Source of the DNA: an uncultured Opitutia bacterium
Lineage (GTDB): Bacteria > Verrucomicrobiota > Verrucomicrobiia > Opitutales > Opitutaceae
Direction of reading: 5' to 3'
DNA length: 64,000 nucleotides
Assembly (NCBI GenBank): GCA_903859715.1
Contig: CAIONS010000056.1
Location: 1 to 64,000, forward strand
Positions 1 through 64,000 of this stretch are shown here, piece after piece. The notes below the pieces were generated by a model. That model made no database searches. It had not been told where the DNA came from and saw only the letters and a program-made list of their open reading frames with translations. How positions within the stretch are numbered: the stretch's first letter is position 1; every line of letters begins with the position of its first letter. The translations under genes and the position numbers were made by a program.

Positions 1-79
1 ATCCCTGGCGCCGGTCAGGCCCGCCGAGCCGGGCCTTCCCTCCGCCAGGGATGGACAACCAGCGTCAGTCGTATCAACA

Positions 80-307
80 TCAACCAATCGCCCAGACCGA
101 CTCTAGGGATGGACCGAAAAGAGGGATCCACTCACGGCCGAGCACCGAACCGGGCACTCCCACGGCGAGAACCAACCACGGATTGAGGTCAAATCTCACC
201 AGCATGAAGACCATCACGGTCCATACCGGAGGACCAATCAACGGAATGAGGTCGGTGGCCAGCGCCGCCAGGAACATCGCGAAATAAAGCCAGGTGGAAT
301 GATGCAA
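80..307 (-). pseudogene. Truncated membrane protein remnant
   Basis: A 75-codon reading frame starts with ATG. It encodes a hydrophobic N-terminus (WLYFAMFLAALATDLIPLIG) and a second hydrophobic stretch around residues 28-52, followed by VPGSVLGR. This resembles the first part of small DedA/VTT-like membrane proteins, but the frame stops soon after the second segment, where such proteins normally continue for another 100 or more residues. A truncated or frameshifted remnant is the most likely reading, and a genuine small membrane protein is possible. The family assignment is tentative because no diagnostic motif survives. Confidence 0.35.
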
Positions 308-719
308 ATTATGTCCTGAATTGGAGCTCCAGCGATCGTAAGAACGGACTTACCGGTTCTAGTGTCCAAAAAGAAACGGTGATGGTCGTGCCGCGACTTA
401 AAGGAGCCGGGAATGGGTCTTTCCCAACAATGTTGTGAGGCGGTTGGTCATGTGGAGTTGCGAACGATTGGGGCAGTCATAATCATCTTCGCACGACCCT
501 GTCTGAAAAGCGACCAAACATGCCTGAGGTTCGATTCACTGGCGCGGCCACCCGGCCGGAAACATCTGTTGGCGTGATCGTCAGCGCGGCATGTGGCCGA
601 CTATTAACGGGAGGTAACCTGACGTTCGTTTGAGTTTTTAGACAGCACGGGGAGTCCTCCGGCCGGTGAAAGCAGGTGAACGTCGTCGACTCTGACCGTG
701 AGGATGTGTCGGTCGCCGT
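308..719. other. Intergenic stretch, no gene seen
   Basis: About 410 bases carry no convincing reading frame on either strand and no RNA gene I can recognise. The sequence is less GC-biased than the coding regions around it. It may be decayed sequence next to the truncated gene on its left. Confidence 0.5.
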
Positions 720-1286
720 TCAGGCCGGGTGAGCGACTACCTCGATCTTCATCCGGCTCAACCGCAAGAGCAACGATCCGCGACGTTTGATAGGCCACCA
801 GTCATAGAGGTAAATCTCCATCGGACGCCACATGGCGACCCAGCCGGCGATCGTCAGCCCTTCCTGGGCTATGCTCCAGAACGCGCCGGACGGCTCCCGG
901 TGGGCGATCGCCTGGCTGAGCAGGAGACAGCCGGCAAGGAAGCTGGTCCCGATCAGCAGACTCGTGCGGCCCTGCTTGAAAAGATAGCGCAGCTCAAGGC
1001 GGTTGATGGACGCGCGGTAGGCGAAATAATGTCGGATTGCATCGCCGACAATTTCGGCTGTCTGCGTAGCGGGCAAGGGTCGCTCGAGGCTCAGGGTCAG
1101 GCGCAGATCGTGATGCCGGGGCAGCTCGCGCGCCCAGCTCACAATGAATTCCTCGGCATCGTGGTCGAGGTCCTGTTCCGTGAAGGGCGAAGGATCGAGC
1201 GAATTGAAGAGCTGCGTGATCTCGCGCAATTTCAGTTTGATAGTACTGCCCGTCACTCGGGAACCTGGGTTCGGTGGAAAGGCCAT
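720..1286 (-). CDS. Hypothetical two-span membrane protein
   Basis: This 188-residue protein has a soluble N-terminal part (about residues 1-105). Two hydrophobic segments follow at about 110-128 (LLIGTSFLAGCLLLSQAIA) and 138-155, and then a basic tail containing KRRGSLLLRLSRMKIEVV. The N-terminal part contains a pattern of charged helices and an ELPRHHDLRLTLSLERPLP stretch that looks like an ordered domain. I do not recognise the family and infer no function. A 93-codon frame upstream on the same strand overlaps its start by 34 bases and may be co-translated. Confidence 0.6.
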   Translation of the reverse strand: MAFPPNPGSRVTGSTIKLKLREITQLFNSLDPSPFTEQDLDHDAEEFIVSWARELPRHHDLRLTLSLERPLPATQTAEIVGDAIRHYFAYRASINRLELRYLFKQGRTSLLIGTSFLAGCLLLSQAIAHREPSGAFWSIAQEGLTIAGWVAMWRPMEIYLYDWWPIKRRGSLLLRLSRMKIEVVAHPA

Positions 1287-1534
1287 GGGTAATCGGTGAT
1301 CGGGTGAGTCTGGCCGCGCAACTTGACGAATTCCTCCTCCACGACAACCCGCTTCGCCTTTTTGGGGCAGGCCGCCTGGAAATAATTGATGAGTGGTTCC
1401 GGATTTGGACCATGTGAAGCATTGTCAGGTCCAGAGGGGGAGGCGCCGAAAGCCACGTGTTGCGCTGGCACGTGCCGGCTAGAGCGTGACACGTTGCGGC
1501 CCGTTGCACAGTTGATCGAGCCGTTTTGTGGCAT
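1253..1534 (-). CDS. Small hypothetical protein
   Basis: A 93-residue frame whose second half (KKAKRVVVEEEFVKLRGQTH) reads like genuine protein, while the first half is less convincing. It overlaps the following membrane-protein gene by 34 bases in another frame, which would suit translational coupling. The true start may be an internal codon. No domain is recognised, and this is a low-confidence call. Confidence 0.3.
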   Translation of the reverse strand: MPQNGSINCATGRNVSRSSRHVPAQHVAFGASPSGPDNASHGPNPEPLINYFQAACPKKAKRVVVEEEFVKLRGQTHPITDYPWPFHRTQVPE

Positions 1535-1657
1535 CTCAAATTCCTAATCCAACTTCGCGCGGTGACTGTTGCACACACGGTTTCGCTAGTTCTATTGTCC
1601 TTAGCTACTTAGAAGAGTGTTCAACACTCGATAAATAATTTGGATTTAAAAAAGCGA

Positions 1658-1731
1658 TGGCTGCCCGACTAGGAGTCGAACCTAGACAAAACGAGTCAGA
1701 GTCGTTTGTGCTACCATTACACAATCGGGCA
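1658..1731 (-). tRNA. tRNA-Gln (CUG)
   Basis: The minus strand folds into a cloverleaf with acceptor stem TGCCCGA/TCGGGCA, a D arm, anticodon stem AACGA/TCGTT around the loop CTCTGAC (anticodon CUG) and a T arm with GGTTCGACT. The discriminator base is G and the 3' CCA is encoded. It is the last of three tandem tRNAs. Confidence 0.93.
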
Positions 1732-1785
1732 GTGAAAATTTAAAACGTCGCGCGGCCGCCGGGAGAATCATCCCATGGAAGAAAA

Positions 1786-1860
1786 TGGAGCCGGCGATGG
1801 GATTCGAACCCGCAACCGCCTGTTTACAAAACAGGTGCTCTACCATTGAGCTACGCCGGC
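1786..1860 (-). tRNA. tRNA-Thr (UGU)
   Basis: Acceptor stem GCCGGCG/CGCCGGC, D arm with GCTCAATGGTAGAGC, anticodon stem CCTGT/ACAGG with loop TTTGTAA (anticodon UGU), T loop GGTTCGAAT, discriminator U and encoded CCA. It lies between the Gln and Lys tRNAs. Confidence 0.95.
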
Positions 1861-1911
1861 GCGAAAGAGTCGCGGATCTGCGAGGAAGTTGACTGGGAAA
1901 TAACGGAGAAG

Positions 1912-1986
<75 letters not shown>

Positions 1987-2179
1987 AAAAGCGAAGGGTG
2001 AAAAACTCATGAAGCCCCAGTTGAAGTCAACTGCGATTTCGGCGGATAATGCCGGGTAAATTGTTCGAGCGCGGGTGACCGGATGGCGGTCCGCTGCTTC
2101 CGCGTCGGATTCAGTCTCTTTGATGCACTCGGGCTTGTTTTGCTCCGGCGGCCCGGCTGGAGTGGCGGCGAATCATTCC

Positions 2180-3877
2180 ATGAAGATCGCCTGCCGCTTA
2201 ATTTTCCTGACCGGGTTGACCTTGGCGATTGCCGCCGCCGCGCAACCGCCGCCTGTCACAGTCACGCCCGTGACGGCCAAACATGGCATGGTCGTGGCGG
2301 GACACCCGCAGGCGGCAGCGGCGGGCCTGGCGGTACTCCAAGCCGGGGGCAATGCCATCGACGCCGCGATCGCGACCTCGCTCGCGCTGGGAGTCGCCGA
2401 ACCCTATGCTTCGGGCCTCGGAGGCAAGCTGATGCTGCTCTATTATGAAGCGTCCACCGGCAGGACCCGCGTGATCGAGGCGATGGACGCCGCCGGTTCA
2501 CTGGATGTGCCGGCCTACTTGAAACGCCCGGCGGAGGCGCACAGCTACGGTTATGGCTCCGTCTGTGTGCCGGGGCTAGCCGCCGGCTTGTGGATGGCGC
2601 ACGAGCACTGGGGCGTCCGGCCGTGGGCGGAGGATGTTCAGCCGGCGATTGCCCTGGCGCTCGCGGGTTTCGACGTGCTGCCGAAGTCGCGCGATTTCTT
2701 TGAGGAGCAAACGAAAAAACTGCACCGGGGTGATGCGGAGATTGCGCGGCTCTATCTGCCCCGCGGTCAGCTCCCCGCGGTGGGCTCGCTGCTGCCGAAT
2801 CCGGACCTCGCGCATACGCTGACTCTGCTGGCCCAGCACGGGCGCGATGGATTTTACCGCGGCCCGGTCGCAGCGGCGATCATCGTTGCGGTGGAAAAGG
2901 GCGGGGGAGTGATCACGGCAGATGACTTGGTGAACTATGAGGCGCGCCTGACCGAGCCGGTGGGCATCGATTTTCGCGGCGATCAAATCCTGAGCGCCCC
3001 GCCTCCGGCGAATGGCGCGGCGATGTTTCTGACGGCGCTGAAGGTGCTGGAGGATGATTCGTTCGGCGGGAGGCCGCTGCGCACGGCCGGAAATCTTGAC
3101 CGGCTGGGCCGCGTGTGGCGCCTGGTCGAACTGGAGGCTTACCGCCTGATCGCCGATGCGCCGCAATCGCGTTTCTATTTTGAGAAACTCGTCTCGCCCG
3201 ACTCGATCCATGCCCTCCGGGCCAAGGCCATGGTCGGGGCACCAGCTTTGCCCGATGCGGCGGCGATAGATCAGGCGTTGTATCAGAGTGCGATGGCGGC
3301 CACCACGCACTTCATCGTGGTCGATGCACACGGCAATATCGTCTGCGCGACCCAGTCACTCAGCGTGCACTTCGGGGCGGGAGTGATTCCACCGGGCACG
3401 GGCGTGGTGCTCAATGACTCAATGAGCAACTTCGAGTTCACCGACGCGAAGCACCTGAACTACATTGCGCCCGGCCGGCGGCCGCGCAGCACGATTTCGC
3501 CGACTATCGTGCTTCGCCAGGGCAAGCCGGTCTTCGCCCTGGGAATCCCGGGTGCAGCGCGCATTCCGACTTCGACCCTGCAGGTGCTGCTCGATCATCT
3601 CGTGTTACAGCGGCCGTTGGCCGATGCCATCGGGGATACGCGGTTTCACTTTGTGATTCCGTGGAAGAAGGGCGACGTGGAGACCTTTGAGGCGGAGCAG
3701 TCGTTTCCGGCCGCCCAAGCAGATGCCCTGCGGGCACTTGGCTGGAAGGTCGTGCTGCCCGAGATGGCGGGCCGGGGCCGCCTTTTCAGCGGGATCAATG
3801 CCGTGGAGTTCAACCCCGACGGCACTCTGACGGGTTATGCGGATCCCCGCCGGACCAATGCGGCCGTCGGATATTAG
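2180..3877 (+). CDS. ggt: Gamma-glutamyltransferase, exported
   Basis: This Ntn-hydrolase is expected to cleave itself and then hydrolyse or transfer the gamma-glutamyl group of glutathione in the periplasm. From the ATG at 2180 it has 565 residues, the usual size. It begins with a signal peptide (MKIACRLIFLTGLTLAIAAA). The substrate-side motif GGNAIDAAIA and the GLGG loop are present. The small subunit should begin at Thr375 in TTHFIVVDAHGN, the autoprocessing nucleophile. GVVLNDSMSNF and the PGRRPRSTISPTI segment complete the family pattern. The frame is open further upstream, but only the 2180 start places the signal peptide at the N-terminus. Confidence 0.92.
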   Translation: MKIACRLIFLTGLTLAIAAAAQPPPVTVTPVTAKHGMVVAGHPQAAAAGLAVLQAGGNAIDAAIATSLALGVAEPYASGLGGKLMLLYYEASTGRTRVIEAMDAAGSLDVPAYLKRPAEAHSYGYGSVCVPGLAAGLWMAHEHWGVRPWAEDVQPAIALALAGFDVLPKSRDFFEEQTKKLHRGDAEIARLYLPRGQLPAVGSLLPNPDLAHTLTLLAQHGRDGFYRGPVAAAIIVAVEKGGGVITADDLVNYEARLTEPVGIDFRGDQILSAPPPANGAAMFLTALKVLEDDSFGGRPLRTAGNLDRLGRVWRLVELEAYRLIADAPQSRFYFEKLVSPDSIHALRAKAMVGAPALPDAAAIDQALYQSAMAATTHFIVVDAHGNIVCATQSLSVHFGAGVIPPGTGVVLNDSMSNFEFTDAKHLNYIAPGRRPRSTISPTIVLRQGKPVFALGIPGAARIPTSTLQVLLDHLVLQRPLADAIGDTRFHFVIPWKKGDVETFEAEQSFPAAQADALRALGWKVVLPEMAGRGRLFSGINAVEFNPDGTLTGYADPRRTNAAVGY

Positions 3878-4007
3878 CCCGAATCCATCCGGCGGCCGAT
3901 GGAGTGCGAGGCGGCGGAGATGCCTTCATGGGTAAAAGAGAGACACATCCGAGCTAAGTTTACCCTTTACAGCCGGCGCCCGCTTCTGTGTTTTCAACCC
4001 TTCCTCC

Positions 4008-4202
4008 ATGCAAAAGACCAAAAAGTCCGTTGCCAAGCGCTTCAAGATCACCGCCAAGGGCAAGTTGCTGCACCGTTCGCCGGGTACCCGGCATATGGCC
4101 AGCACCAAGTCCTCGAAGCAGAAACGCCGTCTGGGCAAGGCCAAGGTTCTCTCACAGACCCACACGCCTCCGCTCCTTCGCTGTCTGCCTCACGGCCTCT
4201 AA
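4008..4202 (+). CDS. rpmI: 50S ribosomal protein L35
   Basis: A 64-residue basic protein of the large ribosomal subunit. It starts MQKTKKSVAKRFKITAKGK and continues with HRSPGTRHM and KSSKQKRRLG, the standard L35 pattern at the standard length. It is followed directly by rplT. The infC gene that often precedes rpmI is absent, so this unit begins at rpmI with about 130 bases of non-coding leader after the gamma-glutamyltransferase gene. Confidence 0.96.
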   Translation: MQKTKKSVAKRFKITAKGKLLHRSPGTRHMASTKSSKQKRRLGKAKVLSQTHTPPLLRCLPHGL

Positions 4203-4292
4203 TCCGCCTGAGCGCTCAATCATAACTTCGCTTGGCGGGTGAAATCCTAAGCCGACCCGCCAGCGACCAACCTACAAAGGAACCCACCCAAC

Positions 4293-4670
4293 ATGGCTCG
4301 TGCAACTAACTCCCCCGCGTCGCGCAAGCGCCGCAAGAAAGTGCTGAAATACGCCAAGGGCTATTTCGGCAACAAATCCAAGCTCTTCCGCTACGCGAAA
4401 GAAGCCGTCCAGCACGCGTGGCAATACGCCTACATCGCGCGCAAGAAAAAGAAATCCGACCGCCGCGGTCTCTGGATCGTGCGCCTGAACGCCGCCTGCC
4501 GCGCCGCCGGCATCAGCTACAGCCGCTTCATCGAGGGCCTCAAGGCCGCTAAAATCGAGCTCGACCGGAAGATCCTGTCGGACATCGCGATTCGCGACGA
4601 GGTGGCCTTTAATGCCCTGGTCAAACAAGCCCAGGACGCGTTGAAGACCAAGGCCGCCACGAAGGCCTAA
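4293..4670 (+). CDS. rplT: 50S ribosomal protein L20
   Basis: This 125-residue large-subunit assembly protein binds 23S rRNA and in some bacteria represses its own operon. The family pattern is clear: RKRRKKVLKYAKGYFGNKS at the start, then RLNAACRAAGISYSRFIEGL and the IRDEVAFNALV end. The 90 bases between rpmI and rplT could hold a leader structure. I did not find a convincing L20-binding pseudoknot by eye. An intrinsic terminator follows, separating it from pheS. Confidence 0.97.
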   Translation: MARATNSPASRKRRKKVLKYAKGYFGNKSKLFRYAKEAVQHAWQYAYIARKKKKSDRRGLWIVRLNAACRAAGISYSRFIEGLKAAKIELDRKILSDIAIRDEVAFNALVKQAQDALKTKAATKA

Positions 4671-4717
4671 ACTCTGACTAACGCGAGCCGGGCCCGGCTC
4701 GCCTCCCTGTCTCTCCG

Positions 4718-4758
4718 GAGGACGGGCCTCACCCGAGGTTCCGTCCTCTTTGTTTTTC
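4718..4758 (+). terminator. Intrinsic terminator or attenuator between rplT and pheS
   Basis: An eight-pair stem GAGGACGG/CCGTCCTC encloses a second CCTC/GAGG stem and is followed by a T-rich run (TTTGTTTTTC). It could end rplT transcripts or attenuate read-through into pheST. No leader peptide rich in Phe codons was seen between it and pheS. Confidence 0.75.
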
Positions 4759-4802
4759 TTCGCTTCGCCGCCGCCGCTCTGGTTCAAAAAAAGCCCACCG
4801 TC

Positions 4803-5846
4803 ATGCAAGACACCCTGACCGCGCTCGTTGCCAAGGCCCAGACCGATCTCGCCACGCTGAAATCGCGCCCCGAATTCGAGGCCGCGAAGGCGCGCCTCGT
4901 CGGGCCCAACGGCGAGCTCACCGCCCTTATGAAGCAGATGGGCACGGTGCCGAAGGAGCAGCGCCCCGCGATGGGCAAGCTGATCAACGAGACCAAGACC
5001 CGCCTCCAGGAATTGCTCGACGGAGCCCTCCGCACGATCGAGGCCGGCGAACTGCAGGCCCAGCTGGGCCCCGCGGTCGACCCCACGCTGCCGTCGCCCG
5101 ACGCCGGTCCCGGCACCTATCATCCGCTCACGCTCGTGCGCGAGGAGATGTGCCGCATCCTGCGCAAGGTTGGTTTCACCGTCGCCGACGGCCCCGAGGT
5201 GGAGACGGAGTACTACTGCTTCGACGCCCTGAATACCCCGGCCGATCACCCGGCGCGCGATGCGCAGGACACGTTTTATTTCCCGGAGACGGCGCATTTC
5301 GGCAATGTCTCCAAGAAGACGCCCGGGGAGAAATATCTCCTCCGCACGCACACGTCGTCGGTGCAGATCCGCACGATGCTCAAGGGCTCCCCGCCCATCC
5401 GCATCGTTTCGCCGGGCCGCACCTACCGTCGCGACACGACCGACGCCACGCACTCGGCGAACTTTCACCAGCTCGAGTGCCTGTATGTGGACAAGAACGT
5501 CACCGTGCGCGACCTGAAGGCGCTGCTCGACTACATCTTCGCCTCGCTGCTCGGCAAGGAGACGAAGACGCGGTTCCGTCCGCATTATTTCGGCTACACC
5601 GAGCCGAGCTTTGAGGTCGACCTGAGCGCGAAGCATCTCCCGAAGGTGAAGAAGGAATGGATCGAGATCGGCGGCTGCGGCATGGTCGACCCGGTGGTGT
5701 TCGCGGGCGTCGGCTACGATCCCGAGGTGTGGAGCGGTTACGCCTTCGGCATGGGGCTCGAGCGTCTCGCGATGCTCCTCTACGGCATCGATGACATCCG
5801 CTATTTTTACCAAAACGACCTGCGCTTCCTCAAACAGTTCGCGTAA
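4803..5846 (+). CDS. pheS: Phenylalanine-tRNA ligase alpha subunit
   Basis: Catalytic subunit of the alpha2-beta2 enzyme that charges tRNA-Phe. It has 347 residues, as usual. The N-terminal about 90 residues are the coiled-coil tRNA-binding arm. Class II motif 2 is visible in SPGRTYRRDTTDATHSANFHQ, cut here to its start SPGRTYRRDTTDATHS, and motif 3 in GYAFGMGLERLAMLLYGI. FRPHYFGYTEPSFEVD lies between them. pheT follows 48 bases downstream, so the two subunits are co-transcribed. Confidence 0.97.
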   Translation: MQDTLTALVAKAQTDLATLKSRPEFEAAKARLVGPNGELTALMKQMGTVPKEQRPAMGKLINETKTRLQELLDGALRTIEAGELQAQLGPAVDPTLPSPDAGPGTYHPLTLVREEMCRILRKVGFTVADGPEVETEYYCFDALNTPADHPARDAQDTFYFPETAHFGNVSKKTPGEKYLLRTHTSSVQIRTMLKGSPPIRIVSPGRTYRRDTTDATHSANFHQLECLYVDKNVTVRDLKALLDYIFASLLGKETKTRFRPHYFGYTEPSFEVDLSAKHLPKVKKEWIEIGGCGMVDPVVFAGVGYDPEVWSGYAFGMGLERLAMLLYGIDDIRYFYQNDLRFLKQFA

Positions 5847-5894
5847 CCGATCCCAGCGCCTCGGCGCCTTCGCGATTCAAAATTTTTCCTGTCC

Positions 5895-8351
5895 GTGAAA
5901 ATCTCCCTCAACTGGCTCCGCGACTACGTCGCCCTCGATGCATCGACCGACGAGATCTCCCGTGCGATCACTTTTCTCGGCTTCGAGGTCGAGCAGGTCA
6001 TCCGCACCGGGGCGCCGCTGCTCAGCCAGGTGGTCGTGGGCGAGGTGCTCGTGCGCGACAAGCACCCGAATGCCGACAAGCTCTCCGTCTGCCAGGTCGA
6101 CATCGGGCCGGCGGGCGGCGTCAAGACCATCGTCTGCGGCGCACAGAACTATCAGGTCGGTGACCGCGTGCCGGTCGCGCTGCCCGGCGCCGTGCTGCCC
6201 GGGAATTTTGTCATCAAGCTTTCCAAGATCCGCGGCCAGTCCTCCGACGGTATGATGTGCTCGGCGAAGGAACTTGGCGTCGCCGAGGATGCGAGCGGCC
6301 TGCTCATCCTCGCCGGCCGGCCGGCCCTCGGCACGCCCATCAATGACGTCTTGCCGGCGAGTGACACCGTGTTCGACATCGAGATCACGCCCAACCGCCC
6401 GGACTGCCTGTCGCACCTCGGCATCGCCCGCGAACTCGCGGCGTGGTTCAAGCTGGAGCTGGTTTATCCGCAGGAAAAATTCCGCGGCGACATCGAAGGT
6501 GCGCCGCATCCCGAACTGCTGCGCGGCGTATCCGTGCTCTCGCCCGAGGACTGCCCGCTTTATTCCGCCCATATCATCAAGGGCGTGAAGATCGGCCCGA
6601 GCCCGGAGTGGCTGCAGCGGCGCCTGTCCGCCGTGGGTCTGCGCCCGATCAACAACGTCGTCGATGTGGGCAACTATGTGATGCTTGAGACCGGCCAGCC
6701 GCTGCATGCGTTCGATGCCCGCAAGCTCGGCGGAAACCAGATCATCGTGCGGCGCGCGACGGATGGCGAAAAGCTCGTCACGCTGGATGGCAAGGAGCGC
6801 ACGCTCACCAGCCGCATGCTGGTCATTGCCGATGCGGAGAAACCGGTGGTCATCGCCGGCATCATGGGCGGGGAAAACTCCGGGGTGAGCGCCGACACGA
6901 CGGATCTCGTGCTGGAGTGCGCGATTTTCAAGCGCCAGACGATCCGCTGGACGTCGAAACGCCTCAGTCTCACGTCAGACTCGTGCTATCGGTACGAACG
7001 TGGCGTGGACCCGCACTCGGCCCTGGAAGCCGCTTATCGCGCGGTTGACCTCATCCTCGAGACAGCGGGCGGCACCGTGGTCGGACCGGCCTGTCAGGTT
7101 GGCGGTGATGTGCCGTGGAAGCGTGAGATCGTCGTCACGCATGATTATATTTGCGAGAAGCTCGGTTTCGATATCCCGGCGGCCGAGATGAGCGCGGCGC
7201 TGGAGTCGCTCGAGCTGAATATTGTACGGGAAGAGGCGACCGAGTCACGGGGCCCGGCCTGGACCGTGGCGATTCCCAGCTGGCGCGATGACCTTGACCG
7301 CCCGATCGACCTCGTTGAGGAAGTGCTCCGCCTCCACGGCACGGACAAGATTCCCGCGGCGGTGGTGTCGTCGCCCGGGCTCATTGGTGACGACGACCCG
7401 GTCGTGCTCTTCAACCAGCGCGTGACCGACTATCTCGTCGGCCATGATTTTCATGAGTGCGTGAACTACACGCTCCGGTCGGCGAAGGAAATTTCCACTT
7501 GGGTTTCCCAGACGGCCGCGGTCGAGCTCGCCCTGGCCAACCCGTTCGTTGACGACCAGTCGCACCTGCGGCCCACGCTGACCATGGGCCTGCTGGAGTC
7601 GCTCAAGCTCAACCAATCCCGCGGCGTCGCGGTCTCGCGGCTCTGCGAGACGGGCCGCGTTTTCATGGAGCGCAACGGCCAGAACTTTGAATGCGCCGCC
7701 GTGGGCTTCATCATTGCCGACCCGGTCGGCGAACGCTCCTGGCTGAAGCGTGAGCCGGCGGATTTTTATACCGTCAAGAAACACGTCGCGGCGCTCGCGG
7801 CCGCGGCCGGGATTGATCTTGGGCGCCAGCCGCTGGTGCCGGTCTCCGGCCCCTATTATGGCTGGCAGGAAGGCCAGTCGGCCGCCGCGGGTGAGATGGC
7901 CCACGGCTGGACGGCGCGCTTCGGTCTGCTGAGCCTGGCGATGGCCAAATCACTGGGCATTGAGGGCAAGGTATACGGCGGGGTCTTCGCGATCCTGCCC
8001 GAGAGGATCACCGCCGAGACGACGCGTCGCCGCTACGCTGACTTCAGCCTGCTGCCGGCTGCGTTGCGAGATCTGGCGCTGGTGGTGGATGCGGGAGTTC
8101 ATGCGGACGAAGTGAAGAAAACGCTCGCGAAAATCACGCGGGCCGCCGTGGGCAATGCCTTCACGCTCGAAAGCGTGGAAACGTTTGACGTCTATCAGGG
8201 CAAGGGCCTGCCCGAGGGAAAGAAGAGCCTGGCCTTCTCCCTCGTGTTCCGGTCCATCGACCGGACGCTGACCGACGATGAAGTGAACGCCGTTTTCCAG
8301 AAAATCCAGAACGAGGTCACGCAGTCGACGACCTGGCAGATCCGGAAATGA
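5895..8351 (+). CDS. pheT: Phenylalanine-tRNA ligase beta subunit
   Basis: An 818-residue non-catalytic and editing subunit that partners PheS. It uses a GTG start (MKISLNWLRDYV). Residues about 40-150 form the EMAP/OB-type tRNA-binding domain (HPNADKLSVCQVDIG). The B3/B4 editing region follows (LRPINNVVDVGNYVMLETGQ), then the B5 domain (WRDDLDRPIDLVEEVLRLHG) and the C-terminal anticodon-binding domain (FSLLPAALRDLALVVD). Its stop codon overlaps the start of gatC (ATGA), which couples the pheST and gatCAB blocks. Confidence 0.97.
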   Translation: MKISLNWLRDYVALDASTDEISRAITFLGFEVEQVIRTGAPLLSQVVVGEVLVRDKHPNADKLSVCQVDIGPAGGVKTIVCGAQNYQVGDRVPVALPGAVLPGNFVIKLSKIRGQSSDGMMCSAKELGVAEDASGLLILAGRPALGTPINDVLPASDTVFDIEITPNRPDCLSHLGIARELAAWFKLELVYPQEKFRGDIEGAPHPELLRGVSVLSPEDCPLYSAHIIKGVKIGPSPEWLQRRLSAVGLRPINNVVDVGNYVMLETGQPLHAFDARKLGGNQIIVRRATDGEKLVTLDGKERTLTSRMLVIADAEKPVVIAGIMGGENSGVSADTTDLVLECAIFKRQTIRWTSKRLSLTSDSCYRYERGVDPHSALEAAYRAVDLILETAGGTVVGPACQVGGDVPWKREIVVTHDYICEKLGFDIPAAEMSAALESLELNIVREEATESRGPAWTVAIPSWRDDLDRPIDLVEEVLRLHGTDKIPAAVVSSPGLIGDDDPVVLFNQRVTDYLVGHDFHECVNYTLRSAKEISTWVSQTAAVELALANPFVDDQSHLRPTLTMGLLESLKLNQSRGVAVSRLCETGRVFMERNGQNFECAAVGFIIADPVGERSWLKREPADFYTVKKHVAALAAAAGIDLGRQPLVPVSGPYYGWQEGQSAAAGEMAHGWTARFGLLSLAMAKSLGIEGKVYGGVFAILPERITAETTRRRYADFSLLPAALRDLALVVDAGVHADEVKKTLAKITRAAVGNAFTLESVETFDVYQGKGLPEGKKSLAFSLVFRSIDRTLTDDEVNAVFQKIQNEVTQSTTWQIRK

Positions 8352-8644
8352 CCATGTCGTCCGCGCCTGATCTCGATATCGACCACGTGGCGAAGCTTGC
8401 CCGGCTGGCCCTGACGACCGAGGAGAAGGCAAAATTTTCCCAGCAGCTGGGCGACGTGCTCCATCATATCGAGCAGCTCGGGAAGGTCGACGTGACGGGC
8501 GTCGAGCCGACCGCCCACGCGTTCCCGATCGTCAACGTGTGGGCCAACGATGTGGTCCGGCCCGGTTTGACGGTCGAAGCTGCGCTGCGAAATGCGCCCG
8601 CTCAACGGGACAACATGATCGTGGTGCCCAAGGTCGTGGAGTGA
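8348..8644 (+). CDS. gatC: Asp/Glu-tRNA amidotransferase subunit C
   Basis: A 98-residue small subunit that clamps GatA and GatB together in the amidotransferase that converts misacylated Glu-tRNA(Gln) or Asp-tRNA(Asn). The family pattern includes [19 protein letters not shown], the GVEPTAHAF loop and the C-terminal [12 protein letters not shown]. The start overlaps the pheT stop. An ATG two codons later (MSSAPDL) could also be used. Confidence 0.95.
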
Positions 8645-8651
8645 ACCTGCC

Positions 8652-10115
8652 ATGGCCGCCGAATTGTTTTTCAAATCCATCGCTGAACTCGGGGCTCTGC
8701 TCGACACTAAGACCGTTTCGTCGGCCGAGCTGACGCAGGCCGTCATCGCCCGGACGAAGGCGGTTGAGGGGCGCGTGAAGGCCTTCAATTCCTTTGATGA
8801 GGCCGATGCGCTGGCCCAGGCGAGCGCCTCCGACGCACGCCGGGCCGCGGGGCAGGCGAGAGGACCGCTGGAAGGCATTCCGGTCGGGCTGAAGGATGTC
8901 ATTTCCGTCGCCGGGCAGCCGCTGACCGCATCGAGCAAGATGCTCGCGAACTTCGTTTCGCCCTACGATGCCACGGTCACGACCAAGCTGAAAGGCGCGG
9001 GTGCGGTCATTTGGGGGCGATTGAACTGCGATGAGTTCGCGATGGGTTCATCGACGGAAAATTCCGCTTTCGGACCGACGGCCAACCCATGGGATCTTTC
9101 CCGCGTGCCCGGCGGCTCTTCGGGCGGCAGCTCAGCGGCGCTGGCGGCGGGTGAAACCATTGCCGCGCTCGGTTCTGACACGGGCGGTTCGATCCGCCAG
9201 CCGGCGGCCCTGTGCGGGGTCGTCGGGCTCAAGCCGACCTACGGCCTGGTTTCGCGTTATGGTCTCATCGCCTTTGCTTCCTCGCTCGACCAGATCGGCC
9301 CGTTTGCGCGGACGGTGGAAGACGCGGCCATCATGCTCGGAGCGATCGCCGGCCACGATCCGCTGGACTCGACTTCGTTCAAGGCGGACATCCCCGACTA
9401 CCGCGCGGAAGTGAAGCGGCGCCAGGGCCCGTGGCGGCTCGGCATTCCGAAGGAATATTTCGGTGCCGGTCTGGATCCGGAGGTCAATGCCGCGGTGGAG
9501 CGGGCGATCGCGTTTTACCGGGCTCAGGGTTGCGAGATCAAGGAAGTGTCGCTGCCCCACACGCAGTACTGCCTCGATACGTATTACATCATCGCGACGG
9601 CCGAGGCCTCGTCGAATCTCGCGCGCTATGACGGCATCCGGTACGGTCACCGATCGAAGGACGCCAAGGATGCCGTGGACATCTACTTCAAGTCCCGGGC
9701 CGAGGGATTTGGCGCCGAGGTCAAACGCCGCATCATCCTCGGGACGTATGTGCTCTCGAGCGGCTACTACGACGCGTTTTACCTGCGGGCGCAGAAAGTC
9801 CGGACGCTGATCCGGCAGGACTTTCTCAACGCCTATCGTGAAGTCGATGCGCTGCTCACGCCCACCTCGCCCGTGCCCGCGTTCAAGCTCGGGGAGAAAT
9901 CCGATCCACTCGCACTCTATCTCTGCGACATTTACACGATCGGCGTAAACCTCGCGGGTCTGCCCGCGCTGAGCGTGCCGTGCGGATTTACCACCGGCGG
10001 CCTGCCCATCGGGCTCCAGCTGATCGGCCAGCCGTTTGCCGAGGCGAACCTGCTCGCGATGGCCCGGGCATATGAGCAGGCCCACGACTGGCACCGCCAG
10101 CACCCCTCCCTGTGA
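8652..10115 (+). CDS. gatA: Glutamyl-tRNA(Gln) amidotransferase subunit A
   Basis: A 487-residue amidase-signature subunit that releases ammonia from glutamine for GatB. The Lys of PVGLKDVI and the two serines in the [13 protein letters not shown] and [11 protein letters not shown] segments form the Ser-cisSer-Lys triad. [20 protein letters not shown] follows as in the family. It starts seven bases after gatC and its stop overlaps the gatB start. Confidence 0.97.
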
Positions 10116-11575
10116 TGAACTACGAAGCGGTCATCGGCCTTGAGGTTCACGTCCAGATCAAGACGAACTCCAAGGTTTTCACGCGGGTGGCGGCGGGTTA
10201 TGGCCAGCCGGAAAATACGCTGACGGATCCGGTCGTACTGGCGTTGCCCGGCACGCTGCCGGTGATGAACAAGGCCGCGCTCGATGCGATCATCAAGGCG
10301 GGCCTGCTGCTGGGCTGCGAGATTGCGCCGGTCTGTAAATGGGACCGGAAGAACTATTTCTATCCTGATTCGCCGAAGAACTACCAGATCTCGCAATACG
10401 ACCAGCCGATGTGCCTTGGCGGCAGCGTGGAGATCGAGCTGCCCGGCCCGGCGCGGAACGTGATGGGCGAGCACAAACGGATCCCGCTCACCCGCATTCA
10501 TCTGGAGGAGGACGTGGGTAAACTGAACCATTTCGCGACGGAGTCGCTCGTGGACTACAACCGGGCCGGCACGCCCCTCATGGAGATTGTTTCCGATCCG
10601 ACGATGCATTCCGCCGAGGAGGCGTTTGCTTACCTGACTTCGCTGCGGGCCACCATGATCTATGGCGGTATCTCCGACTGCGACATGGAGAAAGGCCAGC
10701 TGCGCTGCGATGCGAACATTTCGATCCGTCCGGTGGGAGAGACGAAGCTCGGGACCAAGGTTGAATTGAAGAACCTCAACTCGATCTCGTTTGTGCGCGA
10801 CGGCATTGCCCATGAGATCAAGCGGCAGCTCGCCGTGCTTGAGCGCGGCGGCACGCTGGTACAGGAGACGCGGGATTACGACGGCCAGACGGGCACGTCG
10901 CAGTCGCTGCGCTCGAAAGAAATGGCGCACGACTACCGCTACTTTCCCGATCCGGACCTGATGCCGGTGAAAGTGGATGAAGGGTGGAAGGACAAACTCC
11001 GCGCCGAATGCCCCGAGTTGTCCTTTCCCAAGCAGCGTCGCTTTGCGGAAGCCTACGCGCTGCCGTATACGCTGACCTCCGTGCTGGTTTGGGACAAGGC
11101 CCTGGCGGATTATTTTGAGGAAGCCGTAAAACTGGCGGGCAGTGGCAAGGCCCAGGCCGTGGGCAACTGGGTCGTCAATGATCTGCTCCGTGAGCTGGGC
11201 ACCTCCCATCGGGCGTTATCGGACTCAAAAATCAGCCCGGCGCACCTCGCCGCACTCGTGCAGCTGGTGGATAGCGGCACCGTACTGACGAATGCCGCGA
11301 AGGAAATTTTTGTCGAGATGTTCGCCACCGGAGAGACTCCTGGGGTCATCGCGGATCGCCGCGGCCTCCGGGCCACGGCGACCGATGCGGGTGAGCTGGA
11401 GCAGTGGTGTCGTGACTCCATCGCGGCCAACGCCAAGGCCGTGGTGGAATTCAAGGCCGGCAAGGACAGTGCGATCAACGCCTTCAAGGGGCCGGTGATG
11501 AAGGCGGCCAAGGGCAAGGCGGACCCGAAGCTCGTGGATGCCACACTCCGCCGGCTGCTCGCGGCGATGGGATAG
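10115..11575 (+). CDS. gatB: Glutamyl-tRNA(Gln) amidotransferase subunit B
   Basis: A 486-residue kinase-like subunit that phosphorylates the misacylated carboxylate and transfers ammonia to it. It begins [17 protein letters not shown], the family hallmark. The metal-site region includes HLEEDVGKLNH and the C-terminal helical and YqeY domains recognise tRNA. An upstream in-frame GTG is possible, but the ATG at 10115 overlapping the gatA TGA fits the coupled arrangement. A tRNA-Gln gene and a GluQRS gene lie elsewhere in this window. Confidence 0.96.
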   Translation: MNYEAVIGLEVHVQIKTNSKVFTRVAAGYGQPENTLTDPVVLALPGTLPVMNKAALDAIIKAGLLLGCEIAPVCKWDRKNYFYPDSPKNYQISQYDQPMCLGGSVEIELPGPARNVMGEHKRIPLTRIHLEEDVGKLNHFATESLVDYNRAGTPLMEIVSDPTMHSAEEAFAYLTSLRATMIYGGISDCDMEKGQLRCDANISIRPVGETKLGTKVELKNLNSISFVRDGIAHEIKRQLAVLERGGTLVQETRDYDGQTGTSQSLRSKEMAHDYRYFPDPDLMPVKVDEGWKDKLRAECPELSFPKQRRFAEAYALPYTLTSVLVWDKALADYFEEAVKLAGSGKAQAVGNWVVNDLLRELGTSHRALSDSKISPAHLAALVQLVDSGTVLTNAAKEIFVEMFATGETPGVIADRRGLRATATDAGELEQWCRDSIAANAKAVVEFKAGKDSAINAFKGPVMKAAKGKADPKLVDATLRRLLAAMG

Positions 11576-11577
11576 GA

Positions 11578-11608
11578 AGTGGCGCAGGCATTCTGCCTGC
11601 GCTACCCA
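11578..11608. repeat. Short GC-rich palindrome
   Basis: A palindromic word pair GCGCAGGCA/TGCCTGCGC sits directly after gatB. The same words occur at about 35769-35825, so this belongs to a dispersed intergenic family rather than being unique to this site. It could also act as a weak terminator, although no T-run follows. Confidence 0.55.
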
Positions 11609-11665
11609 GACGATGGTGCGAGGGGAGTTGCGTCTGCGGACACTCGATTCTAGCTTGGTTGAGCT

Positions 11666-12442
11666 ATGAAAGACACGAATCGCGGGACTAATTCAGTTTC
11701 GCGGCGCGAAGCACTCAAGACCTTGGGTGCCGGAGCCGCTTTGTTGGGATTGGGCATGATTTCCACCCGGGCGCTGGCTGCCGACAGTCCGGCGGGGCCG
11801 GCTGCGGGTTTGCCGGCTTCCCCGACGCAGCCGTTTGTCCTGCCCAAGCTCGGCTATGCCTTTGATGCCCTCGAGCCGCACATCGATGCGCGCACGATGG
11901 AAATCCATTATACGAAGCATCATCAGGCCTATGTCACGAACGCCAACAAGGCGCTGGCCGATTATCCCGACCTGCATAAGCTCAGTGCGGGGGAAATCCT
12001 GAAGAACCTCGGGGCGATGCCGGAGAAAATCCGCACAACCCTGCGCAACAACGTCGGCGGACATGCCAACCATTCATTTTTCTGGCAGGTGATCGGCCCG
12101 AACGCGGGCGGCGCCCCGACCGGAAGCCTCGCGGCCGCCCTCACGGCCTCATTCGGCTCGGTCGATAAATTCAAGGCGCAGTTTTCCGAGGCGGCGACAA
12201 AGCGCTTTGGCAGCGGTTGGGCCTGGCTCAGTGTGAAGGGTGGAGTGCTCACGGTGAGTTCATCCGCCAATCAAGATTCACCGCTCAGCGATGGCGCTAC
12301 ACCGGTGCTGGGGCTCGATGTCTGGGAGCACGCCTATTATCTGCATTACCAAAACCGCCGGGCGGACTACATCGCGGCCTTTTGGAACGTGGTCAACTGG
12401 ACCCAAGCCGAAGCGAACTACGTCGCGGCGCTCAAGGCGTGA
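11666..12442 (+). CDS. Superoxide dismutase (Fe/Mn), Tat-exported
   Basis: Dismutates superoxide using Fe or Mn, here outside the cytoplasm. The 258-residue precursor starts with a twin-arginine signal ([20 protein letters not shown]) and an ALAA cleavage region. The mature enzyme begins at about [18 protein letters not shown]. The four metal ligands lie in the expected motifs: His in MEIHYTKHH, His in [10 protein letters not shown], and Asp and His in [12 protein letters not shown]. It converges on a Fur-like regulator gene with a shared terminator between them. An exported Fe/Mn enzyme is less common than a cytoplasmic one, but the signal peptide is clear. Confidence 0.95.
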
Positions 12443-12475
12443 GGCTTCGCCGGCGCTCCGGCCGAAAACAATACT

Positions 12476-12504
12476 ACGACGCGGACCGATCAGGTTCGCG
12501 TCGT
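12476..12504. terminator. Bidirectional terminator between sod and fur-like gene
   Basis: A 12-pair inverted repeat (ACGACGCGGACC with GGTTCGCGTCGT, one G-T pair) lies between the convergent genes. The stop codon of the minus-strand gene falls in the loop. T residues follow on the plus side and A residues precede it. Confidence 0.65.
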
Positions 12505-13068
12505 TTGCTTAAGAGGGGAGCGATCGCCTGCCTCAATGGATGCGCGAGTGGGCGAATTGGTCGGGGTAGGTATGCGCGCAGCCGGGGGAGCCTTGCCGAA
12601 GAATTCAACCATGTGGGTCACGTCCGTGTAACCCTTGGATTTGAGCACTTCCTCAATCTGCATGACGCACCGGCGGACTTCGGCGGTGGTCTCGCTATCA
12701 ATCTCCTCCACCCGATTGGTCTCCTTACAGATTAAATGGTAGCTCTTGTTCTCGCCCAGGTTGATATTATACAGGCTGGTGCCGTTGTGGTAGAACGAGC
12801 GTCGGACCAAGCCGATTTCCTCAAATGCAGCCAAACAGCGATAAACCGTCACGAGATCGCAGGAGCCAGGGGTTAGGTCGCCGTGGATCTGCTCGATGCT
12901 GGTCGGCTGGCCGCGTTTGACGAGGGCGGTGAGAATGGCGATGCGGGGCTGGGTAATGCGAAGGCCGGCCCGCTTGAGGTGGGAGCAAGCGAGAGTGATA
13001 GGCGACTGAACTCCAGCGCTGGGTTTGCCGCTAACCAGGGGGTGATTAGTTTGAGTTGAAGCGATCAT
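12490..13068 (-). CDS. Fur-family transcriptional regulator
   Basis: This 192-residue protein (ATG at 13068) has the Fur winged helix at about residues 25-100, with LKRAGLRITQPRIAILTAL and VTVYRCLAAFEEIGLVRR. The dimerisation part follows (YHLICKETNRVEEIDSE). In classical Fur this segment holds a Cys-x-x-Cys structural zinc motif. Here the second position is Thr, and the second Cys pair near the C-terminus is absent. About 30 residues of Pro/Thr-rich tail are extra. It converges with the superoxide dismutase gene, so a role in iron, manganese or peroxide response is plausible but unproven. An upstream in-frame start at 13092 would add eight residues. Confidence 0.85.
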   Translation of the reverse strand: MIASTQTNHPLVSGKPSAGVQSPITLACSHLKRAGLRITQPRIAILTALVKRGQPTSIEQIHGDLTPGSCDLVTVYRCLAAFEEIGLVRRSFYHNGTSLYNINLGENKSYHLICKETNRVEEIDSETTAEVRRCVMQIEEVLKSKGYTDVTHMVEFFGKAPPAARIPTPTNSPTRASIEAGDRSPLKQTTRT

Positions 13069-13210
13069 TGGTCTGCAAAGTGTAACAATCACCCAGAACT
13101 GGCGAGGGAATTTAACCTATCCCTTGGTACAGGTAACCCCTAGACTCGTTCCGTGTGGGTTGCTGGTTGCGCGGCCAACCGGCCTGTGCTTACTCCTCCT
13201 GCTACGAATC

Positions 13211-13648
13211 ATGCAAGACCCGGACTTCGCCGAGATCGTTGGACTCATCTGCAAGGAAGACACCCGCTTTGACCGCAAGGCCTATGACTTTATCCGTCAG
13301 GGTCTCGATCATGCGGTCAAGGAACTGAAAAAGAAGGATGCCCCGCGGGCGGGACGTTCCCGCCATGTTTCCGGACCGGAACTGCTTGAAGGACTGAAGG
13401 TTTATGCACTGGACCAATTCGGCCCGCTGGCCAAGACCGTGCTCAATTCCTGGGGCGTCAAGCGCTGTTCCGATTTTGGCGACATCGTTTTCAATCTGAT
13501 TGAATATAATGTCTTCAGCAAAACCGACAATGACCGCCGCGAGGACTTTTCCGACCTGTACACTTTTGAGGATGCCTTCGTGAAACCCTTCCTGCCGACC
13601 AAGGCCCGCAAGGGTTCTTCCAGCACCGAGGCGGTTGGGTCTGTCTAG
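13211..13648 (+). CDS. Minf_1886 family protein
   Basis: This 145-residue protein starts MQDPDFAEIVGLICKEDTRF and contains AYDFIRQGLDHAVK, HVSGPELLEGLKVYALDQFG and WGVKRCSDFGDIVFNLIE. This is the pattern of a conserved family of unknown function typical of Verrucomicrobiota and Planctomycetota. The longer frame from 13124 has no plausible N-terminus. The downstream M16 peptidase gene follows after 30 bases and may share a transcript. No catalytic motif is visible. Confidence 0.85.
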   Translation: MQDPDFAEIVGLICKEDTRFDRKAYDFIRQGLDHAVKELKKKDAPRAGRSRHVSGPELLEGLKVYALDQFGPLAKTVLNSWGVKRCSDFGDIVFNLIEYNVFSKTDNDRREDFSDLYTFEDAFVKPFLPTKARKGSSSTEAVGSV

Positions 13649-13678
13649 ACTCGCGCCCGTCCGAGCCCCGCCACCTTC

Positions 13679-16240
13679 ATGCCTAACGCCTATTCCGCCA
13701 CCGCGGATCTCCGACTCCTTGACCCTTTCTGGCGCGAATCAGTCGACCGCAGCGTTCTGCCGAACGGCCTCACGCTTATCCTCAAGCCCGACCGCTCCGC
13801 CGCACTGGCGTCCGTGCAGGTCTGGGTGAAGACCGGGAGCATTCACGAGGGCGGACTTCTCGGCGCGGGGCTCTCGCACTACCTGGAGCACATGCTGTTC
13901 AAGGGCACGTCCCGCCGGGCGGGCCGCGAGATCTCGGCAACCGTCCAGGCACATGGCGGCTACATCAACGCCTACACGACCTTCGATCGTACCGTCTACT
14001 ACATCGACCTGCCGAGCGAGCACACCGCGGTGGCGATCGATCTGCTCGCGGATGCCGTGTTGCATTCCACGTTGCCCGCGGATGAAACTGCGAAGGAGAA
14101 GGACGTCATTTTGCGCGAGATCGCGATGACGAAGGACGACCCTGACAACCGCCTGTGGGACACACTTTTCTCGACGGCATTCCGGGATCATCCTTACCGC
14201 CAGCCCATCATCGGGCATCGCGATGTCTTTTCCGCCGTCACGCATGAGGATCTGGTGGGCTATTATCGGGCGCGTTATGTGCCGAACAATCTCGTGGTCG
14301 TCATCGTGGGCGACATCGACGTGGCGGCCACCCGCTCAGTAGTGGAGCAACACTTTGGGGCTGCGGCCCGTGGACGACTGGCGCCTGTCTTGGTGCCGGC
14401 GGAATCGTTGCAGCTCGCCGCCCGTTCCGAGCATCGGTTTGAGGAGGTTGAGATCACCCGCGCGGCGCTGGCGTGGCCGATTCCCGGCCTGACACATGAC
14501 GATGCGCCGGTGCTCGATCTGCTCGCCATGGTGCTCGGCAGCGGGGACAGCTCGGTTCTCTGGCAGGAAATCCGGGAGAAAACCGGCCTGGTCCACACGA
14601 TCGATGCCGCGAGCTGGAATCCCGGCACCAGCGGATTGTTTTGCATTTCCTTCACGACGGATACCGCCAAGCGGGCGATTGCGACCACGGCCATTGAAAA
14701 GGCCATTGCCCGCTGTGCCACCCGCGGGTTCACCGCTGCCCAGCTCAAGAAGGCGCTCCGTCAGCTGGTGGTCGGCGAGATCAACACGCGCAAGACCATG
14801 AGCGGCCAGGCTTCGCGGCTTGGCGCGGCCGAGGTCGTCGTGGGTGAACTCGATTTTAGTCGCGCGTACTTCGAGCGCCTGCGAACCATCACGCCGGCCG
14901 AACTTCGCCGGGTGCTCCGGACTTACCTCGTTCCGTCGCGCCAGACATCGATTTCAATCAATCCGAAGGAATCCGCGCATACGACTGGACAGCAATCCGC
15001 GGTGATGGAGACGGTCGCCGATTTTCAGGAAATCCGGCTGCCGAACGGCGCCCGGTTGCTGCTGCAACCCGACCACCGGCTGCCGAATCTGCATCTCCGC
15101 CTAGCGATGCTGGGCGGCCCGCTGCTGGAGGAACCGGGCCGGCGCGGAGCCACCGCGCTACTGGCGACCATGCTGACCAAGGATACGCGTCACCATAGCT
15201 CGGCCGAAGTGGCGCAGTTCATCGAGGAGGTTGGCGGATCGTTTTATCCGTTCTCGGGCAACAACTCGATCGGACTGGCCGTCGAAGTCCTTCCGCCCGA
15301 CGCGGCGCGCGCGCTGGCGATCTTGGAGGAGGCGATCTGCACGCCGGCTTTCAAGCCGGCGACGTTTGCCTTGGAACGCGACACGCAGGTGGCCGCATTG
15401 CAGCAGGACGCGGATGATGTGGTGACATGGGCCCGCAAACGGATGCGGGAGTTGTTTTTCGGAGCGTATCCGCTGGCCCTCGATGCCGCGGGCAATGAGG
15501 CCGGCGTCAAAGTGCTCACTCCGGCCGATCTGGTGGCGCTGCATCGCCGGCTGCGCGTCGCTTCCAACGTGGTCCTCGCAGTTGCGGGGGATTTCGACCC
15601 GCGCAAACTGACGCCAAAGCTGAAGGCATTCCTGGCGAAACTTCCCCGCGGGCCGGTGCCGGTTTCGACCGCGCGCTTTGCCGGTCCGGCGAAAACCGGC
15701 GATTTTGTGGAAAACCAGCCGCGTGAGCAGGCAGTCGTGCTGCAGGCGTTTCCCGGTCCGTGCGTCAACGCGGACGACTTCTATGTCAGCGAAGTGGCCG
15801 ACGAGTTGTTCAGCGGCATGGCGTCGCGCCTGTTTGAGCGCGTGCGTGAAGAAAAGGGGCTCGCGTACTTCATCCGTTCGGGGCGGATCGCTGGAATGGA
15901 CGCCGGCATGTTTTACTTCTTTGCCGGGACCCAGCCCGGCCGCGAGGCCGAGGTCTTGGCCGAGATTGATGCGGAAATCGCTCGGGTACAGCTCGGCGGG
16001 GTGGAGACGGAGGAACTCGCCCGCTGCCAGACCCGGCTGAAGGCGGCGCGCCGCCAAGGCATGCAAACCAACTCGGCCCGCGCGATGCAGGCTGCGATCA
16101 ACGCGCTGCAGGGCCAGCCGGTTAACGACTGGAGGAATCATGACGCGCGCATCGACGCTGTGAGCATCACCGACCTTGCCCGGTTCGCGCAGCGGCATTT
16201 CCAGCGTTCGCTCCGCACCCAGCTGGTCGTGAAGCCGTGA
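13679..16240 (+). CDS. M16 family zinc peptidase, two tandem copies
   Basis: An 853-residue fusion of two M16 peptidase units, like pitrilysin-type proteins. The first unit carries the inverted zinc motif HYLEH at residues 67-71, followed by the downstream Glu region (EKDVILREIAM). The second unit (from about residue 445, RLPNGARLLLQPDHR) has lost HxxEH. It supplies the Arg/Tyr substrate side instead, near the C-terminus (RVREEKGLAYFIRSG). No clear signal peptide is present. The next gene starts inside its stop codon (GTGA), so the two are translationally coupled. Confidence 0.93.
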   Translation: MPNAYSATADLRLLDPFWRESVDRSVLPNGLTLILKPDRSAALASVQVWVKTGSIHEGGLLGAGLSHYLEHMLFKGTSRRAGREISATVQAHGGYINAYTTFDRTVYYIDLPSEHTAVAIDLLADAVLHSTLPADETAKEKDVILREIAMTKDDPDNRLWDTLFSTAFRDHPYRQPIIGHRDVFSAVTHEDLVGYYRARYVPNNLVVVIVGDIDVAATRSVVEQHFGAAARGRLAPVLVPAESLQLAARSEHRFEEVEITRAALAWPIPGLTHDDAPVLDLLAMVLGSGDSSVLWQEIREKTGLVHTIDAASWNPGTSGLFCISFTTDTAKRAIATTAIEKAIARCATRGFTAAQLKKALRQLVVGEINTRKTMSGQASRLGAAEVVVGELDFSRAYFERLRTITPAELRRVLRTYLVPSRQTSISINPKESAHTTGQQSAVMETVADFQEIRLPNGARLLLQPDHRLPNLHLRLAMLGGPLLEEPGRRGATALLATMLTKDTRHHSSAEVAQFIEEVGGSFYPFSGNNSIGLAVEVLPPDAARALAILEEAICTPAFKPATFALERDTQVAALQQDADDVVTWARKRMRELFFGAYPLALDAAGNEAGVKVLTPADLVALHRRLRVASNVVLAVAGDFDPRKLTPKLKAFLAKLPRGPVPVSTARFAGPAKTGDFVENQPREQAVVLQAFPGPCVNADDFYVSEVADELFSGMASRLFERVREEKGLAYFIRSGRIAGMDAGMFYFFAGTQPGREAEVLAEIDAEIARVQLGGVETEELARCQTRLKAARRQGMQTNSARAMQAAINALQGQPVNDWRNHDARIDAVSITDLARFAQRHFQRSLRTQLVVKP

Positions 16241-17040
16241 GCGAGCTCGCCGCGCTTTTCCCTGACGGTAACTACCGCTTTCATCTCACCCTGCGGCGGG
16301 GAGATCCCAAGGATTTTTTCGGACCGCAGGACCCGTCGGGGCACCTGTTGCGGGAACGGGCGAAATGGCTGGCGGAAAATCCGGCGCGCTACGTCGCGTT
16401 GCTGCCTGAGGGCGAGCCATTGCTGGCCGAGGTGGTGGAGCTGGGAGAGAAAGAGTGGGGCTTGCCGCGAGTGACGTCGGTGCGGGAACTGGGCGCGGCG
16501 TGGGAACCTGATGTCCTGCTCTTGTCACCGGATGCGACGGGCGCATTTCGGCTGTGCGGCGGGGCCCTGTGCTTCCCGACTGGCTGGGCGCTCGACGAGA
16601 AAATCGGGCATCCGCTGAATTTTATTCATGGCCCGGTGCCGGGACTGAACGTGGCGCTCGCCTCGCCGATCCAGCAATTTCTTTCGCGGTTGAAACCGGG
16701 GGCCGTGTTTTATCGCGACAACTGGGGCATCGTGGCGACGGATGAACTCAATCTTCATCCCGCGCGCGAAGTGCCCGCGCCTGTGCTTCCGGTTGCGCTC
16801 GAGCGCCTGTGGTTGAGGGTCGAATACCAGGCGTTGCTCGCATTGCCACAATCCAAGGGCGTGCTTTTTGGCATTCGCATCGCGCTGCACCGACTGGATG
16901 AAGTTGTGAGAGATTCCGCGGCCGTGGCGGGTTTGCGCCAAGCGCTGGCGACTATGCCCCCTGAAATGGCCTCGTACAAGAAACTCGCTGGCATCAGAGT
17001 GAAATTAATCGAATTCCTGGAAGAGAAATCTGGATTTTAA
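16237..17040 (+). CDS. DUF3445 (HODM alpha-like) protein
   Basis: A 267-residue protein with a GTG start overlapping the M16 stop. The core CFPTGWALDEKIGHPLNFIH and GPVPGLN match the DUF3445 family, whose characterised member is the haem-dependent oxidative N-demethylase alpha subunit. FYRDNWGIVATDEL and LWLRVEYQALLALPQSKGVL also fit. The other subunits of the described demethylase are not nearby, so the substrate is unknown. The link with a peptidase gene is unexplained. I am confident of the family and not of the reaction. Confidence 0.8.
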   Translation: MSELAALFPDGNYRFHLTLRRGDPKDFFGPQDPSGHLLRERAKWLAENPARYVALLPEGEPLLAEVVELGEKEWGLPRVTSVRELGAAWEPDVLLLSPDATGAFRLCGGALCFPTGWALDEKIGHPLNFIHGPVPGLNVALASPIQQFLSRLKPGAVFYRDNWGIVATDELNLHPAREVPAPVLPVALERLWLRVEYQALLALPQSKGVLFGIRIALHRLDEVVRDSAAVAGLRQALATMPPEMASYKKLAGIRVKLIEFLEEKSGF

Positions 17041-17068
17041 TTTCGACGCGCGGCAGTTTTTCGCGCGT

Positions 17069-17353
17069 ATGAAAAAACCATCCCCCCAGTTAGTCGCAGT
17101 GATCAGTCTGTTCACCCTCGTCTGCACCATGGTTGTCCCGGCCGTGCGCGCGGATGAGAAATCGGAAGCCGCCGCCACGCGGAAAGCCCAGCGCGAGGCG
17201 GAGGTGCTCAAGAAGTATGACGCCAACCAGGACGGCAAACTCGATGACACCGAGAAGGCCGCAAAGAAGGCCGACAAGGAAAAGGCCAAGGCCGAGCGGG
17301 ACGCGAAGAAGAAGGAACGCGCCGAGAAGAAGGCGGACGACGCGCAGAAGTGA
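17069..17353 (+). CDS. Small secreted Lys-rich EF-hand protein
   Basis: A 94-residue protein with a signal peptide (about residues 1-28, ending VRADE). It has one EF-hand-like calcium loop, DANQDGKLDDTE, and then a highly charged Lys/Glu/Ala helix to the end. Similar single-loop secreted proteins are common in Verrucomicrobiota and Planctomycetota, and their function is unknown. A strong terminator follows immediately. Confidence 0.8.
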   Translation: MKKPSPQLVAVISLFTLVCTMVVPAVRADEKSEAAATRKAQREAEVLKKYDANQDGKLDDTEKAAKKADKEKAKAERDAKKKERAEKKADDAQK

Positions 17354-17379
17354 GGCGGGTGCAGCTGCCTGTTGACTCG

Positions 17380-17408
17380 AGCCCCGGCGGAAACGCCGGG
17401 GCTTTTTT
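17380..17408 (+). terminator. Intrinsic terminator after EF-hand gene
   Basis: Perfect stem AGCCCCGGCG/CGCCGGGGCT with a GAAA loop followed by TTTTTTA. It lies at the convergent junction with nadK and overlaps the last bases of that gene. Confidence 0.9.
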
Positions 17409-18258
17409 ATACCCCGGATTTGGGCGCGTCAGCCGCGCCGCCGTTCCACTTGAGCTTCGTGCGTACCACGGAGAAATGCGAATAGTCCAACCGCTGGGCG
17501 AGCGACAGCTTGAGCTTCGAGATCGAAATCTCGACGGGGGTGCCGATGCCAACCTTGAGGTTGCGCTGTCCGTCGAGCGCCACGAGCAGGCGGGACTGAT
17601 CGGTGCGGTTGAAGACGCGCAGGCGGACGTTCTCGCGGAAAATGATGGAGCGGTTGCTCAGCGTGTGCGGACAGATCGGGGTCATCGCGATGACTGCGGC
17701 GCTGGGATGGACGAGCGGGCCGCCGGCGGAAAGGTTGTACGCGGTCGATCCGGTTGGGGTGGAGAAAATGAGGCCGTCGCAATAATAGTCGGTCACCAGT
17801 TCGCCATCGGCGACGACTTCGAGTCGCACCAGGCGGGAGTTGACCTCGTCCTTGATGAGCACGTCGTTCAACGCGAGGTCGTGCACGCCCGGGCCGGTCG
17901 AACAGTCGAGCATCGAGCGGTGAGCGATCTTGTAGGCACCGTTGATCAGAGCGCCGAAATGAGCCCGGGCCTCGTCGGCGGAAAACGTCGTGAGAAACCC
18001 CAGGCTCCCGCGGTTCACGCCGATGATCGGGACCTGCTCGCGAACGGCCTCGCGCGCGACGCCCAGCAGCGTGCCATCGCCACCGATAACACAGCAGGCA
18101 TCGACGCCGCGCAGGAAGCCTCGGGCCACCGGAAAACGCGTGGTGTGCTTGAGCTTCACGCCTGATTGCTTCGCGACGATCATGAGGGTGTGGGCCAGCT
18201 CCAGGGCGCCGGACTTGTCCTCGTTCACGACGAACGCGAGTTTGCGGATGGGCTTCAT
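17407..18258 (-). CDS. nadK: NAD kinase
   Basis: A 283-residue cytoplasmic enzyme that phosphorylates NAD to NADP. It carries the diagnostic GGDGT motif (CCVIGGDGTLLGVAR), GVNRGSLGFLT, the LALNDVLI segment and the second hallmark DGLIFSTPTGSTAYNLSAGG, all at expected spacing. The upstream region holds repeat elements and no visible promoter. It converges on the EF-hand gene. Confidence 0.95.
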   Translation of the reverse strand: MKPIRKLAFVVNEDKSGALELAHTLMIVAKQSGVKLKHTTRFPVARGFLRGVDACCVIGGDGTLLGVAREAVREQVPIIGVNRGSLGFLTTFSADEARAHFGALINGAYKIAHRSMLDCSTGPGVHDLALNDVLIKDEVNSRLVRLEVVADGELVTDYYCDGLIFSTPTGSTAYNLSAGGPLVHPSAAVIAMTPICPHTLSNRSIIFRENVRLRVFNRTDQSRLLVALDGQRNLKVGIGTPVEISISKLKLSLAQRLDYSHFSVVRTKLKWNGGAADAPKSGV

Positions 18259-18297
18259 TCGGGACTAATCCTACACACAAGCTGCAGGAGGGAAAAC

Positions 18298-18475
18298 CTT
18301 ATTTACCGCGAAGAGCGCAAAGGTCGCGGAGGTCGATCCAGTCACCACGAAAGACACGAAATCCGGATTTCTGAATTGATCGCTGAAACGCGGAGGAGCG
18401 GAAACACGGAATCGATCCCGATCAGTGAATTATTCGCCAACTTCCGCCCTTCCGTGCTTCCGCGATAAAATGATT
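18298..18475. repeat. Composite palindromic repeat (GCGGAAACGCGG word)
   Basis: It starts with ACCGCGAAGAGCGCAAAG and a CACCACGAAAGACACGAA unit, followed by the left arm GAAACGCGGAGGAGCGGAAA. A complementary right arm (TTCCGTGCTTCCGCGATAAA) closes it. The arms are the same words as in the elements at 20044-20190 and 58872-58952. Confidence 0.75.
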
Positions 18476-18489
18476 CGAACGTCGTGTTC

Positions 18490-19245
18490 TTAGCGGCTAA
18501 ACTTTTTCAGGCCGAGCAGGAACTCGCGGTTGCCGTCCGCGCCGGTGATGGGCGAGTCGATGCTGCCGAGGAGTTTGGCTCCGGGAAGTTCAGCGAGGGC
18601 GAAGTCACGCACGCTTGCGAGCGTGGCGTCCTGCACCCCCCGGTCGCGAATGACGCCGCGGCCCTTGTCCACCTCGGTCTTGCCGGCCTCGAATTGCGGC
18701 TTCACGAGGGCGATCAGCGTGCCGCCGGCGCGCAGGCAGGGCCAGACGGCGGGTAGGACGGCCTTGAGCGAGATGAACGACAGATCCATCACGATCACAT
18801 CAAACTCGCTGCGCGGCAGATCGGAGGGCTTGAGATGGCGGGCGTTGACCTTCTCGAGATTGGTCACGCGGGGATCGGCGCGAAGCTTAGCGTGAAGCTG
18901 GGCGCGGCCGACATCCACGCAGACCACGTCTGCCGCGCCGGCCTGCAGGGAGCAATCGGTGAAGCCGCCGGTGGATGCGCCCACGTCAAGCACATGGGCA
19001 CTCGTCAGATCGAGGGCGAAATGGGCGAGGGCGCCGGCGAGTTTTTCGCCGCCCCGGCTGACAAAGCGCGGCGGTTGTTCGACAGTCAGTTCGAAGTCGG
19101 CCGGAAAATCCTTGCCGGGTTTGTCGAGTCGCTCCGTGCCGTGCAGCACGCGGCCGGCCATGATCAGCGCCTTGGCTTGGGCCCGGGTCGGAGCGAGGCC
19201 GCGCATGACCAGCAGCTCATCGAGGCGGAGTTTGGCGACGGACAT
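18490..19245 (-). CDS. tlyA: TlyA-family rRNA 2'-O-methyltransferase
   Basis: A 251-residue protein with an N-terminal S4 RNA-binding domain (residues 1-60, [20 protein letters not shown]). A FtsJ-like methyltransferase follows. The SAM loop is [18 protein letters not shown], with VMDLSFISL and [10 protein letters not shown] downstream. Characterised TlyA proteins methylate 16S and 23S rRNA, and the same family was once called haemolysin A. It is flanked by repeat elements and is probably transcribed alone. Confidence 0.93.
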
Positions 19246-19257
19246 GATTCGGAATTG

Positions 19258-19375
19258 AGGTGGAACGCGTTGTCCTTAACGCGTCGGCTTGGAGATGGAG
19301 CCGCGGCGCCCGCGCCGCGGTTGTTGGCTGGGACGCGGCGGGGGCGCCGCATCTCCAGCAAAACATGATTTCAAG
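19258..19375. repeat. GC-rich inverted repeat
   Basis: GGAGATGGAGCCGCGGCGCC at the left pairs roughly with GGCGCCGCATCTCC at the right, around an internal CCGCGGCG palindrome. It fills the gap between tlyA and the GDSL hydrolase gene. Confidence 0.55.
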
Positions 19376-19382
19376 CAATCAC

Positions 19383-20030
19383 TCACATCGCGATGCCGAC
19401 CGCATTGAGGAAGGCGCGGGCGAGGATGGCATGGCCGATGTTGTTGGGATGCACACGGTCCCAGGCGATGGCGTTGGCGTGCATGTGCTGCAGTGCGGCG
19501 TTGAAGGCGGCCTGGGTGTCGATGAAGAGGGCGTCGTGCTTGGCGGCGGTTTTTTTGACGATCGCGCCATACTCGTCCATGCGGGCGCGCATGGCGTCGG
19601 CGGGGTTGGGCTCAATGTAGAACGGCGACATGAGCACGAGGCCTTTCACCTTGGACTTGGTCTGGGTGACGAGTTCGTCGAGCGTCTTGGCATAGACCTC
19701 GGGCGAGACGTGAATCTCGGTCTGGCGTGGGAGGTCGAACTGCCGCCAGACGTCGTTGACGCCGATCATGATGACGAGCCAGTCGGGCTTGAGATTGAGG
19801 ACGTCGGTCTGCCAGCGCGCCTTCAGGTCGAGCACGGTGTGGCCGGAGGTGCCCATGTTAACCACGCGGAGGGCACTGGCCGGGTGGATCGCGTACAGCA
19901 GCCCTTCGACGAGCGAGACGTAGCCCTTGCCCAAGGCGCCGAAGAGGCCCTCGCCAACGGGGCGGGCGCGTTCGCAATCGGTGATCGAGTCGCCGATGAA
20001 GACGAGTTTGCTGTGCGGGGCGATTTTCAT
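19383..20030 (-). CDS. SGNH/GDSL-family hydrolase
   Basis: A 215-residue lipase/esterase-like protein. Block I is FIGDSITDCERAR with the nucleophilic Ser, block III is IGVNDVWRQ and block V is DRVHPNNIGHAI with the Asp-x-x-His pair. No signal peptide is present, so it should act in the cytoplasm, perhaps as an acyl or carbohydrate esterase. The substrate cannot be read from the sequence. It is flanked on both sides by repeats. Confidence 0.9.
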   Translation of the reverse strand: MKIAPHSKLVFIGDSITDCERARPVGEGLFGALGKGYVSLVEGLLYAIHPASALRVVNMGTSGHTVLDLKARWQTDVLNLKPDWLVIMIGVNDVWRQFDLPRQTEIHVSPEVYAKTLDELVTQTKSKVKGLVLMSPFYIEPNPADAMRARMDEYGAIVKKTAAKHDALFIDTQAAFNAALQHMHANAIAWDRVHPNNIGHAILARAFLNAVGIAM

Positions 20031-20043
20031 CGGGGCGGATGTT

Positions 20044-20190
20044 TAACCACGAAAAACACGAAAGACACGAAAATCGATCTCCTGAATTTATCGCGGAAGC
20101 GCGGAGGAGCGGAAACGCGGAATCTGAATCCTGATCAGAAGGGATTGTTTCCCCAACTCCGCTTCTCCGCGCTTCCGCGATAAACTGATT
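20044..20190. repeat. Composite palindromic repeat, best-preserved copy
   Basis: AACCACGAAAAACACGAAAG leads into a near-perfect long stem. The left arm TATCGCGGAAGCGCGGAG (about 20088-20114) pairs with the right arm CTCCGCGCTTCCGCGATA (about 20157-20184). The arms themselves consist of repeated GCGGA words. Only about 43 bases of loop separate them. Confidence 0.85.
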
Positions 20191-20250
20191 GAAGGTTTGG
20201 GGTTGGCGATGACTCAGGACGCACTAGGAATGATGCACCCCACCTCAATC

Positions 20251-21231
20251 ATGCGCTTTCCCTATCGTTGGGCTTTCTTCGCCCTGATTCTTGCTGTGCC
20301 GTTGCCGCTCCTGCGTGCGGCTGATGAGCAAAACTACACCATCGCCGTGATCCCGATGGGCACGACCCATGAATATTGGAAACTGATCCACGAGGGCGCG
20401 CTCAAGGCGCAGGCCGAGTTCAAGGCGCAGGGCGTGAAGGTGGACATCATTTGGAAAGGACCATTGCGGGAGGACGACCGCGACCAGCAGGTACAGGTCG
20501 TGGAGAACTTCATCGGCCGGCGGGTGAGTGGCATGGTGCTGGCGCCGCTGGATTACCGGGCGCTGGTGGCTCCCGTGGAGCAGGCGGCCGCGGCGGGCAT
20601 TCCGGTGGCGATCGTGGACTCAGGTCTGAACTCAAAGGTGCCGGTTAGCTACATTGCCACGGACAATCATGCGGGCGGACAGCTCGCGGCACGCCGGCTC
20701 GGCGAGCTGCTGCACGGCAAGGGCAATGTGATCCTGCTCCGCGTGCAGGTGGGCTCGGGCAGTTGCGAGGCGCGCGAGGCGGGCTTTCTGGAGGAACTCG
20801 CGGCGAAGTTTCCCGGGATCAAGGTGATTTCGTCCAACCAGCACGGCGGGGCGACGCGGGATACCGCGATGGCCGCGTCGCAGAACCTGCTCAACCGCTT
20901 TGGCACCCAAGTGAACGGCATCTTCGCGCCGAACGAGTCCACGCTCGCCGGCATGCTGCTGGCGCTGAACAACGCCGGGCTCAGCGGCGGGAAGGTGCAG
21001 CTGGTCGGTTTCGCCAACAGCCCGTCCTTCGCCGCGGCTCTCAAACGCAACGATCTGCACGGGCTCATCCTGCAGGACCCCGTGAAGATGGGTTATCTCG
21101 GGGTGAAGACGATCGTCCAGGTACTGCGCGGCGAGAAGGTGCCGGCGGTGGTGGATACGGGCGTTTACCTCGCGACAGCCGAGAATCTCACGGATCCGAA
21201 CATCGCGGGGCTGTTAAAACCGCCGCAGTAA
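20251..21231 (+). CDS. Periplasmic sugar-type solute-binding protein
   Basis: A 326-residue RbsB/LacI-type binding protein. The ATG at 20251 gives a signal peptide (YRWAFFALILAVPLPLLRAA). The first lobe begins YTIAVIPMGTTHEYWK. DGRRVSGMVLAPLD-like text at GRRVSGMVLAPLDYRALVAP and GIPVAIVDSGLN are the typical hinge strands. YIATDNHAGGQLAARRLGE and FAPNESTLAGMLLALNN follow. No permease or ATPase gene is adjacent, so it is an orphan that must use a transporter or sensor encoded elsewhere. Confidence 0.9.
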   Translation: MRFPYRWAFFALILAVPLPLLRAADEQNYTIAVIPMGTTHEYWKLIHEGALKAQAEFKAQGVKVDIIWKGPLREDDRDQQVQVVENFIGRRVSGMVLAPLDYRALVAPVEQAAAAGIPVAIVDSGLNSKVPVSYIATDNHAGGQLAARRLGELLHGKGNVILLRVQVGSGSCEAREAGFLEELAAKFPGIKVISSNQHGGATRDTAMAASQNLLNRFGTQVNGIFAPNESTLAGMLLALNNAGLSGGKVQLVGFANSPSFAAALKRNDLHGLILQDPVKMGYLGVKTIVQVLRGEKVPAVVDTGVYLATAENLTDPNIAGLLKPPQ

Positions 21232-21261
21232 AATCACTGAAAAGCTTTTGATTAAGCCCCG

Positions 21262-21576
21262 TCACCGGTCGAGGTTGAATGCCAACCAGAATGCAACGGC
21301 CCATTCGATGATGGCCAAGAGACTGATGCTCTTAATACCCGGAAGTTTCGTGATCAGAAACCAGAAGACCAACAGAGCAACTCCGACCAAGGTAGCACCC
21401 GCCCAAATGAAGAAGATCGGCCAATCATGCGACATCTTGGACAGAAGATATGAAATACCGATGCATGGTGGCGTCGAAGCGAGTAGCGCGAACCAAAGCT
21501 TGGTGTCCTCCCGAGAGGGTGGATTATATTTTTCTCCCGAGAATATCCTGAAGAGCAGCGCATAAACTGCGATCAT
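21262..21576 (-). CDS. Small membrane protein
   Basis: A 104-residue protein with three or so hydrophobic segments (about residues 27-45, 52-75 and 83-100; IFFIWAGATLVGVALLVFWF is the clearest). The family is not recognised. Base composition is lower in GC than the flanking genes, so this may be a recently acquired gene. Confidence 0.55.
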   Translation of the reverse strand: MIAVYALLFRIFSGEKYNPPSREDTKLWFALLASTPPCIGISYLLSKMSHDWPIFFIWAGATLVGVALLVFWFLITKLPGIKSISLLAIIEWAVAFWLAFNLDR

Positions 21577-21628
21577 TGGGCTAAGACGCCGGCGTTATCT
21601 TCAGGAGCGCTCAAACACCCGTGCTGCC

Positions 21629-22402
21629 CTAATTCGACACCAGCGGGAACAGTTCCTGATTCAGCTTCGCGCCGGGCTTGAGCTTCAGCGGGTCGGTGGT
21701 CTGGTGGGCGGATGGGAAATAGGTCGTGCCGTCGGGCATGTAGATGATGGCGATCGCCTCGCGCAGGCCATCGGAGCGGTTCGGGCCGGCGTAGTGGAAG
21801 GTCATGCCGTTGTGCACGGTGACGGAGCCGGCCTTGAGCTCGCAGGTGACGGGCTTGATGCCCTTGGTCTGAGGGGCGACGGAATAGAGGTCCTGCGGAT
21901 CGCCGAGGTTCACCGGCTCGATGTCCAGAAAGCGGTGCGTGCCCGGAATGAACGACATGCAGCCGTTGTGGATTGTGGCGTCACGCAGCGCGACCCAGAT
22001 GGTGAGCTGGTGCATCTTCTGCTCGTGCGGCCAGTAGGGCGTGTCCTGGTGCCACGGAGTCTTAGCGCCGGTATGGGGCTCCTTGAACAGCGCGTGGTCA
22101 TGCCAGATGCGAACGCTGGTGCCGCTCAGCTTCATGGCGATGTTGGCCAGCCGGCGGGAAAGCACGAAGGGCTTCACGGCCGGGTAGCGGTGCCAGAGGT
22201 TGACGCACTGGATGAAGATCTGCTCGTAGCTGCCTTTGACCCGGTTCGGATCGAGGTCCTTGGTGTCCTCCTTCACTGCCTCCTCGACCGCATCGCGGAA
22301 GGCGACGAGATCTTCACCGGTGAAGACATCTTCGAGTTTGATGTAGCCGTCACGCTGATAGGCGGTGACCTGCTGGATGGAGAGGGGATAATCGTCGGTC
22401 AT
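21629..22402 (-). CDS. Phytanoyl-CoA dioxygenase family protein
   Basis: A 257-residue Fe(II)/2-oxoglutarate oxygenase. The His-x-Asp pair is in TPWHQDTPYWP, the distal His is in GMTFHYAGPNRS and the 2-oxoglutarate Arg is in LREAIAIIYMPDG. HNGCMSFIPGTHRF is a family hallmark. The true substrate is unknown; bacterial members act on many small molecules. It is followed by no co-directional gene nearby and preceded by mutM on the same strand 43 bases upstream. Confidence 0.9.
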   Translation of the reverse strand: MTDDYPLSIQQVTAYQRDGYIKLEDVFTGEDLVAFRDAVEEAVKEDTKDLDPNRVKGSYEQIFIQCVNLWHRYPAVKPFVLSRRLANIAMKLSGTSVRIWHDHALFKEPHTGAKTPWHQDTPYWPHEQKMHQLTIWVALRDATIHNGCMSFIPGTHRFLDIEPVNLGDPQDLYSVAPQTKGIKPVTCELKAGSVTVHNGMTFHYAGPNRSDGLREAIAIIYMPDGTTYFPSAHQTTDPLKLKPGAKLNQELFPLVSN

Positions 22403-22445
22403 GGGTAAAAGGGGTTACCTGAACGAACCCAACGCGGGCGTTTGG

Positions 22446-23270
22446 TCAAAGTTTTTGTCGTGCCGGGGACCAGCAAGTGGTCCGGCCGCCGATCTCGGCG
22501 CGGGAGAGAGGCGTTTTGGTGCGCGGGTCGAGTCCACCATCTTCCCAGCGGTGCCAGAACAGCCAGGTACGGGGAATATGGGCGTTGAGGTCAGGCGGCA
22601 GGTAATTGCCACGGCCGGCGATGGTATCGAGGGCGAGCCGGCAGACATGGCCGCACTCGCGCCAGAGAGTCTTCACCTCGGCGGATTTGAGCGAGCCGGC
22701 GAGGCGCCGGGGGTGGATCGCGGCGCGCCAGAGGATTTCGTCGGCCATCCAGTTGCCGACGCCGGGAAAGCGCTCCTGCATGAGCAATACGGCCTTGATC
22801 GGCGCCCGGGCGCGGCGCTTCAGGAAGGCGGCGACGACTTCGATTGTGAACTCGGGAGAGAGAATAGGCGGGGCGATTTTGGTCCACCACGCGGGTGCCG
22901 CGGGGCCGTGATGGAATTGGACGCGGCCGAACATCCGCGGGTCGGAGAATACGAGCGAGTGTTTCGGGGTGTGAAGCACGAGGTGATCGTGTTTGGCGGG
23001 CGTGCAGCCGGCGGGCCGGACCGTGAGCTCGCCGCTCATGCCAAGATGCACGCCGACCCAGGCGCCGCCGCTGAAACGGAAGAGCATCTGCTTCGCCTGC
23101 GCCTCTGAGGAGAGATACTTCGCGCTGGTGAGGGCACGGCGGATGGCGGCGGGGCTGGTCCCGCGGAAAATCTTCGCGGCCGGGTGCAACTCCACGGACT
23201 TGATCCGCTGGCCGGCGGCGGCCTGCGCCCAGCGTTTTCTGAAAAATTCAACCTCGGCGAATTCGGGCAT
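22446..23270 (-). CDS. Fpg/Nei-family DNA glycosylase without zinc finger cysteines
   Basis: A 274-residue base-excision enzyme starting MPEFAEVEFF, so the catalytic Pro2-Glu3 pair is present. The conserved Lys region KQMLFRFSGGAWVGVHLGMSG and the helix-two-turn-helix GVGNWMADEILWRA are intact. The C-terminal finger is unusual. The expected Cys4 motif is replaced by GGLDPRTKTPL and GGRTTCWSPARQ, leaving one cysteine. It is probably a zincless-finger type. Upstream codons in frame are repeat-free but have no protein-like character, so the ATG at 23270 is preferred. Confidence 0.9.
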   Translation of the reverse strand: MPEFAEVEFFRKRWAQAAAGQRIKSVELHPAAKIFRGTSPAAIRRALTSAKYLSSEAQAKQMLFRFSGGAWVGVHLGMSGELTVRPAGCTPAKHDHLVLHTPKHSLVFSDPRMFGRVQFHHGPAAPAWWTKIAPPILSPEFTIEVVAAFLKRRARAPIKAVLLMQERFPGVGNWMADEILWRAAIHPRRLAGSLKSAEVKTLWRECGHVCRLALDTIAGRGNYLPPDLNAHIPRTWLFWHRWEDGGLDPRTKTPLSRAEIGGRTTCWSPARQKL

Positions 23271-23272
23271 GA

Positions 23273-24205
23273 CTATGGGCTTTGGAGCCGGCCGTAGCTG
23301 CGCAGGATCCGGAGGTTGGCGAGCGTGAGCACGGCCTGCCATTGGAGTTTGGCACGCGGCCACGCTTCCGGGAAGGAGTCGCCCCAATTCCAGTGAGGAG
23401 CCCAAGAGCCATCGGCGGTCTGCGCGCGAATCAGGAAATCGAGATGAGCTTCGATTTCAGCCGCGAGCAGGGAACGCCAGGGCGAATCGCTCCACGGCGC
23501 CACATCCAGCGGACGCAGGCCATAGCCGGTCCATTTCATGGGATTGCGCTCAACGCCCTGGGCAATGGACGCAGGTAGCACGCGTTCCAGCTCGGTCTTG
23601 AGTTCGGGCGAAAGATTTGGCTCACGGTACAAGCGCAGGTAACAAAGGAGCCCGTGCATCTCGATCGCGCCTTTCGTCGCGCGGAGCCGGACAAGGGTCG
23701 CAGCTGTAACGCGCGCGACCAGGTGGCGGGTTTTCTCAACCGGAAACGCCAACAGGCAGGCGAGGACATCGGGCCGCGGGTTATCCAGCAATCCCTGCCA
23801 GCTCTCCGCCGTCGGATCGGAGAAGTGCCACCACGGCGCGTGCGGCTGGGAATTGTCGTGTGGCGGGATGATCGGCCATGCGCCGTTGGATTCATCATAA
23901 GTGGCCAGCAGATAATCCAAGGCACGCTGCACGGCTGGATGCCTGGCGGGCGTTTCCAGTTCGCGGAGAATATGCAGGGCGTGGCACGTGCTGAGCACAG
24001 TGGAAAGGCTGAACCCGATATCAGCCTCGAGGCTGTGAAAGCCGCCATCACGATTCTGGAAAGCCAGGAGCGCGGCTCGCGCCGGTTCCACGGCACCGCC
24101 TTCAAAGTGAAACGAGAAAAGCATGTGCTCCAGCGGCCGGGCCTGCCGGAGAAATCCGGCGGCACGGGCAAAGGCCGGGGCCGTCAATTGCAGGACTGAA
24201 TTCAT
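23273..24205 (-). CDS. Prenyltransferase/terpene-cyclase-fold protein
   Basis: This 310-residue protein has alpha-alpha barrel repeats of the squalene-cyclase/prenyltransferase type. QW-like motifs are FQNRDGGFHSLEADIGFS and QTADGSWAPHWNWGD. The DxDD cyclase motif is not seen, so catalysis is uncertain. The gene ends two bases before mutM starts and begins five bases after the amidohydrolase stop, so the three form an operon. The function within that operon is unknown. Confidence 0.7.
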   Translation of the reverse strand: MNSVLQLTAPAFARAAGFLRQARPLEHMLFSFHFEGGAVEPARAALLAFQNRDGGFHSLEADIGFSLSTVLSTCHALHILRELETPARHPAVQRALDYLLATYDESNGAWPIIPPHDNSQPHAPWWHFSDPTAESWQGLLDNPRPDVLACLLAFPVEKTRHLVARVTAATLVRLRATKGAIEMHGLLCYLRLYREPNLSPELKTELERVLPASIAQGVERNPMKWTGYGLRPLDVAPWSDSPWRSLLAAEIEAHLDFLIRAQTADGSWAPHWNWGDSFPEAWPRAKLQWQAVLTLANLRILRSYGRLQSP

Positions 24206-24210
24206 TGGAG

Positions 24211-25632
24211 CTATTGAATGCCGACGAGGCCCTTCACGGACTCGAAGAGTTTCTGGGAATCGTAGCCCACGCCGTCCTTGAAGACGATCTCGGCCTTGCG
24301 GAGGTCGGAGATGTTCTTCGACGGGTTGCCGTTGACGATGATCAGGTCGGCGGCCTTGCCGGCCTCGAGGCTGCCGGTCTGGGCGTCGATCTTGAGCAGC
24401 TTGGCGCCGTTGTGCGTCGCAACCTCGATGGCTTCGAGGGGAGTCAGACCGGCCTCGACGAGCAGCTCGATGGCGCGCCAGTTGCCGTAGCCCGCGAGAC
24501 AGCCGCCGTAACCCGTGGGATCGGTGCCGGCCACCAGCAGGCCGCCGGCGTGGAAGAATTTGACCTCGAGCTGCATGTCGCGCGCGAAGGCCTCCCGCGA
24601 GGTCTTGCTGTTCTGGATGTTGATGGCGGCCCAGCGGGTCAGATAGCTCTCACGCAACGGGGGCGCGAGGGTGTCGAGCTCGGCCTTGCTGGCGACGCGG
24701 CGGCCGGGAGTGAAGGTCTCGAAGATGGCGAGCGTGGAGGTGAGCGTGACATGCTGGCTGATCAACAGCGAGATGAGCCCGTTGATCTCGGGGCTGTTAG
24801 GCTGAAGCGACTCGATGGAGCGGTAGGTGTTGAGCGCGTTGGAAGGATCGCCCGGTTTCCGGCCGGGGATCAGGTCGGACATGGCCATGAAACCGTGCTC
24901 GAGATTGTCGATGCCGAGCCCGGCGGCCTCGCGGTAGCTGACCTTGCCGATGTGACCGGTGACCTGAAGCCCGCGCGCGTGGGCGGCGGTGATCGTGGCG
25001 GCCATGATGTCGGCCGGCAGATTGATGTAGACCTTGATCGAGGTGAAACCCTCGTCGGCCCAGTAGTTGACCATGCGGGTCGCGGCGGCTGGGCTGGCCA
25101 CCGCGTGCAGCTGGGGAATGCCCGTGCCGGCGCCGTCAAAGTAGGGTGCGGTGAGATGGAGCTTCGGGCCGAAGGAAGTGCCGCTCTCGATCCGGGCCTT
25201 CATCTCAAGGTCGGTGTACGGCTCCATGCTGCCGGTGGTGCGGGCGGAAGTGACGCCGGCGGCGAGATAAAGCCGCGGGAAGGAGAACTCCATTTCGTTC
25301 ACATGAAACGGGCCGCCGGCAAGGGACGAATAAAAGAGATGCTCGTGCACCATGACGAGGCCGGGCAGCACCGATTTGCCGGTGAGGTCACGCACGGTTG
25401 CGCCGTCGGGGATTTTTAGATCCGGGCCGATGGATTCAATTTTGCCGTCGCGCAGAACAACCGTCTGGTTTTCGAGCGGCGCATGGCCGAGCCCATCGAT
25501 CACGCGGGCATGGGTAAGCACGACGACGGGTGCCTTGATGGCGATGATGGGATCGGTGGGCGCGGGTGTTTGGGCGGAGAGGCGGGCAAAGCAAAGGCCG
25601 GCGAGAGCGAGGAAGGCGGGTTTGGAGCTCAT
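24211..25632 (-). CDS. Secreted metal-dependent amidohydrolase
   Basis: A 473-residue imidazolonepropionase-like amidohydrolase with a signal peptide (FLALAGLCFARLSAQ) from the ATG at 25632. Metal and catalytic residues are visible: His-x-His in LVMVHEHLF, Lys in FTSIKVYINL, His in VTGHIGK, His in NLEHGFMAM and Asp in VAGTDPTGYG. It probably cleaves amide or peptide-like substrates in the periplasm. Related secreted enzymes act on dipeptides. It is the first gene of the operon with the barrel protein and mutM. Confidence 0.9.
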   Translation of the reverse strand: MSSKPAFLALAGLCFARLSAQTPAPTDPIIAIKAPVVVLTHARVIDGLGHAPLENQTVVLRDGKIESIGPDLKIPDGATVRDLTGKSVLPGLVMVHEHLFYSSLAGGPFHVNEMEFSFPRLYLAAGVTSARTTGSMEPYTDLEMKARIESGTSFGPKLHLTAPYFDGAGTGIPQLHAVASPAAATRMVNYWADEGFTSIKVYINLPADIMAATITAAHARGLQVTGHIGKVSYREAAGLGIDNLEHGFMAMSDLIPGRKPGDPSNALNTYRSIESLQPNSPEINGLISLLISQHVTLTSTLAIFETFTPGRRVASKAELDTLAPPLRESYLTRWAAINIQNSKTSREAFARDMQLEVKFFHAGGLLVAGTDPTGYGGCLAGYGNWRAIELLVEAGLTPLEAIEVATHNGAKLLKIDAQTGSLEAGKAADLIIVNGNPSKNISDLRKAEIVFKDGVGYDSQKLFESVKGLVGIQ

Positions 25633-25670
25633 GGGCGGAGGGGAAGGAAAGCCCGGGTATGATTTCTGAT

Positions 25671-25848
25671 TTTTAACCACGGATTTCACGGATGGCACGG
25701 ATCAGAAGTGCCGATCCTCGATCGGGATTTTTACAGGAGATAACGAAGGGAACGAAGGACGAGGTGGATCAGGGCCACTTTGTTACCTCGGTTACCTTCT
25801 GTTCAAATCAAGATTCTGAATATCTGAATCCGTGTAATCCGTGGTAAA
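25671..25848. repeat. Nested palindrome: ACGGATT arms outside, GTAACG arms inside
   Basis: Outer arms are TTTTAACCACGGATTTCACG (25671 on) and GTGTAATCCGTGGTAAA (ending 25848). Inside them lies a second inverted pair, ACAGGAGATAACGAAGGGAA (about 25731) and TTACCTCGGTTACCTTCTGT (about 25783). Both words recur at 30957-31164 in the opposite nesting order. Confidence 0.85.
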
Positions 25849-25851
25849 GAA

Positions 25852-26382
25852 TCAGGTGAGGGTGGCGGCGAATTCGGCGAAACTGGGATAGATCGGAATG
25901 CGGTGGGCGGCGATTTCGGGCAGGGTGGAGGGATCGATTTTTCCCGTGCTGACGGCGGCGACGTTGATCCGGGCAGCGAGGGCCGAGCCGATGTCGGCGG
26001 CGGAATCGCCGACCATCCAGCATTGCGCGGGGTCGAGGCGGTGCTGCTCGATTTTCTCCAGGATATAGCGCGGGGAGGGCTTGCGGTAAACCACGGGCTG
26101 GCCCGGCGCCTCGGGTGCGATGCAGACGCCGGCAAACAGCGGCGAGCCGAGGCCGAGCAGTTCCTCCATGCGGGCGTTGACGCGGAGGGTATCGTCGAGC
26201 GTGTGATAGCCGCGACCGATGCCGGACTGGTTGGTGAAGAGGAAGAGCTTGTAGCCCAGCGTGCGGGCCCGGCTCAGGCCCTCGATGGCGCCGGGGATGA
26301 GTTCCACGCCGGCCGGATCGGCGAGGTAGACTTTGTCGAGGATGAGCGTGCCGTCGCGATCGAGGAACAGCGCCTTGCTCAT
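25852..26382 (-). CDS. gmhB: Heptose bisphosphate phosphatase-like HAD protein
   Basis: A 176-residue HAD phosphatase expected to remove the 1- or 7-phosphate of heptose bisphosphate in ADP-heptose synthesis. Motif I is LFLDRDGTLI, motif II FLFTNQSGIGRG, motif III YRKPSPR and motif IV MVGDSAADI. GmhB and HisB-N normally carry a Cys/His zinc loop before motif III. Here it reads VCIAPEAPGQPVVYRKP and lacks those ligands. It overlaps the hldE stop (ATGA), which supports the heptose role. Confidence 0.85.
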   Translation of the reverse strand: MSKALFLDRDGTLILDKVYLADPAGVELIPGAIEGLSRARTLGYKLFLFTNQSGIGRGYHTLDDTLRVNARMEELLGLGSPLFAGVCIAPEAPGQPVVYRKPSPRYILEKIEQHRLDPAQCWMVGDSAADIGSALAARINVAAVSTGKIDPSTLPEIAAHRIPIYPSFAEFAATLT

Positions 26383-27368
26383 GACTCGTGCGCCACGTAC
26401 GCCGCGAGTTCTTTGGGCGTGACGGTGGCGGTGCCGATCTTGCCCACGACCACGCCGGCGGCGGCGTTGGAGAAGTGCGCAGCCTTCTCGAGATTTGCGC
26501 CCGCGGTGAGCGCGAGCACGAGGGCGGCTAGCGAGGTGTCACCGGCACCGGAGACGTCGAAAACCTCGCGTGCCATGGTTGGGATGGTTTTTTTAACCAG
26601 GCCGTTCTCGCTGAGCAGCATGCCGTCTTTGCCTCGGGTAATTACCAAGTACTTTGTCCGGTAAAGCTTATGCAGTTTGGCGCAGACTTCGGCCGCGGGA
26701 AATGGGGTGTGGGGCAGCAGTTTGATGCCCGCCAGTTGGAGTGATTCCCGCTCGTTCGGAGTGATGAGATCTAGGGCTTTGAACGTGAGCAGGCGACGAG
26801 GTTTCGGGTCGAGCGCGATGAACTTGCCGGCCGCGTGAGCGAGTTTGCTGACGCGGGTGATGAGTTCGTTGTCGAGGATGCCTTTGGCATAGTCGGAGAG
26901 AATCACGGCATCGCAGGCTTCTATTTCAGCGGCCAGCAACGACTCTGCATCCTTTGCGGTCACATGATATTCTGCGGGCGGTGACTCGCGGTCGATGCGG
27001 CAAAGCTGCTGTCCACGCACCATGACGCGCGTCTTCATGATCGTCTGGCTGGATCCAGGCGTACTCAAAGTGACAATGCCCTTGTCCTCGAGCTTCTCGC
27101 GCAAGGTCTTCCCGGTTTGATCGGAACCAAAATAGCCGGCGACGACGCACCGAGCGCCGAGGGCAGCGATATTCAGCGCCACGTTGCCCGCGCCACCAGC
27201 CGTGCTGAATTCCTCCGACACGTCGATGACGGGAACGGGCGCCTCGGGGGAGATGCGGGTGGCATCGCCTTTGATGTACCGGTCGAGCATCACGTCGCCG
27301 ACGACGAGGATGCGCAACTTAGCGATTTTCCGGAGCAGACCGGGCAGGCCTTTTATCTGAGTTCCCAT
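26379..27368 (-). CDS. hldE: D-glycero-beta-D-manno-heptose-7-phosphate kinase
   Basis: A 329-residue PfkB-family kinase corresponding to the kinase half of HldE (RfaE1). It starts ILVVGDVMLDRYIKGDATRI, and ISPEAPVPV and GGAGNVALNIAALGA follow. The catalytic Asp is in VSGAGDTSLAALVLA. The nucleotidyltransferase half is missing, so a separate RfaE2 must be encoded elsewhere. It lies between the M24 peptidase gene (16-base overlap) and gmhB (4-base overlap), giving two consecutive steps of LPS heptose synthesis. Confidence 0.93.
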   Translation of the reverse strand: MGTQIKGLPGLLRKIAKLRILVVGDVMLDRYIKGDATRISPEAPVPVIDVSEEFSTAGGAGNVALNIAALGARCVVAGYFGSDQTGKTLREKLEDKGIVTLSTPGSSQTIMKTRVMVRGQQLCRIDRESPPAEYHVTAKDAESLLAAEIEACDAVILSDYAKGILDNELITRVSKLAHAAGKFIALDPKPRRLLTFKALDLITPNERESLQLAGIKLLPHTPFPAAEVCAKLHKLYRTKYLVITRGKDGMLLSENGLVKKTIPTMAREVFDVSGAGDTSLAALVLALTAGANLEKAAHFSNAAAGVVVGKIGTATVTPKELAAYVAHES

Positions 27369-28492
27369 TCGTAGTGGTAGTTGGAAAGCATCATGGGAGC
27401 GCGATCGGTGACTTGCACGACATCCTCGATGCGGCAGCCGCCGAGGCCCGGGTAATACAGCCCGGGCTCGACTGTGACCACGGCGCCCTTTTTCAGCAGC
27501 ATGGAAACGGTGGGACTCAGGCGCGGCATTTCGTGGACGGCGAGGCCGAGGCCGTGGCCGGTGCCGTGGAAATAACCGACGGAGCCGTTCTTGGTATGCT
27601 TTGTCTTATAGCCGGCTTCGACGAAGGTGGCGGCGACTTTTTGGTGCACCTTCTGGCCGTCCACGCCGGTGCGGATCATCTTGATCGCGGCCAGCTGGGC
27701 GGCGCGGACCGTGGTGACGAGCTTCCGCTGGGCATCGCTAGCGCGGCCGCGGAGGAAGGTACGGGTCATATCACCATAGTAACCGGTCTCGGTGACGCTC
27801 GGGAAAATATCGAGAATGATGAGTTCGTTCGGACGAAGGGGGCCGGTGCCGCGGTTGTGCGGATCGCAGGCCTGATCGCCGCCGGCGACGATGGTGTTGA
27901 GCGACGATCCGCCCTCGTGGAGGATGGCGCTCTCGATGGCGAACTTTAGGACCTCGGAGGTGAGCGGCTGGCCGGCGTAGCGGAGCGAGCGGCCCTTCGG
28001 GCGCGACGCGCGCAGGATAGCCTCGGCGGCGGCGAACCCGACGGAGCTGAGGCGGTTGCCCTCGCGGATCGCGGCGGCCTCGGCGTCGGACTTGATCTCG
28101 CGCTCGGGAAACATCGGGCCGCCGGCCGGCTCGACCTTCACGCCGAGGGCGCGGAGCTTCAGGAAGAGCGCGACGGGAAAATCATCCGGCACGCGAAAGC
28201 CGGGCACGCGGTAGGCGCGGGCGAGCTCGGCGATGACCTCGGCTGCGCCGACCTTGCGGCGGGGCCAGCGGGCGGCGGCCGTGGCGTGCCAGTCGGCGAG
28301 GGGCAGGACGGCGTCGAAGGTGCGGGCTTTCTTGACGCGGCCCAGCTCAAGCGCGTTCTGGACGGTGAAGCGTTTTTTCCCGACGCCGAAGGAGATGAAC
28401 GGGTCCGGCACACCGACGCGGCTGAAATAGAGCTGGTCGGAGCTGGTGGCGGTGTCGGCGTAGAGGAGGGGAGGAAGCGGGGAGCGGGCCAC
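27353..28492 (-). CDS. M24 family Xaa-Pro aminopeptidase-like protein
   Basis: A 379-residue pita-bread peptidase with a GTG start. The five dimetal ligands are visible: Asp in LILDIFPSV, Asp in YYGDMTRTF, His in FHGTGHGLGLAVHEM, Glu in VTVEPGLYYPG and Glu in RIEDVV. It probably removes N-terminal residues before proline from peptides. It has no signal peptide. Its end overlaps hldE, so it heads a three-gene operon, although no functional link with heptose synthesis is obvious. Confidence 0.92.
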   Translation of the reverse strand: MARSPLPPLLYADTATSSDQLYFSRVGVPDPFISFGVGKKRFTVQNALELGRVKKARTFDAVLPLADWHATAAARWPRRKVGAAEVIAELARAYRVPGFRVPDDFPVALFLKLRALGVKVEPAGGPMFPEREIKSDAEAAAIREGNRLSSVGFAAAEAILRASRPKGRSLRYAGQPLTSEVLKFAIESAILHEGGSSLNTIVAGGDQACDPHNRGTGPLRPNELIILDIFPSVTETGYYGDMTRTFLRGRASDAQRKLVTTVRAAQLAAIKMIRTGVDGQKVHQKVAATFVEAGYKTKHTKNGSVGYFHGTGHGLGLAVHEMPRLSPTVSMLLKKGAVVTVEPGLYYPGLGGCRIEDVVQVTDRAPMMLSNYHYEWELR

Positions 28493-28543
28493 GGCGGAGA
28501 GAGAAGTTGAATTGAGGGGCGGCCGTGATTAGCCAACGAGTCT

Positions 28544-29374
28544 GTGAAAAACGCAAATCCGGTTTCGTGGCGCAGCGCCTTGCTGGTGATGACTCTCCTG
28601 GCGGTCGCAGCCTGCGGACGGTCGGCGGCGGAGAAAGCTCCCAGTGTGCCGCCGCTGCCGGTGGCTGCTTCCGGGGTCATCCCGTACACCTATGAGGTGA
28701 TTGCCACGTGGCCGCACGACCCGAAGGCGTTTACCGAGGGATTGCTGGTGCGCAACGGGGAGTTGTTTGAAAGCACCGGCCTGTACGGTCAGTCGAGCTT
28801 GCGCGAGGTGGAGATCTCCACGGGACGGATCGTGAAACAGGTGTCGGTCCCCGCGCAGTTCTTTGGGGAGGGTCTCACCATCATCGGCGACCATGCGTAC
28901 CAGCTGACCTGGCGGAGCGGAAAGGGCTTTGTCTACGACGCAGACACGTTTCGACTGGAACGGGAGTTCACTTTCGAGAGCGAGGGCTGGGGTCTTACGA
29001 CCGACGGGCACTGGCTGATCCAGAGCGACGGGACCAACCGGATTCGGTTTCTCGACCCCGCGACGTTCCGGGTCGTCCGCACCCTCGACGTCGTTGCGGA
29101 GGGCAAGCCGGTCAGCCGGCTGAACGAGCTGGAATGGATCAACGGCGAGATCTTTGCGAACGTTTGGCTGACGGACAAAGTGATGCGGATCGATCCCGCC
29201 ACCGGGCAGGTACGCGGGGTGATTGATTTCTCGGGTCTGCTGGCGCCGCAGGACCACGGTCCGGAGACGGACGTGCTCAACGGGATCGCCTACGATGCGG
29301 CGAACGACCGGCTCTTCATCACCGGGAAACGCTGGCCGAAGATTTTCGAGGTGCGGCTGAAAGTCCGGCCCTGA
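28544..29374 (+). CDS. Glutaminyl-peptide cyclotransferase, lipoprotein
   Basis: A 276-residue plant/bacterial-type glutamine cyclotransferase that converts N-terminal Gln to pyroglutamate. A GTG start precedes a lipoprotein signal with lipobox LAVAAC at about residues 19-24, so it should be anchored in a membrane. The five-bladed propeller motifs FTEGLLVRNGELFESTGLYG, GEGLTII, LNELEWINGEIFANVW and DVLNGIAYD are typical. It is divergent from the M24 gene. Confidence 0.9.
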   Translation: MKNANPVSWRSALLVMTLLAVAACGRSAAEKAPSVPPLPVAASGVIPYTYEVIATWPHDPKAFTEGLLVRNGELFESTGLYGQSSLREVEISTGRIVKQVSVPAQFFGEGLTIIGDHAYQLTWRSGKGFVYDADTFRLEREFTFESEGWGLTTDGHWLIQSDGTNRIRFLDPATFRVVRTLDVVAEGKPVSRLNELEWINGEIFANVWLTDKVMRIDPATGQVRGVIDFSGLLAPQDHGPETDVLNGIAYDAANDRLFITGKRWPKIFEVRLKVRP

Positions 29375-29387
29375 GCGAGCGCGGAAG

Positions 29388-29822
29388 TTACTCCTTCGGA
29401 ATCTCGTTGTTCGTGCGCAGCATGAGGACGGGCGTCTTGGTCTTCACCCAGACATCGGCGTCCTTGAAATGCTTGGCCGGAACGTTCTCGAACGCCTCGC
29501 CGACGGTCTTGACCGGGAGCAGGCGGCCCTTCTTCGAGGCGTTGAAATCATAAACGCCGCGCAGGACGCGGTCAGGCGTGGTGACCACGCTCTCATTCTC
29601 GGGGATCTGCAGCACCCAGCCGACGAAATCGCCCTTGGGCAGCCGGCCCTCGGGGTCGGAGAGGACGATGACCCACTGTTTTTTCACCGCCGGCGGCTTT
29701 TCCTCCCCGGTGTCGGGCTGCACGGCGATGTTCATCTCCTCGATCACGCGGCGGAGCACGGTGGGGTCGATTTGGTTCTTCTTTAAAATCTCTGCGACTT
29801 TGCTGACGTCGATTTTCGGCAT
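29388..29822 (-). CDS. Conserved hypothetical protein
   Basis: A 144-residue soluble protein, MPKIDVSKVAEILKKNQIDP at the start, with a Pro-rich linker (EEKPPAVKKQ) and a second domain WVIVLSDPEGRLPKGDFVGW. No catalytic pattern or signal peptide is seen. Codon use matches its neighbours, so it is very probably real. I do not recognise the family. Confidence 0.7.
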   Translation of the reverse strand: MPKIDVSKVAEILKKNQIDPTVLRRVIEEMNIAVQPDTGEEKPPAVKKQWVIVLSDPEGRLPKGDFVGWVLQIPENESVVTTPDRVLRGVYDFNASKKGRLLPVKTVGEAFENVPAKHFKDADVWVKTKTPVLMLRTNNEIPKE

Positions 29823-29838
29823 GGTGTTTTCCGTTTAG

Positions 29839-29870
29839 GGGACCACGAATGGACACGAATGAACGGGAAT
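29839..29870. repeat. Single ACCACGAAT-type repeat unit
   Basis: GACCACGAATGGACACGAAT followed by GAACGGGAAT, a solitary arm of the family that also occurs at 20044, 18340 and 36697. No complementary arm is seen nearby. Confidence 0.6.
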
Positions 29871-29883
29871 GTAAAGGCGGCGC

Positions 29884-30402
29884 ATGGCTGAGGAATTTTT
29901 TGACGTGGTGAACGAGCGCGACGAGCCCGTGGGCCGGGCGTTGCGGGCGGAGGTCCACGCGCGCGGGCTGCGGCACCGGGCCGTGCTGATCTTCGTCTTC
30001 AATACGGCCGGCCGAATTTTTCTGCAGAAGCGGTCGATGATGAAGGATGTTTCGCCGGGGCTATGGACGGTGTCCTGCTCCGGGCATGTGGATGCGGGCG
30101 AGGACTACGATGTCGCGGCGAGGCGTGAACTGGGCGAGGAACTCGGGCTGAAACTGGAAGTCGCGCCGGTGCGTTGGTTCCGGGTCGAAGCCTGTGCCGA
30201 GACGGATTGGGAGTTCTCGTGGATCTATCGGATTACGGCCGACGGGCCGTTTATCCTGCATCCGCAGGAAATTGAAACCGGCCAGTGGATCGATCGGACC
30301 GAACTCGAGCGCTGGCTGGTGCTACGTCCGCAGGAATTTTGCCCGGGATTCCGCTGGATCTGGTCGATGGCGGAGGAGAAATCGCCTGAGCGTGCAGGGT
30401 AG
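29884..30402 (+). CDS. NUDIX hydrolase, IPP-isomerase-like
   Basis: A 172-residue NUDIX protein. The Nudix box is complete: GHVDAGEDYDVAARRELGEE followed by LGL, matching Gx5Ex7REUxEExGU. The beginning EEFFDVVNERDEPVG and FLQKRSMMKDVSPGLW resemble the YfcD/isopentenyl diphosphate isomerase-like subgroup. The substrate is not determinable here. It starts close after a repeat unit. Confidence 0.88.
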   Translation: MAEEFFDVVNERDEPVGRALRAEVHARGLRHRAVLIFVFNTAGRIFLQKRSMMKDVSPGLWTVSCSGHVDAGEDYDVAARRELGEELGLKLEVAPVRWFRVEACAETDWEFSWIYRITADGPFILHPQEIETGQWIDRTELERWLVLRPQEFCPGFRWIWSMAEEKSPERAG

Positions 30403-30419
30403 AGAGTCGTTTTGCCTTG

Positions 30420-30526
30420 CCCGAGGGTAGGGCGAGTCGTCCCCGACGAGCCGCAGCGCACGACCGGCTCATCCGGAGGATTCGCCCTACCGCACAAACC
30501 GGCGGGGTCGGCGACCCCGCCTTAAA
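30420..30526. repeat. Two GC-rich palindromes
   Basis: GTAGGGCGAGTCGTCCCCGA pairs with a region ending GGATTCGCCCTAC. It is followed by a second palindrome GGCGGGGTCGGCGACCCCGCC. The second also occurs at 50002-50036. Confidence 0.7.
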
Positions 30527-30548
30527 GAACCCAGGAAGAAGATCCTTC

Positions 30549-30899
30549 TTACCTTTGCTCGGTCGCGGGGCGGTCCATGGCCGGGTTGTGCGAGCCGGGC
30601 TCGTAAAACGACGGCCCGTTGCCGGTCACGCGCCGTCCCGTGATTTTCCCGGGGCCGGTGTTTTCGCTGAGGCGCTTGATCTCCTCGAATTGCTTGGTGG
30701 AGATCAGCCGGCGCGGGACGCGTTTCTCGGCCTCATAGATGAGGCGCTCGCGATCATCGTTGTCCGGTGTGTAAGGGTCCCAAGAGGAATGATGCCCCTG
30801 GTGCTTGGTCCATTCGATGTTGCCACCGTGCACGACTGCGCTGACCTGGAATTTCTTCCCGTCCGCGTCCTTGTTCCACCAGCCGAACTCGATGCTCAT
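30549..30899 (-). CDS. Hypothetical protein
   Basis: A 116-residue soluble protein from the ATG at 30899 (MSIEFGWWNKDADGKKFQVS), with HGGNIEWTKHQGHHSSW and EAEKRVPRRLISTKQFEEIK. The pattern suggests a small compact domain. No family is recognised. The longer frame from 30935 is possible, but the extra residues look non-native. Confidence 0.65.
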   Translation of the reverse strand: MSIEFGWWNKDADGKKFQVSAVVHGGNIEWTKHQGHHSSWDPYTPDNDDRERLIYEAEKRVPRRLISTKQFEEIKRLSENTGPGKITGRRVTGNGPSFYEPGSHNPAMDRPATEQR

Positions 30900-30956
30900 G
30901 GCGACAGTAAGACGGATGGCGGCGGCAACCCGCAAGGCGGGACTGTGGGGATTGAT

Positions 30957-31164
30957 TTTTCAGGAGGTAACGGAGGGAACGGAGAAGAGAAGCAGACCTC
31001 GGAATTTTTAACCACGGATTGAACGGATATACCCGGATGGGAAAACACAACCAAGGCATCGATCCTATGTTTGAGGTCTTATCCAGATCGAATCCGTGAA
31101 ATCCGTGGTCAAATATTCTGAATGCGTGATCATCTCTCCATTCCCTCTGTTACCTCCTGTAAAA
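30957..31164. repeat. Nested palindrome: GTAACG arms outside, ACGGATT arms inside
   Basis: Outer arms AGGAGGTAACGGAGGGAACG (30962 on) and TTCCCTCTGTTACCTCCTGT (31141-31160) enclose the inner arms TTTAACCACGGATTGAACGG (31008 on) and GAATCCGTGAAATCCGTGGT (31090 on). This is the reverse nesting of the element at 25671-25848. Confidence 0.85.
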
Positions 31165-31172
31165 GGGATCGA

Positions 31173-31997
31173 TCAAACGCTGAGGGGAAACTCGGCCACG
31201 GTTTGACCGGGATGAAACTCATGCCGCCGTTGGTCGATTGCGCGCAGGATTAGGCGGTCGGAGTGCACATCGACCATCCATCCGCCCAGGGGCGGGCCGA
31301 ACGAGCCGGTGTTGATCACGGTGACTCCGTTGGGCATCCGCCAGAAACCCGGCCGGTGGATATGGCCGATGATGACAAATTGAGCCTCCGGGCGATACCG
31401 GCGGGTCAGCGCGGCGGCGAGCCCCGGAGCGCGGCGCCAGGCGCGCAGCACGCGCAGAATGCGCAGCGGCGGCCAGACAGTGTCGGCGAGTAAGCCCATC
31501 GTGTACTTGAAGCCGTTGCGTTCGGACTGGTGGCGCTGCGGAATCGATGCGGCGACGCGGCGGTAGACGCCCAGCCGGGGGTCGAGTTGCTCGCGCGCCT
31601 CCGGGCTTAGCTTGGCCAGCTCGACGGCAATCCGTTCGCGCACGACCGGCGCGTCCTGACCCCACGGCACAAGATCCTCGAAGATGATGTCGCCATGGGT
31701 GACGAAAATCCGGCCACCGGCGAGATCGAGCGTGTGCCGGGTGGAGATATCGGGGTCGTGATTTCCCGTGAGGAAGGTGGTGGGCGGGGTCGAGTGGGCG
31801 AAGAAGTCCAGGGTTTCGGCGCGCAAGGCGGCGGTTACGTCCGGAGTGCGGCTCGGCCGGGTGTCGATGGTGTCGCCGTTGAGCACCAGCGAGGAGGCCC
31901 CGGCAAACAGGGGCAGCAGCTCGGGGAGCGCCCGGATGCGGCTCGCCCGGTCGCCATAGTGCAGGTCGGAAAGAATGCGGATGACGTCGGTGGACAC
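31173..31997 (-). CDS. Metallophosphoesterase
   Basis: A 274-residue calcineurin-like phosphoesterase with a GTG start. Metal motifs are in order: ILSDLHYGD, LNGDTID, LTGNHDPD, VTHGDII and IIGHIHRPGFW. The general pattern recalls LpxH-like cytoplasmic enzymes, but the substrate cannot be assigned. A C-terminal GRTVAEF-like tail is short. It is flanked by two different repeat families. Confidence 0.88.
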   Translation of the reverse strand: MSTDVIRILSDLHYGDRASRIRALPELLPLFAGASSLVLNGDTIDTRPSRTPDVTAALRAETLDFFAHSTPPTTFLTGNHDPDISTRHTLDLAGGRIFVTHGDIIFEDLVPWGQDAPVVRERIAVELAKLSPEAREQLDPRLGVYRRVAASIPQRHQSERNGFKYTMGLLADTVWPPLRILRVLRAWRRAPGLAAALTRRYRPEAQFVIIGHIHRPGFWRMPNGVTVINTGSFGPPLGGWMVDVHSDRLILRAIDQRRHEFHPGQTVAEFPLSV

Positions 31998-32080
31998 CTT
32001 TTGAATGGCGGATTTCGGAGGGCGGAGAGCGGATTGGCAAGGAGTGAGACACGGGTGCCTTTGATCAGCTTATTCCATCT

Positions 32081-32264
32081 TCCCGTCATCCCTTCGACAG
32101 GCTCAGGGCAGGCTCTGAGCGAAGCCGAAGGATCTCTGCTATCCTTCCCGGTCATTCTGCATTTGATTGGGATACTCAAGCGTCGTCACAGAAGTGGCTA
32201 TGGTCAGCCGCAGGCTTGAGGAATATAGTCACAGAGATCCTTCGGCTTCGCTCAGGATGACGGG
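32081..32264. repeat. Palindromic repeat (TCCCTTCGACAGGCTCAGG type)
   Basis: Left arm CCCGTCATCCCTTCGACAGG continuing to GAAGCCGAAGGATCTCTG. The right arm CAGAGATCCTTCGGCTTCGC continues to CAGGATGACGGG. These words belong to a repeat type known from many bacterial genomes. Confidence 0.8.
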
Positions 32265-32351
32265 TTTAAGGGTGGTTGGTTTTGCCTGTGACGACGGGAG
32301 CGGGCGGTTTCGGCGCTTGCCAGTGCGGCGTGCCGCGCGTGGATTCGCGCC

Positions 32352-32852
32352 ATGGCTCTTTATGGTTCTCTCGCTACGGTCCGTGCGCAGACGGCGCGGA
32401 TGGAACTCTTCACCACGGCCTTTGCGTATTTGGACGAGGTCTTTCAGCCCGGGTCGCCGGCGAATCTGCGCTTGCTCGGCACCGCCGCGGGCGAAACCCA
32501 ACGGATCGAACTCGCCGGCGGGGCGTTTGCGCTGGAACAGGTTTATCCGGCCAAGGTGCGGGCGGACGGTTTTTTCGAGTCGCACCGCAAGTACATCGAC
32601 GTGCAGGTGGTGGTGGAAGGGGAGGAGGTGATGGAGCTGGCCGACATTTCCCGCCTGACGATCCGCCAGGATTACAAGGCCGAGCGCGATCTCATTGTCT
32701 ATGCGGACTGCACGGATGCCTCGGTGCTGCGCGTGAAGGCGGGCGAAGTGGCGGTGTTTTTCCCGGTGGACGGACACATGCCGGGGCTGCGGGCGCGATC
32801 GGAGGCGACGCTGGTGCGCAAGACGGTGGTCAAGGTGCCGGTGCCGGCCTGA
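32352..32852 (+). CDS. YhcH/YjgK/YiaL family protein
   Basis: A 166-residue cupin-like protein. The conserved block ESHRKYIDVQVVVEGEEVME and the GEVAVFFPVDGHMPG segment hold the putative metal-binding His residues. Members often sit near sugar-catabolism genes and may be isomerases or anomerases, but no activity is certain. rlmJ begins 14 bases downstream on the same strand. Confidence 0.88.
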   Translation: MALYGSLATVRAQTARMELFTTAFAYLDEVFQPGSPANLRLLGTAAGETQRIELAGGAFALEQVYPAKVRADGFFESHRKYIDVQVVVEGEEVMELADISRLTIRQDYKAERDLIVYADCTDASVLRVKAGEVAVFFPVDGHMPGLRARSEATLVRKTVVKVPVPA

Positions 32853-32866
32853 CGGGTGACGCGCGG

Positions 32867-33733
32867 ATGAATTACCGTCACCATTTTCACGCCGGGAATT
32901 TTGCCGACGTGATGAAGCACGCGTTGCTGGTCAGGCTCGTGACAGCGCTGCAGAAAAAGGAAAAGGGGTTTCTCTATCTCGACACGCATGCCGGCCGCGG
33001 CAGTTACGACCTGAGGGCTGCGGCGCAGGGCGACACGCTGGCCCGCCAGCCGGAATATCCGCTCGGCATTGGGCGCCTGTGGACGAATCCCGGCCTGCCG
33101 GAGGGACTCGCGGAGTATGTGGCGCGGGTGAAACAATTCGACCGGGACCTGGGCAACCCAGGTGAGACGCCGCGGTTTTATCCGGGGTCGCCGTGGATGG
33201 TCCGGCTGCTGGCCCGGCCGCAGGACCGGCTGGTGCTCTGCGAGAAGCAGCCGGACGAGAGTGAGTTGCTGGACATCGAGTTCGGCCGCGAGCCGCGGGC
33301 GAAAGTGATCACCATGGATGGTTATGCCGCTCCGCGGGCGATGCTGCCGCCGCCGGAGAGGCGGGCGCTGATCCTGATCGACCCGCCGTTCGAGGCTCAG
33401 GACGAGTTTGCGCGCATCGCGGTGGCGGTCGGCGAAGGGTTGCGGCGGTTGCCGAGCGCGGTTTTTGCGATCTGGTATCCCCTGACCGAACGGGCGCGGG
33501 TGGACGCATTTTTCGGCGAACTGCTGGCCTTGAAGCTGCCGCCGACGCTTGAGCTGGAGCTTACTGTCGCAGGCGAGCAGTCAGCCGTGAAAATGAAAGG
33601 CTGCGGACTGGTCGTGATCAACCCGCCCTGGCAGTTCGATGGAGAAGCCCGAAAAATGTTGGAATGGCTCGCCGGGGCGCTCGCGCAGGAACCGGGTGGC
33701 CAGGCCAGATGCCGCTGGCTGGTGCCGGAGTAG
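32867..33733 (+). CDS. rlmJ: 23S rRNA (A2030-N6)-methyltransferase RlmJ
   Basis: A 288-residue N6-adenine methyltransferase of 23S rRNA. It begins MNYRHHFHAGNFADVMKHAL, the family signature. YLDTHAGRGSYDL is the SAM loop and LILIDPPFEAQDEF the DPPF catalytic motif. The frame is open much further upstream, but only this ATG gives the conserved start. It ends KGCGLVVINPPWQ and a short tail, as usual. Confidence 0.94.
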   Translation: MNYRHHFHAGNFADVMKHALLVRLVTALQKKEKGFLYLDTHAGRGSYDLRAAAQGDTLARQPEYPLGIGRLWTNPGLPEGLAEYVARVKQFDRDLGNPGETPRFYPGSPWMVRLLARPQDRLVLCEKQPDESELLDIEFGREPRAKVITMDGYAAPRAMLPPPERRALILIDPPFEAQDEFARIAVAVGEGLRRLPSAVFAIWYPLTERARVDAFFGELLALKLPPTLELELTVAGEQSAVKMKGCGLVVINPPWQFDGEARKMLEWLAGALAQEPGGQARCRWLVPE

Positions 33734-33737
33734 GACA

Positions 33738-33780
33738 GGAATTTCGGACGTCGGATACCGGATTGCGGATAGACGGCGGG
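33738..33780. repeat. CGGATACCGGATTGCGGAT word cluster
   Basis: TTTCGGACGTCGGATACCGG and ATTGCGGATA occur just after rlmJ. The same words recur inside the batB/C coding region at about 41763-41790. Confidence 0.6.
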
Positions 33781-33871
33781 ATTCAGTCCACCTCGGGATC
33801 GCCGGCCATGCTTGGATTGATACCTGAAAGCGGAGTCGGTGACTTCGCTCGGTAGAATCTCAAGATCGAAC

Positions 33872-34084
33872 TCAGCGACCGGCTTGAATTCCCGCGGGGG
33901 AATTCACGGCAAAGAGTTCGTCAGCGGACGGCACGGATACAACCAGCGGCGGCGCCTTGAAGGTCGGCCGGTTCCACAGCACATCCTCGCGCCTGATCAC
34001 GCGGACGATGGCCGGGATCTCGCGCGCGGGCGGCAGATGGAAATTGGGGTTGGGCAGATTCATGTCGGGGTGCTTCTTGACCAT
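33872..34084 (-). CDS. Small hypothetical protein
   Basis: A 70-residue frame from an ATG at 34084 (MVKKHPDMNLPNPNFHLPPA; IPAIVRVIRREDVLWN). An alternative TTG start at 34141 would lie inside the hsp20 terminator hairpin and add 19 residues. Composition looks protein-like, but the family is unknown. It lies downstream of hsp20 on the same strand. Confidence 0.4.
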   Translation of the reverse strand: MVKKHPDMNLPNPNFHLPPAREIPAIVRVIRREDVLWNRPTFKAPPLVVSVPSADELFAVNSPAGIQAGR

Positions 34085-34114
34085 CACTTCCGGACAAGGT
34101 GCCAAAAATTTTCG

Positions 34115-34160
34115 GAAAAAATCCGCCAGCCCGATTTTCAAGGAAATCAGGCTGGCGGAT
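34115..34160 (-). terminator. Intrinsic terminator of hsp20
   Basis: On the minus strand the stem ATCCGCCAGCCTGATTT pairs with AAATCGGGCTGGCGGAT (one G-T pair) around a short loop. A T-run follows (A-run at 34115-34121 on the plus strand). It begins six bases after the hsp20 stop. Confidence 0.92.
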
Positions 34161-34166
34161 CATGGC

Positions 34167-34568
34167 TCAGGCGACGCGCTGCGCGGGCAGGCTTTCCCCG
34201 AGCGGGATGCGCTTGGGGAGGACGACCGTGAGCACGCCCTGGTGGATCTCGGCGTGCAGCGCGGAGTAGTCCACGCCATGGCCGAGCCTCAGGCGCAGCT
34301 GGTAGTCGCGCTGGGCGCTCTCGAGATGGAGGGCCTGCCAGTTGACGCGGACAAAATGAACCTTGTGGGCGGTGACGATCAGGTCGGGGCCGCGGATCTC
34401 GATTTCCACGCCCGAGGCTTCGACGCCGGGGACGTAGACCGTGAGCTTCACCGCGTCCGTGTGTTCGCGGCAGTCGTAGCTCGGCTTGCGGAGTTCGGCC
34501 GAGGTGGACGAAGCATCTGCACTGCGCGGGCGACGGGCCGGACGGAGGGGATGGATGATGGTGGTCAT
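34167..34568 (-). CDS. Small heat shock protein (Hsp20)
   Basis: A 133-residue alpha-crystallin-type chaperone that holds unfolding proteins. The crystallin domain runs from about residue 38 (KLTVYVPGVEASGVEIEIRG) to the signature GVLTVVLPKRIP. The N-terminal arm is basic and short. A strong terminator follows. The upstream 320-base gap may hold its promoter, but I see no CIRCE-type inverted repeat. Confidence 0.88.
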   Translation of the reverse strand: MTTIIHPLRPARRPRSADASSTSAELRKPSYDCREHTDAVKLTVYVPGVEASGVEIEIRGPDLIVTAHKVHFVRVNWQALHLESAQRDYQLRLRLGHGVDYSALHAEIHQGVLTVVLPKRIPLGESLPAQRVA

Positions 34569-34894
34569 GGGAAAATGGGAGGAGGAACCTCGGGGCTGGT
34601 GGGCCGCCGGGCTTCAGGATTTTCTAAACGTGGTCCGTTAAACGGAGGGTTTAGGCCTGGAAGCCCGAGCCGGTCTGGTGTTTGCCCCAATTAAGGACGA
34701 CCGGTCGCATCTGGGCGCGGCAAATAGCAACACAGGCCTTCGTAATCGAAGTGCCGGCGGAGCCGCGGAGATGTTTTTGCTGAACGGTCATTAGAACGAT
34801 GGGAGACCATGCATAGTGCAGAAGTCGTGCCAAGAATTTATTTTGTCATCACGTCAAGATTGCGTGACGGCCAGGCGGCCGCAGGCTGGGGACG
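34569..34894. other. Intergenic region upstream of hsp20 and MazG-like gene
   Basis: This divergent intergenic region of about 325 bases holds the promoters of both flanking genes. I see no clear consensus promoter, no CIRCE element and no RNA gene. A 60-codon frame here is unconvincing. CGTCAAGATTGCGTGACG near 34852 is a short inverted repeat. Confidence 0.4.
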
Positions 34895-35260
34895 ATGAAC
34901 GACGCCACTACCACGACGGCCGAACTCAAGGCCCGCGTACTCGCCTTTGTCCGCGAGCGGGACTGGGAGCAGTTTCATGCGCCCAAGAATCTCAGCATGG
35001 CGCTCGCCGCCGAGGCGGGCGAGCTTATGGAGCATTTCCTGTGGGCGACGCCCGAGCAGTCCCGCGCGATCGCCCAGGATCCGGTAAAGCGTGCGAAGAT
35101 CGCCGAGGAGCTGGCGGATGTGGTGATCTACGCCCTGGAGTTTGCCAACGCGACGCAGCTCGACGTGGCGGCGGTCATCGAGGCCAAGATGGCGGCCAAT
35201 GCGAAAAAGTATCCGGTCGAAAAATCGCGCGGGCGTTCGGAGAAGTACGACGAACTCTAG
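34895..35260 (+). CDS. MazG-like nucleotide pyrophosphohydrolase
   Basis: A 121-residue all-alpha NTP pyrophosphohydrolase of the dCTPase/MazG-like group, a house-cleaning enzyme. The metal-binding motif ExxE is in LAAEAGELMEHFLW and ExxD in IAEELADVVIYALE. FVRERDWEQFHAPKNL is the typical start. The size suits the single-domain forms. Confidence 0.9.
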   Translation: MNDATTTTAELKARVLAFVRERDWEQFHAPKNLSMALAAEAGELMEHFLWATPEQSRAIAQDPVKRAKIAEELADVVIYALEFANATQLDVAAVIEAKMAANAKKYPVEKSRGRSEKYDEL

Positions 35261-35333
35261 GACGAGGGACGATTTGAAGCGCGCTGCATTAATTCCGCTC
35301 AAGCGTAAATCGGAAATCGTACCCCGTAAATTT

Positions 35334-35678
35334 TCAGAACGTATCGCCCTTCCAGCCCCACATACCGCGATTCACGTCGATGAACTTCACGTAAACGCGT
35401 TCCTTGGTGATGCCGAGATGCTCCTCGATGAGTTCGCACAACGACTGGCTGAGTTTCTTCGTTTTTTTGCCCGGCAGGCCGACACTTTTCAATTCGAGGA
35501 AGGCCACGGGCTCATCGCTGCCGGCAAACAGCATGGTGGTGTCGGGCTGCAAGGCGATCATCACCAGTTCCTCGGACTTTTCGAGCTCGCGGGCGACGAG
35601 GGAGGAGGCGTTGCGCAGGATCGTCTGCTGGGACTTTTTCCCGATCGGCAGGTTGGTCTGGATTTTAAGGTAGGGCAT
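35334..35678 (-). CDS. Tautomerase / MIF-like protein
   Basis: A 114-residue homologue of macrophage migration inhibitory factor. The catalytic N-terminal proline follows Met (MPYLKIQTN). LELKSVG, the KKLSQSLCELIEEHLGI helix and RVYVKFIDVNRGMWGWKG match the family. Bacterial members are keto-enol tautomerases of mostly unknown substrate. Confidence 0.88.
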   Translation of the reverse strand: MPYLKIQTNLPIGKKSQQTILRNASSLVARELEKSEELVMIALQPDTTMLFAGSDEPVAFLELKSVGLPGKKTKKLSQSLCELIEEHLGITKERVYVKFIDVNRGMWGWKGDTF

Positions 35679-35766
35679 GGAGGGCGGGAGTGAGGGAGTT
35701 AGCCGCGAAATGGACTGACCGCGCGAGGCTGAAACGGTTCGCCGGAGACTGCAATCATAGCGCGTA

Positions 35767-35825
35767 CCGTAGCGCAGGCCTCCGGCCTGCTCCGAGATCG
35801 ATGCAGGCAGGATGCCTGCGCTACT
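35767..35825. repeat. GCGCAGGC/GCCTGCGC palindrome
   Basis: GTAGCGCAGGCCTCCGGCCT at the left and GCAGGATGCCTGCGCTAC at the right form an inverted pair. The word recurs at 11578-11608. Confidence 0.7.
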
Positions 35826-35828
35826 TTT

Positions 35829-36701
35829 TCAAACGGGTTCCCCTACAAACTTTCCGAGAATTTCCGCCGGGGTCACGCCCTGCGCGCGCAGGGTGCGCAG
35901 GCTCAGGGCGTCGTGGCGCTTGGCGAGGCGCTGGCCGCTGGCGTCGTTCATGAGCGGGCAGTGATGGAATGCGGGAGCAGTGGTGCCGAGCGCGCGGTAG
36001 ACCAGGAGCTGACGGAAGGTGCTCTTGATGAGGTCCGCGCCGCGAACGACCTCGGTGATGCGCATCGCGGCATCGTCCACGGCGCAGGCGAGCTGGTAGC
36101 TGGGGACGTCGTCTTTGCGCCACACGAGGAAGTCACCGAAGTCGCGCCCCGCGATCGCGCGCTGTTCGCCAAAGTGTCCGTCGGTGAATTTGATTTCCTC
36201 TCCGTCGGGGACGCGGAGCCGCCAATTGACGCTGATTTTTTCGCCCAACGGCGGGAGCGGGGCGCCCGCGGGCGGGCGGAATTCCTTAGGATAAACCGGT
36301 TCGTCGTCGGTGTCCGCGCCTTCATGCGGGGCGCCGATGGCTTCGAGCACGTCGCGGCGCGAATGCGTGCAGGGAAAGATCAACCCGGCGGCGTGCAAGT
36401 GTTCGAGCGCGGCGCGATAGGTGGAGCGGCGGGCGCTTTGGTTGTAGGGGGCGAAGGGTCCGCCGACATCCGGGCCTTCTTGCCAGACGAAGCCGAGCCA
36501 GCGGAGGTCCTCCAGCATGGCGTCGACGAAATCGAGCCGGAAGCGGACGGCATCGAGGTCCTCGTTGCGCAGGACGAGGGCGCCGCCGGCGGCGCGGGCC
36601 CGCTCAGCGGCCACCCAGAAGGTGCGCGCGTGGCCGAGGTGCAGGTGGCCGGTGGGCGACGGCGCGAGGCGGCCGCGGTAACTGGAGGCTGGGAAAACCA
36701 C
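35829..36701 (-). CDS. gluQ: Glutamyl-Q tRNA(Asp) synthetase
   Basis: A paralogue of glutamyl-tRNA synthetase that attaches Glu to queuosine at position 34 of tRNA-Asp. RGRLAPSPTGHLHLGHARTF has the HIGH-like motif and QRLAKRHDALSLRTLR the KMSKS-like site. The anticodon-binding domain is absent, as expected. The GTG start at 36701 gives 290 residues. It lies at the edge of an ACCACGAAT repeat, and the longer frame to 36803 would translate the repeat. The zinc-binding Cys residues are not evident. Confidence 0.9.
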   Translation of the reverse strand: MVFPASSYRGRLAPSPTGHLHLGHARTFWVAAERARAAGGALVLRNEDLDAVRFRLDFVDAMLEDLRWLGFVWQEGPDVGGPFAPYNQSARRSTYRAALEHLHAAGLIFPCTHSRRDVLEAIGAPHEGADTDDEPVYPKEFRPPAGAPLPPLGEKISVNWRLRVPDGEEIKFTDGHFGEQRAIAGRDFGDFLVWRKDDVPSYQLACAVDDAAMRITEVVRGADLIKSTFRQLLVYRALGTTAPAFHHCPLMNDASGQRLAKRHDALSLRTLRAQGVTPAEILGKFVGEPV

Positions 36702-36795
36702 GAATGGACACGAATGAACACGAATCAGCCGGCCAATACAGCGCTTTCTCTGCTTTAATTCGGCCCGATGAGCGTTCATTCGTGATACACGAACC
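36697..36795. repeat. ACCACGAAT/ATTCGTG palindromic repeat
   Basis: ACCACGAATGGACACGAATG followed by AACACGAATC forms the left arm, and CGTTCATTCGTGATACACG the right arm. It separates the divergent gluQ and LOG genes and overlaps the likely gluQ start codon. Confidence 0.7.
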
Positions 36796-37377
36796 ATGGC
36801 CAAACTGCTCTGCGTGTACTGCTCCTCAAGTGACCGACTCGATCCGAAATACGCCGCGGCCGCGGTTGAGCTGGGACACGCGATGGTCGCCCGCGGGTGG
36901 GGCCTGGTCTATGGCGGCGGCAAGACGGGGCTGATGGGGGCGGTGGCGCGGGCAGTGAAGGAGCGCGGCGGCCATGTGGTGGGTGTCATCCCGGAGTTCA
37001 TGAAGGCGCGCGAGCTGGCCTACGACGAGGCGGACGAGCTCGTGACGGTCGTGACAATGCGCGAACGGAAACTGCTCATGGAAACACGCGCCGATGCCTT
37101 TGTGACTCTGCCGGGCGGATTCGGCACCCTGGAGGAAATCATGGAGATCCTTACCCTGCGCCAGCTCGACGTGGTGAAAAAGCCCTGCGTGTTTTTCAAC
37201 CAGGACGGATTCTACGACGACCTGCTCCGGTTGTTTGACCGGATGCTGCGGGAGAAATTCTTCAAGCCCTCGAACATGGACCTGTTCAGGGTGGCGACGA
37301 CGATCCCGGACATCTTCACCCAGATTGACGCGGCGGCCGGGGTGCGGGCGGAGTCGAAATGGTTCGAAACGCGCTGA
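36796..37377 (+). CDS. LOG family protein (cytokinin riboside 5'-monophosphate phosphoribohydrolase)
   Basis: A 193-residue Rossmann-like protein. It has LLCVYCSSSDRLDPKY, the GLVYGGGKTGLMGAVA loop and the signature PGGFGTLEEIMEILTLRQLD with the catalytic Glu. VMRERK-like MRERKLLMETRADAF is also typical. Members cleave N6-modified AMP or related nucleotides. It is often mislabelled lysine decarboxylase. Confidence 0.92.
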   Translation: MAKLLCVYCSSSDRLDPKYAAAAVELGHAMVARGWGLVYGGGKTGLMGAVARAVKERGGHVVGVIPEFMKARELAYDEADELVTVVTMRERKLLMETRADAFVTLPGGFGTLEEIMEILTLRQLDVVKKPCVFFNQDGFYDDLLRLFDRMLREKFFKPSNMDLFRVATTIPDIFTQIDAAAGVRAESKWFETR

Positions 37378-37406
37378 GTTGGATTCTCGGAGACAATCCC
37401 AGTCAA

Positions 37407-37529
37407 TTTAACCACGGATTACACGGATTCGATCTGGATAAATCCCAATTTATTGTAGGACTGACTTGGACTGCGGCTTGAGGATCGGAATTGCTCATCC
37501 GTGGTATCCGTGAAATCCGTGGTTAAAAT
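37407..37529. repeat. ACGGATT palindromic repeat
   Basis: Left arm TTTAACCACGGATTACACGG and on to ATTCGATCTGGATA. The right arm CCGTGAAATCCGTGGTTAAA closes it. The left arm with its CGATCTGGATAA extension also appears, inverted, at 31080-31113. Confidence 0.85.
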
Positions 37530-37567
37530 TCCGGGGATTGATGGAGTCGCAAAGGACTTATTCAAAA

Positions 37568-38110
37568 ATGCACCGCACCCAAGTTCTCACTCTGCTGCGC
37601 GCCCACGCTGGGCGGACGCTTGACTCGCATGAGGCGGCGATGACGGCGGAGACGATCCGGTTTGTGGAAGCGTACCCGGACTGCCTGCTGCGCACGCAAC
37701 TCAGCGGACATCTGACGGGCTCGGCGTGGGTGGTCGATGTGAGTCGGACGCGGACGCTCCTGACGCACCATCGCAAGCTCGACAAGTGGCTGCAACTCGG
37801 CGGTCACGCCGATGGTGATCCTGACTTGCTGGCCGTGGCGCTCCGTGAAGCCAGCGAGGAAAGCGGGCTGACGCGGTTGCGGGCGGTGACACCGGAGATC
37901 TTTGATCTCGACCGGCACTGGATTCCCGAGCGTAAGACCGAGCCGGCCCACTGGCATTACGATCTGCGGTTCATGATCGAAGCAGATCCGAACGAGCCAT
38001 TGACCGTGACCCACGAGTCGAAAGATCTCGCCTGGGTGGAAGTCGCGCGGGTGACTACGCTCAATCCCGAGGAATCGATGGCGAGGATGGTAAGGAAGAT
38101 GAAGCTCTAA
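37568..38110 (+). CDS. NUDIX hydrolase
   Basis: A 180-residue NUDIX protein (ATG at 37568 behind an AAAGGA ribosome site; in-frame starts also exist at 37541 and 37538). The box reads GHADGDPDLLAVALREASEE and then SGL, so the first Glu of the canonical motif is Pro while the REx2EE core is intact. This is a recognised subgroup variant. The substrate is unknown. It lies between two repeat elements. Confidence 0.82.
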   Translation: MHRTQVLTLLRAHAGRTLDSHEAAMTAETIRFVEAYPDCLLRTQLSGHLTGSAWVVDVSRTRTLLTHHRKLDKWLQLGGHADGDPDLLAVALREASEESGLTRLRAVTPEIFDLDRHWIPERKTEPAHWHYDLRFMIEADPNEPLTVTHESKDLAWVEVARVTTLNPEESMARMVRKMKL

Positions 38111-38337
38111 GGTAGAAGTTCGAAATCCGAAAGATAGCCTGCCGGGACTCCTTGGGTGTGTCTATAAAACCGATTGTCATTCTGAACGAAGTGAAGAATC
38201 CAGTTGGATGTCATCGAAGTCCGCGACGAAATCTCACTGGATTCTTCGCTGCGCTCAGAATGACAAACTACGGAATCGCAGGTTTGAAAACACATCCTAA
38301 GAGCGGATCCTAATTTTCGAATTTCGGATTTCTACCT
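38111..38337. repeat. Multiply nested palindrome
   Basis: Outer arms GGTAGAAGTTCGAAATCCGA and TTCGAATTTCGGATTTCTAC are complementary. Inside them GGGTGTGT and ACACATCC form a second, partial pair. Innermost are ATTGTCATTCTGAACGAAGT and the complementary stretch ending CGCTCAGAATGACAA. Three distinct words are therefore stacked within one 227-base element. Confidence 0.85.
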
Positions 38338-38344
38338 TCGAATT

Positions 38345-40801
38345 TCATCTCCACAGCCCGACCACATCGTCCTTCCGCACCCAGCCGGTCTGGCCGTTGT
38401 CGAAGGAGAGGCGCACCCAGTTGAGGAACGTCTTGTCCACGATCGCCACGCTGCCGGCGGAGAGGGTCGTGCTTTTCTGGGTGGTGTCGGCCTCGGTCGG
38501 GATGGAGCGCAGCACACTGCCGCGCCAGAGGATGACGGCGCTGCTGTCGGCAGTCTGGCCATAGGCCTGTAGGCCGAGGAGTGAGGCCGTGCCCAGCAGC
38601 AGGCTCACTGCCAGTAAAATCACCGCGCTCCATGTCCGGAAAGCGGAGGAGCGGACGTAGGAATTGTAGAGCAGCAGACCGAACGCGAAGGCCAGGGCCG
38701 CCGCCGCGGCGAGCAGCCACCGTTGCCACGAGCCGGGCGAGGCCAGCTGCGCGAGCGATTGCAGCGGACCCGGCCGCGGAAACGCCGCGAGCGGGGCGGG
38801 CAGGAAACCGGATTTTTCGCCGGCGAGGGCGAACTGCCAGCGGATGGACGTGTTGGCCGGGTCCTGGACCAGGGCGGCGGTGGCATGGGCGAGCGCCAGA
38901 TCCCAGCGATCCTGCTGGGCCAGGGCGAGCGAGAGGTTGTGACGGGCGATGGGATTAGCCGGATCCTGGGCGACCTCCGCAGTCCAGATTTTCTCCGCGG
39001 CGGCGAAATCTCCGCGGCGGTAGGCGCTGCCGCCGTCCTCGGCGCGAAGGGACGTGGCGATCATCGCGGCGGCCACGAGCACAAAGAAAGGCGCAAGATT
39101 GCGCGGCAGGAGTGCAGCCAGCGGCGAGAAGCCCGGCACGCGGCGGGCGGCGAGGGCGGCCTCGGCGCGTGTGACCCAGTCGGACGGCAGGGCGGTGTCG
39201 GCGCGGTAGAGCGCGCGATCGGATTCCACCCAAAGCTTGCTCCATCCAGCGTCACCGAACGCCGCGGGTGGCGGCGCGGCGTGAAGGATTTCCCAGAGAA
39301 CGGCCGAGTCATGCTGCCAGGCGAGGAGCAGGGCAGGACGATCCGCTTTGCCGGCGGTGCGGAGCCGGGCGAGCGTGGCGGCGAGCCGCGCGTGGGCTTC
39401 GCGGCGAAGGCGTTTGGGATCGGTTTGCCGGGCGCGCCGCACGGCCAGCCAGCCCCAGAAAATCACGAGCAGCGCGAATGGCGCCGCGAGCAGCAGCAGG
39501 AGCTGATCGCTGGCCAGCGGCACGGGGGTGTGGTCTGCACCGGGAAGGGCATCGCGCGGAATGCCCTCGGGCGGGGCGGTGGGCGGGGTGTCGGTCTTGG
39601 GCGCTTGATTGGCGGCCGGCGCAGCCGAAGGCGTTTCAGGCGCACCGACTTGGAAGCGCGGAGCGGAGCCGGCCGGCGTGGCTGCGGCGGTGATCGTGAC
39701 GGTCGTGCCGGAGGTACTGAGCGTCTTGTACTCGCCGTCCTTGGGATCGAAATAAATGAAGGTGACCGGCTTGAGCGGATAGCTGCCGGCGCGGGTGGGG
39801 ACGAGCACGACGTCCTCGGTGAGCGTGACATCGAAGAGTTTTCCATCCGCGGGGACGCGCTTGGCCTGGGGCTGCACGACCTGAAAGTCCTTCGATACCT
39901 CGCGCTGCGGGAGCCCGGCGATGTCAGGCCAGTTGCCCGTGCCGCTGAGTTCGAGCGTCCAGGTGATCGGTTCGCCGATGGCGGCGCTGGTGGGGACGAC
40001 CTTGGACGTCAGTTTGAACTGCCCGACCGCGCCGGTGAAGCCGGCCGGCGGCGCGGGCAACGGGTTGACGAGGAGATCGACGCGTTTGGAGTTCACCGTG
40101 AGCTGCTCGACGCGCTGCTGCTGGAACAGGCCGAAGCCGATGCTGCCGGTGGCGATGTTCACCAACTGCGTGGTGGGACTGAGCGTGAGCGGACCGGACG
40201 TCTTGGCGTAGGCCCGCGCCTTGTAGATGATGTTGAGCCGGGCTTCGCCGTTGAGGCTGGTTTCATACGGCTCCGGTTTCGACCAGTCCTCGACGATGAG
40301 CGGTGAGGCGTTCCAATCGATGGCACTGGCGAGCTGGTTGAAACTGCGCCGGGCGGCATCGAGCACGTAGGTCAGCGGAAACACTTCGCCGGCCCAGACG
40401 GACACGGAACCGGGAGTGAGGCGGGCATTGACGGTGGCATCAGAGATGACCCGGGCGGCGCCGCCCGTGTAGGATGCGACCGGCTTGGGGCCCTTGCTGG
40501 TTTGCACCGTGAAGGCCGGAATCTGCAGGGTAGCGCCAGCCCGGCGGGACCGCGCGCTGTATGTGAGGATGGTCGAACGGGAGAAAGAGCCGTTGGTGAT
40601 GGAGGTCTGGGTGGAATTCCCCGTCAGCGACAGGGAGGTGTCGGGCATGATCGGCAGCTGGGGATCCCCATCCGGGGCGCAGTCCTCGAACACGAGCTGA
40701 ACCTCGGCGGGATCGTCGGGCGAGCCCTCCCAGTGCACGGATTGCGCGCGAGCGGTCAGGGCGAAGACGGGCAGGAAAATGAGAGCGAGGAAGCGGCGCA
40801 T
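38345..40801 (-). CDS. batD: BatD/BatE fusion protein
   Basis: An 818-residue membrane protein with a signal peptide (MRRFLALIFLPVFALTARAQ). The N-terminal half is the BatD repeat domain (VHWEGSPDDPAEVQLVFEDC; VGQFKLTSKVVPTSAAIGEP; GTGNWPDIAGLP). A membrane span lies at about 440-460 (LLLLLAAPFALLVIFWGWLA). After it come cytoplasmic helices, another span, two TPR-like repeats (YRRGDFAAAEKIWTAEV; RHNLSLALAQQDRWDLALAH), two further spans and a C-terminal SH3-like domain (WVRLSFDNGQTGWVRKDDVV). TPR plus spans correspond to BatE, so two genes that are separate in other bacteria appear joined. It is the last gene of the bat operon. Confidence 0.85.
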   Translation of the reverse strand: MRRFLALIFLPVFALTARAQSVHWEGSPDDPAEVQLVFEDCAPDGDPQLPIMPDTSLSLTGNSTQTSITNGSFSRSTILTYSARSRRAGATLQIPAFTVQTSKGPKPVASYTGGAARVISDATVNARLTPGSVSVWAGEVFPLTYVLDAARRSFNQLASAIDWNASPLIVEDWSKPEPYETSLNGEARLNIIYKARAYAKTSGPLTLSPTTQLVNIATGSIGFGLFQQQRVEQLTVNSKRVDLLVNPLPAPPAGFTGAVGQFKLTSKVVPTSAAIGEPITWTLELSGTGNWPDIAGLPQREVSKDFQVVQPQAKRVPADGKLFDVTLTEDVVLVPTRAGSYPLKPVTFIYFDPKDGEYKTLSTSGTTVTITAAATPAGSAPRFQVGAPETPSAAPAANQAPKTDTPPTAPPEGIPRDALPGADHTPVPLASDQLLLLLAAPFALLVIFWGWLAVRRARQTDPKRLRREAHARLAATLARLRTAGKADRPALLLAWQHDSAVLWEILHAAPPPAAFGDAGWSKLWVESDRALYRADTALPSDWVTRAEAALAARRVPGFSPLAALLPRNLAPFFVLVAAAMIATSLRAEDGGSAYRRGDFAAAEKIWTAEVAQDPANPIARHNLSLALAQQDRWDLALAHATAALVQDPANTSIRWQFALAGEKSGFLPAPLAAFPRPGPLQSLAQLASPGSWQRWLLAAAAALAFAFGLLLYNSYVRSSAFRTWSAVILLAVSLLLGTASLLGLQAYGQTADSSAVILWRGSVLRSIPTEADTTQKSTTLSAGSVAIVDKTFLNWVRLSFDNGQTGWVRKDDVVGLWR

Positions 40802-40839
40802 GGCGACCGAACCGTAACCCAACGCAAACCCTGGAAGGA

Positions 40840-40956
40840 TTGGCCACAAAAAGGCACAAGGGGTCCGTGGCTGCGAAGGAGTCGCCATTGCGCCTATAGG
40901 CGCGCGGAAGATTCGAGATGTAGCCTCGGAAATTTTTGTGCCTCTTTGTGGCCAAC
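40840..40956. repeat. GGCCACAAAAAGGCACAA palindrome inside bat operon
   Basis: Left arm TTGGCCACAAAAAGGCACAA and right arm TTGTGCCTCTTTGTGGCCAA. It sits in the gap of about 215 bases between batB/C and batD and would be transcribed with the operon. Confidence 0.8.
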
Positions 40957-41016
40957 TTCCGGGATTGAGCGTTCTCATGGCTGGCGAGGATTTTACGGTA
41001 GGACAGGGCATGGCGA

Positions 41017-42912
41017 TCACCAGTCTTTGCCTGTTTTCTTGGGCGCGGGCTTTTTGTCAGCGTCCATCAGTTGGAAGAGTTCGGCGGGAGAATCCTGATT
41101 GCGGAGTTGATCGAGTTTTTGGAGCGGCAGCGCCAGCTGGGGATCCGTGGAAGCTTTGTCGGCATCCCTCTTTTCGGGAGTGCCGCCGACTTTCTGGGTC
41201 TCGCCGGACGGCGGCGGACGCTTTTCCGGTTCCTTCATGTTACCGAAAGCGGAGGAGGGTTTTTTCCCATCCTCGGGTTTGGATTTTTGATTCTGCGGGG
41301 AATCCTGCTGCTGGGGTTGCGAGGATGAATCCTGCGAGGGCTTTTGCTGCGGGGAAGAATCCGACTTTGGCTGGCCCTGTTTCGACTGATTCTGGTTTTG
41401 CTGATTTTGATTCTGCTGGTCGGATTGATCCTGCTTTTGCTGCTGCTGATCCTGCTGGTTCTTGGGCTGGTCCTGCTTTTTGTCGTCGGGGGTCTTCAGG
41501 AGGGCCTCCAGTTCTTCGCGCAGTTTGGACCAGTCGGCGGTTTTCGGATCCAGGGCGGCGCCGAGCTCAGCCGCCGAGAGGGCATCATGGACCGGGCCCG
41601 GCGGCACCGGCCGCGATTCGCTCTGGATATGCTGGCCCCAGGTGATGGTCTCGCGGGCGAGTTCGGCCCAGTCGCGGGCCGTCTGGTCGTCCTGGGTCGA
41701 AAGCCGGGAAACGATTTTCGCGAGCGGCAAGGGCGGCTCCGTCGGCTCTGCCGACGCCATTGCGGATTGCGGATACCGGATACCGGATAGGAGGATCAGC
41801 ACGGCGACGGTGACGGCGAGTTTCGTGGATTTCGGATTGGGTTCTTCGGATTTCGAGCTTGGACCTTCGAACTTTGGATGTCCCGTTTCGGGATTCCCTC
41901 GCAGCTTTAGCTCGCGGGGCTTGGGGTGCACCGGGAATTCGTAGCAGAAGCTCACCAGCAGGCACCAGAGGCCGAGGGCGAGCGGCCATTGAAAGCGCTC
42001 GGCGAGGCGCACGGTGTTTTTCTCGAGGAACTTGCCCTTTTGGCCGGTCTCGACGGTGGAGCTGAGCACGCCGGCGAGGTCGATCCAGGTGCTGGCATCG
42101 CGATAGGTGCCATGGGTGACATCGGCGAGTTCCTGCAGGGTGCTGCTCTCAAGCTTGGAGAGGACGACGGCCCCGCGCTCATCCTTCATGAAGGCGCCCG
42201 CACCGTCGGGGATCATGGCGCCGGCGGTCGTGCCCACGCCGAGGCCGATGACGCGGATGCCCTTTTTCTTCAGATCGTTCACTGCGGGTTTCCAGTCGTC
42301 ATCGGTGGCCTCGCCATCGCTCAGCACGATCAGGAAACGGTCGGCCGCGTTCGTGGTGCCAAAGGCAGAGACAGCGGTGTCGATGAGCGCCCGGTAGTTG
42401 GTGCCGCCTTCGGGCAGGAAATCGGGATTCAGTGCGGGCAGGAATTCACGGAGGATCTCGTAGTCCGAGCTGAGCGGGCTCTGCAGGAAGGCGGTGCCGG
42501 AAAACACCACGAGCCCGACGCGCTCGCCGGAGAGTTTTTCGAGCAGCGACTGGGTGAGCAACTTTGCGCGCTCGAGCCGGGAGGGCTTCACGTCCTGGGA
42601 CAGCATCGAGCGGGACAGGTCAATCGCGATGATGATTTCCCGGGCCTGATCGAATACCGGTTCCTCCAGCCGGCCCCACTGCGGGCGGGCAAGGGCGACG
42701 ATGGCGAAGATGAGCCCGAGGCACAGCCAAGGGCGCCACCGATGCGTTACGGCGGGTTTCGCGACCAGCGAGAGCTCGTGCGTGCCCGCCTCCGCGTGGA
42801 GGATCTTCGGATGGCTCATGGCCGCGGCCCGGCGGCGGCGCATGAGCTCGGCGGTGAGCAGGGCGACCGGCGCGAGCAGGAGCCAGAAAAGCTGCGGCCA
42901 CGCGAAGGTCAT
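41017..42912 (-). CDS. batB: BatB-BatC fusion: VWA protein with Gln-rich tail
   Basis: A 631-residue membrane protein. Residues 1-330 are BatB: membrane spans at about 5-25 and 50-70, a VWA domain with MIDAS motif IDLSRSMLSQD and a span near 320 (FQWPLALGLWCLLVSFCY). Residues about 335-395 are an odd linker (GHPKFEGPSSKSEEPNPKST, then LAVTVAVLILLSG and IRYPQSAMA). The rest is a BatC-like low-complexity part rich in Gln, Lys and Pro (about 455-600). The linker is encoded by words shared with intergenic repeats. Its hydrophobic part looks like a former signal peptide, as if batB and batC had been fused. The start overlaps the batA stop. Confidence 0.85.
   Translation of the reverse strand: MTFAWPQLFWLLLAPVALLTAELMRRRRAAAMSHPKILHAEAGTHELSLVAKPAVTHRWRPWLCLGLIFAIVALARPQWGRLEEPVFDQAREIIIAIDLSRSMLSQDVKPSRLERAKLLTQSLLEKLSGERVGLVVFSGTAFLQSPLSSDYEILREFLPALNPDFLPEGGTNYRALIDTAVSAFGTTNAADRFLIVLSDGEATDDDWKPAVNDLKKKGIRVIGLGVGTTAGAMIPDGAGAFMKDERGAVVLSKLESSTLQELADVTHGTYRDASTWIDLAGVLSSTVETGQKGKFLEKNTVRLAERFQWPLALGLWCLLVSFCYEFPVHPKPRELKLRGNPETGHPKFEGPSSKSEEPNPKSTKLAVTVAVLILLSGIRYPQSAMASAEPTEPPLPLAKIVSRLSTQDDQTARDWAELARETITWGQHIQSESRPVPPGPVHDALSAAELGAALDPKTADWSKLREELEALLKTPDDKKQDQPKNQQDQQQQKQDQSDQQNQNQQNQNQSKQGQPKSDSSPQQKPSQDSSSQPQQQDSPQNQKSKPEDGKKPSSAFGNMKEPEKRPPPSGETQKVGGTPEKRDADKASTDPQLALPLQKLDQLRNQDSPAELFQLMDADKKPAPKKTGKDW
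41763..41880. repeat. Intergenic-type repeat words inside coding sequence
   Basis: GCGGATACCGGATACCGGAT and TTTCGGATTGGGTTCTTCGG plus ACCTTCGAACTTTGGATG lie in frame within the batB/C gene. The same words occur outside genes at 33738-33780, 38111-38337 and 60738-60857. Confidence 0.7.
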
Positions 42913-44075
42913 GCGACGGCCTCCCGTTGCCAAAGCGGCCGGGCGAACAGCGCGGCCAGCACGAGGGCGAAGAGTCCCGGGGCGGCGGGCCAGTAAAAGA
43001 GCTCGGTCGTGATGAGGTAGCTCTTGGCCTGAAATTCGATCTTCTGCGCGCGGTCGATGGCCTTGAAGGCGGACTCGACTGTGTCGACGTCGGCGGCACG
43101 GAAGAAATGGCCGCCCGTCGCCTCGGAGATCCGCCGCAACGCATCCTCATCGAGATCGGCCACCAGATGGGTGTAGCCGATCTTGTTGCCCTTGTTGTCG
43201 AACACGGGGAACGGCACGATGCCGTCCTTGCCGGCGCCGATGGTATAGACGGGCACGCCGCGATTCTTTGCGATGTCGGTGGCCTGTTCCGGGGTGAGCG
43301 CGCCGCGGTTGTTGGCTCCGTCGGTCAGCAGCACGACGAAGGCGCCGGAGCGTTTGCCGCCGCTCTCGCGCTTGGCCTGCTCCAGCCGGGTAAGGGAGAT
43401 GCCCAGGCCGTCGCCGATGGCGGTGCCGTCCTCGATCATGCCGATTTTCAGGCGCTCGGTCTGCCGCGCGAGCCAGTCGTGGTCGAAGGTGAGCGGGGCG
43501 AGGGTGTAAGCGCGGCCGGAGAAGACCACGATGCCAATGCGATCGTTGGGCCGGTCGTTGATGAAGGCCTGGATAACGGGCTTGATCGCCTGCAAGCGGT
43601 TGATGCGCTCGCCATCCTTCTCGTAGTCCTCGGCGAGCATCGAGCCGGAGAGGTCGACCGCCAGCATGATGTCGTAGCCCTGCGAGCGGACCTCGCGCTT
43701 GTCCTCGACATGCTGCGGACGAGCGAGGGCCACGACCAGCAAGGTCAGGCCGAGCAGGGCCAGGGCGACAGGCCAGCGGGAAACGGAGGCGAGGGAAGGG
43801 CGATGCCAGGCGGCGGCAAACGGCACGAGCAGCACGGGCACCCGGCGCCGGCCGCGGACCCAGACGAGCAAGGGAAGCGCGACGAGGGCGAGGAGCCAGA
43901 GCGGATCCTTCAGGACGTAGCCGCCGAAGCCGCCCAAGGCGGCCAAGTGACAAGTGACAGGTGACAAGTGACAAGGCCCTGTGGGCAAGGGCCAAGAGAC
44001 AAGTGACAAGTGGCAAGAAAAGGCGGCGGGCGCGATCATCTGGGTTCTTGTTACTTGATCCTTGTTACTTGCCAC
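42909..44075 (-). CDS. batA: BatA-like VWA domain protein
   Basis: The core protein has N-terminal spans (DPLWLLALVALPLLVWV and PVALALLGLTLLVVALARP). Its VWA domain has the MIDAS motif AVDLSGSMLAEDYE with LLTDGANNRGAL. A C-terminal span LFYWPAAPGLFALVLAALFA follows. The frame is open from 44075. Its first 50 or so codons, however, are translated repeat (CHLSPVTCHL). The conserved part begins at about GGYVLKDPLWLL, so the true start is uncertain and may be a TTG near 43943, where the repeat ends. batB follows with a 4-base overlap. Confidence 0.85.
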   Translation of the reverse strand: MASNKDQVTRTQMIAPAAFSCHLSLVSWPLPTGPCHLSPVTCHLAALGGFGGYVLKDPLWLLALVALPLLVWVRGRRRVPVLLVPFAAAWHRPSLASVSRWPVALALLGLTLLVVALARPQHVEDKREVRSQGYDIMLAVDLSGSMLAEDYEKDGERINRLQAIKPVIQAFINDRPNDRIGIVVFSGRAYTLAPLTFDHDWLARQTERLKIGMIEDGTAIGDGLGISLTRLEQAKRESGGKRSGAFVVLLTDGANNRGALTPEQATDIAKNRGVPVYTIGAGKDGIVPFPVFDNKGNKIGYTHLVADLDEDALRRISEATGGHFFRAADVDTVESAFKAIDRAQKIEFQAKSYLITTELFYWPAAPGLFALVLAALFARPLWQREAVA

Positions 44076-44079
44076 TTCA
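43943..44079. repeat. AAGTGACAAG-word repeat at the batA start
   Basis: Tandem words CAAGTGACAAGTGACAGGTG and GAGACAAGTGACAAGTGGCA (43944-44017) face CTTGTTACTTGATCCTTGTT and ACTTGCCACTT (44046-44079). The element separates the DUF58 gene from batA, and its proximal arm runs into the batA frame. Confidence 0.8.
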
Positions 44080-44979
44080 GCGCCCGCTGCGCGGGCGCAT
44101 CCGGGCGTGGAAAAATCTTACCAGGGCATCGAGGCGGTTTTGGCCGGTGTCGACCACGAGCCGGCTGAGCCGGTCGGGAAACAATGTCTGCCATGCCGCC
44201 TCGCGTTCGGCGACCCAGGCGGCATGTGCGGCGCGTTCGGCGGAGCTGCCATCGAGCGTAACGAGCCGGCCGGCGGCGGGATCGTAGGCGGCGAAGGATT
44301 CTTGCGCGGGCAGGGCGCGCTCCCACGGGTCGTCGACGCGAAACCCCATGGTCTGGTAGCGGCGCTGGAGGACGGCCCAGCCTTCAGGTTCGACGCGCGG
44401 CGGAAAATCCCCGAGCCAGAGAAACACGCTGTGTTTTGGCGCGGCGCGCGCGAGAAACCGCCACGGGATTTCCGGCGCGTGGTCGGTGGGCGCGGGGGCT
44501 GGACGCCCCAGCAGCGTAGCGGCGGCGTGGAGAATGGCACCGCGGCCGCGGACGGGTTCGCGGACGAGGTTGCCGCCGGGCGCGGCGTGGACGAAGCCGA
44601 CGCGGTCGCGGTTGACGGCGCCGAGCAGCATGACGAGGCCGGCGAGCTCGAGCAGGGCCTCGCGTTTCGACTGCGCGCCGGAACCGAAGAGCAGGGACGG
44701 CGAGTCCTCGAATACGAGGAGCAGGGTCACCTCGCGTTCCTCGACGAATTTCTTCCGGTAGGCCTCGCCGAGGCGCGCGGTGACATTCCAGTCGATGTCG
44801 CGGACGTCGTCGCCGAATTCGTATTTTACGACCTGGTCAAACTCCATGCCGCGGCCGCGGAACGTCGAGCGGTATTCGCCGCTGAGGACGTTTTCCACGG
44901 CATGGCGCACGCGCCACTCGAGCTGGCGCAGGAGGGCCAGGGGATTTTGCGGAGCGGTCGTGGTCGTCTCAGCGGGCAT
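44077..44979 (-). CDS. DUF58 domain protein
   Basis: A 300-residue protein that links MoxR ATPases to VWA proteins. The hallmark FGDDVRDIDWNVTARLG lies at about residues 52-70, followed by a VWA-like fold (VTLLLVFEDSPSLLFGSG). The start MPAETTTTAPQNPLALLRQL is preferred to the longer open frame, whose extra residues overlap moxR and a repeat. It lies between moxR and batA on the same strand. Confidence 0.92.
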   Translation of the reverse strand: MPAETTTTAPQNPLALLRQLEWRVRHAVENVLSGEYRSTFRGRGMEFDQVVKYEFGDDVRDIDWNVTARLGEAYRKKFVEEREVTLLLVFEDSPSLLFGSGAQSKREALLELAGLVMLLGAVNRDRVGFVHAAPGGNLVREPVRGRGAILHAAATLLGRPAPAPTDHAPEIPWRFLARAAPKHSVFLWLGDFPPRVEPEGWAVLQRRYQTMGFRVDDPWERALPAQESFAAYDPAAGRLVTLDGSSAERAAHAAWVAEREAAWQTLFPDRLSRLVVDTGQNRLDALVRFFHARMRPRSGR

Positions 44980-44984
44980 GGGAG

Positions 44985-45083
44985 AATCTTTCTTCTTTCT
45001 CTTACTCCTTATCTTTCTCTCGTTTCGTGGGGGCCACCCGGTACGCGGAGGAGAATGATTAAGATAAAGAGGAAAGAGAAAGA

Positions 45084-45086
<3 letters not shown>
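44985..45086. repeat. CTTTCTTC/GAAAGAG palindromic repeat
   Basis: TTTCTTCTTTCTCTTACTCC with TTATCTTTCTCT at the left faces AAGATAAAGAGGAAAGAGAA at the right. It lies between moxR and the DUF58 gene; the right arm touches the moxR end. Confidence 0.75.
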
Positions 45087-46049
<963 letters not shown>

Positions 46050-46128
46050 GGGAAAAGGAAGGGGAAGGGATGGGGCTGGTTTGACTCCGGGGCCGGGGAT
46101 AAGTTTCCATCAGGAAAAAGCCGCCCCG

Positions 46129-46521
46129 ATGCCTTTGCCACCCCAAATCGACCGACGGTTGAGCGCCCTCGGGATCCAGCCCGGCGACGTGGATGAACGG
46201 TTTGTGCGCGGATCTGGACCAGGAGGCCAAAAAATAAATAAAACGTCTTCAACGGTTTGGCTACAGCACCGGCCGACGGGCATCGAAGTGCGGTGTCAGC
46301 GGGAGCGCTCCCAGGCAGCCAACCGTGAACTCGCCTGGGCCGAGCTATGTTCGAAGCTGGAAGAGCGGCGGCGAGTGGCCGTAGCGGAGAGAAAGGGTGA
46401 GCAGGAAAAGAACCGTCGCCGTCACCGCCAGAAAAGTCGCGGGCAAAAGATGCGGATGATCGAATCGAAGAAGCACCGGGCCGGGGTCAAATCACAGCGC
46501 GGGCGGGTGGGGCAGGACTGA
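46129..46521 (+). CDS. RF-1 domain peptidyl-tRNA hydrolase-like protein
   Basis: A 130-residue stand-alone class I release-factor domain. GSGPGGQKINKTSSTVWLQH contains the GGQ motif that triggers peptidyl-tRNA hydrolysis. A very basic C-terminal tail (KNRRRHRQKSRGQKMRMIES) resembles the ArfB/C12orf65 ribosome-rescue proteins. Codon-recognition domains are absent. The start ATG at 46129 is preferred to the far longer upstream frame, which is antisense to moxR. Confidence 0.9.
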   Translation: MPLPPQIDRRLSALGIQPGDVDERFVRGSGPGGQKINKTSSTVWLQHRPTGIEVRCQRERSQAANRELAWAELCSKLEERRRVAVAERKGEQEKNRRRHRQKSRGQKMRMIESKKHRAGVKSQRGRVGQD

Positions 46522-46534
46522 AATTTAATTATTT

Positions 46535-46672
46535 ATGTGGGTGAAATACACTCCAGATGAACTCGCTGCGATAACCGCAAAGCGAAAAGCCGACTTCGAG
46601 CGTACTTCGATTATTATACGTGTCCCGTTTGCTTTATTACTCTGCGGTCTCTTTTTGTTCTTATCTATTTAA
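46535..46672 (+). CDS. Very small membrane protein
   Basis: A 45-residue frame: MWVKYTPDELAAITAKRKAD, then charged residues and one hydrophobic segment (VPFALLLCGLFLFLSI) reaching the stop. The charged helix plus one span looks like a real peptide. The local sequence is much more AT-rich than its neighbours. Family unknown. The next 255 bases hold no further gene that I can support. Confidence 0.45.
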   Translation: MWVKYTPDELAAITAKRKADFERTSIIIRVPFALLLCGLFLFLSI

Positions 46673-46927
46673 CTGGCGGAAACTCGACGGCGCAGCTGGT
46701 TAAGTGGCTCGCCGGATCGAAGGCGATGGCAAAAGACTACATGGTACGGACCCTGAGGGTAAATGATCCGATCCAGAGAAGAAACGTCGAATACGTAGCG
46801 ATCGGCACTCTTTCACCGCAAAGAAACCGGCACACGTGAACACGTTGCCGAACCAATCACCGGACCGACGTCCGCGTTTGTCACGGTCCCTGCGGGGCAG
46901 GTCCCGCGCCTTCCTTAGCCAGCGTGG

Positions 46928-47446
46928 ATGACATCAATGTTTGACGAGAAAATGCATCCCATAACGGATCCCCCGACGATTCTAGCGCTGACGGGAGTCG
47001 CTCTTCTCGTTATGATCGCCGCGCTACTTAGAAAAAAAGTGGTCTTTACGGACGCGAAGACGAGAACAGAGGATATACCTGCGATATTCCAGCGGTTACA
47101 AAGGACGGCAAAAGACGGAAGTTTTGTTACGTTCATGTTTACGCCACCTGGAGAGCGCTCATCCCAGGAAGCGGTGAACCTCCAGTTTTCGATTGAGCAA
47201 AGCCGAGTCGGTCTTGATTGGGTGTTGTTAGCTCCGTCGAACGTCAGAGATAAAGAACGATTCGCGCAGTTTGCTTCGGCGCGTGGCTACAGGGTCTTTG
47301 AACGCGAGATGAACAAAGTAAAATATCTCAGGGTAGAGGACGGCGGGAGCTTACCGGACTTGTGCAAAGCAGTGATTCATGACTTATATTTCATTTCTCC
47401 GGAATCGCAGCTGGATCTGCTTACAGACGGATTTGCGTGGCCCTAA
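46928..47446 (+). CDS. Hypothetical membrane-anchored protein
   Basis: A 172-residue protein with one span near residues 18-34 (ILALTGVALLVMIAALL) and a soluble domain after it (FVTFMFTPPGERSSQEAVNL; ARGYRVFEREMNKVKYLRVE). The first ATG may be preceded by a better internal start (MFDEKMHP). No family is recognised. GC content is lower than in the flanking core genes, suggesting transfer. Confidence 0.55.
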   Translation: MTSMFDEKMHPITDPPTILALTGVALLVMIAALLRKKVVFTDAKTRTEDIPAIFQRLQRTAKDGSFVTFMFTPPGERSSQEAVNLQFSIEQSRVGLDWVLLAPSNVRDKERFAQFASARGYRVFEREMNKVKYLRVEDGGSLPDLCKAVIHDLYFISPESQLDLLTDGFAWP

Positions 47447-47548
47447 GAATGTCTGCTGTCGCCAATCATGCATGACCTCAAGCTGTCTAACCACTCAACC
47501 AAACCGGTGACCGGCGCAGTTCACTGAAGCGTCAGGCAAAGAATAGAG

Positions 47549-47851
47549 ATGAATGAGTCTTCTCACCCCCGGCTGGCGCGCATTGCCCGTGTGCTCGCAC
47601 TGGTCGGCGTCATTGGCTGGTTCAGTGCATTTGCCTATTTCCTCTATCTGGAAGGAAATAGTCCGGGCGCGCCGTTTGCGGCGGCGGAGATGACAGTAGA
47701 AATGGCCAATCATGGGCACCGCTTTTATGTTACCCGTGCTCAGAACATTACATTTGATGCTCTCTTGTGTGGCTCTGGGAGCTTGGCGGCCGTCGGCATC
47801 GGTCTTGGCATCCGATTGCAACCGTTCAAGCCGCGGGAAAGAAAGGCTTAA
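47549..47851 (+). CDS. Small two-span membrane protein
   Basis: A 100-residue protein with spans at about residues 13-33 (VLALVGVIGWFSAFAYFLYL) and 72-88 (LLCGSGSLAAVGIGLGI), with a short loop between them. Family unknown. It lies in the accessory islet between core genes. Confidence 0.5.
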   Translation: MNESSHPRLARIARVLALVGVIGWFSAFAYFLYLEGNSPGAPFAAAEMTVEMANHGHRFYVTRAQNITFDALLCGSGSLAAVGIGLGIRLQPFKPRERKA

Positions 47852-47923
47852 CCGCCAAAGCCAATCCCCGTAGCCAGCCACATGCTTCGCGTGAGGCTGA
47901 TCTCAACGTTAGGTGCTTAACGC

Positions 47924-48232
47924 TTAATTTGTCCGGTCGGCCAAATGCTGATAAAGCGTGGTCTGAACCTCGGGCAGACTTTTTGAAATCCATGCAGCAG
48001 CCCGGCCGCTTTGGATGGTAATCCAGGCCCGGTGCTGCTGAGGCCAGAGGGTCAGCTCCAACGTGCCGGTTTGGCCGGGACTCCGCACGTGCCAGTGCAG
48101 GCAGCCGGGGAATTTCTTGAGCGTGCCGCGCAGGGCGATCTCCAGGCCCTGTGCGACGATAGTGGCTTCAATCGCCTTCTCGATGCTGGAGAAAGTCGCG
48201 GTGGTTGGCAGTTTGATTTCGATGTTCTGCAT
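47924..48232 (-). CDS. Hypothetical protein
   Basis: A 102-residue soluble protein (MQNIEIKLPTTATFSSIEKA; GCLHWHVRSPGQTGTLELTL; TTLYQHLADRTN). The ATG at 48232 is chosen because the extra ten upstream residues look unstructured. It is the only minus-strand gene of the islet. I do not recognise a family. Confidence 0.6.
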   Translation of the reverse strand: MQNIEIKLPTTATFSSIEKAIEATIVAQGLEIALRGTLKKFPGCLHWHVRSPGQTGTLELTLWPQQHRAWITIQSGRAAAWISKSLPEVQTTLYQHLADRTN

Positions 48233-48390
48233 CGGAGTCGCGGAGCTTGGGTCCCTAGACACATCGACAGAAGAGGAAAATGATCGGAGCCAGCGAGCAC
48301 TGTACGAATCACAAGATGGAGCATGGCTGAGTAAGAGGGAGCGAATGGATTTTCCTTTGCCACGTCGGTGAAATCATCGATGTTTACCCC

Positions 48391-48585
48391 ATGGAATTAA
48401 CCGATCAGAGGCTGGAGGAAGCCCGGCGGGCTGGCTTTGATTTGGACCTGCTAGATTCCAATCTGGCGCTGACACCTGAGCAGCGTGCTCTCAGGCATGC
48501 GTCAGCCTTGGAACTGGTGCAGGCATTGAGGGAAGCCGGAGCCGCTTATGAACAGTCTTCATCTGCTGCTGCAGCGGTTCGCTGA
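48391..48585 (+). CDS. Small protein paired with nucleotidyltransferase
   Basis: A 64-residue acidic helical protein (MELTDQRLEEARRAGFDLDL; TPEQRALRHASALELVQALR). It overlaps the following nucleotidyltransferase gene by 38 bases in another frame. Such short partners next to DUF6036-like nucleotidyltransferases are common, and a toxin-antitoxin-like pairing is possible. This is inferred from arrangement only. Confidence 0.6.
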   Translation: MELTDQRLEEARRAGFDLDLLDSNLALTPEQRALRHASALELVQALREAGAAYEQSSSAAAAVR

Positions 48586-49030
48586 CGCGAATCTGGAGTT
48601 TGTGATTGTGGGCGGCTATGCAGGCGTACTGCACGGCTCGTCCCTCGTTACCAATGACCTTGATGTCTGCGCGGTGCTAACGGCGGAAAATGTGGCGATA
48701 CTTCGCCACGTGCTCGCCGATTTGCATCCCATCCATCGGATGACACACCAACGCATGTCCTTTCTGGAGCATCCTCCGGCAGGGCAGGCGCTTTCTAATC
48801 TCTATTTGGAGACGGACGACGGGATCATCGATATCCTGTCCACCATTGCGGGTGTAGGCGATTTCGACCGGTTGCGGCAGAACGCGATCAAAGTTCCGCT
48901 GTTCGGCCGACAGGTCTGGGTGATTTCGATTCCGGACTTGATCGAGGCAAAAGCAGCCATCGGCCGGGATAAAGACCTCCTCGCGATCAAGGAATTGCGG
49001 GCAATTGTGGCGAAGCGGGGGGCGAGCTGA
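48548..49030 (+). CDS. Nucleotidyltransferase-fold protein (AbiEii/DUF6036-like)
   Basis: A 160-residue protein with the minimal pol-beta nucleotidyltransferase pattern. FVIVGGYAGVLHGSSLVTND leads to the metal-binding DLD (NDLDVCAVL), and a later acidic residue lies in GIIDILSTI. A SIPDLIEAKAAIGRDKDLLA tail matches DUF6036/AbiEii-type proteins that often form toxin modules. It overlaps a small gene upstream. Confidence 0.75.
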   Translation: MNSLHLLLQRFADANLEFVIVGGYAGVLHGSSLVTNDLDVCAVLTAENVAILRHVLADLHPIHRMTHQRMSFLEHPPAGQALSNLYLETDDGIIDILSTIAGVGDFDRLRQNAIKVPLFGRQVWVISIPDLIEAKAAIGRDKDLLAIKELRAIVAKRGAS

Positions 49031-49133
49031 GCGGTTGGGCGCCGCAGGCGCGTTGCGCGGCGAGCGCGCAACCTACATGAGGGAGAGGGGATCAGCTTCC
49101 CGTAACGGCGGAACGAAAGCGGACGTTCCCGTC

Positions 49134-49943
49134 CTACAGTAAAATCACAGGGTCGCCAACCCGGAGGGAGCCGGACTTGGTTTCGTGGATCAGGTTCTGG
49201 CCAAAATTGACGTCGGTCGGGTCCTCGGTGTCGCGGCGGTAGGTGGCGAGGGTGCGCAGCGGCTCCTTGCCGCGCTCAGCGGTGAGCTGGTCGGTGGTCG
49301 TGACCACGCAGCGGGCGCAGGGGCCGGCGGTGCGGAAGGTGATGCCGCCGGCTTGAAAACGCGTCCAGGTGTCCTCGGCGAAGGCTTCGCTTCCGGTCAC
49401 CACGATGCTCGGACGGAAACGGTTCATGGGCAGCGGGGCGGCGAGGCGGGCGTTGAGGTCCGCGAGCGAGGCTTCGCCGATCACGAGAAAGGGATAGCCG
49501 TCGGCGAAGTTCACGATGTCGCCGGGCTGCGCCTTGCCGGGTTTCAGGATCGGCCGGGTGAACTTTTCGCCAATGCGCACCAGCCGGGAGGGACCGCGGA
49601 GAAAATCCGAGAGCCAGGCGGCGACTTCCTCGCCGCAATCTTCGGCGAGGAGTCCATCGCTTTTCCAGACGCGGACCGGGATGATTCTGGCCGGCGCGGA
49701 GGCCTGCAACGGCACGGCGCAGGAGCCGGTCTGCGGAGTGCGGAGAATGAGCTCGTGGGCGGTGAGGGCGGTTTCGATCAGCGCCATGCGGGGGATCGTG
49801 CGCTGGGTGAGAAACTGGCCGTGCCCATCGACGACCATGAAGCGGCGGTCACCGACGAAACCGAGGGCGTCGACTGCGGCGGAATCAACTGCCAGGCCGC
49901 GCAGGGATTTTACCGGGTAGAGGAACAGTCCGCTGACGTGCAT
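49134..49943 (-). CDS. MOSC domain protein (YcbX-like)
   Basis: A 269-residue protein with an N-terminal MOSC-N beta barrel (VSGLFLYPVKSLRGLAVDSA; GDRRFMVVDGHGQFLTQR) and a MOSC domain. The conserved Cys lies in GPCARCVVTTTDQ. Related molybdenum-cofactor proteins reduce N-hydroxylated substrates. FNRFRPSIVV-like MNRFRPSIVVTG and DVNFGQNLI are also typical. No other molybdenum genes are nearby. Confidence 0.9.
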   Translation of the reverse strand: MHVSGLFLYPVKSLRGLAVDSAAVDALGFVGDRRFMVVDGHGQFLTQRTIPRMALIETALTAHELILRTPQTGSCAVPLQASAPARIIPVRVWKSDGLLAEDCGEEVAAWLSDFLRGPSRLVRIGEKFTRPILKPGKAQPGDIVNFADGYPFLVIGEASLADLNARLAAPLPMNRFRPSIVVTGSEAFAEDTWTRFQAGGITFRTAGPCARCVVTTTDQLTAERGKEPLRTLATYRRDTEDPTDVNFGQNLIHETKSGSLRVGDPVILL

Positions 49944-50001
49944 GGCTGAGCAGGTTCGTGCGGGAGGGTGGGGTTGGCAACGCCGGAGCGGGAGTGGATC
50001 G

Positions 50002-50036
50002 GATGTAGGGCGGGGTCGCTGACCCCGCCTTACAGT
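50002..50036. repeat. GC-rich palindrome
   Basis: GTAGGGCGGGGTCG with CGACCCCGCC-type complement CTGACCCCGCCTTAC. It repeats the palindrome at about 30508-30526 and may act as a terminator for the MOSC or TIGR03067 gene. Confidence 0.65.
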
Positions 50037-50401
50037 TTCCGGCGGTAGGTGGCCAGATAGAGGTTTTGGCCGGTGTGGGTGGCGAAAGCGGCAGGTGCGG
50101 CGCCGTCGAGCCCGTAGCAGATGCGCAAACGGTCGCGGACGAGCTGGTAAATCGCCGGGATCATCCGGCCGGCATTCGCGCCTTCGACTCCGGTCAGGTA
50201 CATCGCCTTGGGGTCGCTGCTGACATCGAGCGTGTAGATGCCGCTATCCGACACCTCGCCGGCGAAACGGACGGTGTAGGACCCGGCGGAGAGTTCGACC
50301 TCGATTTTCTCCGCGACAAACGCGGGCATTTCCTCGCCCGCCAGCTCGGCCTTCACGATCTGCCAGAGGCCGTCGACGTCGGATGAGAGGGAATTTTCCA
50401 C
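50030..50401 (-). CDS. TIGR03067-like domain protein
   Basis: A 123-residue protein with a GTG start. The pattern LWQIVKAELAGEEMPAF, VELSAGSYTVRFAGEVSDSG, YTLDVSSDPKAMYLTG and ICYGLDGAAPAAFAT is that of the TIGR03067 repeat domain found in Planctomycetota and Verrucomicrobiota. Its function is unknown. No signal peptide is present, which is unusual since many members are secreted. Confidence 0.8.
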   Translation of the reverse strand: MENSLSSDVDGLWQIVKAELAGEEMPAFVAEKIEVELSAGSYTVRFAGEVSDSGIYTLDVSSDPKAMYLTGVEGANAGRMIPAIYQLVRDRLRICYGLDGAAPAAFATHTGQNLYLATYRRKL

Positions 50402-50498
50402 GCGGCAAATCTGGTGGAGGACTGTCTCGAATCAAGACTGGGCGCCGAACCGACAAACGCGGCGAGGGCGCCGCGGCTCCAGGGAAGATCCAGCCGGG

Positions 50499-51872
50499 TC
50501 AGGGCTTCAGTTCGGGGGCCGTCAGGGTCCGGGGGATTTCGTCCACGATCCGGGGCTCGACGATCTTCTTTTCGCTGCCGGCGCCGAGTTTCTCGAGCTT
50601 GCGGCCGGTGACGAGCACCTGGCTCTCGGTCTGGTAAATGGTGCTGTTGTAGGCGCCGACGGCCTGCTGCAGGCGCTGGCCGAGGTCGTCGAGGTTGCGC
50701 GCGACGGTGGCGACGCGTTCGTGGAGCTCGACACCGAGTTTACGGATCTCGTCGGCGTTCTTGGAGAGCGCCTCCTGTTTCCAACCATAAGCGGCGGCCT
50801 TGAGCAGGGCGATCAGCGTGGCAGGGGAGGCGAGGATGACGCCGACACTGGTGCCGCGCTCGAACAGATCCGGCTCATAGCGCAGGGCGGCGCTGTAGAA
50901 CGCCTCGCCGGGGATGAAGAGCACGACGAACTCCGGGGAAGGCTGGATGGATTTCCAGTAGGACTTGGCACCGAGGGCGTCGATATGCCCGCGGACGATG
51001 CGGGCGTGCTCGGTGAACTTGGCCTTGCGGACTGTTTCGTCACTGGCCTCCAGCGCCTCGAGATAGGCCTGCATGGGCGCCTTGGCATCGACGGCGATGG
51101 ATTTGCCGCCGGGCAGGCGGATGATCATGTCGGGCCGCACCTCGCCCGTGGCCTCCTGCTGGATGAAATCCACATTCTCGACCATGCCGGCGAGCTCGAC
51201 GACGCGCTGCAGCTGGAGTTCGCCCCAGCGCCCGGCGGTGCTGGTCGAGCGAAGCGAGCGGGACAGCTTGGTGGTCTCCGACTGGAGGGACGTCTGCGCG
51301 ACGGCCAGGCCCTTCAGCTGCTCGGTGAGCGAGCCGTAGGCTTCCTTACGGGCGTTTTCGAGGGCGGCGATCTTGGTGTCGACCTGCTGGAGCGATTCCT
51401 TCAGCGGTTTGACCAGCGCATCGATGGCTTGCTGGCGCTTGTCGAGGTCACCGGTCGATTGCTGCTGGAGCTTGGCGAAGGACTCGCGGGCGAGTTCGAG
51501 AAAGGACGTGTTGTTGCGGCTGAGCGCGTCGGCGGAGAGGGCCTTGAACTCGTGGGTGAGGCGGACCTGCGCGTCGCGTTCGGCGGTGAGCTGGGTATCG
51601 AGCTGAGTGTTGAGCGTCGAGAGCCGGGCGGCTTCGGTGCGCAGGGCATTCACGTCGGTGGCCAGGCGAAGGTTTTCCGCCTCGGCGGCGCGCAAGCGCT
51701 CGATCATGGCGGCTTGCTGGCCGCGCAACAGCAGCCAAGTGAAGGCACTGGCAACAGCAGCGGCAAAAAGGGCGATGAGTGTAAAAACCACGTAAAGGAT
51801 AGTTTGGGGCGGAGTCGTGCAAATCAATGCCGGACGCGTTCCTTGACACAAGTTGGCCCGCTCTGCAAACAC
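50499..51872 (-). CDS. rmuC: DNA recombination protein RmuC
   Basis: A 457-residue protein with one N-terminal span (VVFTLIALFAAAVASAFTWL), a long coiled coil (about residues 55-200) and a nuclease-like domain. The catalytic-core motif is GKSIAVDAKAPMQAY with the SAGRWGE-like TAGRWGELQLQRVVEL before it. RmuC limits inversions between short inverted repeats, which is notable in this repeat-rich genome. The first codon is GTG at 51872. Starts at TTG 51827 or GTG 51791 are alternatives, because the spanning segment begins near residue 28. Confidence 0.92.
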   Translation of the reverse strand: MFAERANLCQGTRPALICTTPPQTILYVVFTLIALFAAAVASAFTWLLLRGQQAAMIERLRAAEAENLRLATDVNALRTEAARLSTLNTQLDTQLTAERDAQVRLTHEFKALSADALSRNNTSFLELARESFAKLQQQSTGDLDKRQQAIDALVKPLKESLQQVDTKIAALENARKEAYGSLTEQLKGLAVAQTSLQSETTKLSRSLRSTSTAGRWGELQLQRVVELAGMVENVDFIQQEATGEVRPDMIIRLPGGKSIAVDAKAPMQAYLEALEASDETVRKAKFTEHARIVRGHIDALGAKSYWKSIQPSPEFVVLFIPGEAFYSAALRYEPDLFERGTSVGVILASPATLIALLKAAAYGWKQEALSKNADEIRKLGVELHERVATVARNLDDLGQRLQQAVGAYNSTIYQTESQVLVTGRKLEKLGAGSEKKIVEPRIVDEIPRTLTAPELKP

Positions 51873-51978
51873 GCGTCATGCTCTCCGAGAGTTATTTACC
51901 CCGGCAAATGGCGAACCCCGCGCTGCTGACCGCCGTATGCTAACCACCTCTTCCGCTGTCGGTTAAAAGCCCCTCGTT

Positions 51979-53064
51979 TTGGTGGTCGATGACGAGTACG
52001 GCCCGCGTGAGTCCATCGCGTTTACGCTGTCATCCGAGTTTGCGGTCGAAACCGCCGAGCGCGCCGCCGAGGCCCTGGCCAAGCTGAAGGCGAAGGCCTA
52101 TCACTTGGTGGTGCTGGACATCCGGATGCCCGAAATGGACGGCATTCGTGCGCTGGAGGAACTGCGCAAGATCGACCCGCACGTTTCCGTGATCATGCTG
52201 ACGGGTTACGGCACGCTGAGCACCGCTCAGCAGGCGATGGTGGCGGGGGCGAACCAGTACCTGCGCAAGCCGCCGGACATCGCCGAACTGATCGAGGCGG
52301 CACGCAAGCAGACCGAGGCGACGCGGGTGCGCCGCCAGCAGGCCAGAATCAACCAGGAGGCCCATGAGCTGAATGCCGCGCTCAAGCAGGAGATCGACCA
52401 GAAGGAGCCGCAAATCTGGCAGGCGCGGGCCTCGGTGGAATTGGTGCACGATCTCAACAACCCTCTGACGGTCGTCATCGGTTACGCGACGCTGTTGGTG
52501 GAAGAAGCCCGGGCGGTCGCGGCGCTGGACGCGGAACGCGGACGCCGGCTGCTCGACTATTCGAGCGTGGTGGAGCGGGCGGCGGAGTACTGTCATCATC
52601 TCTCGGAAAACTGGCGCCTTGCCTCGAAGCAGACTTCCGAGTTCGCGCTGCTCGACCTGGTGGGCGTCGCGCGGGATGTGCAGCAGGTGGTGTTCTTCAG
52701 CACGGTGGCGATCCGATTTTCGGGACTGGGTCAGGCGCAGATCCGGGGCTCGAAATTCGAATTGATGCGGGTTTTCCAGAATGTCTTCAAAAACTCCCTT
52801 GAGGCCGGGGCGGAGCAGATCTCCGTGTCGGTGGTGCGCGCGGGCGAACGTTACGAAATGACGGTCACGGACAACGGTGCCGGCATGGATGCCGAGGGCG
52901 TGCGGCGGGCGTTGAAAGGCGGCTTTAGCAGCAAGAAAAACGGCACGGGGCTCGGCTTGAGCATCTGCCGGCACCTGCTCGGCGCGCACGGCGCCACGAT
53001 GAATCTCGAATCGACGCCGGGCCAGGGCTCGGTGGTGCGGCTCGTTTTCCCCGTGGCGGCATGA
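51979..53064 (+). CDS. Receiver domain-histidine kinase protein
   Basis: From a TTG at 51979 it has 361 residues. Residues 1-110 are a receiver (phosphoacceptor Asp47 in VVLDIRMPEMDG, Thr in MLTGYG, Lys97 in YLRKPPD). A coiled linker and a histidine kinase follow. The phospho-His is His157 in VELVHDLNNPLTVVIGYATL, the N box FQNVFKNSLEAGA, and G boxes DNGAGMD and GTGLGLSICRHLLGAHG. No membrane span or sensor is present, so it takes signals from a partner. An in-frame TAA at 51964 separates this frame from an ATG at 51937 in the same frame. It heads a five-gene operon. Confidence 0.92.
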   Translation: MVVDDEYGPRESIAFTLSSEFAVETAERAAEALAKLKAKAYHLVVLDIRMPEMDGIRALEELRKIDPHVSVIMLTGYGTLSTAQQAMVAGANQYLRKPPDIAELIEAARKQTEATRVRRQQARINQEAHELNAALKQEIDQKEPQIWQARASVELVHDLNNPLTVVIGYATLLVEEARAVAALDAERGRRLLDYSSVVERAAEYCHHLSENWRLASKQTSEFALLDLVGVARDVQQVVFFSTVAIRFSGLGQAQIRGSKFELMRVFQNVFKNSLEAGAEQISVSVVRAGERYEMTVTDNGAGMDAEGVRRALKGGFSSKKNGTGLGLSICRHLLGAHGATMNLESTPGQGSVVRLVFPVAA

Positions 53065-53071
53065 CCGCGCC

Positions 53072-54274
53072 ATGAAACGCCGCCGCGTTAAAATCACCGG
53101 GATCGGATTCGTCACCCCGGCCGGGATCGGCAAGGAGGCCTTCTGGCAGGGCATCCTCGAGCCGGTAAGCCGCGTGACGCCGGCGAAAAAATTCCCGGAG
53201 GAAGCGGGACCCTTCGTGGCGGCGGAAGTGAAGGGGTTTCACCTCGAAGACCACGCCAAGGGTTTCAACAGCAAGCGCATGCCGCGCCACACCCAGTTCG
53301 CGCTGGCGGCGGCGGCGCTGGCGGCGGCCGATGCCGGCCTGACGTTGCCGAAACTCCGGGGCAAAGGCGCGCTCATCATGATCGGCGCAACGCTGATGGA
53401 CTTTGGCGTGATCAACAAAGGCGTGGATATCATCGTGCGCAAAGGCCCGAACAACGCCCTTCCGACGTCCGTGGCCACGGCGCTGGTCAGCGCCATCGGC
53501 GCAGCCGTGAGCGAGGCGATCGGCGGCACTACGCGCACGATGTCGCTGCAGAGTGCCTGCTGCTCCGGGTTGGATGCGATTGGCCGGGCGGCGGACATGA
53601 TTGCGAATGGCGAGGCCGAGATCGCGGTCTGCGGGGGGGCGGAAGCGCCGCTCTATTTCCATCCTATGCTGGAGCTGAAGCTGGCCGGGCTCGCGCCGGG
53701 CAACCCGGATCACGCGGAGCGGCAGTGCCGTCCCTTTGATCTCTGGCGTACCACGGGAGTGATTGGCGAGGGATCGTGCGTCATGATCCTTGAGTCAGAG
53801 GAAAGCGACCGTCCCGGCTATGCCTATGTGGGCGGTTACGGCTATGCCTCGGATCCGGCGGCCGCGCCCTGCCTGGGCATGATGGAGTCGATGCGGCTGG
53901 CGCTGGCCAATTCGGGTCTGCGCCCGGGTCAGATCGAATGCATCAGTGCGTGGGGCCCGGGACACAAGGTGCTGGATGCCGCGGAAGCGCAGATGCTCGA
54001 GAAGTTTTTTGGACCGGACCTGCCTTTCATCCCCACAGTTTCCCTCAAGGGCGCGGTGGGCAACCCGCTGGGCGCCGCGGGCGCCATCCAAGTCGGCTGC
54101 GCGGCGCTGGGCATCCGGCTCGGGGCCATTCCTCCCACCGTGAATTGGGAGCATCCGGATCCTTCGTGCCTGCTGAATCTTAGTGCCAAACCCCGGTTTA
54201 TTGCGCACGACAATGCGCTGATCAACGCGCACGGACTTTCGGGGACAAACGCATGCCTGGTTCTCATCCGATAA
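53072..54274 (+). CDS. Beta-ketoacyl synthase-like protein with atypical active site
   Basis: A 400-residue FabF-fold protein. The nucleophile Cys163 is intact (SLQSACCSGLDAIGRAADMI), and so is Lys326 (SLKGAVG). At the first catalytic His position, where FabF has AHGTST, this protein has SAWGPGH (Trp294). At the second, where FabF has GHLLGAAG, it has GNPLGAAG (Asn331). The C-terminal GLSGTNACLVL matches the GFGGTN end. Without either His, normal decarboxylative condensation is doubtful. It may acylate, hydrolyse or bind acyl groups. It starts 7 bases after the receiver-kinase gene and overlaps the next kinase by 22 bases. No acyl carrier protein gene is near. Confidence 0.9.
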   Translation: MKRRRVKITGIGFVTPAGIGKEAFWQGILEPVSRVTPAKKFPEEAGPFVAAEVKGFHLEDHAKGFNSKRMPRHTQFALAAAALAAADAGLTLPKLRGKGALIMIGATLMDFGVINKGVDIIVRKGPNNALPTSVATALVSAIGAAVSEAIGGTTRTMSLQSACCSGLDAIGRAADMIANGEAEIAVCGGAEAPLYFHPMLELKLAGLAPGNPDHAERQCRPFDLWRTTGVIGEGSCVMILESEESDRPGYAYVGGYGYASDPAAAPCLGMMESMRLALANSGLRPGQIECISAWGPGHKVLDAAEAQMLEKFFGPDLPFIPTVSLKGAVGNPLGAAGAIQVGCAALGIRLGAIPPTVNWEHPDPSCLLNLSAKPRFIAHDNALINAHGLSGTNACLVLIR

Positions 54275-56265
54275 CCCTCTATCCAGCCTTGCTGGCGACG
54301 ATCACGGCGGTGGTCGTGGGCTTTGCCGCCATCTGGTCCAATCCGCACCGCCCCATCAACCGGGGATTCTTCAGCGCCTCGCTGCACGTGGCGCTGTGGC
54401 TGGGCTGCCTTTATCTGGCGGTGACGAGTGCCGACGGCCTGTTCTGGCTGCGGATGACCTCGGCGGTCGGCGCCCTGGTGGTGCTGCAGCTTTGGATGGT
54501 GAAGGAGACGGTGATCGGTGGGAGTGAATCGTTCGGGGCGATGGTCTGGCGGAGCCGCTGGTGGTCCCTGCCGACGGTCCTGATCGCGTGCATCTGCTTC
54601 ACGGATTGGTTCATTCCGGGAAGCACCACCCACAGTGCGGCGGAAAAGCAGGTCTACGGACTGGGTTATTACGTTTTTATCATCGGACTGGTCGTGCTGT
54701 ACGGCCTGCTCTGCCGCGAGACAGTGCTGCAGATGCGCGTCCAGAAAGGCGTGGCGCGCCTGGAACTGCAGGTCCTGATGCTGGGCGGAACCGCCACCGC
54801 TTCGGGGGTGGTGGTGCTGATGGCCATGCGGGCGTTGCTGGCGCTGCCGGTACTCATCCGGTTGCAGCCGCTGGTGATCCTTGCGTTCTACACGGCGACC
54901 GTCATCGCCATCACGACCCACCGCATTTTCGATGCGCGGCAGATCATGAAGGTGGGCCTCCAGAAGGTCACGCTCATCGCGCTGGTCGCGGCCATGGCGT
55001 TCCTTGCGGACCTGCTGTTCCAATTTTTCCTGCCGGAGCCGTTCGCGTTCATCGCGACGACGGCGCTGGCACTCTGGTTTGCCTCACTGCTCAACGGCTG
55101 GCTCAACCGCGTGTTTCAATTTTATCCGCAGGACACAGCGGTCCGGCAGGCGGCCTATGCGGTGGCACGGCGGGAAGTGCGCGTGGAAAACCTCGAGCAG
55201 GCCTTTCTCACCGTGCTCAAGGGCTGGGGTCAGACCGATCACGGCCTGGTCCTCTCCGGCGGCGTGGGCTCGTTGCGCGGGGCCGGGGTGGAGTTGCCCG
55301 AGGATTGCTCGGTGCTGAAGACACTGCGGCAGATCCGCTGGGCCACGCCGGAGCGGCTCGCCCGCGAAAAGACGACGCCGGAAAGGGCGGAACTCGGCCG
55401 GTTTTTGACGGAGCACGGCCTCGGAGTGGTGGTGATTGGCGAGGGTCCGACGCTCACGGTGCTGGTCGGTGTGGGCGTCGCGGCGTCGCGGCAGCCGTTT
55501 ACTTACCCGCAGGTGACGCAGCTGACGGAGCTCGCGTCGATCATCGAAAACGCGCTGGAGCGCGCGCATTTCTCCGTGAAGGCGCAGCGCGCCGAGCAGC
55601 TCGCGACGGTCGGCCTGCTGGGCGCGAGCCTGGCGCATGAAATCCGCAATCCGCTGGTCTCGATCAAGGCGTTCGTGCAGCTCCTGCCGCAGCACTATCA
55701 GGACCCGGCCTTCCGCGAAAAATTCTTCCGCCTGATTGGCGATGAAGTCATGCGCATCGACCGGCTGACCGAGCAGCTGCTCGACCTTGCCTCGCCGCGG
55801 GTTTACTCGGCGCAGCTGATCGAGCTGCATCCGGTGCTGCGCTCGAGCCTGGAGCTGGTCGCGGCGAAGGCGGTGGACAAGCGCATCCCATTCCTGACGG
55901 ATTTTCAGGCGACGCCCGATGTGGTGTACACCGATGCGTCGGCGGCGAAGCAGGTGCTGCTCAATCTTTGCTTTAACGCCATCCAGGCGGTGGAGACGCA
56001 TCCGGGCGAGCGTTGGGTGAGGATTTCCACGCGCAACGTGGCCAACGGCGTGGAAGTGTTGCTGGAAGACAGCGGCCCGGGCATCGCGCCGGAAATCCGG
56101 CCCCGGCTGTTCCAGCCTTTTCAATCCACGAAATCTTCCGGCTTTGGGCTTGGACTCGCCATCTGCAGCGACATTCTCGCGGGCCTTGACGCGACCATCA
56201 TGGTTGATCCGGCCCTGCCCGGTCGCGGCGCGACCTTCCGCATCGTCTTTCCATGCCAAGCCTAG
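54253..56265 (+). CDS. Membrane histidine kinase with multi-span N-terminus
   Basis: A 670-residue sensor kinase. The N-terminus (about residues 8-285) carries about eight hydrophobic segments, such as YPALLATITAVVVGFAAIW and VTLIALVAAMAFLADLLFQ. A GAF-like part (about 300-440) follows. The kinase core has SLAHEIRNPLVSIKAFVQLL as H box, LLNLCFNAIQAVETHPGERW as N box, DSGPGIAPEIRPRLFQPFQS as G1 and GFGLGLAICSDILAG as G2. It lies in the operon overlapping both neighbours and is the likely membrane signal input. Confidence 0.93.
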   Translation: MPGSHPITLYPALLATITAVVVGFAAIWSNPHRPINRGFFSASLHVALWLGCLYLAVTSADGLFWLRMTSAVGALVVLQLWMVKETVIGGSESFGAMVWRSRWWSLPTVLIACICFTDWFIPGSTTHSAAEKQVYGLGYYVFIIGLVVLYGLLCRETVLQMRVQKGVARLELQVLMLGGTATASGVVVLMAMRALLALPVLIRLQPLVILAFYTATVIAITTHRIFDARQIMKVGLQKVTLIALVAAMAFLADLLFQFFLPEPFAFIATTALALWFASLLNGWLNRVFQFYPQDTAVRQAAYAVARREVRVENLEQAFLTVLKGWGQTDHGLVLSGGVGSLRGAGVELPEDCSVLKTLRQIRWATPERLAREKTTPERAELGRFLTEHGLGVVVIGEGPTLTVLVGVGVAASRQPFTYPQVTQLTELASIIENALERAHFSVKAQRAEQLATVGLLGASLAHEIRNPLVSIKAFVQLLPQHYQDPAFREKFFRLIGDEVMRIDRLTEQLLDLASPRVYSAQLIELHPVLRSSLELVAAKAVDKRIPFLTDFQATPDVVYTDASAAKQVLLNLCFNAIQAVETHPGERWVRISTRNVANGVEVLLEDSGPGIAPEIRPRLFQPFQSTKSSGFGLGLAICSDILAGLDATIMVDPALPGRGATFRIVFPCQA

Positions 56266-58034
56266 TCATCCTCGCGACCGCCGACGCCGTCCTAGCCGAC
56301 GCGTGGGAGCGCCAGCTGCCGCCGGGTCGGTCCGCCCTGCGGCTGACGCCGCAGAGCTTCCCATCGGGCACGTCGCCCGGGTTTGCCGCCGTGGTGGTGC
56401 TGGATGCCGCGACCGAATCGGCGTTGCCGCCGTCACTCGCCAAAAGCCCGACCATTTATGTCGGCGAACCGCGCAGCCTGCCCTACGAGCAGGCGCGCAT
56501 GACGGGCCGGGCGCGGGTTTATCTCTCCTATGAGGAAAGCACCACGCGGCTGCGCGAGTTGCTGCCCTTGGTGGAGGAGGTGGCGGAGAAGCAGTCGATG
56601 GTCGAGTTGCTCACCGAGAAGGCCCGCCGGGCCGAGCCTGCGCGGTTGCCCGCCCGGGCTTCCGCGGCCGGCGATGCGGCCGAGTTGTGGGATTTTCTGG
56701 AAGGCGCGGTGGAGAATCTCGACACGCGGGACCGGCTCATCGCCGAGTTTCGCCGGGCCTCGCGCCAGATGCTGCGGGCGTCGCACGCGGTGTTTTTCCT
56801 GCGGGAAGCCGACGGATTCCGGGCGGACCGTGGCACCTCGTTTTTCTCGGTGGATGATCCGCTGGTGGGGCTGCTGGAGAATCACCCGGCGGTGATTGAT
56901 GGCGCGAATTGGGAGGGTCCGGCGGATCCCGTGGCGGAACTGGCGGTGCGCAACCGGCTCGCGCTGTGGGGCGCCCGGCTGCTGGTGCCGATCCACGACA
57001 ATGGACGTCTGCTCGGCCTCATCGCGCTGGGCGTGAGAGATGACGGCGAGCCCTACGAGGAGGCCGACCGGACGCGCGCGGTGTTCTTCGCCCGCCTGCT
57101 GCGGCATTTTCTCGCGAAGTCGGCCCAGTTGAGCCGGCTGCACCAACTGGCTGAGCAAACCCGGCTGGGCGCCAAGTATCTGCCCAGCACCTTGGTGCTG
57201 GCCCCGGATGAGAGCGTGCCGCGCCATGTGCCGCTCGTGGTGCGCGACCTGATCGGTCAGGCGCGCCGTTCGCGTGAAGTCGCCCGCGTGGTGCCGGCGG
57301 CCGGACAGCCTTTCCGGGCCAGTGCGGGGCTGGTGGCCGAGACTGGCGGCGTCTGGGCTTTCTGGGAGGAAGCGAGCGGAGAGGTTCACGATGCGGCGTC
57401 ACGGCAGCGGGCCAACCGCCGCAACCTGCTGCGCGAACTTGCGCTGACCCTCAGCCATGAACTGGGCAACGCGCTCGTCTCGCTCGCGACCTTCCGTCAG
57501 AGCACGCCCGAGCAACCGCTGTCGGCGCCGCTGCTCGAGACGGTCAAGAGTGACATCGTGAAGCTCGAGGCCCTGAACCGGCACGTGGGGCTGATGCATG
57601 CCCTGCATGAATCCGATGTGACGCCCACGGATGTCCGCGAGCTGGCCCAGACCATCGGTCACTCGCTGGGAGTGCGCGTGGAGGTGGGTCCGGATCCCGT
57701 GGTACTGGCGGTTAGCAAGAAGTTGCTCGATTTCGCCCTGCGGTCGCTCATTGCCACGATCACTGAAAATCGCGGCGAACTCGGGACGAAGGAGCTTTCG
57801 TTGCAGGTGCGCTCGACCGGAACCGGGGCGGATCTCACGGCTTTGTTTTCCATCAAGGGGCGGCAGCTTGAACTGGAGGGCATCCTGCCTGAGCCGATGG
57901 AAGGGGCGGTGCCCAACCAAGGGCGGCTCGGGGTCTTTCTGGCCAAGGAAATCATCCGCCTGCACCACGGTGAAATCCATGCAGGGCCGGGCATGGAGGG
58001 TACGGAAATTCTGCTCTCCCTGCGCAAATGGTGA
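56253..58034 (+). CDS. GAF-type histidine kinase-like protein, degenerate ATPase
   Basis: A 593-residue soluble protein. The N-terminal about 130 residues resemble a receiver-like fold. A GAF-like domain lies at about 170-290 (WGARLLVPIHDNGRLLGLIA). A DHp-like helix with LTLSHELGNALVSLATFRQ (His and Asn of an H box) precedes a divergent ATPase. I see no clear N box or DxGxG, only a GQLGVFLAKEIIRLHHGEIH-like segment (GRLGVFLAKEIIRLHHGEI). It may be a phosphotransfer or pseudo-kinase partner of the two kinases upstream. It overlaps both neighbours. Confidence 0.85.
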   Translation: MPSLVILATADAVLADAWERQLPPGRSALRLTPQSFPSGTSPGFAAVVVLDAATESALPPSLAKSPTIYVGEPRSLPYEQARMTGRARVYLSYEESTTRLRELLPLVEEVAEKQSMVELLTEKARRAEPARLPARASAAGDAAELWDFLEGAVENLDTRDRLIAEFRRASRQMLRASHAVFFLREADGFRADRGTSFFSVDDPLVGLLENHPAVIDGANWEGPADPVAELAVRNRLALWGARLLVPIHDNGRLLGLIALGVRDDGEPYEEADRTRAVFFARLLRHFLAKSAQLSRLHQLAEQTRLGAKYLPSTLVLAPDESVPRHVPLVVRDLIGQARRSREVARVVPAAGQPFRASAGLVAETGGVWAFWEEASGEVHDAASRQRANRRNLLRELALTLSHELGNALVSLATFRQSTPEQPLSAPLLETVKSDIVKLEALNRHVGLMHALHESDVTPTDVRELAQTIGHSLGVRVEVGPDPVVLAVSKKLLDFALRSLIATITENRGELGTKELSLQVRSTGTGADLTALFSIKGRQLELEGILPEPMEGAVPNQGRLGVFLAKEIIRLHHGEIHAGPGMEGTEILLSLRKW

Positions 58035-58867
58035 CGCTGCTGGACTCCCTGCGCGAGTGGATGAAGGACCAGCCGGATGTCCGCGTGGCGGCCGTGTTTG
58101 GTTCGCACGCGCGCTCCCTGTCGGGCGAAGGCCAGCCGGCGGATCCCTGGTCGGATGTCGACCTGCAGATTGTGACCACGCAACCGGGCCGGTATCGCGA
58201 CCGGGCTTGGACCGCGCAGCTCAAGGGCCAGGAACTGCACGCGTATGCGGTGCGGCCGGTATTCGGCGGAGTCCAGAAAGTCACGGCGCTGTTCTCCGGC
58301 GGCGAGGCGGATTTTGTGATCATCCCGTATCGCCGGCTCTGGCTGGGCCGGCTGGCGTTCAGCCTAGGCCTGCACAAGCGCGTGCCCGGCATCCAGCGCG
58401 GGCTGGGGGAGTTTGCCCTGGTGATGAGCTTCGGGCAGAAGGTGCTGAAGGGCGGTCCCGGCTGGCAGCAATTTTACACGCGGGCGGTGAAGGAAGTGCC
58501 GCTGGCCCATCTCACGGACGAGGATGCGATCGCACTCGGCGAAGGTGCCTATGTGGATGCGACGTCGATCCTCGGAAAACTGGCCCGGGGAGAGTTCGTG
58601 GCCGTGCAGCGCTGGCTGCACCGCTCGCTGATCGAGACCAATTTCCGGATCATGCACGAGCTGCGGGTGCGCAAGGGATTGGTTTCATATCCCGACGGCC
58701 GCCGCGTCGAGCAGCTGCTGAGCCCGGAGGAACTCGCGCTCGTGCGCTTTGAAGTGGGCCTGAACGAGGCGTCGTTGCGTGCCGCGATTTTTGCCTCGCT
58801 GGCGGGCACGCGGAAGCTGCTGACGGAACTCACGGGCAAGGTTCCGACCTGGCCGGAGCTGAGATAG
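58028..58867 (+). CDS. Nucleotidyltransferase of the aminoglycoside 6-adenylyltransferase type
   Basis: A 279-residue nucleotidyltransferase. FGSHARSLSGEGQPADPWSD leads into DVDLQIVTT, the GS-x(n)-DxD pattern with a metal Asp pair, and GGEADFVIIPY holds the third acidic residue. The helical C-terminal half (ATSILGKLARGEFVAVQRWL) fits the AadE-like family. Whether it modifies an antibiotic or a cellular target is unknown. It overlaps the upstream kinase-like gene by 7 bases and closes the operon. Confidence 0.85.
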   Translation: MVTLLDSLREWMKDQPDVRVAAVFGSHARSLSGEGQPADPWSDVDLQIVTTQPGRYRDRAWTAQLKGQELHAYAVRPVFGGVQKVTALFSGGEADFVIIPYRRLWLGRLAFSLGLHKRVPGIQRGLGEFALVMSFGQKVLKGGPGWQQFYTRAVKEVPLAHLTDEDAIALGEGAYVDATSILGKLARGEFVAVQRWLHRSLIETNFRIMHELRVRKGLVSYPDGRRVEQLLSPEELALVRFEVGLNEASLRAAIFASLAGTRKLLTELTGKVPTWPELR

Positions 58868-58871
58868 GATT

Positions 58872-58952
58872 GATCGTGGAAACGCGGAGGGGCGGAAACA
58901 CGGAAATCAGCCGATTGGGTCAGCGCTTCCGCTCCTCCGCGTTTCCGCGATC
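58872..58952. repeat. GCGGAAACGCGG palindromic repeat
   Basis: Left arm GATCGTGGAAACGCGGAGGG and right arm CCTCCGCGTTTCCGCGATC, with about 30 bases between them. It lies after the operon and before the convergent ABC gene and could double as a terminator. Confidence 0.85.
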
Positions 58953-58957
58953 AGCCT

Positions 58958-59953
58958 TCACGCCTGGGACTGGAACAGTTCGGTGATCACGTCCTCGAGG
59001 GGAACGTCCTCGATCGTGATGTCGGCGACGGGGCCGGTGCTGAGGACTTCCTGGGAGACGGCGACGACCTTGTCGCTGGGCACGCACAGGGTGAATTTAC
59101 CATCGTCCGCGCGGGTGGTGGTGCCGTAGCGGGACTGCCAGGTGTCGGGAAAGGCGCCGGCGAGCGCGCCCTCGGCGAGGGCCGGCAGAAAGGTGATGAT
59201 CTTTTTGCGGGCGCCGCCGGCGTTTTCCAGGCGGTCGAGGGCGCCATCGTAGATTTTGGAGCCCTTGTGGATGACGATCACGCGTTCGCAGAGTTCCTTG
59301 ATGTCGGCCATGTAATGGCTCGTGAGGAGGATGGTGACGCGGTAGCGGCGGTTGTAATCGCGCAGGAACTGGCGGACGGCCTTCTGCGAGACGACGTCCA
59401 AGCCGATGGTCGGCTCGTCAAGGAAGAGCACGCGGGGGCGGTGGATGAGCGCGGCGATGAGCTCCATCTTCATGCGCTCGCCGAGCGAGAGTTCGCGGAC
59501 CATGACGTTGAGCTTCTTCTCCACGTCGAGCAGCTTGACGAGTTCATCCAGCGACGTCTGGTACTGGTCCTGCGGCAGTCCATAGATGGCGCGCAGCAGG
59601 TTGAAGGACTCGATGGCGGGGAGGTCCCACCAGAGCTGGTTTTTCTGGCCGAGCACGAGGGCGAAGATGCGCCGGTAGGCGTTCTCGCGCTTGGTGGGGT
59701 CGAAGCCGGCGACGCGCGCGGTCCCGCTCGTCGGGTAAATCAGGCCCGAGAGCATCTTCAATGTCGTGGTCTTGCCCGCGCCGTTGGGGCCGAGGAAGCC
59801 GACGAATTCACCCTCGGCGATGTCGAAGGAAATGTCCTTGGCCGCGGCGGTTTCCTCGAACTCGCGCTTGAAGAGTCCCTTCACGCCGCCCCAGAAGCCG
59901 GGTTGTTTCTTGTAGGTGCGGAAAACACGGGTGAGCTGGCGGACTTCGATCAT
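58958..59953 (-). CDS. ABC transporter ATP-binding protein (ABC-2 type)
   Basis: A 331-residue ATPase. Walker A is FLGPNGAGKTTTLKMLSG, the signature ELSLGERMKMELIAAL and Walker B RVLFLDEPTIGLDV, with the H loop in LLTSHYMADI. The start MIEVRQLTRVFRTYKKQPGF at 59953 is preferred. The insertion before Walker A (GLFKREFEETAAAKDI) marks a subgroup that works with two ABC-2 permeases. None is adjacent, so the partners are elsewhere. Confidence 0.92.
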   Translation of the reverse strand: MIEVRQLTRVFRTYKKQPGFWGGVKGLFKREFEETAAAKDISFDIAEGEFVGFLGPNGAGKTTTLKMLSGLIYPTSGTARVAGFDPTKRENAYRRIFALVLGQKNQLWWDLPAIESFNLLRAIYGLPQDQYQTSLDELVKLLDVEKKLNVMVRELSLGERMKMELIAALIHRPRVLFLDEPTIGLDVVSQKAVRQFLRDYNRRYRVTILLTSHYMADIKELCERVIVIHKGSKIYDGALDRLENAGGARKKIITFLPALAEGALAGAFPDTWQSRYGTTTRADDGKFTLCVPSDKVVAVSQEVLSTGPVADITIEDVPLEDVITELFQSQA

Positions 59954-60011
59954 CGGGAGGGAAAGTAGCGGGCAGCGGGTAACCGGTAGCGAGTAGATTT
60001 TTCCCGGGTGC

Positions 60012-60716
60012 TCAGTTGGATTCCCTTGGAACCGTGGTTTCGGCGATGGCGCGCAGAAACGCGGCATGATCAGTAAAGTCGGGCAGCACATGCGAGGTGC
60101 CGAGCGTCCGCAGCCGGGACGCATGCGCGCCCTGGCCGATGCCGACCAAGGGCCAGCGAATTTCCCGGCAGGCTTTAACGTCCCAAACCCCGTCGCCAAT
60201 ATAAACGATCCGATCAAACGCGATGCCGCCATGGTGGGCCGAGGCGCGGGCCAGGGAAGCACGCATGATCTCGGTGCGAATGTGCGACGCTTCGCAGAAT
60301 GCGGCGGGCAGCGACTCGAACGGGATGCGCGCGGTCTTGAGCTTGTGCCGTGCAGTGGCCTCCCAATCGCCGGAGGCGATCGCCACGGCATATCCGGCCG
60401 CCTGCAGGGCCTCGACGCACGCAGCCGCACCGGGAATCTCCCCGGTACCCCGGCCGTGGCGGACGTGCAGGCCGTCCATCAGCTCGATCATGCGTTGCTG
60501 CACAGCGCGCGACTCGGCGGCGGTGGGCGCGTGGCCGCGGGCCGTGCGGACGATCTGCTCCAGGCAGTAGGACGAACTGGCGTGTGCATAGGACTCCCAG
60601 TCTGTGACCACGGACGTCAGGCCGAGCGCCTGCTCGATGGCGAGGACGTAGCAATTGGCATCGAGGGCAAAGCTGTCGGTCAGCGTGCCGTCCATGTCGA
60701 ACATCACGAGATTCAT
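60012..60716 (-). CDS. HAD-family phosphatase
   Basis: A 234-residue haloacid-dehalogenase hydrolase. Motif I is FDMDGTLTDSFAL, motif II IASGDWEATARHKL and motif IV IVYIGDGVWDVKACRE. The cap helices (residues 20-85) resemble phosphoglycolate phosphatase-like proteins. Substrate unknown. It lies 58 bases upstream of the ABC gene on the same strand. Confidence 0.88.
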   Translation of the reverse strand: MNLVMFDMDGTLTDSFALDANCYVLAIEQALGLTSVVTDWESYAHASSSYCLEQIVRTARGHAPTAAESRAVQQRMIELMDGLHVRHGRGTGEIPGAAACVEALQAAGYAVAIASGDWEATARHKLKTARIPFESLPAAFCEASHIRTEIMRASLARASAHHGGIAFDRIVYIGDGVWDVKACREIRWPLVGIGQGAHASRLRTLGTSHVLPDFTDHAAFLRAIAETTVPRESN

Positions 60717-60737
60717 GGAAGCGACGCGGTCCTGGAA

Positions 60738-60857
60738 AAATTCGAAAGTAGAAATCCGAAATTCGAAATGATCCGGGCCCTTGCCAGGGAACGTTCGGAT
60801 TTGAGGTCGAGTTTCGGGTGCTTCATTCGAATTTTGGGTTTCTATCTTCGAATTTCA
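60738..60857. repeat. TTCGAAATCCGAAATT palindromic repeat
   Basis: Left arm AATTCGAAAGTAGAAATCCG and on to AAATTCGAAAT. The right arm ATTCGAATTTTGGGTTTCTA continues to TCTTCGAATTTC. The same family is the outer pair of 38111-38337 and occurs inside batB/C. Confidence 0.8.
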
Positions 60858-60859
60858 AC

Positions 60860-61642
60860 TCAGGCGTGTCCGAGCTTCGTGTAATCCAGGACGGAGTGGC
60901 TGATGTGACCGGCGGCGAGGGCGGCGCGGTCCGTCAGTGGAGAGGCGGGAGAGAGGTCTTCGCCATGGCGGAAGATGAGGCGGTGGGTGCCGTCGTCGCC
61001 AGCCGGGCTGAACAGGCGGGGGACGAGGACCTGCGCAGGCACAGTGCGGTGAACCGCAGGATGTCCGTGATGCGGGTAGGGAAAGTTTACGTTGTGGACG
61101 ACGAAACGTCGGGCTGCAGTGCTGGCCACAAATTCGGGCACCAGCTGGGCCGCGCGGGAAGCAGAGGTGACGACCGAGGCCAGGAGTTCGTTGTCGGGCT
61201 GGTCGTTTTGCGCCTTCAGGCGATCGTAGGTTTCCACCGTGAGATCCTGGGAAAACGCGATGGCGGGCAGGCCATGGAGTGCGCCTTCCCAAGCGCCGGC
61301 GATGGTACCGCTGGCGATGATGAAGCCGAGGCTGGCATTGAGGCCGACGTTGATGCCCGAGACAACGGCCTCGGGCCGCGCACCGGGCGGAAGCAAGTGA
61401 TCGAGGGCGATGTTGACGGCGTCGCTGGGTGTGCCGTCGACGATCCACGTGGGGCAGCCGAGCCCGCGGTCGCCGATGGCGGCATGGACGGGACGGTTGC
61501 GCGACTTGGCGGCGCCGACCCAGCTTTGCTCGTGTTTGGGTGCGACGACATAAAGGTCATGGCCGGCCTGCCGCAAAGCGTGGACGAGTTCGTGGAGAAA
61601 GACGCTGTTGATGCCGTCGTCGTTGGTGATGAGAAGCCTCAT
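60860..61642 (-). CDS. surE: 5'-nucleotidase SurE
   Basis: A 260-residue stationary-phase survival phosphatase acting on nucleoside 5'-monophosphates. LLITNDDGINSVFLHELVHA contains the Asp-Asp metal pair, VVAPKHEQSWVGAAKS the Ser loop and VVSGINVGLNASLG the Asn ligand. GTIAGAWEGALHGLPAIAFS follows as expected. It starts upstream of a strong hairpin and is probably transcribed on its own. Confidence 0.93.
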   Translation of the reverse strand: MRLLITNDDGINSVFLHELVHALRQAGHDLYVVAPKHEQSWVGAAKSRNRPVHAAIGDRGLGCPTWIVDGTPSDAVNIALDHLLPPGARPEAVVSGINVGLNASLGFIIASGTIAGAWEGALHGLPAIAFSQDLTVETYDRLKAQNDQPDNELLASVVTSASRAAQLVPEFVASTAARRFVVHNVNFPYPHHGHPAVHRTVPAQVLVPRLFSPAGDDGTHRLIFRHGEDLSPASPLTDRAALAAGHISHSVLDYTKLGHA

Positions 61643-61685
61643 GAAGGCTTCCAGCTGTAGGGGTTAAGCGACAGGCTGTAAGCCT

Positions 61686-61716
61686 AAAGTTTTCCGGGCC
61701 GAGCCCGGAAAACTTT
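61686..61716. terminator. Perfect 14-pair palindrome, probable terminator
   Basis: AAAGTTTTCCGGGC and GCCCGGAAAACTTT with a three-base CGA loop. With A and T at both ends it can end transcripts in either direction. It lies upstream of surE and downstream of the large surface-protein gene. Confidence 0.75.
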
Positions 61717-61763
61717 TGGAGATTGCAGATCGTAGTTGGGAGATCGGTTTCGGCCGCCTCCGC

Positions 61764-61792
61764 CCGTTTGTCACCTATTGGGTGACAAACGG
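61764..61792 (-). terminator. Hairpin after the surface-protein gene
   Basis: CCGTTTGTCACC and GGTGACAAACGG form a perfect 12-pair stem with a short TATTG loop, nine bases past the stop. No T-run follows on the minus strand, so the A/T-flanked hairpin at 61686 may be the true terminator. Confidence 0.55.
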
Positions 61793-61800
61793 ACAAGCGC

Positions 61801-64000
61801 TCAGCGCACGACGTAGATCTCGGTCAGCACGACGCCGGAGGAGCCGTTGGGGCTGGTGGCTTGGACGGAGTAAGCGCCGGGAGGCAGATCGATCAGAAGG
61901 GCGGAGTCCTTGCTGCCGGTGGGAAGGGCGAAGGCGCCGACCTGGGTCATGGCTGCGGTCAAGGCGGTCGGGTCAGGGTTATCGGACCAGTTGTCATTGG
62001 TGGCGATGACCTGGCCGCTGGCGTTGTAGAGGGTGAGGATGGGATCGGCGAGGGGTGTGGCGACACCGTACTGGGAAAGCGCGGGACCGACGACACGGAG
62101 CAACACGCGCACGGTGCGGCCAAAGCCTTGGGGATCGACAATGACGAAGCCGGCGGTGGCGATCTTTTCACCGGGCCCCGTGCGAGCCCGCAGCGAGAGG
62201 TTCACAAATTCACCATTGGTCAGGTCATTGCCGGTACGATAGACTTCCAGCAACCCGATGCCGCTGGCATGGGCAAAGTCGCTGAGTTGGAGGGTGGTGT
62301 TACCTTGATTGAGCGAACACAGCATCGCGGCGTCGGTGCTGCCGGCGGTAAAGGGAAAAGCTCCCACGGCCGCGGCGGCGGGGGCGACATTGGGGTCGTT
62401 ATTCCAAGTATCATTGTTCAGCAGCAGGTGACTGTTGGCATCGTAGAGATTGAGCACGGGATTGGTCAGGCAGTCACTGATGCCATAGGGCTGGAGGGCA
62501 GGCCCGGCTCCACGCAGCAGCGCGGAGATCGTCAAGCTGCCCGAGATTTTAGTGGTAAGACCGGCAATCGCCACATCATCGCCCGTGCCTACAAAGGCGC
62601 GGCCGGAAAGGTTGGCGAGATAGGGCAGTTCGGCACTGTAGGCTTCGACGGACACATTGCTGAGAACCGATCCTGAGGAATTGGCGACGCGCAACTGGTA
62701 GCGGCCGAGATTGGCCACGTCGAAATTGGGGATGACGAGCTGCGGTGAGGTGGTGTCGGCCGGCAGGGGCTGACCATCCAGCGCCAGCCATTGATAGGAA
62801 ACCGGAGGAAGACTGACGACCGTGCTGGTGAGCGTAACGGTTGCTCCCTTATTCGGTGCGAAGCCGTTGCTGATGGAGACAACGGGCGGGGGAACCACCA
62901 CGTCGTTAGCCCTGATGCGGGCTAGGAAAGGCGTGTAATGACCGTCCCATTGCGTGCTCCCGTAAACGGCCAGAAGCTTTCCGCCCGGAGCCAATTGAAG
63001 GTTTCTGACAGAAGCTTGGCCCTGATAAAACTCCGGATCATTCACGATTCCGGTCGAGGTGACGAAGGCGCGGTGCACGGTGCCGGTATTATCGACGTAA
63101 AAAATCCGGTCCGTGGTGCTGTCCACGGCCAAATTTTGATCTGCGCTTACAGGATAAGGATTGAGGTCAAAAAGGCCGGTGTAGGTCCAAGCGGTGTCGA
63201 AGGTCCCGTCGGGGTTTAGCCGCATCGTATAAGGTCCTTCGAAATTGGAGGTATAATATACGACCAGCAGACTGCCGTCGGACAGCGGACGAGGATAGAA
63301 CCAAGTCCGTGAGGCGTCCACGCTTTGGAAAGTGAGGTCGTCCTGGCCATCCGGATTGAGCCGGTACAGGACCGCGTGATTTATGCCGTAGGAATCAACG
63401 TAGCCCGCGCTTACCACCGCTCGATTGAAGGAATCCAGGTGCACGGCGCTGATACCGGCATAGGTACCCGCATAAGTCCGCGTTCTGGGAGTATACGAGG
63501 TGTCGACCGAACCATCTGGATTGAGCCGGACCAGATTGGTTTGGACGATCAGGAATTTTCCGTCGGTCTGGACCGCGGCGAAGCTCAGGGGAAGGCTGGT
63601 CGTGAAGCCCGCCGGCAAGGTAAATGGACCCGTGCTGCCGTCGGGCCGGATCCGAAAGGGCGCCTGTCGCATGATCAAGTCGCCGTCCGGCAGCACGGCG
63701 AGTACCTGGTTGTATTGGATATTCAGGTCCACGGTGGGATCCCGGCTGCCATCCGCGTTCAGCCGGACGACGCGGTTGTAGGCCAACATGCCGGCATACG
63801 AATTTCCCTGGACCATCAGGCTGCCATCCGCGGCGCCCTGAAAAACGACCGGGGCGGTCAGATCGGAAGGGAGGCCCGAAGTGAACGTGAGATCGACGGG
63901 GCTCGGAGGAAACGGCAGAACGTTGATTGTCAGCGTGGAGCTGGTCTGGGTAGAGCCGTTAGTGGCGACCACCAGCTGGTAATTGCCGCTATCGGTGGCA
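61801..64000 (-). CDS. Large surface protein with delta-60-type repeats, N-terminus outside window
   Basis: The frame stays open to the window edge, so only the last 730 or so residues are seen. They begin in an Ig-like domain (DSGNYQLVVATNGS). Delta-60-type propeller repeats follow (VVRLNADGSRDPTV, VRLNPDGSVDTSY, YRLNPDGQDDLTF, MRLNPDGTFDTAW), then a second Ig-like domain (YQWLALDGQPLPADTTSPQL; LGRYQLRVANSSGSV). Two copies of a C-terminal module end it (ALLRGAGPALQPYGI with NDTWNNDP; LLRVVGPALSQYGVA with NDNWSDNP). Such exported proteins are common in Opitutaceae and probably act at the cell surface. Confidence 0.9.
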   Translation of the reverse strand, partial: ATDSGNYQLVVATNGSTQTSSTLTINVLPFPPSPVDLTFTSGLPSDLTAPVVFQGAADGSLMVQGNSYAGMLAYNRVVRLNADGSRDPTVDLNIQYNQVLAVLPDGDLIMRQAPFRIRPDGSTGPFTLPAGFTTSLPLSFAAVQTDGKFLIVQTNLVRLNPDGSVDTSYTPRTRTYAGTYAGISAVHLDSFNRAVVSAGYVDSYGINHAVLYRLNPDGQDDLTFQSVDASRTWFYPRPLSDGSLLVVYYTSNFEGPYTMRLNPDGTFDTAWTYTGLFDLNPYPVSADQNLAVDSTTDRIFYVDNTGTVHRAFVTSTGIVNDPEFYQGQASVRNLQLAPGGKLLAVYGSTQWDGHYTPFLARIRANDVVVPPPVVSISNGFAPNKGATVTLTSTVVSLPPVSYQWLALDGQPLPADTTSPQLVIPNFDVANLGRYQLRVANSSGSVLSNVSVEAYSAELPYLANLSGRAFVGTGDDVAIAGLTTKISGSLTISALLRGAGPALQPYGISDCLTNPVLNLYDANSHLLLNNDTWNNDPNVAPAAAAVGAFPFTAGSTDAAMLCSLNQGNTTLQLSDFAHASGIGLLEVYRTGNDLTNGEFVNLSLRARTGPGEKIATAGFVIVDPQGFGRTVRVLLRVVGPALSQYGVATPLADPILTLYNASGQVIATNDNWSDNPDPTALTAAMTQVGAFALPTGSKDSALLIDLPPGAYSVQATSPNGSSGVVLTEIYVVR

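Follow-up and report, generated by a model that had tools for sequence, protein, structure and literature searches.

The window analysed here is a stretch of 64,000 nucleotides from an uncultured Opitutia bacterium (assembly GCA_903859715.1, contig CAIONS010000056.1, positions 1 to 64,000). It carries two composite hairpins between protein-coding frames, each built from two kinds of repeat arm with the consensus patterns ACCACGGATT..ACGGAT (arm A) and GGTAACGGAGG.AACGGAG (arm B). Element 1 (25671-25851) has the order A(B)A: an A arm on the plus strand (25671-25702; TTTTAACCACGGATTTCACGGATGGCACGGAT, three 9-nt units) is followed by a plus-strand B arm (25728-25757), an inverted and diverged B arm on the minus strand (25778-25807) and an inverted A arm on the minus strand (25826-25851), which adjoins a HAD-IIIA hydrolase gene of the minus strand at its stop codon (25852-25854). 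In element 2 (30956-31164) the same arms are nested the other way round as B(A)B, with plus-strand B (30956-30985) and A (31004-31028) arms on the left and inverted, minus-strand A (31090-31114) and B (31135-31164) arms on the right. Both composites, whose reversed nesting order had been the central claim of a preliminary description of this DNA, were found where it had placed them. In both cases a listed reading frame ends with its stop codon no more than 9 bases ahead of the hairpin. A third A hairpin (37394-37540) has a left flank, CGGAGACAATCCCAG, that by eye resembles the B-to-A linker of the B(A)B composites, and its place is taken by a B hairpin in the closest relative, G005. The window also contains a hairpin with arms of 7-nt units (38097-38350; arms 38097-38132 and 38315-38350), the loop of which holds a TTGTCATTCTGA-type hairpin (arms 38174-38204 and 38236-38266), and two gene-less hairpins (20087-20184 and 58871-58953) of the arm type found around the GxxExxY gene of contig C39. 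No known structured RNA family was found at the hairpins: Rfam at the gathering threshold matched three tRNAs and nothing else in the whole window.

The A pattern (with up to three mismatches) matches the window 8 times, against a mean of 0.41 and a largest value of 2 in 100 shuffles, and the B pattern 7 times, against a shuffle mean of 1.85 and a largest value of 6, no shuffle having reached 7. Taken alone, the B pattern exceeds chance only moderately in the window, and the reality of the B family is carried by arm pairing and by its copies elsewhere. Genome-wide, there are 84 sites for A with up to two mismatches (1 for the reversed pattern) and 71 for B with up to three (25 for the reversed pattern). 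B lies outside A at six places where both B arms were called and at seven more where one was, one of the latter (C9:153988) also being without its right A arm; A lies outside B at three places with both A arms called and at three more with one. These counts are manual readings of arm maps with up to five mismatches allowed per arm, and strict pairing with up to four mismatches gives four B-outside-A and two A-outside-B composites. The genome-wide collection of copies that had been proposed earlier thus revealed that both nesting orders recur and not one arrangement only, and comparison of the copies establishes the hairpin architecture as well as the two orders. We read A and B as members of a set of seven or more hairpin families whose arms consist of tandem ~9-nt units. 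Nests reach three deep in the genome-wide arm map, and A also sits inside C-, D- and E-type arms. An outer inverted repeat (score of at least 14) surrounds 16 of 39 A elements and 8 of 26 B elements, against 4/154 and 4/100, respectively, in controls with displaced flanks. Under an earlier control, in which the left flank of one element was paired with the right flank of another (q99 of 28.5 for A), only 2/39 A and 2/26 B elements exceeded the level; this control was dropped because it was spoilt by outer families shared between elements.

Comparison with related genomes shows presence or absence, and replacement, of hairpins between species. The closest relative is without element 1, its homology to the window picking up again at 25852, and has element 2. 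By eye, there is no hairpin at the place of element 1 in G005, G001, G008, G010 and G011 (G003 was compared by BLAST and left out of the displayed alignment), and element 2 is absent from seven of eight relatives, a set that does not include G003, G008 and G011. Occupied and empty sites, which the preliminary description had wished to see compared, therefore do differ, here between species. The closest relative is only ~85% identical, so the alignments across empty sites are too diverged for a target-site duplication to be read, and the direction of change, gain or loss, was left unpolarised at most sites. Replacement is evident in the nusB/ftsY spacer, which holds a GxxExxY hairpin in this genome and in G005, other hairpins in G002, G003, G004, G008 and G009, and a 7-nt array in G001. 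At 38097-38350, only the outer hairpin is present in G005, which makes a loop-occupied and loop-empty pair, unpolarised since there is no outgroup. Hairpins of other makes, with 7-nt arms or of the TTGTCATTCTGA type, also nest and turn over, which means that GxxExxY elements are not alone in nesting.

The genome contains five GxxExxY genes (PF13366, PD-(D/E)XK fold), two of them at C9:158342 and C47:25242, and all of them lie between inverted arms of such hairpins. Their inverted-arm scores are 26, 19, 24, 23 and 26.5; the 99% control level is 19.5, which four of the five exceed and the fifth narrowly misses. Each of the five arm types (A, the ACCACGAAG type and three others) is also present here as gene-less hairpins; none of the genes is in B arms, and there are far more copies of A and B than the five genes. 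Across many phyla, 52 of 79 GxxExxY loci exceed the 99% control level (7/790 in controls), while 27 are not above this level and 17 not above the 95% level; the sample was the best 80 of at least 581 tblastn-confirmed loci, less one (L128) with too short a flank. A clear period was detected in 41 of 158 GxxExxY flanks, with 8 or 9 nt in 37 of these 41, and any clear period in 3 of 160 control flanks. As far as sequence comparison tells, the loop of such a hairpin is thus a frequent location for GxxExxY, both in this genome and across many other bacteria. Gene-less hairpins with the arm motif were found within up to 6 kb on either side of GxxExxY genes at only 9 of 80 loci in other phyla, with 15 arm-motif pairs against 2 in the opposite order, by a narrow regular expression that flanked 37 of the 80 genes. 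These neighbouring hairpins lend weak support to the link between gene and hairpin. Moreover, genes of PF05635 (23S_rRNA_IVP) sit in hairpins with arms mostly of 7-nt units in a sample of 30 loci from 111 matches, and A and B are of the 8- or 9-nt GxxExxY kind.

All five genes pass the profile cut-offs of both TIGR04256 and PF13366. The residues D77, E87 and K89 are conserved in 67 of 67 aligned relatives (alignment A2, 67 of 80 proteins; twelve failed the frame check and L144 was also left out), and in the A-arm copy at C56:328521 the ExK of the other copies is DPK. The structure was predicted with a pLDDT of 93.8, and VIA-align placed it closest to 4ic1 (SSO0001; Z 9.0) and 3ijm (Z 8.3), followed by restriction-type enzymes, a Cas4 protein and archaeal Holliday junction resolvases (Z 5.4 to 7.4); the best Foldseek match had an E of 0.009. 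As modelled, GxxExxY is a small nuclease-like protein that matches nucleases of the PD-(D/E)XK fold. A sequence search for a solved relative returned nothing convincing (one chain, E 0.12). A role as a defence-system gene was rejected: of three proteins scanned, one weakly matched two Cas4 models (E 0.00075 and 0.025), and such matches could come from the common nuclease fold. Purifying selection is indicated for the genes on C9 (dN 0.012, dS 0.388) and C47 (dN ~0.11, dS ~0.91), and selection looks weak between the two closest gene copies, those of G004 and G006 (dN 0.023, dS 0.050).

At the gyrB/parE site, three relatives (G005, G001 and G002) have kept the arms but no more of the GxxExxY gene than its start. 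The first ~30 bases behind the arm are retained, gene start included, and 0 of 1000 shuffles reached the score of this match in each of the three. Since arms and gene start persist together, gene-less hairpins can be deletion derivatives, and the simplest reading is that those of the CACGCAGAG arm type may derive by internal deletion; the case covers this arm type alone, with A and B outside its reach.

We are somewhat inclined to regard A and B as belonging to a group of several short mobile hairpin families, with a loop-carried GxxExxY gene, targeting of loops and deletion derivatives. An element would sit between genes and consist of a loop enclosed by two inverted arms, each a tandem series of units ~8 or 9 nt long. 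Full elements would carry one loop gene, GxxExxY; the far commoner short elements, like those in the window, would have no gene and could come from full ones by internal deletion. Loops of old elements would be the preferred landing sites of new ones, so nests would form in either order, and the old outer arms would decay after an insertion into the loop, which would let an occupied site change its hairpin over time. GxxExxY would recognise the arms, extruded as a cruciform or single-stranded, and cut to start the move, and host repair would then copy another element into the cut loop. Loops would be targeted because the machinery itself prefers them, and not through selection alone. We infer that GxxExxY may move or maintain the hairpins and that loops may be preferred targets.

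The hairpins might instead be selected as intergenic RNA structures for 3'-end protection, processing or termination, their sequences being swapped by recombination and gene conversion, with GxxExxY genes as passengers that put up with such spots or make use of them. This is unlikely in our judgement, though it would accommodate the position of both window hairpins close behind stop codons, the nusB/ftsY spacer, where most species keep some hairpin while its sequence changes, the outer arms at C6:37112, which by eye both changed in the same direction between species, and the agreement of left and right A arms at the variable position in 24 of 39 elements (16.2 expected; permutation p 0.0026). 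However, that GxxExxY goes with 8- or 9-nt arms while another gene family goes with 7-nt arms is unexpected of passengers, several relatives are free of any hairpin at the place of element 1, and the gene start in the loops of gene-less hairpins ties hairpins to gene. It is also rather improbable that no enzyme of the element is involved and that hairpin DNA multiplies when replication goes wrong (through template switching, or slippage where forks stall) or when arms recombine ectopically, nests arising since forks stalled at hairpins attract such events. Very different makes of hairpin do nest together at 38097-38350, and the C(A(B)) element at C4:15070 has its inner block inverted in G005 (alignment score of 101.5 inverted and 25.5 on the same strand), as arm recombination would leave it; yet the conservation of GxxExxY and its place in loops across many phyla would go unexplained.

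With regard to the composites themselves, element 2 matches C13:17425-17641 and C68:102418-102629 at 80% from end to end, and 12 of 13 B(A) composites sort into three groups, some of them bridged by weaker matches (scores 50 to 56). At least one group of B(A)B composites has spread as a whole unit, and because these composites form about three groups, not each of them stems from its own nesting event. The same matches would suit a single origin of each order, with all copies as later-worn duplicates, which is very improbable in view of the B(A) groups being unlike in linker and loop, six A(B) composites reaching a score of 50 in only two of their 15 pairings, the nesting of A in C-, D- and E-type arms as well, and the loop-empty allele of the nest at 38097-38350. 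The idea that each family inserts as a unit of two arms plus loop therefore stands in part: both families come and go between species, the orders recur and, for other families, the loop at 38097-38350 is occupied or empty, while some B(A)B composites are duplications of the unit. The preliminary description had also seen no transposase in the window, which holds for the two protein families searched, Y1_Tnp and GxxExxY, neither having a match there, but its suggestion of a REP-associated partner fared poorly. The genome has two Y1_Tnp matches, a longer one in a 335-aa frame and a shorter one, so that REPs mobilised by this RAYT gene could be imagined; the longer gene (C47:20390) is without an exact A, B or C arm core within 1.5 kb, and its flanks show an 11-base inverted repeat only. 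We rejected this gene as the mobiliser, being unlinked to the arm cores, and find the explanation scarcely credible. The candidate partner of the arms is GxxExxY, located in hairpin loops elsewhere in the genome.

If GxxExxY elements are mobile hairpins as proposed, the origin of a good part of the intergenic hairpins in such genomes and their differences between close species would be explained, and nesting in either order would be a record of who inserted into whom. GxxExxY, a widespread bacterial family, would gain a concrete and testable setting as the gene of a hairpin element. More tentatively, self-nesting hairpins with periodic arms could be a widespread undescribed class of mobile elements. 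Their only gene would code for the PD-(D/E)XK nuclease where the arms have 8- or 9-nt units and, in a parallel lineage, for the four-helix-bundle 23S-IVP protein where they have 7-nt units. Such elements would spread into the loops of existing hairpins and renew the intergenic hairpins of many phyla from the inside out. The intervening sequences of 23S rRNA would then gain a possible wider family.

REPIN/RAYT systems consist of short palindromic, non-coding, intergenic repeats in many copies and a nuclease gene flanked by the same palindromes, and the foot of the REP palindrome carries a GTAG/CGTC tag. The hairpins studied here are likewise short, palindromic, intergenic and numerous, with a candidate nuclease gene between them. 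In contrast to REPIN/RAYT systems (PMC3733652, PMC3686654), this gene encodes a PD-(D/E)XK-fold protein and not a Y1 tyrosine transposase, the arms are tandem ~9-nt units, elements nest in one another's loops, and the RAYT-like gene of this genome is without exact A, B or C arm cores in its flanks. No GTAG/CGTC tag was seen by eye at arms A and B. MITEs are non-autonomous, have terminal inverted repeats and are possibly internal-deletion derivatives of a gene-bearing element. Terminal inverted repeats and multiple gene-less copies occur here too. For the CACGCAGAG arm type only, the arms and gene start kept in G005, G001 and G002 would most simply be read as left by an internal deletion. Unlike in MITEs (PMC10969869), the gene is GxxExxY and not a transposase of a known kind, and the arms make up most of the element. 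No target-site duplication was legible in the alignments with the ~85% identical closest relative, which are too diverged.

Intervening sequences of 23S rRNA, termed a selfish element in a passage of PMC4990558, combine an inverted-repeat hairpin with a small S23p ORF in rRNA helices. They resemble our elements as a hairpin and small ORF lodged in the helix of another structure, whereas the window elements lie between protein frames and related loops carry GxxExxY. Similarly, repetitive hairpin-forming and double-hairpin elements of mitochondria are described as intergenic and mobile-looking, with tandem insertion and a mechanism given as unknown (PMC2800124). The likeness is in the mobile-looking intergenic hairpins; in contrast to ours, those elements are organellar, the passages considered mention no gene, and the text of that report does not use the word 'nested'. 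Among the matches listed by literature searches, titles and starts of abstracts indicated no paper on such hairpin elements, and none of the titles listed for the literal arm sequences was on bacterial repeats. Nor was a published role of GxxExxY, or a paper tying GxxExxY/PDDEXK_3 to repeats, found in a search that most subscription papers and preprints lay outside; the family is named in PMC8934634, in a passage on reverse transcriptases and cas genes. The five genes are members of this GxxExxY/PDDEXK_3 family (TIGR04256, PF13366), to which our study adds the hairpin context.

In the window, the two composites of opposite nesting order claimed in the preliminary description are both present. 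In element 1 (25671-25851) a pair of A arms encloses a pair of B arms, an order written here as A(B); in element 2 (30956-31164) the B pair encloses the A pair, written B(A). The A arm consists of the 9-nt units ACCACGGAT TTCACGGAT GGCACGGAT and the B arm of the 9-nt units GGTAACGGA GGGAACGGA. The A pattern matches eight times in the window, far more than by chance (mean 0.41 in dinucleotide shuffles), and the B pattern seven times, moderately above chance (mean 1.85). Throughout the genome under study (G000), A occurs at 84 sites against 1 for a reversed control pattern, and B at 71 against 25 under a looser mismatch setting than for A. The genome holds 73 arm clusters. Because paired arms are oriented toward each other, the A and B units are hairpins; strict pairing called 39 A hairpins, 26 B hairpins, four A-in-B and two B-in-A nests, leaving 9 A and 18 B arms without a called partner. 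When the clusters were read with up to five mismatches per arm, B(A) was found at six places with two B arms and seven more with a single B arm, and A(B) at three places with two A arms and three more with a single one. Both orders are thus found repeatedly in G000, as the earlier reading required, rather than a single arrangement.

More arm families of similar build, with units of 8 to 10 nt, stand at A/B places (ACCACGAAGG.CACGAAG, ACCGCGAAG.., ACCACGAATGGACACGAAT and others), and the first two combined reach 423 sites against 53 in the control. Three-level nests exist, for example around C69:76766-76995 and C39:18810-19057. A second inverted repeat (score at least 14) encloses 16 of the 39 A hairpins and 8 of the 26 B hairpins, against 4 of 154 and 4 of 100 displaced control flanks, and one complete 369-kb contig contains 39 inverted repeats of score at least 17, against 0 in the mirror control. 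With regard to the origin of the nests, element 2 aligns end to end with copies on C13 and C68 at 80%, and long local matches scoring 57 to 107 place 12 of the 13 B(A) composites in three groups, so composites also spread as units; weaker local matches (50 to 56) link the groups. Among the six A(B) composites, only 2 of 15 pairs score at least 50. Duplication of one composite, which had been set aside as a source of both orders, therefore has a part, but the groups differ from one another, a sign though no proof that nesting arose more than once in each order.

The N-termini of GxxExxY proteins often look translated from such repeats. All five GxxExxY genes of G000 lie between inverted arms of A/B-like build, with scores of 26, 19, 24, 23 and 26.5, compared with 497 random spans of C56 (95% level 16, 99% level 19.5, maximum 23); the gene sits in the loop of a hairpin. 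One gene (C56:328476-329090) has A arms, the near right arm being worn and followed by a second A hairpin; the gene on C61 (score 19) has ACCACGAAG arms, and those on C47, C39 and C9 have other arms. Gene-less hairpins with C39-type (four), C9-type (three) and C47-type (one) arms occur on C56. Moreover, among 79 usable GxxExxY loci of the genome collection, which are not a census because they were chosen by similarity, 62 score above the 95% control level and 52 above the 99% level, which is passed by 7 of 790 controls. By record title they come from Verrucomicrobiota, Planctomycetota, Bacteroidota, Cyanobacteria, Desulfobacterota, Chloroflexota, Acidobacteriota, Proteobacteria and others. A single clear arm period was seen in 41 of 158 flanks (8 nt in 29, 9 nt in 8, other in 4) and in 3 of 160 displaced control flanks. 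As a separate observation, a B hairpin at C4:18740-19340 lies between arms of the C39 GxxExxY type, and its loop, by eye, contains two unlike hairpins next to each other.

The spacer beside a gyrB/parE-type gene carries a GxxExxY hairpin in G000 and the relatives G004 and G006, with gene-bearing and gene-less copies in tandem in the latter two (C70, L322 and C277, L327). In G005, G001 and G002 the arms are present and the gene is missing; these gene-less loops keep about 30 post-arm bases including the start of the gene (scores 20.5, 23.5 and 16, each reached by 0 of 1000 shuffles), whereas the remainder of the gene scores 8.5 to 9.5. G009 has a plain hairpin there, and in G003 and G008 both the gene and arms of that type are absent from this site. 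On the simplest reading, the gene-less gyrB/parE hairpins would be internal deletion derivatives, for that arm type only. The nusB-ftsY spacer holds a GxxExxY gene in G000 and G005, an A-like hairpin whose loop contains a B hairpin in G002 and G004, three other hairpins in G003, G009 and G008, and a 7-nt array in G001. Substitutions in the C9 gene relative to G005 (dN 0.012, dS 0.388) indicate strong purifying selection, as do those in the C47 gene relative to G004 and G006 (dN 0.118 and 0.106, dS about 0.91); in the close pair G004/G006 little is visible (dN 0.023, dS 0.050).

The GxxExxY proteins of G000 were assigned to PF13366. D77, E87 and K89 are invariant among 67 relatives, and the A-arm copy has DPK at the two last conserved positions. 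The predicted structure is confident (pLDDT 93.8), and its top Foldseek match is the Cas4 protein SSO0001 (4ic1, E 0.009). VIA-align gave Z 9.0 for SSO0001, 8.3 for a restriction-endonuclease-like protein and 5.4 to 6.4 for several archaeal Holliday junction resolvases, values below 8 possibly reflecting a shared arrangement and nothing more. We infer that a junction-cutting enzyme would fit a cruciform substrate.

A parallel line is seen for PF05635 (23S_rRNA_IVP), whose genes also show a tendency to be placed within hairpins. In 30 of 111 matches from G000 and relatives (L248-L277), 17 loci score above 18, against 3 of 300 controls, and the arm period is mostly 7 nt (of 60 flanks, 16 at 7, 4 at 14 and 5 at 8; any clear period in 4 of 60 control flanks). 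In G000, one such gene (C56:226952-227415) lies inside a 7-nt-type hairpin, and a second (C27:57622) has a hairpin score of just 14.5.

The hairpins turn over between species, as gain or loss, and these differences in presence bear on the earlier question of whether they ever move. The nearest relative compared, G005 (about 85% identical), carries element 2 but not element 1; of the eight relatives compared for element 2, the other seven are without it. At the site of element 1, inspection by eye of 10 of the 11 BLAST-searched relatives found a different hairpin in G002, G004, G006 and G009 and half an arm of another in G007. At 37394-37540, the hairpin belongs to family A in G000 and to family B in G005; at 38097-38350 the two genomes share an outer hairpin of 7-nt units, with an additional TTGTCATTCTGA-type hairpin in the loop in G000 only. 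The outer hairpin content of C4:15070-15360 is inverted relative to G005 (L302, 3909-4174; score 101.5 inverted, 25.5 not), and at C6:37112, by eye, both outer arms changed in the same direction between G000 and G005 while the inner hairpin was retained.

Other repeats were seen in passing. A long-armed hairpin (CTGAGCGAAGCCGAAGGATCTCTG) at 32115-32255 lies beside GTCATTCTG-like sequence, and G005 lacks it there. A further palindromic repeat of the GGTAGGGCGAG.. type at 30414-30524 has several copies in G000 (up to 92% identity over about 110 bases), and this spacer holds a different repeat sequence in G005. Inside the ftsY frame (L107), about 60 bases at C9:159011-159075 match dozens of places in G000, G005 and G008, as if a repeat had entered the coding region.

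For this architecture, with hairpins nested in both orders and the gene start kept in gene-less loops, we propose a mobile hairpin. The candidate nuclease GxxExxY would cut hairpin DNA or the loop, and host repair would copy a different hairpin into the cut; nests would be young stages and worn outer arms old ones. The hairpins may instead be retained as RNA structures by selection alone, or may be produced by replication errors with no enzyme involved. A REP-associated transposase matching the arms had also been considered. G000 does have a RAYT-like Y1_Tnp gene (C47:20390-20719, in a 335-aa frame, L009), but exact A, B and C arm cores are absent within 1.5 kb of it, and a REP/RAYT system fails this test of linkage.

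In the literature searched, which excludes preprints and many journals, no publication tying GxxExxY to repeats was found. There is a fair chance that the mobile hairpins proposed here are a class of their own, the closest in kind being REPIN/RAYT systems, MITEs, 23S rRNA intervening sequences and mitochondrial hairpin elements.
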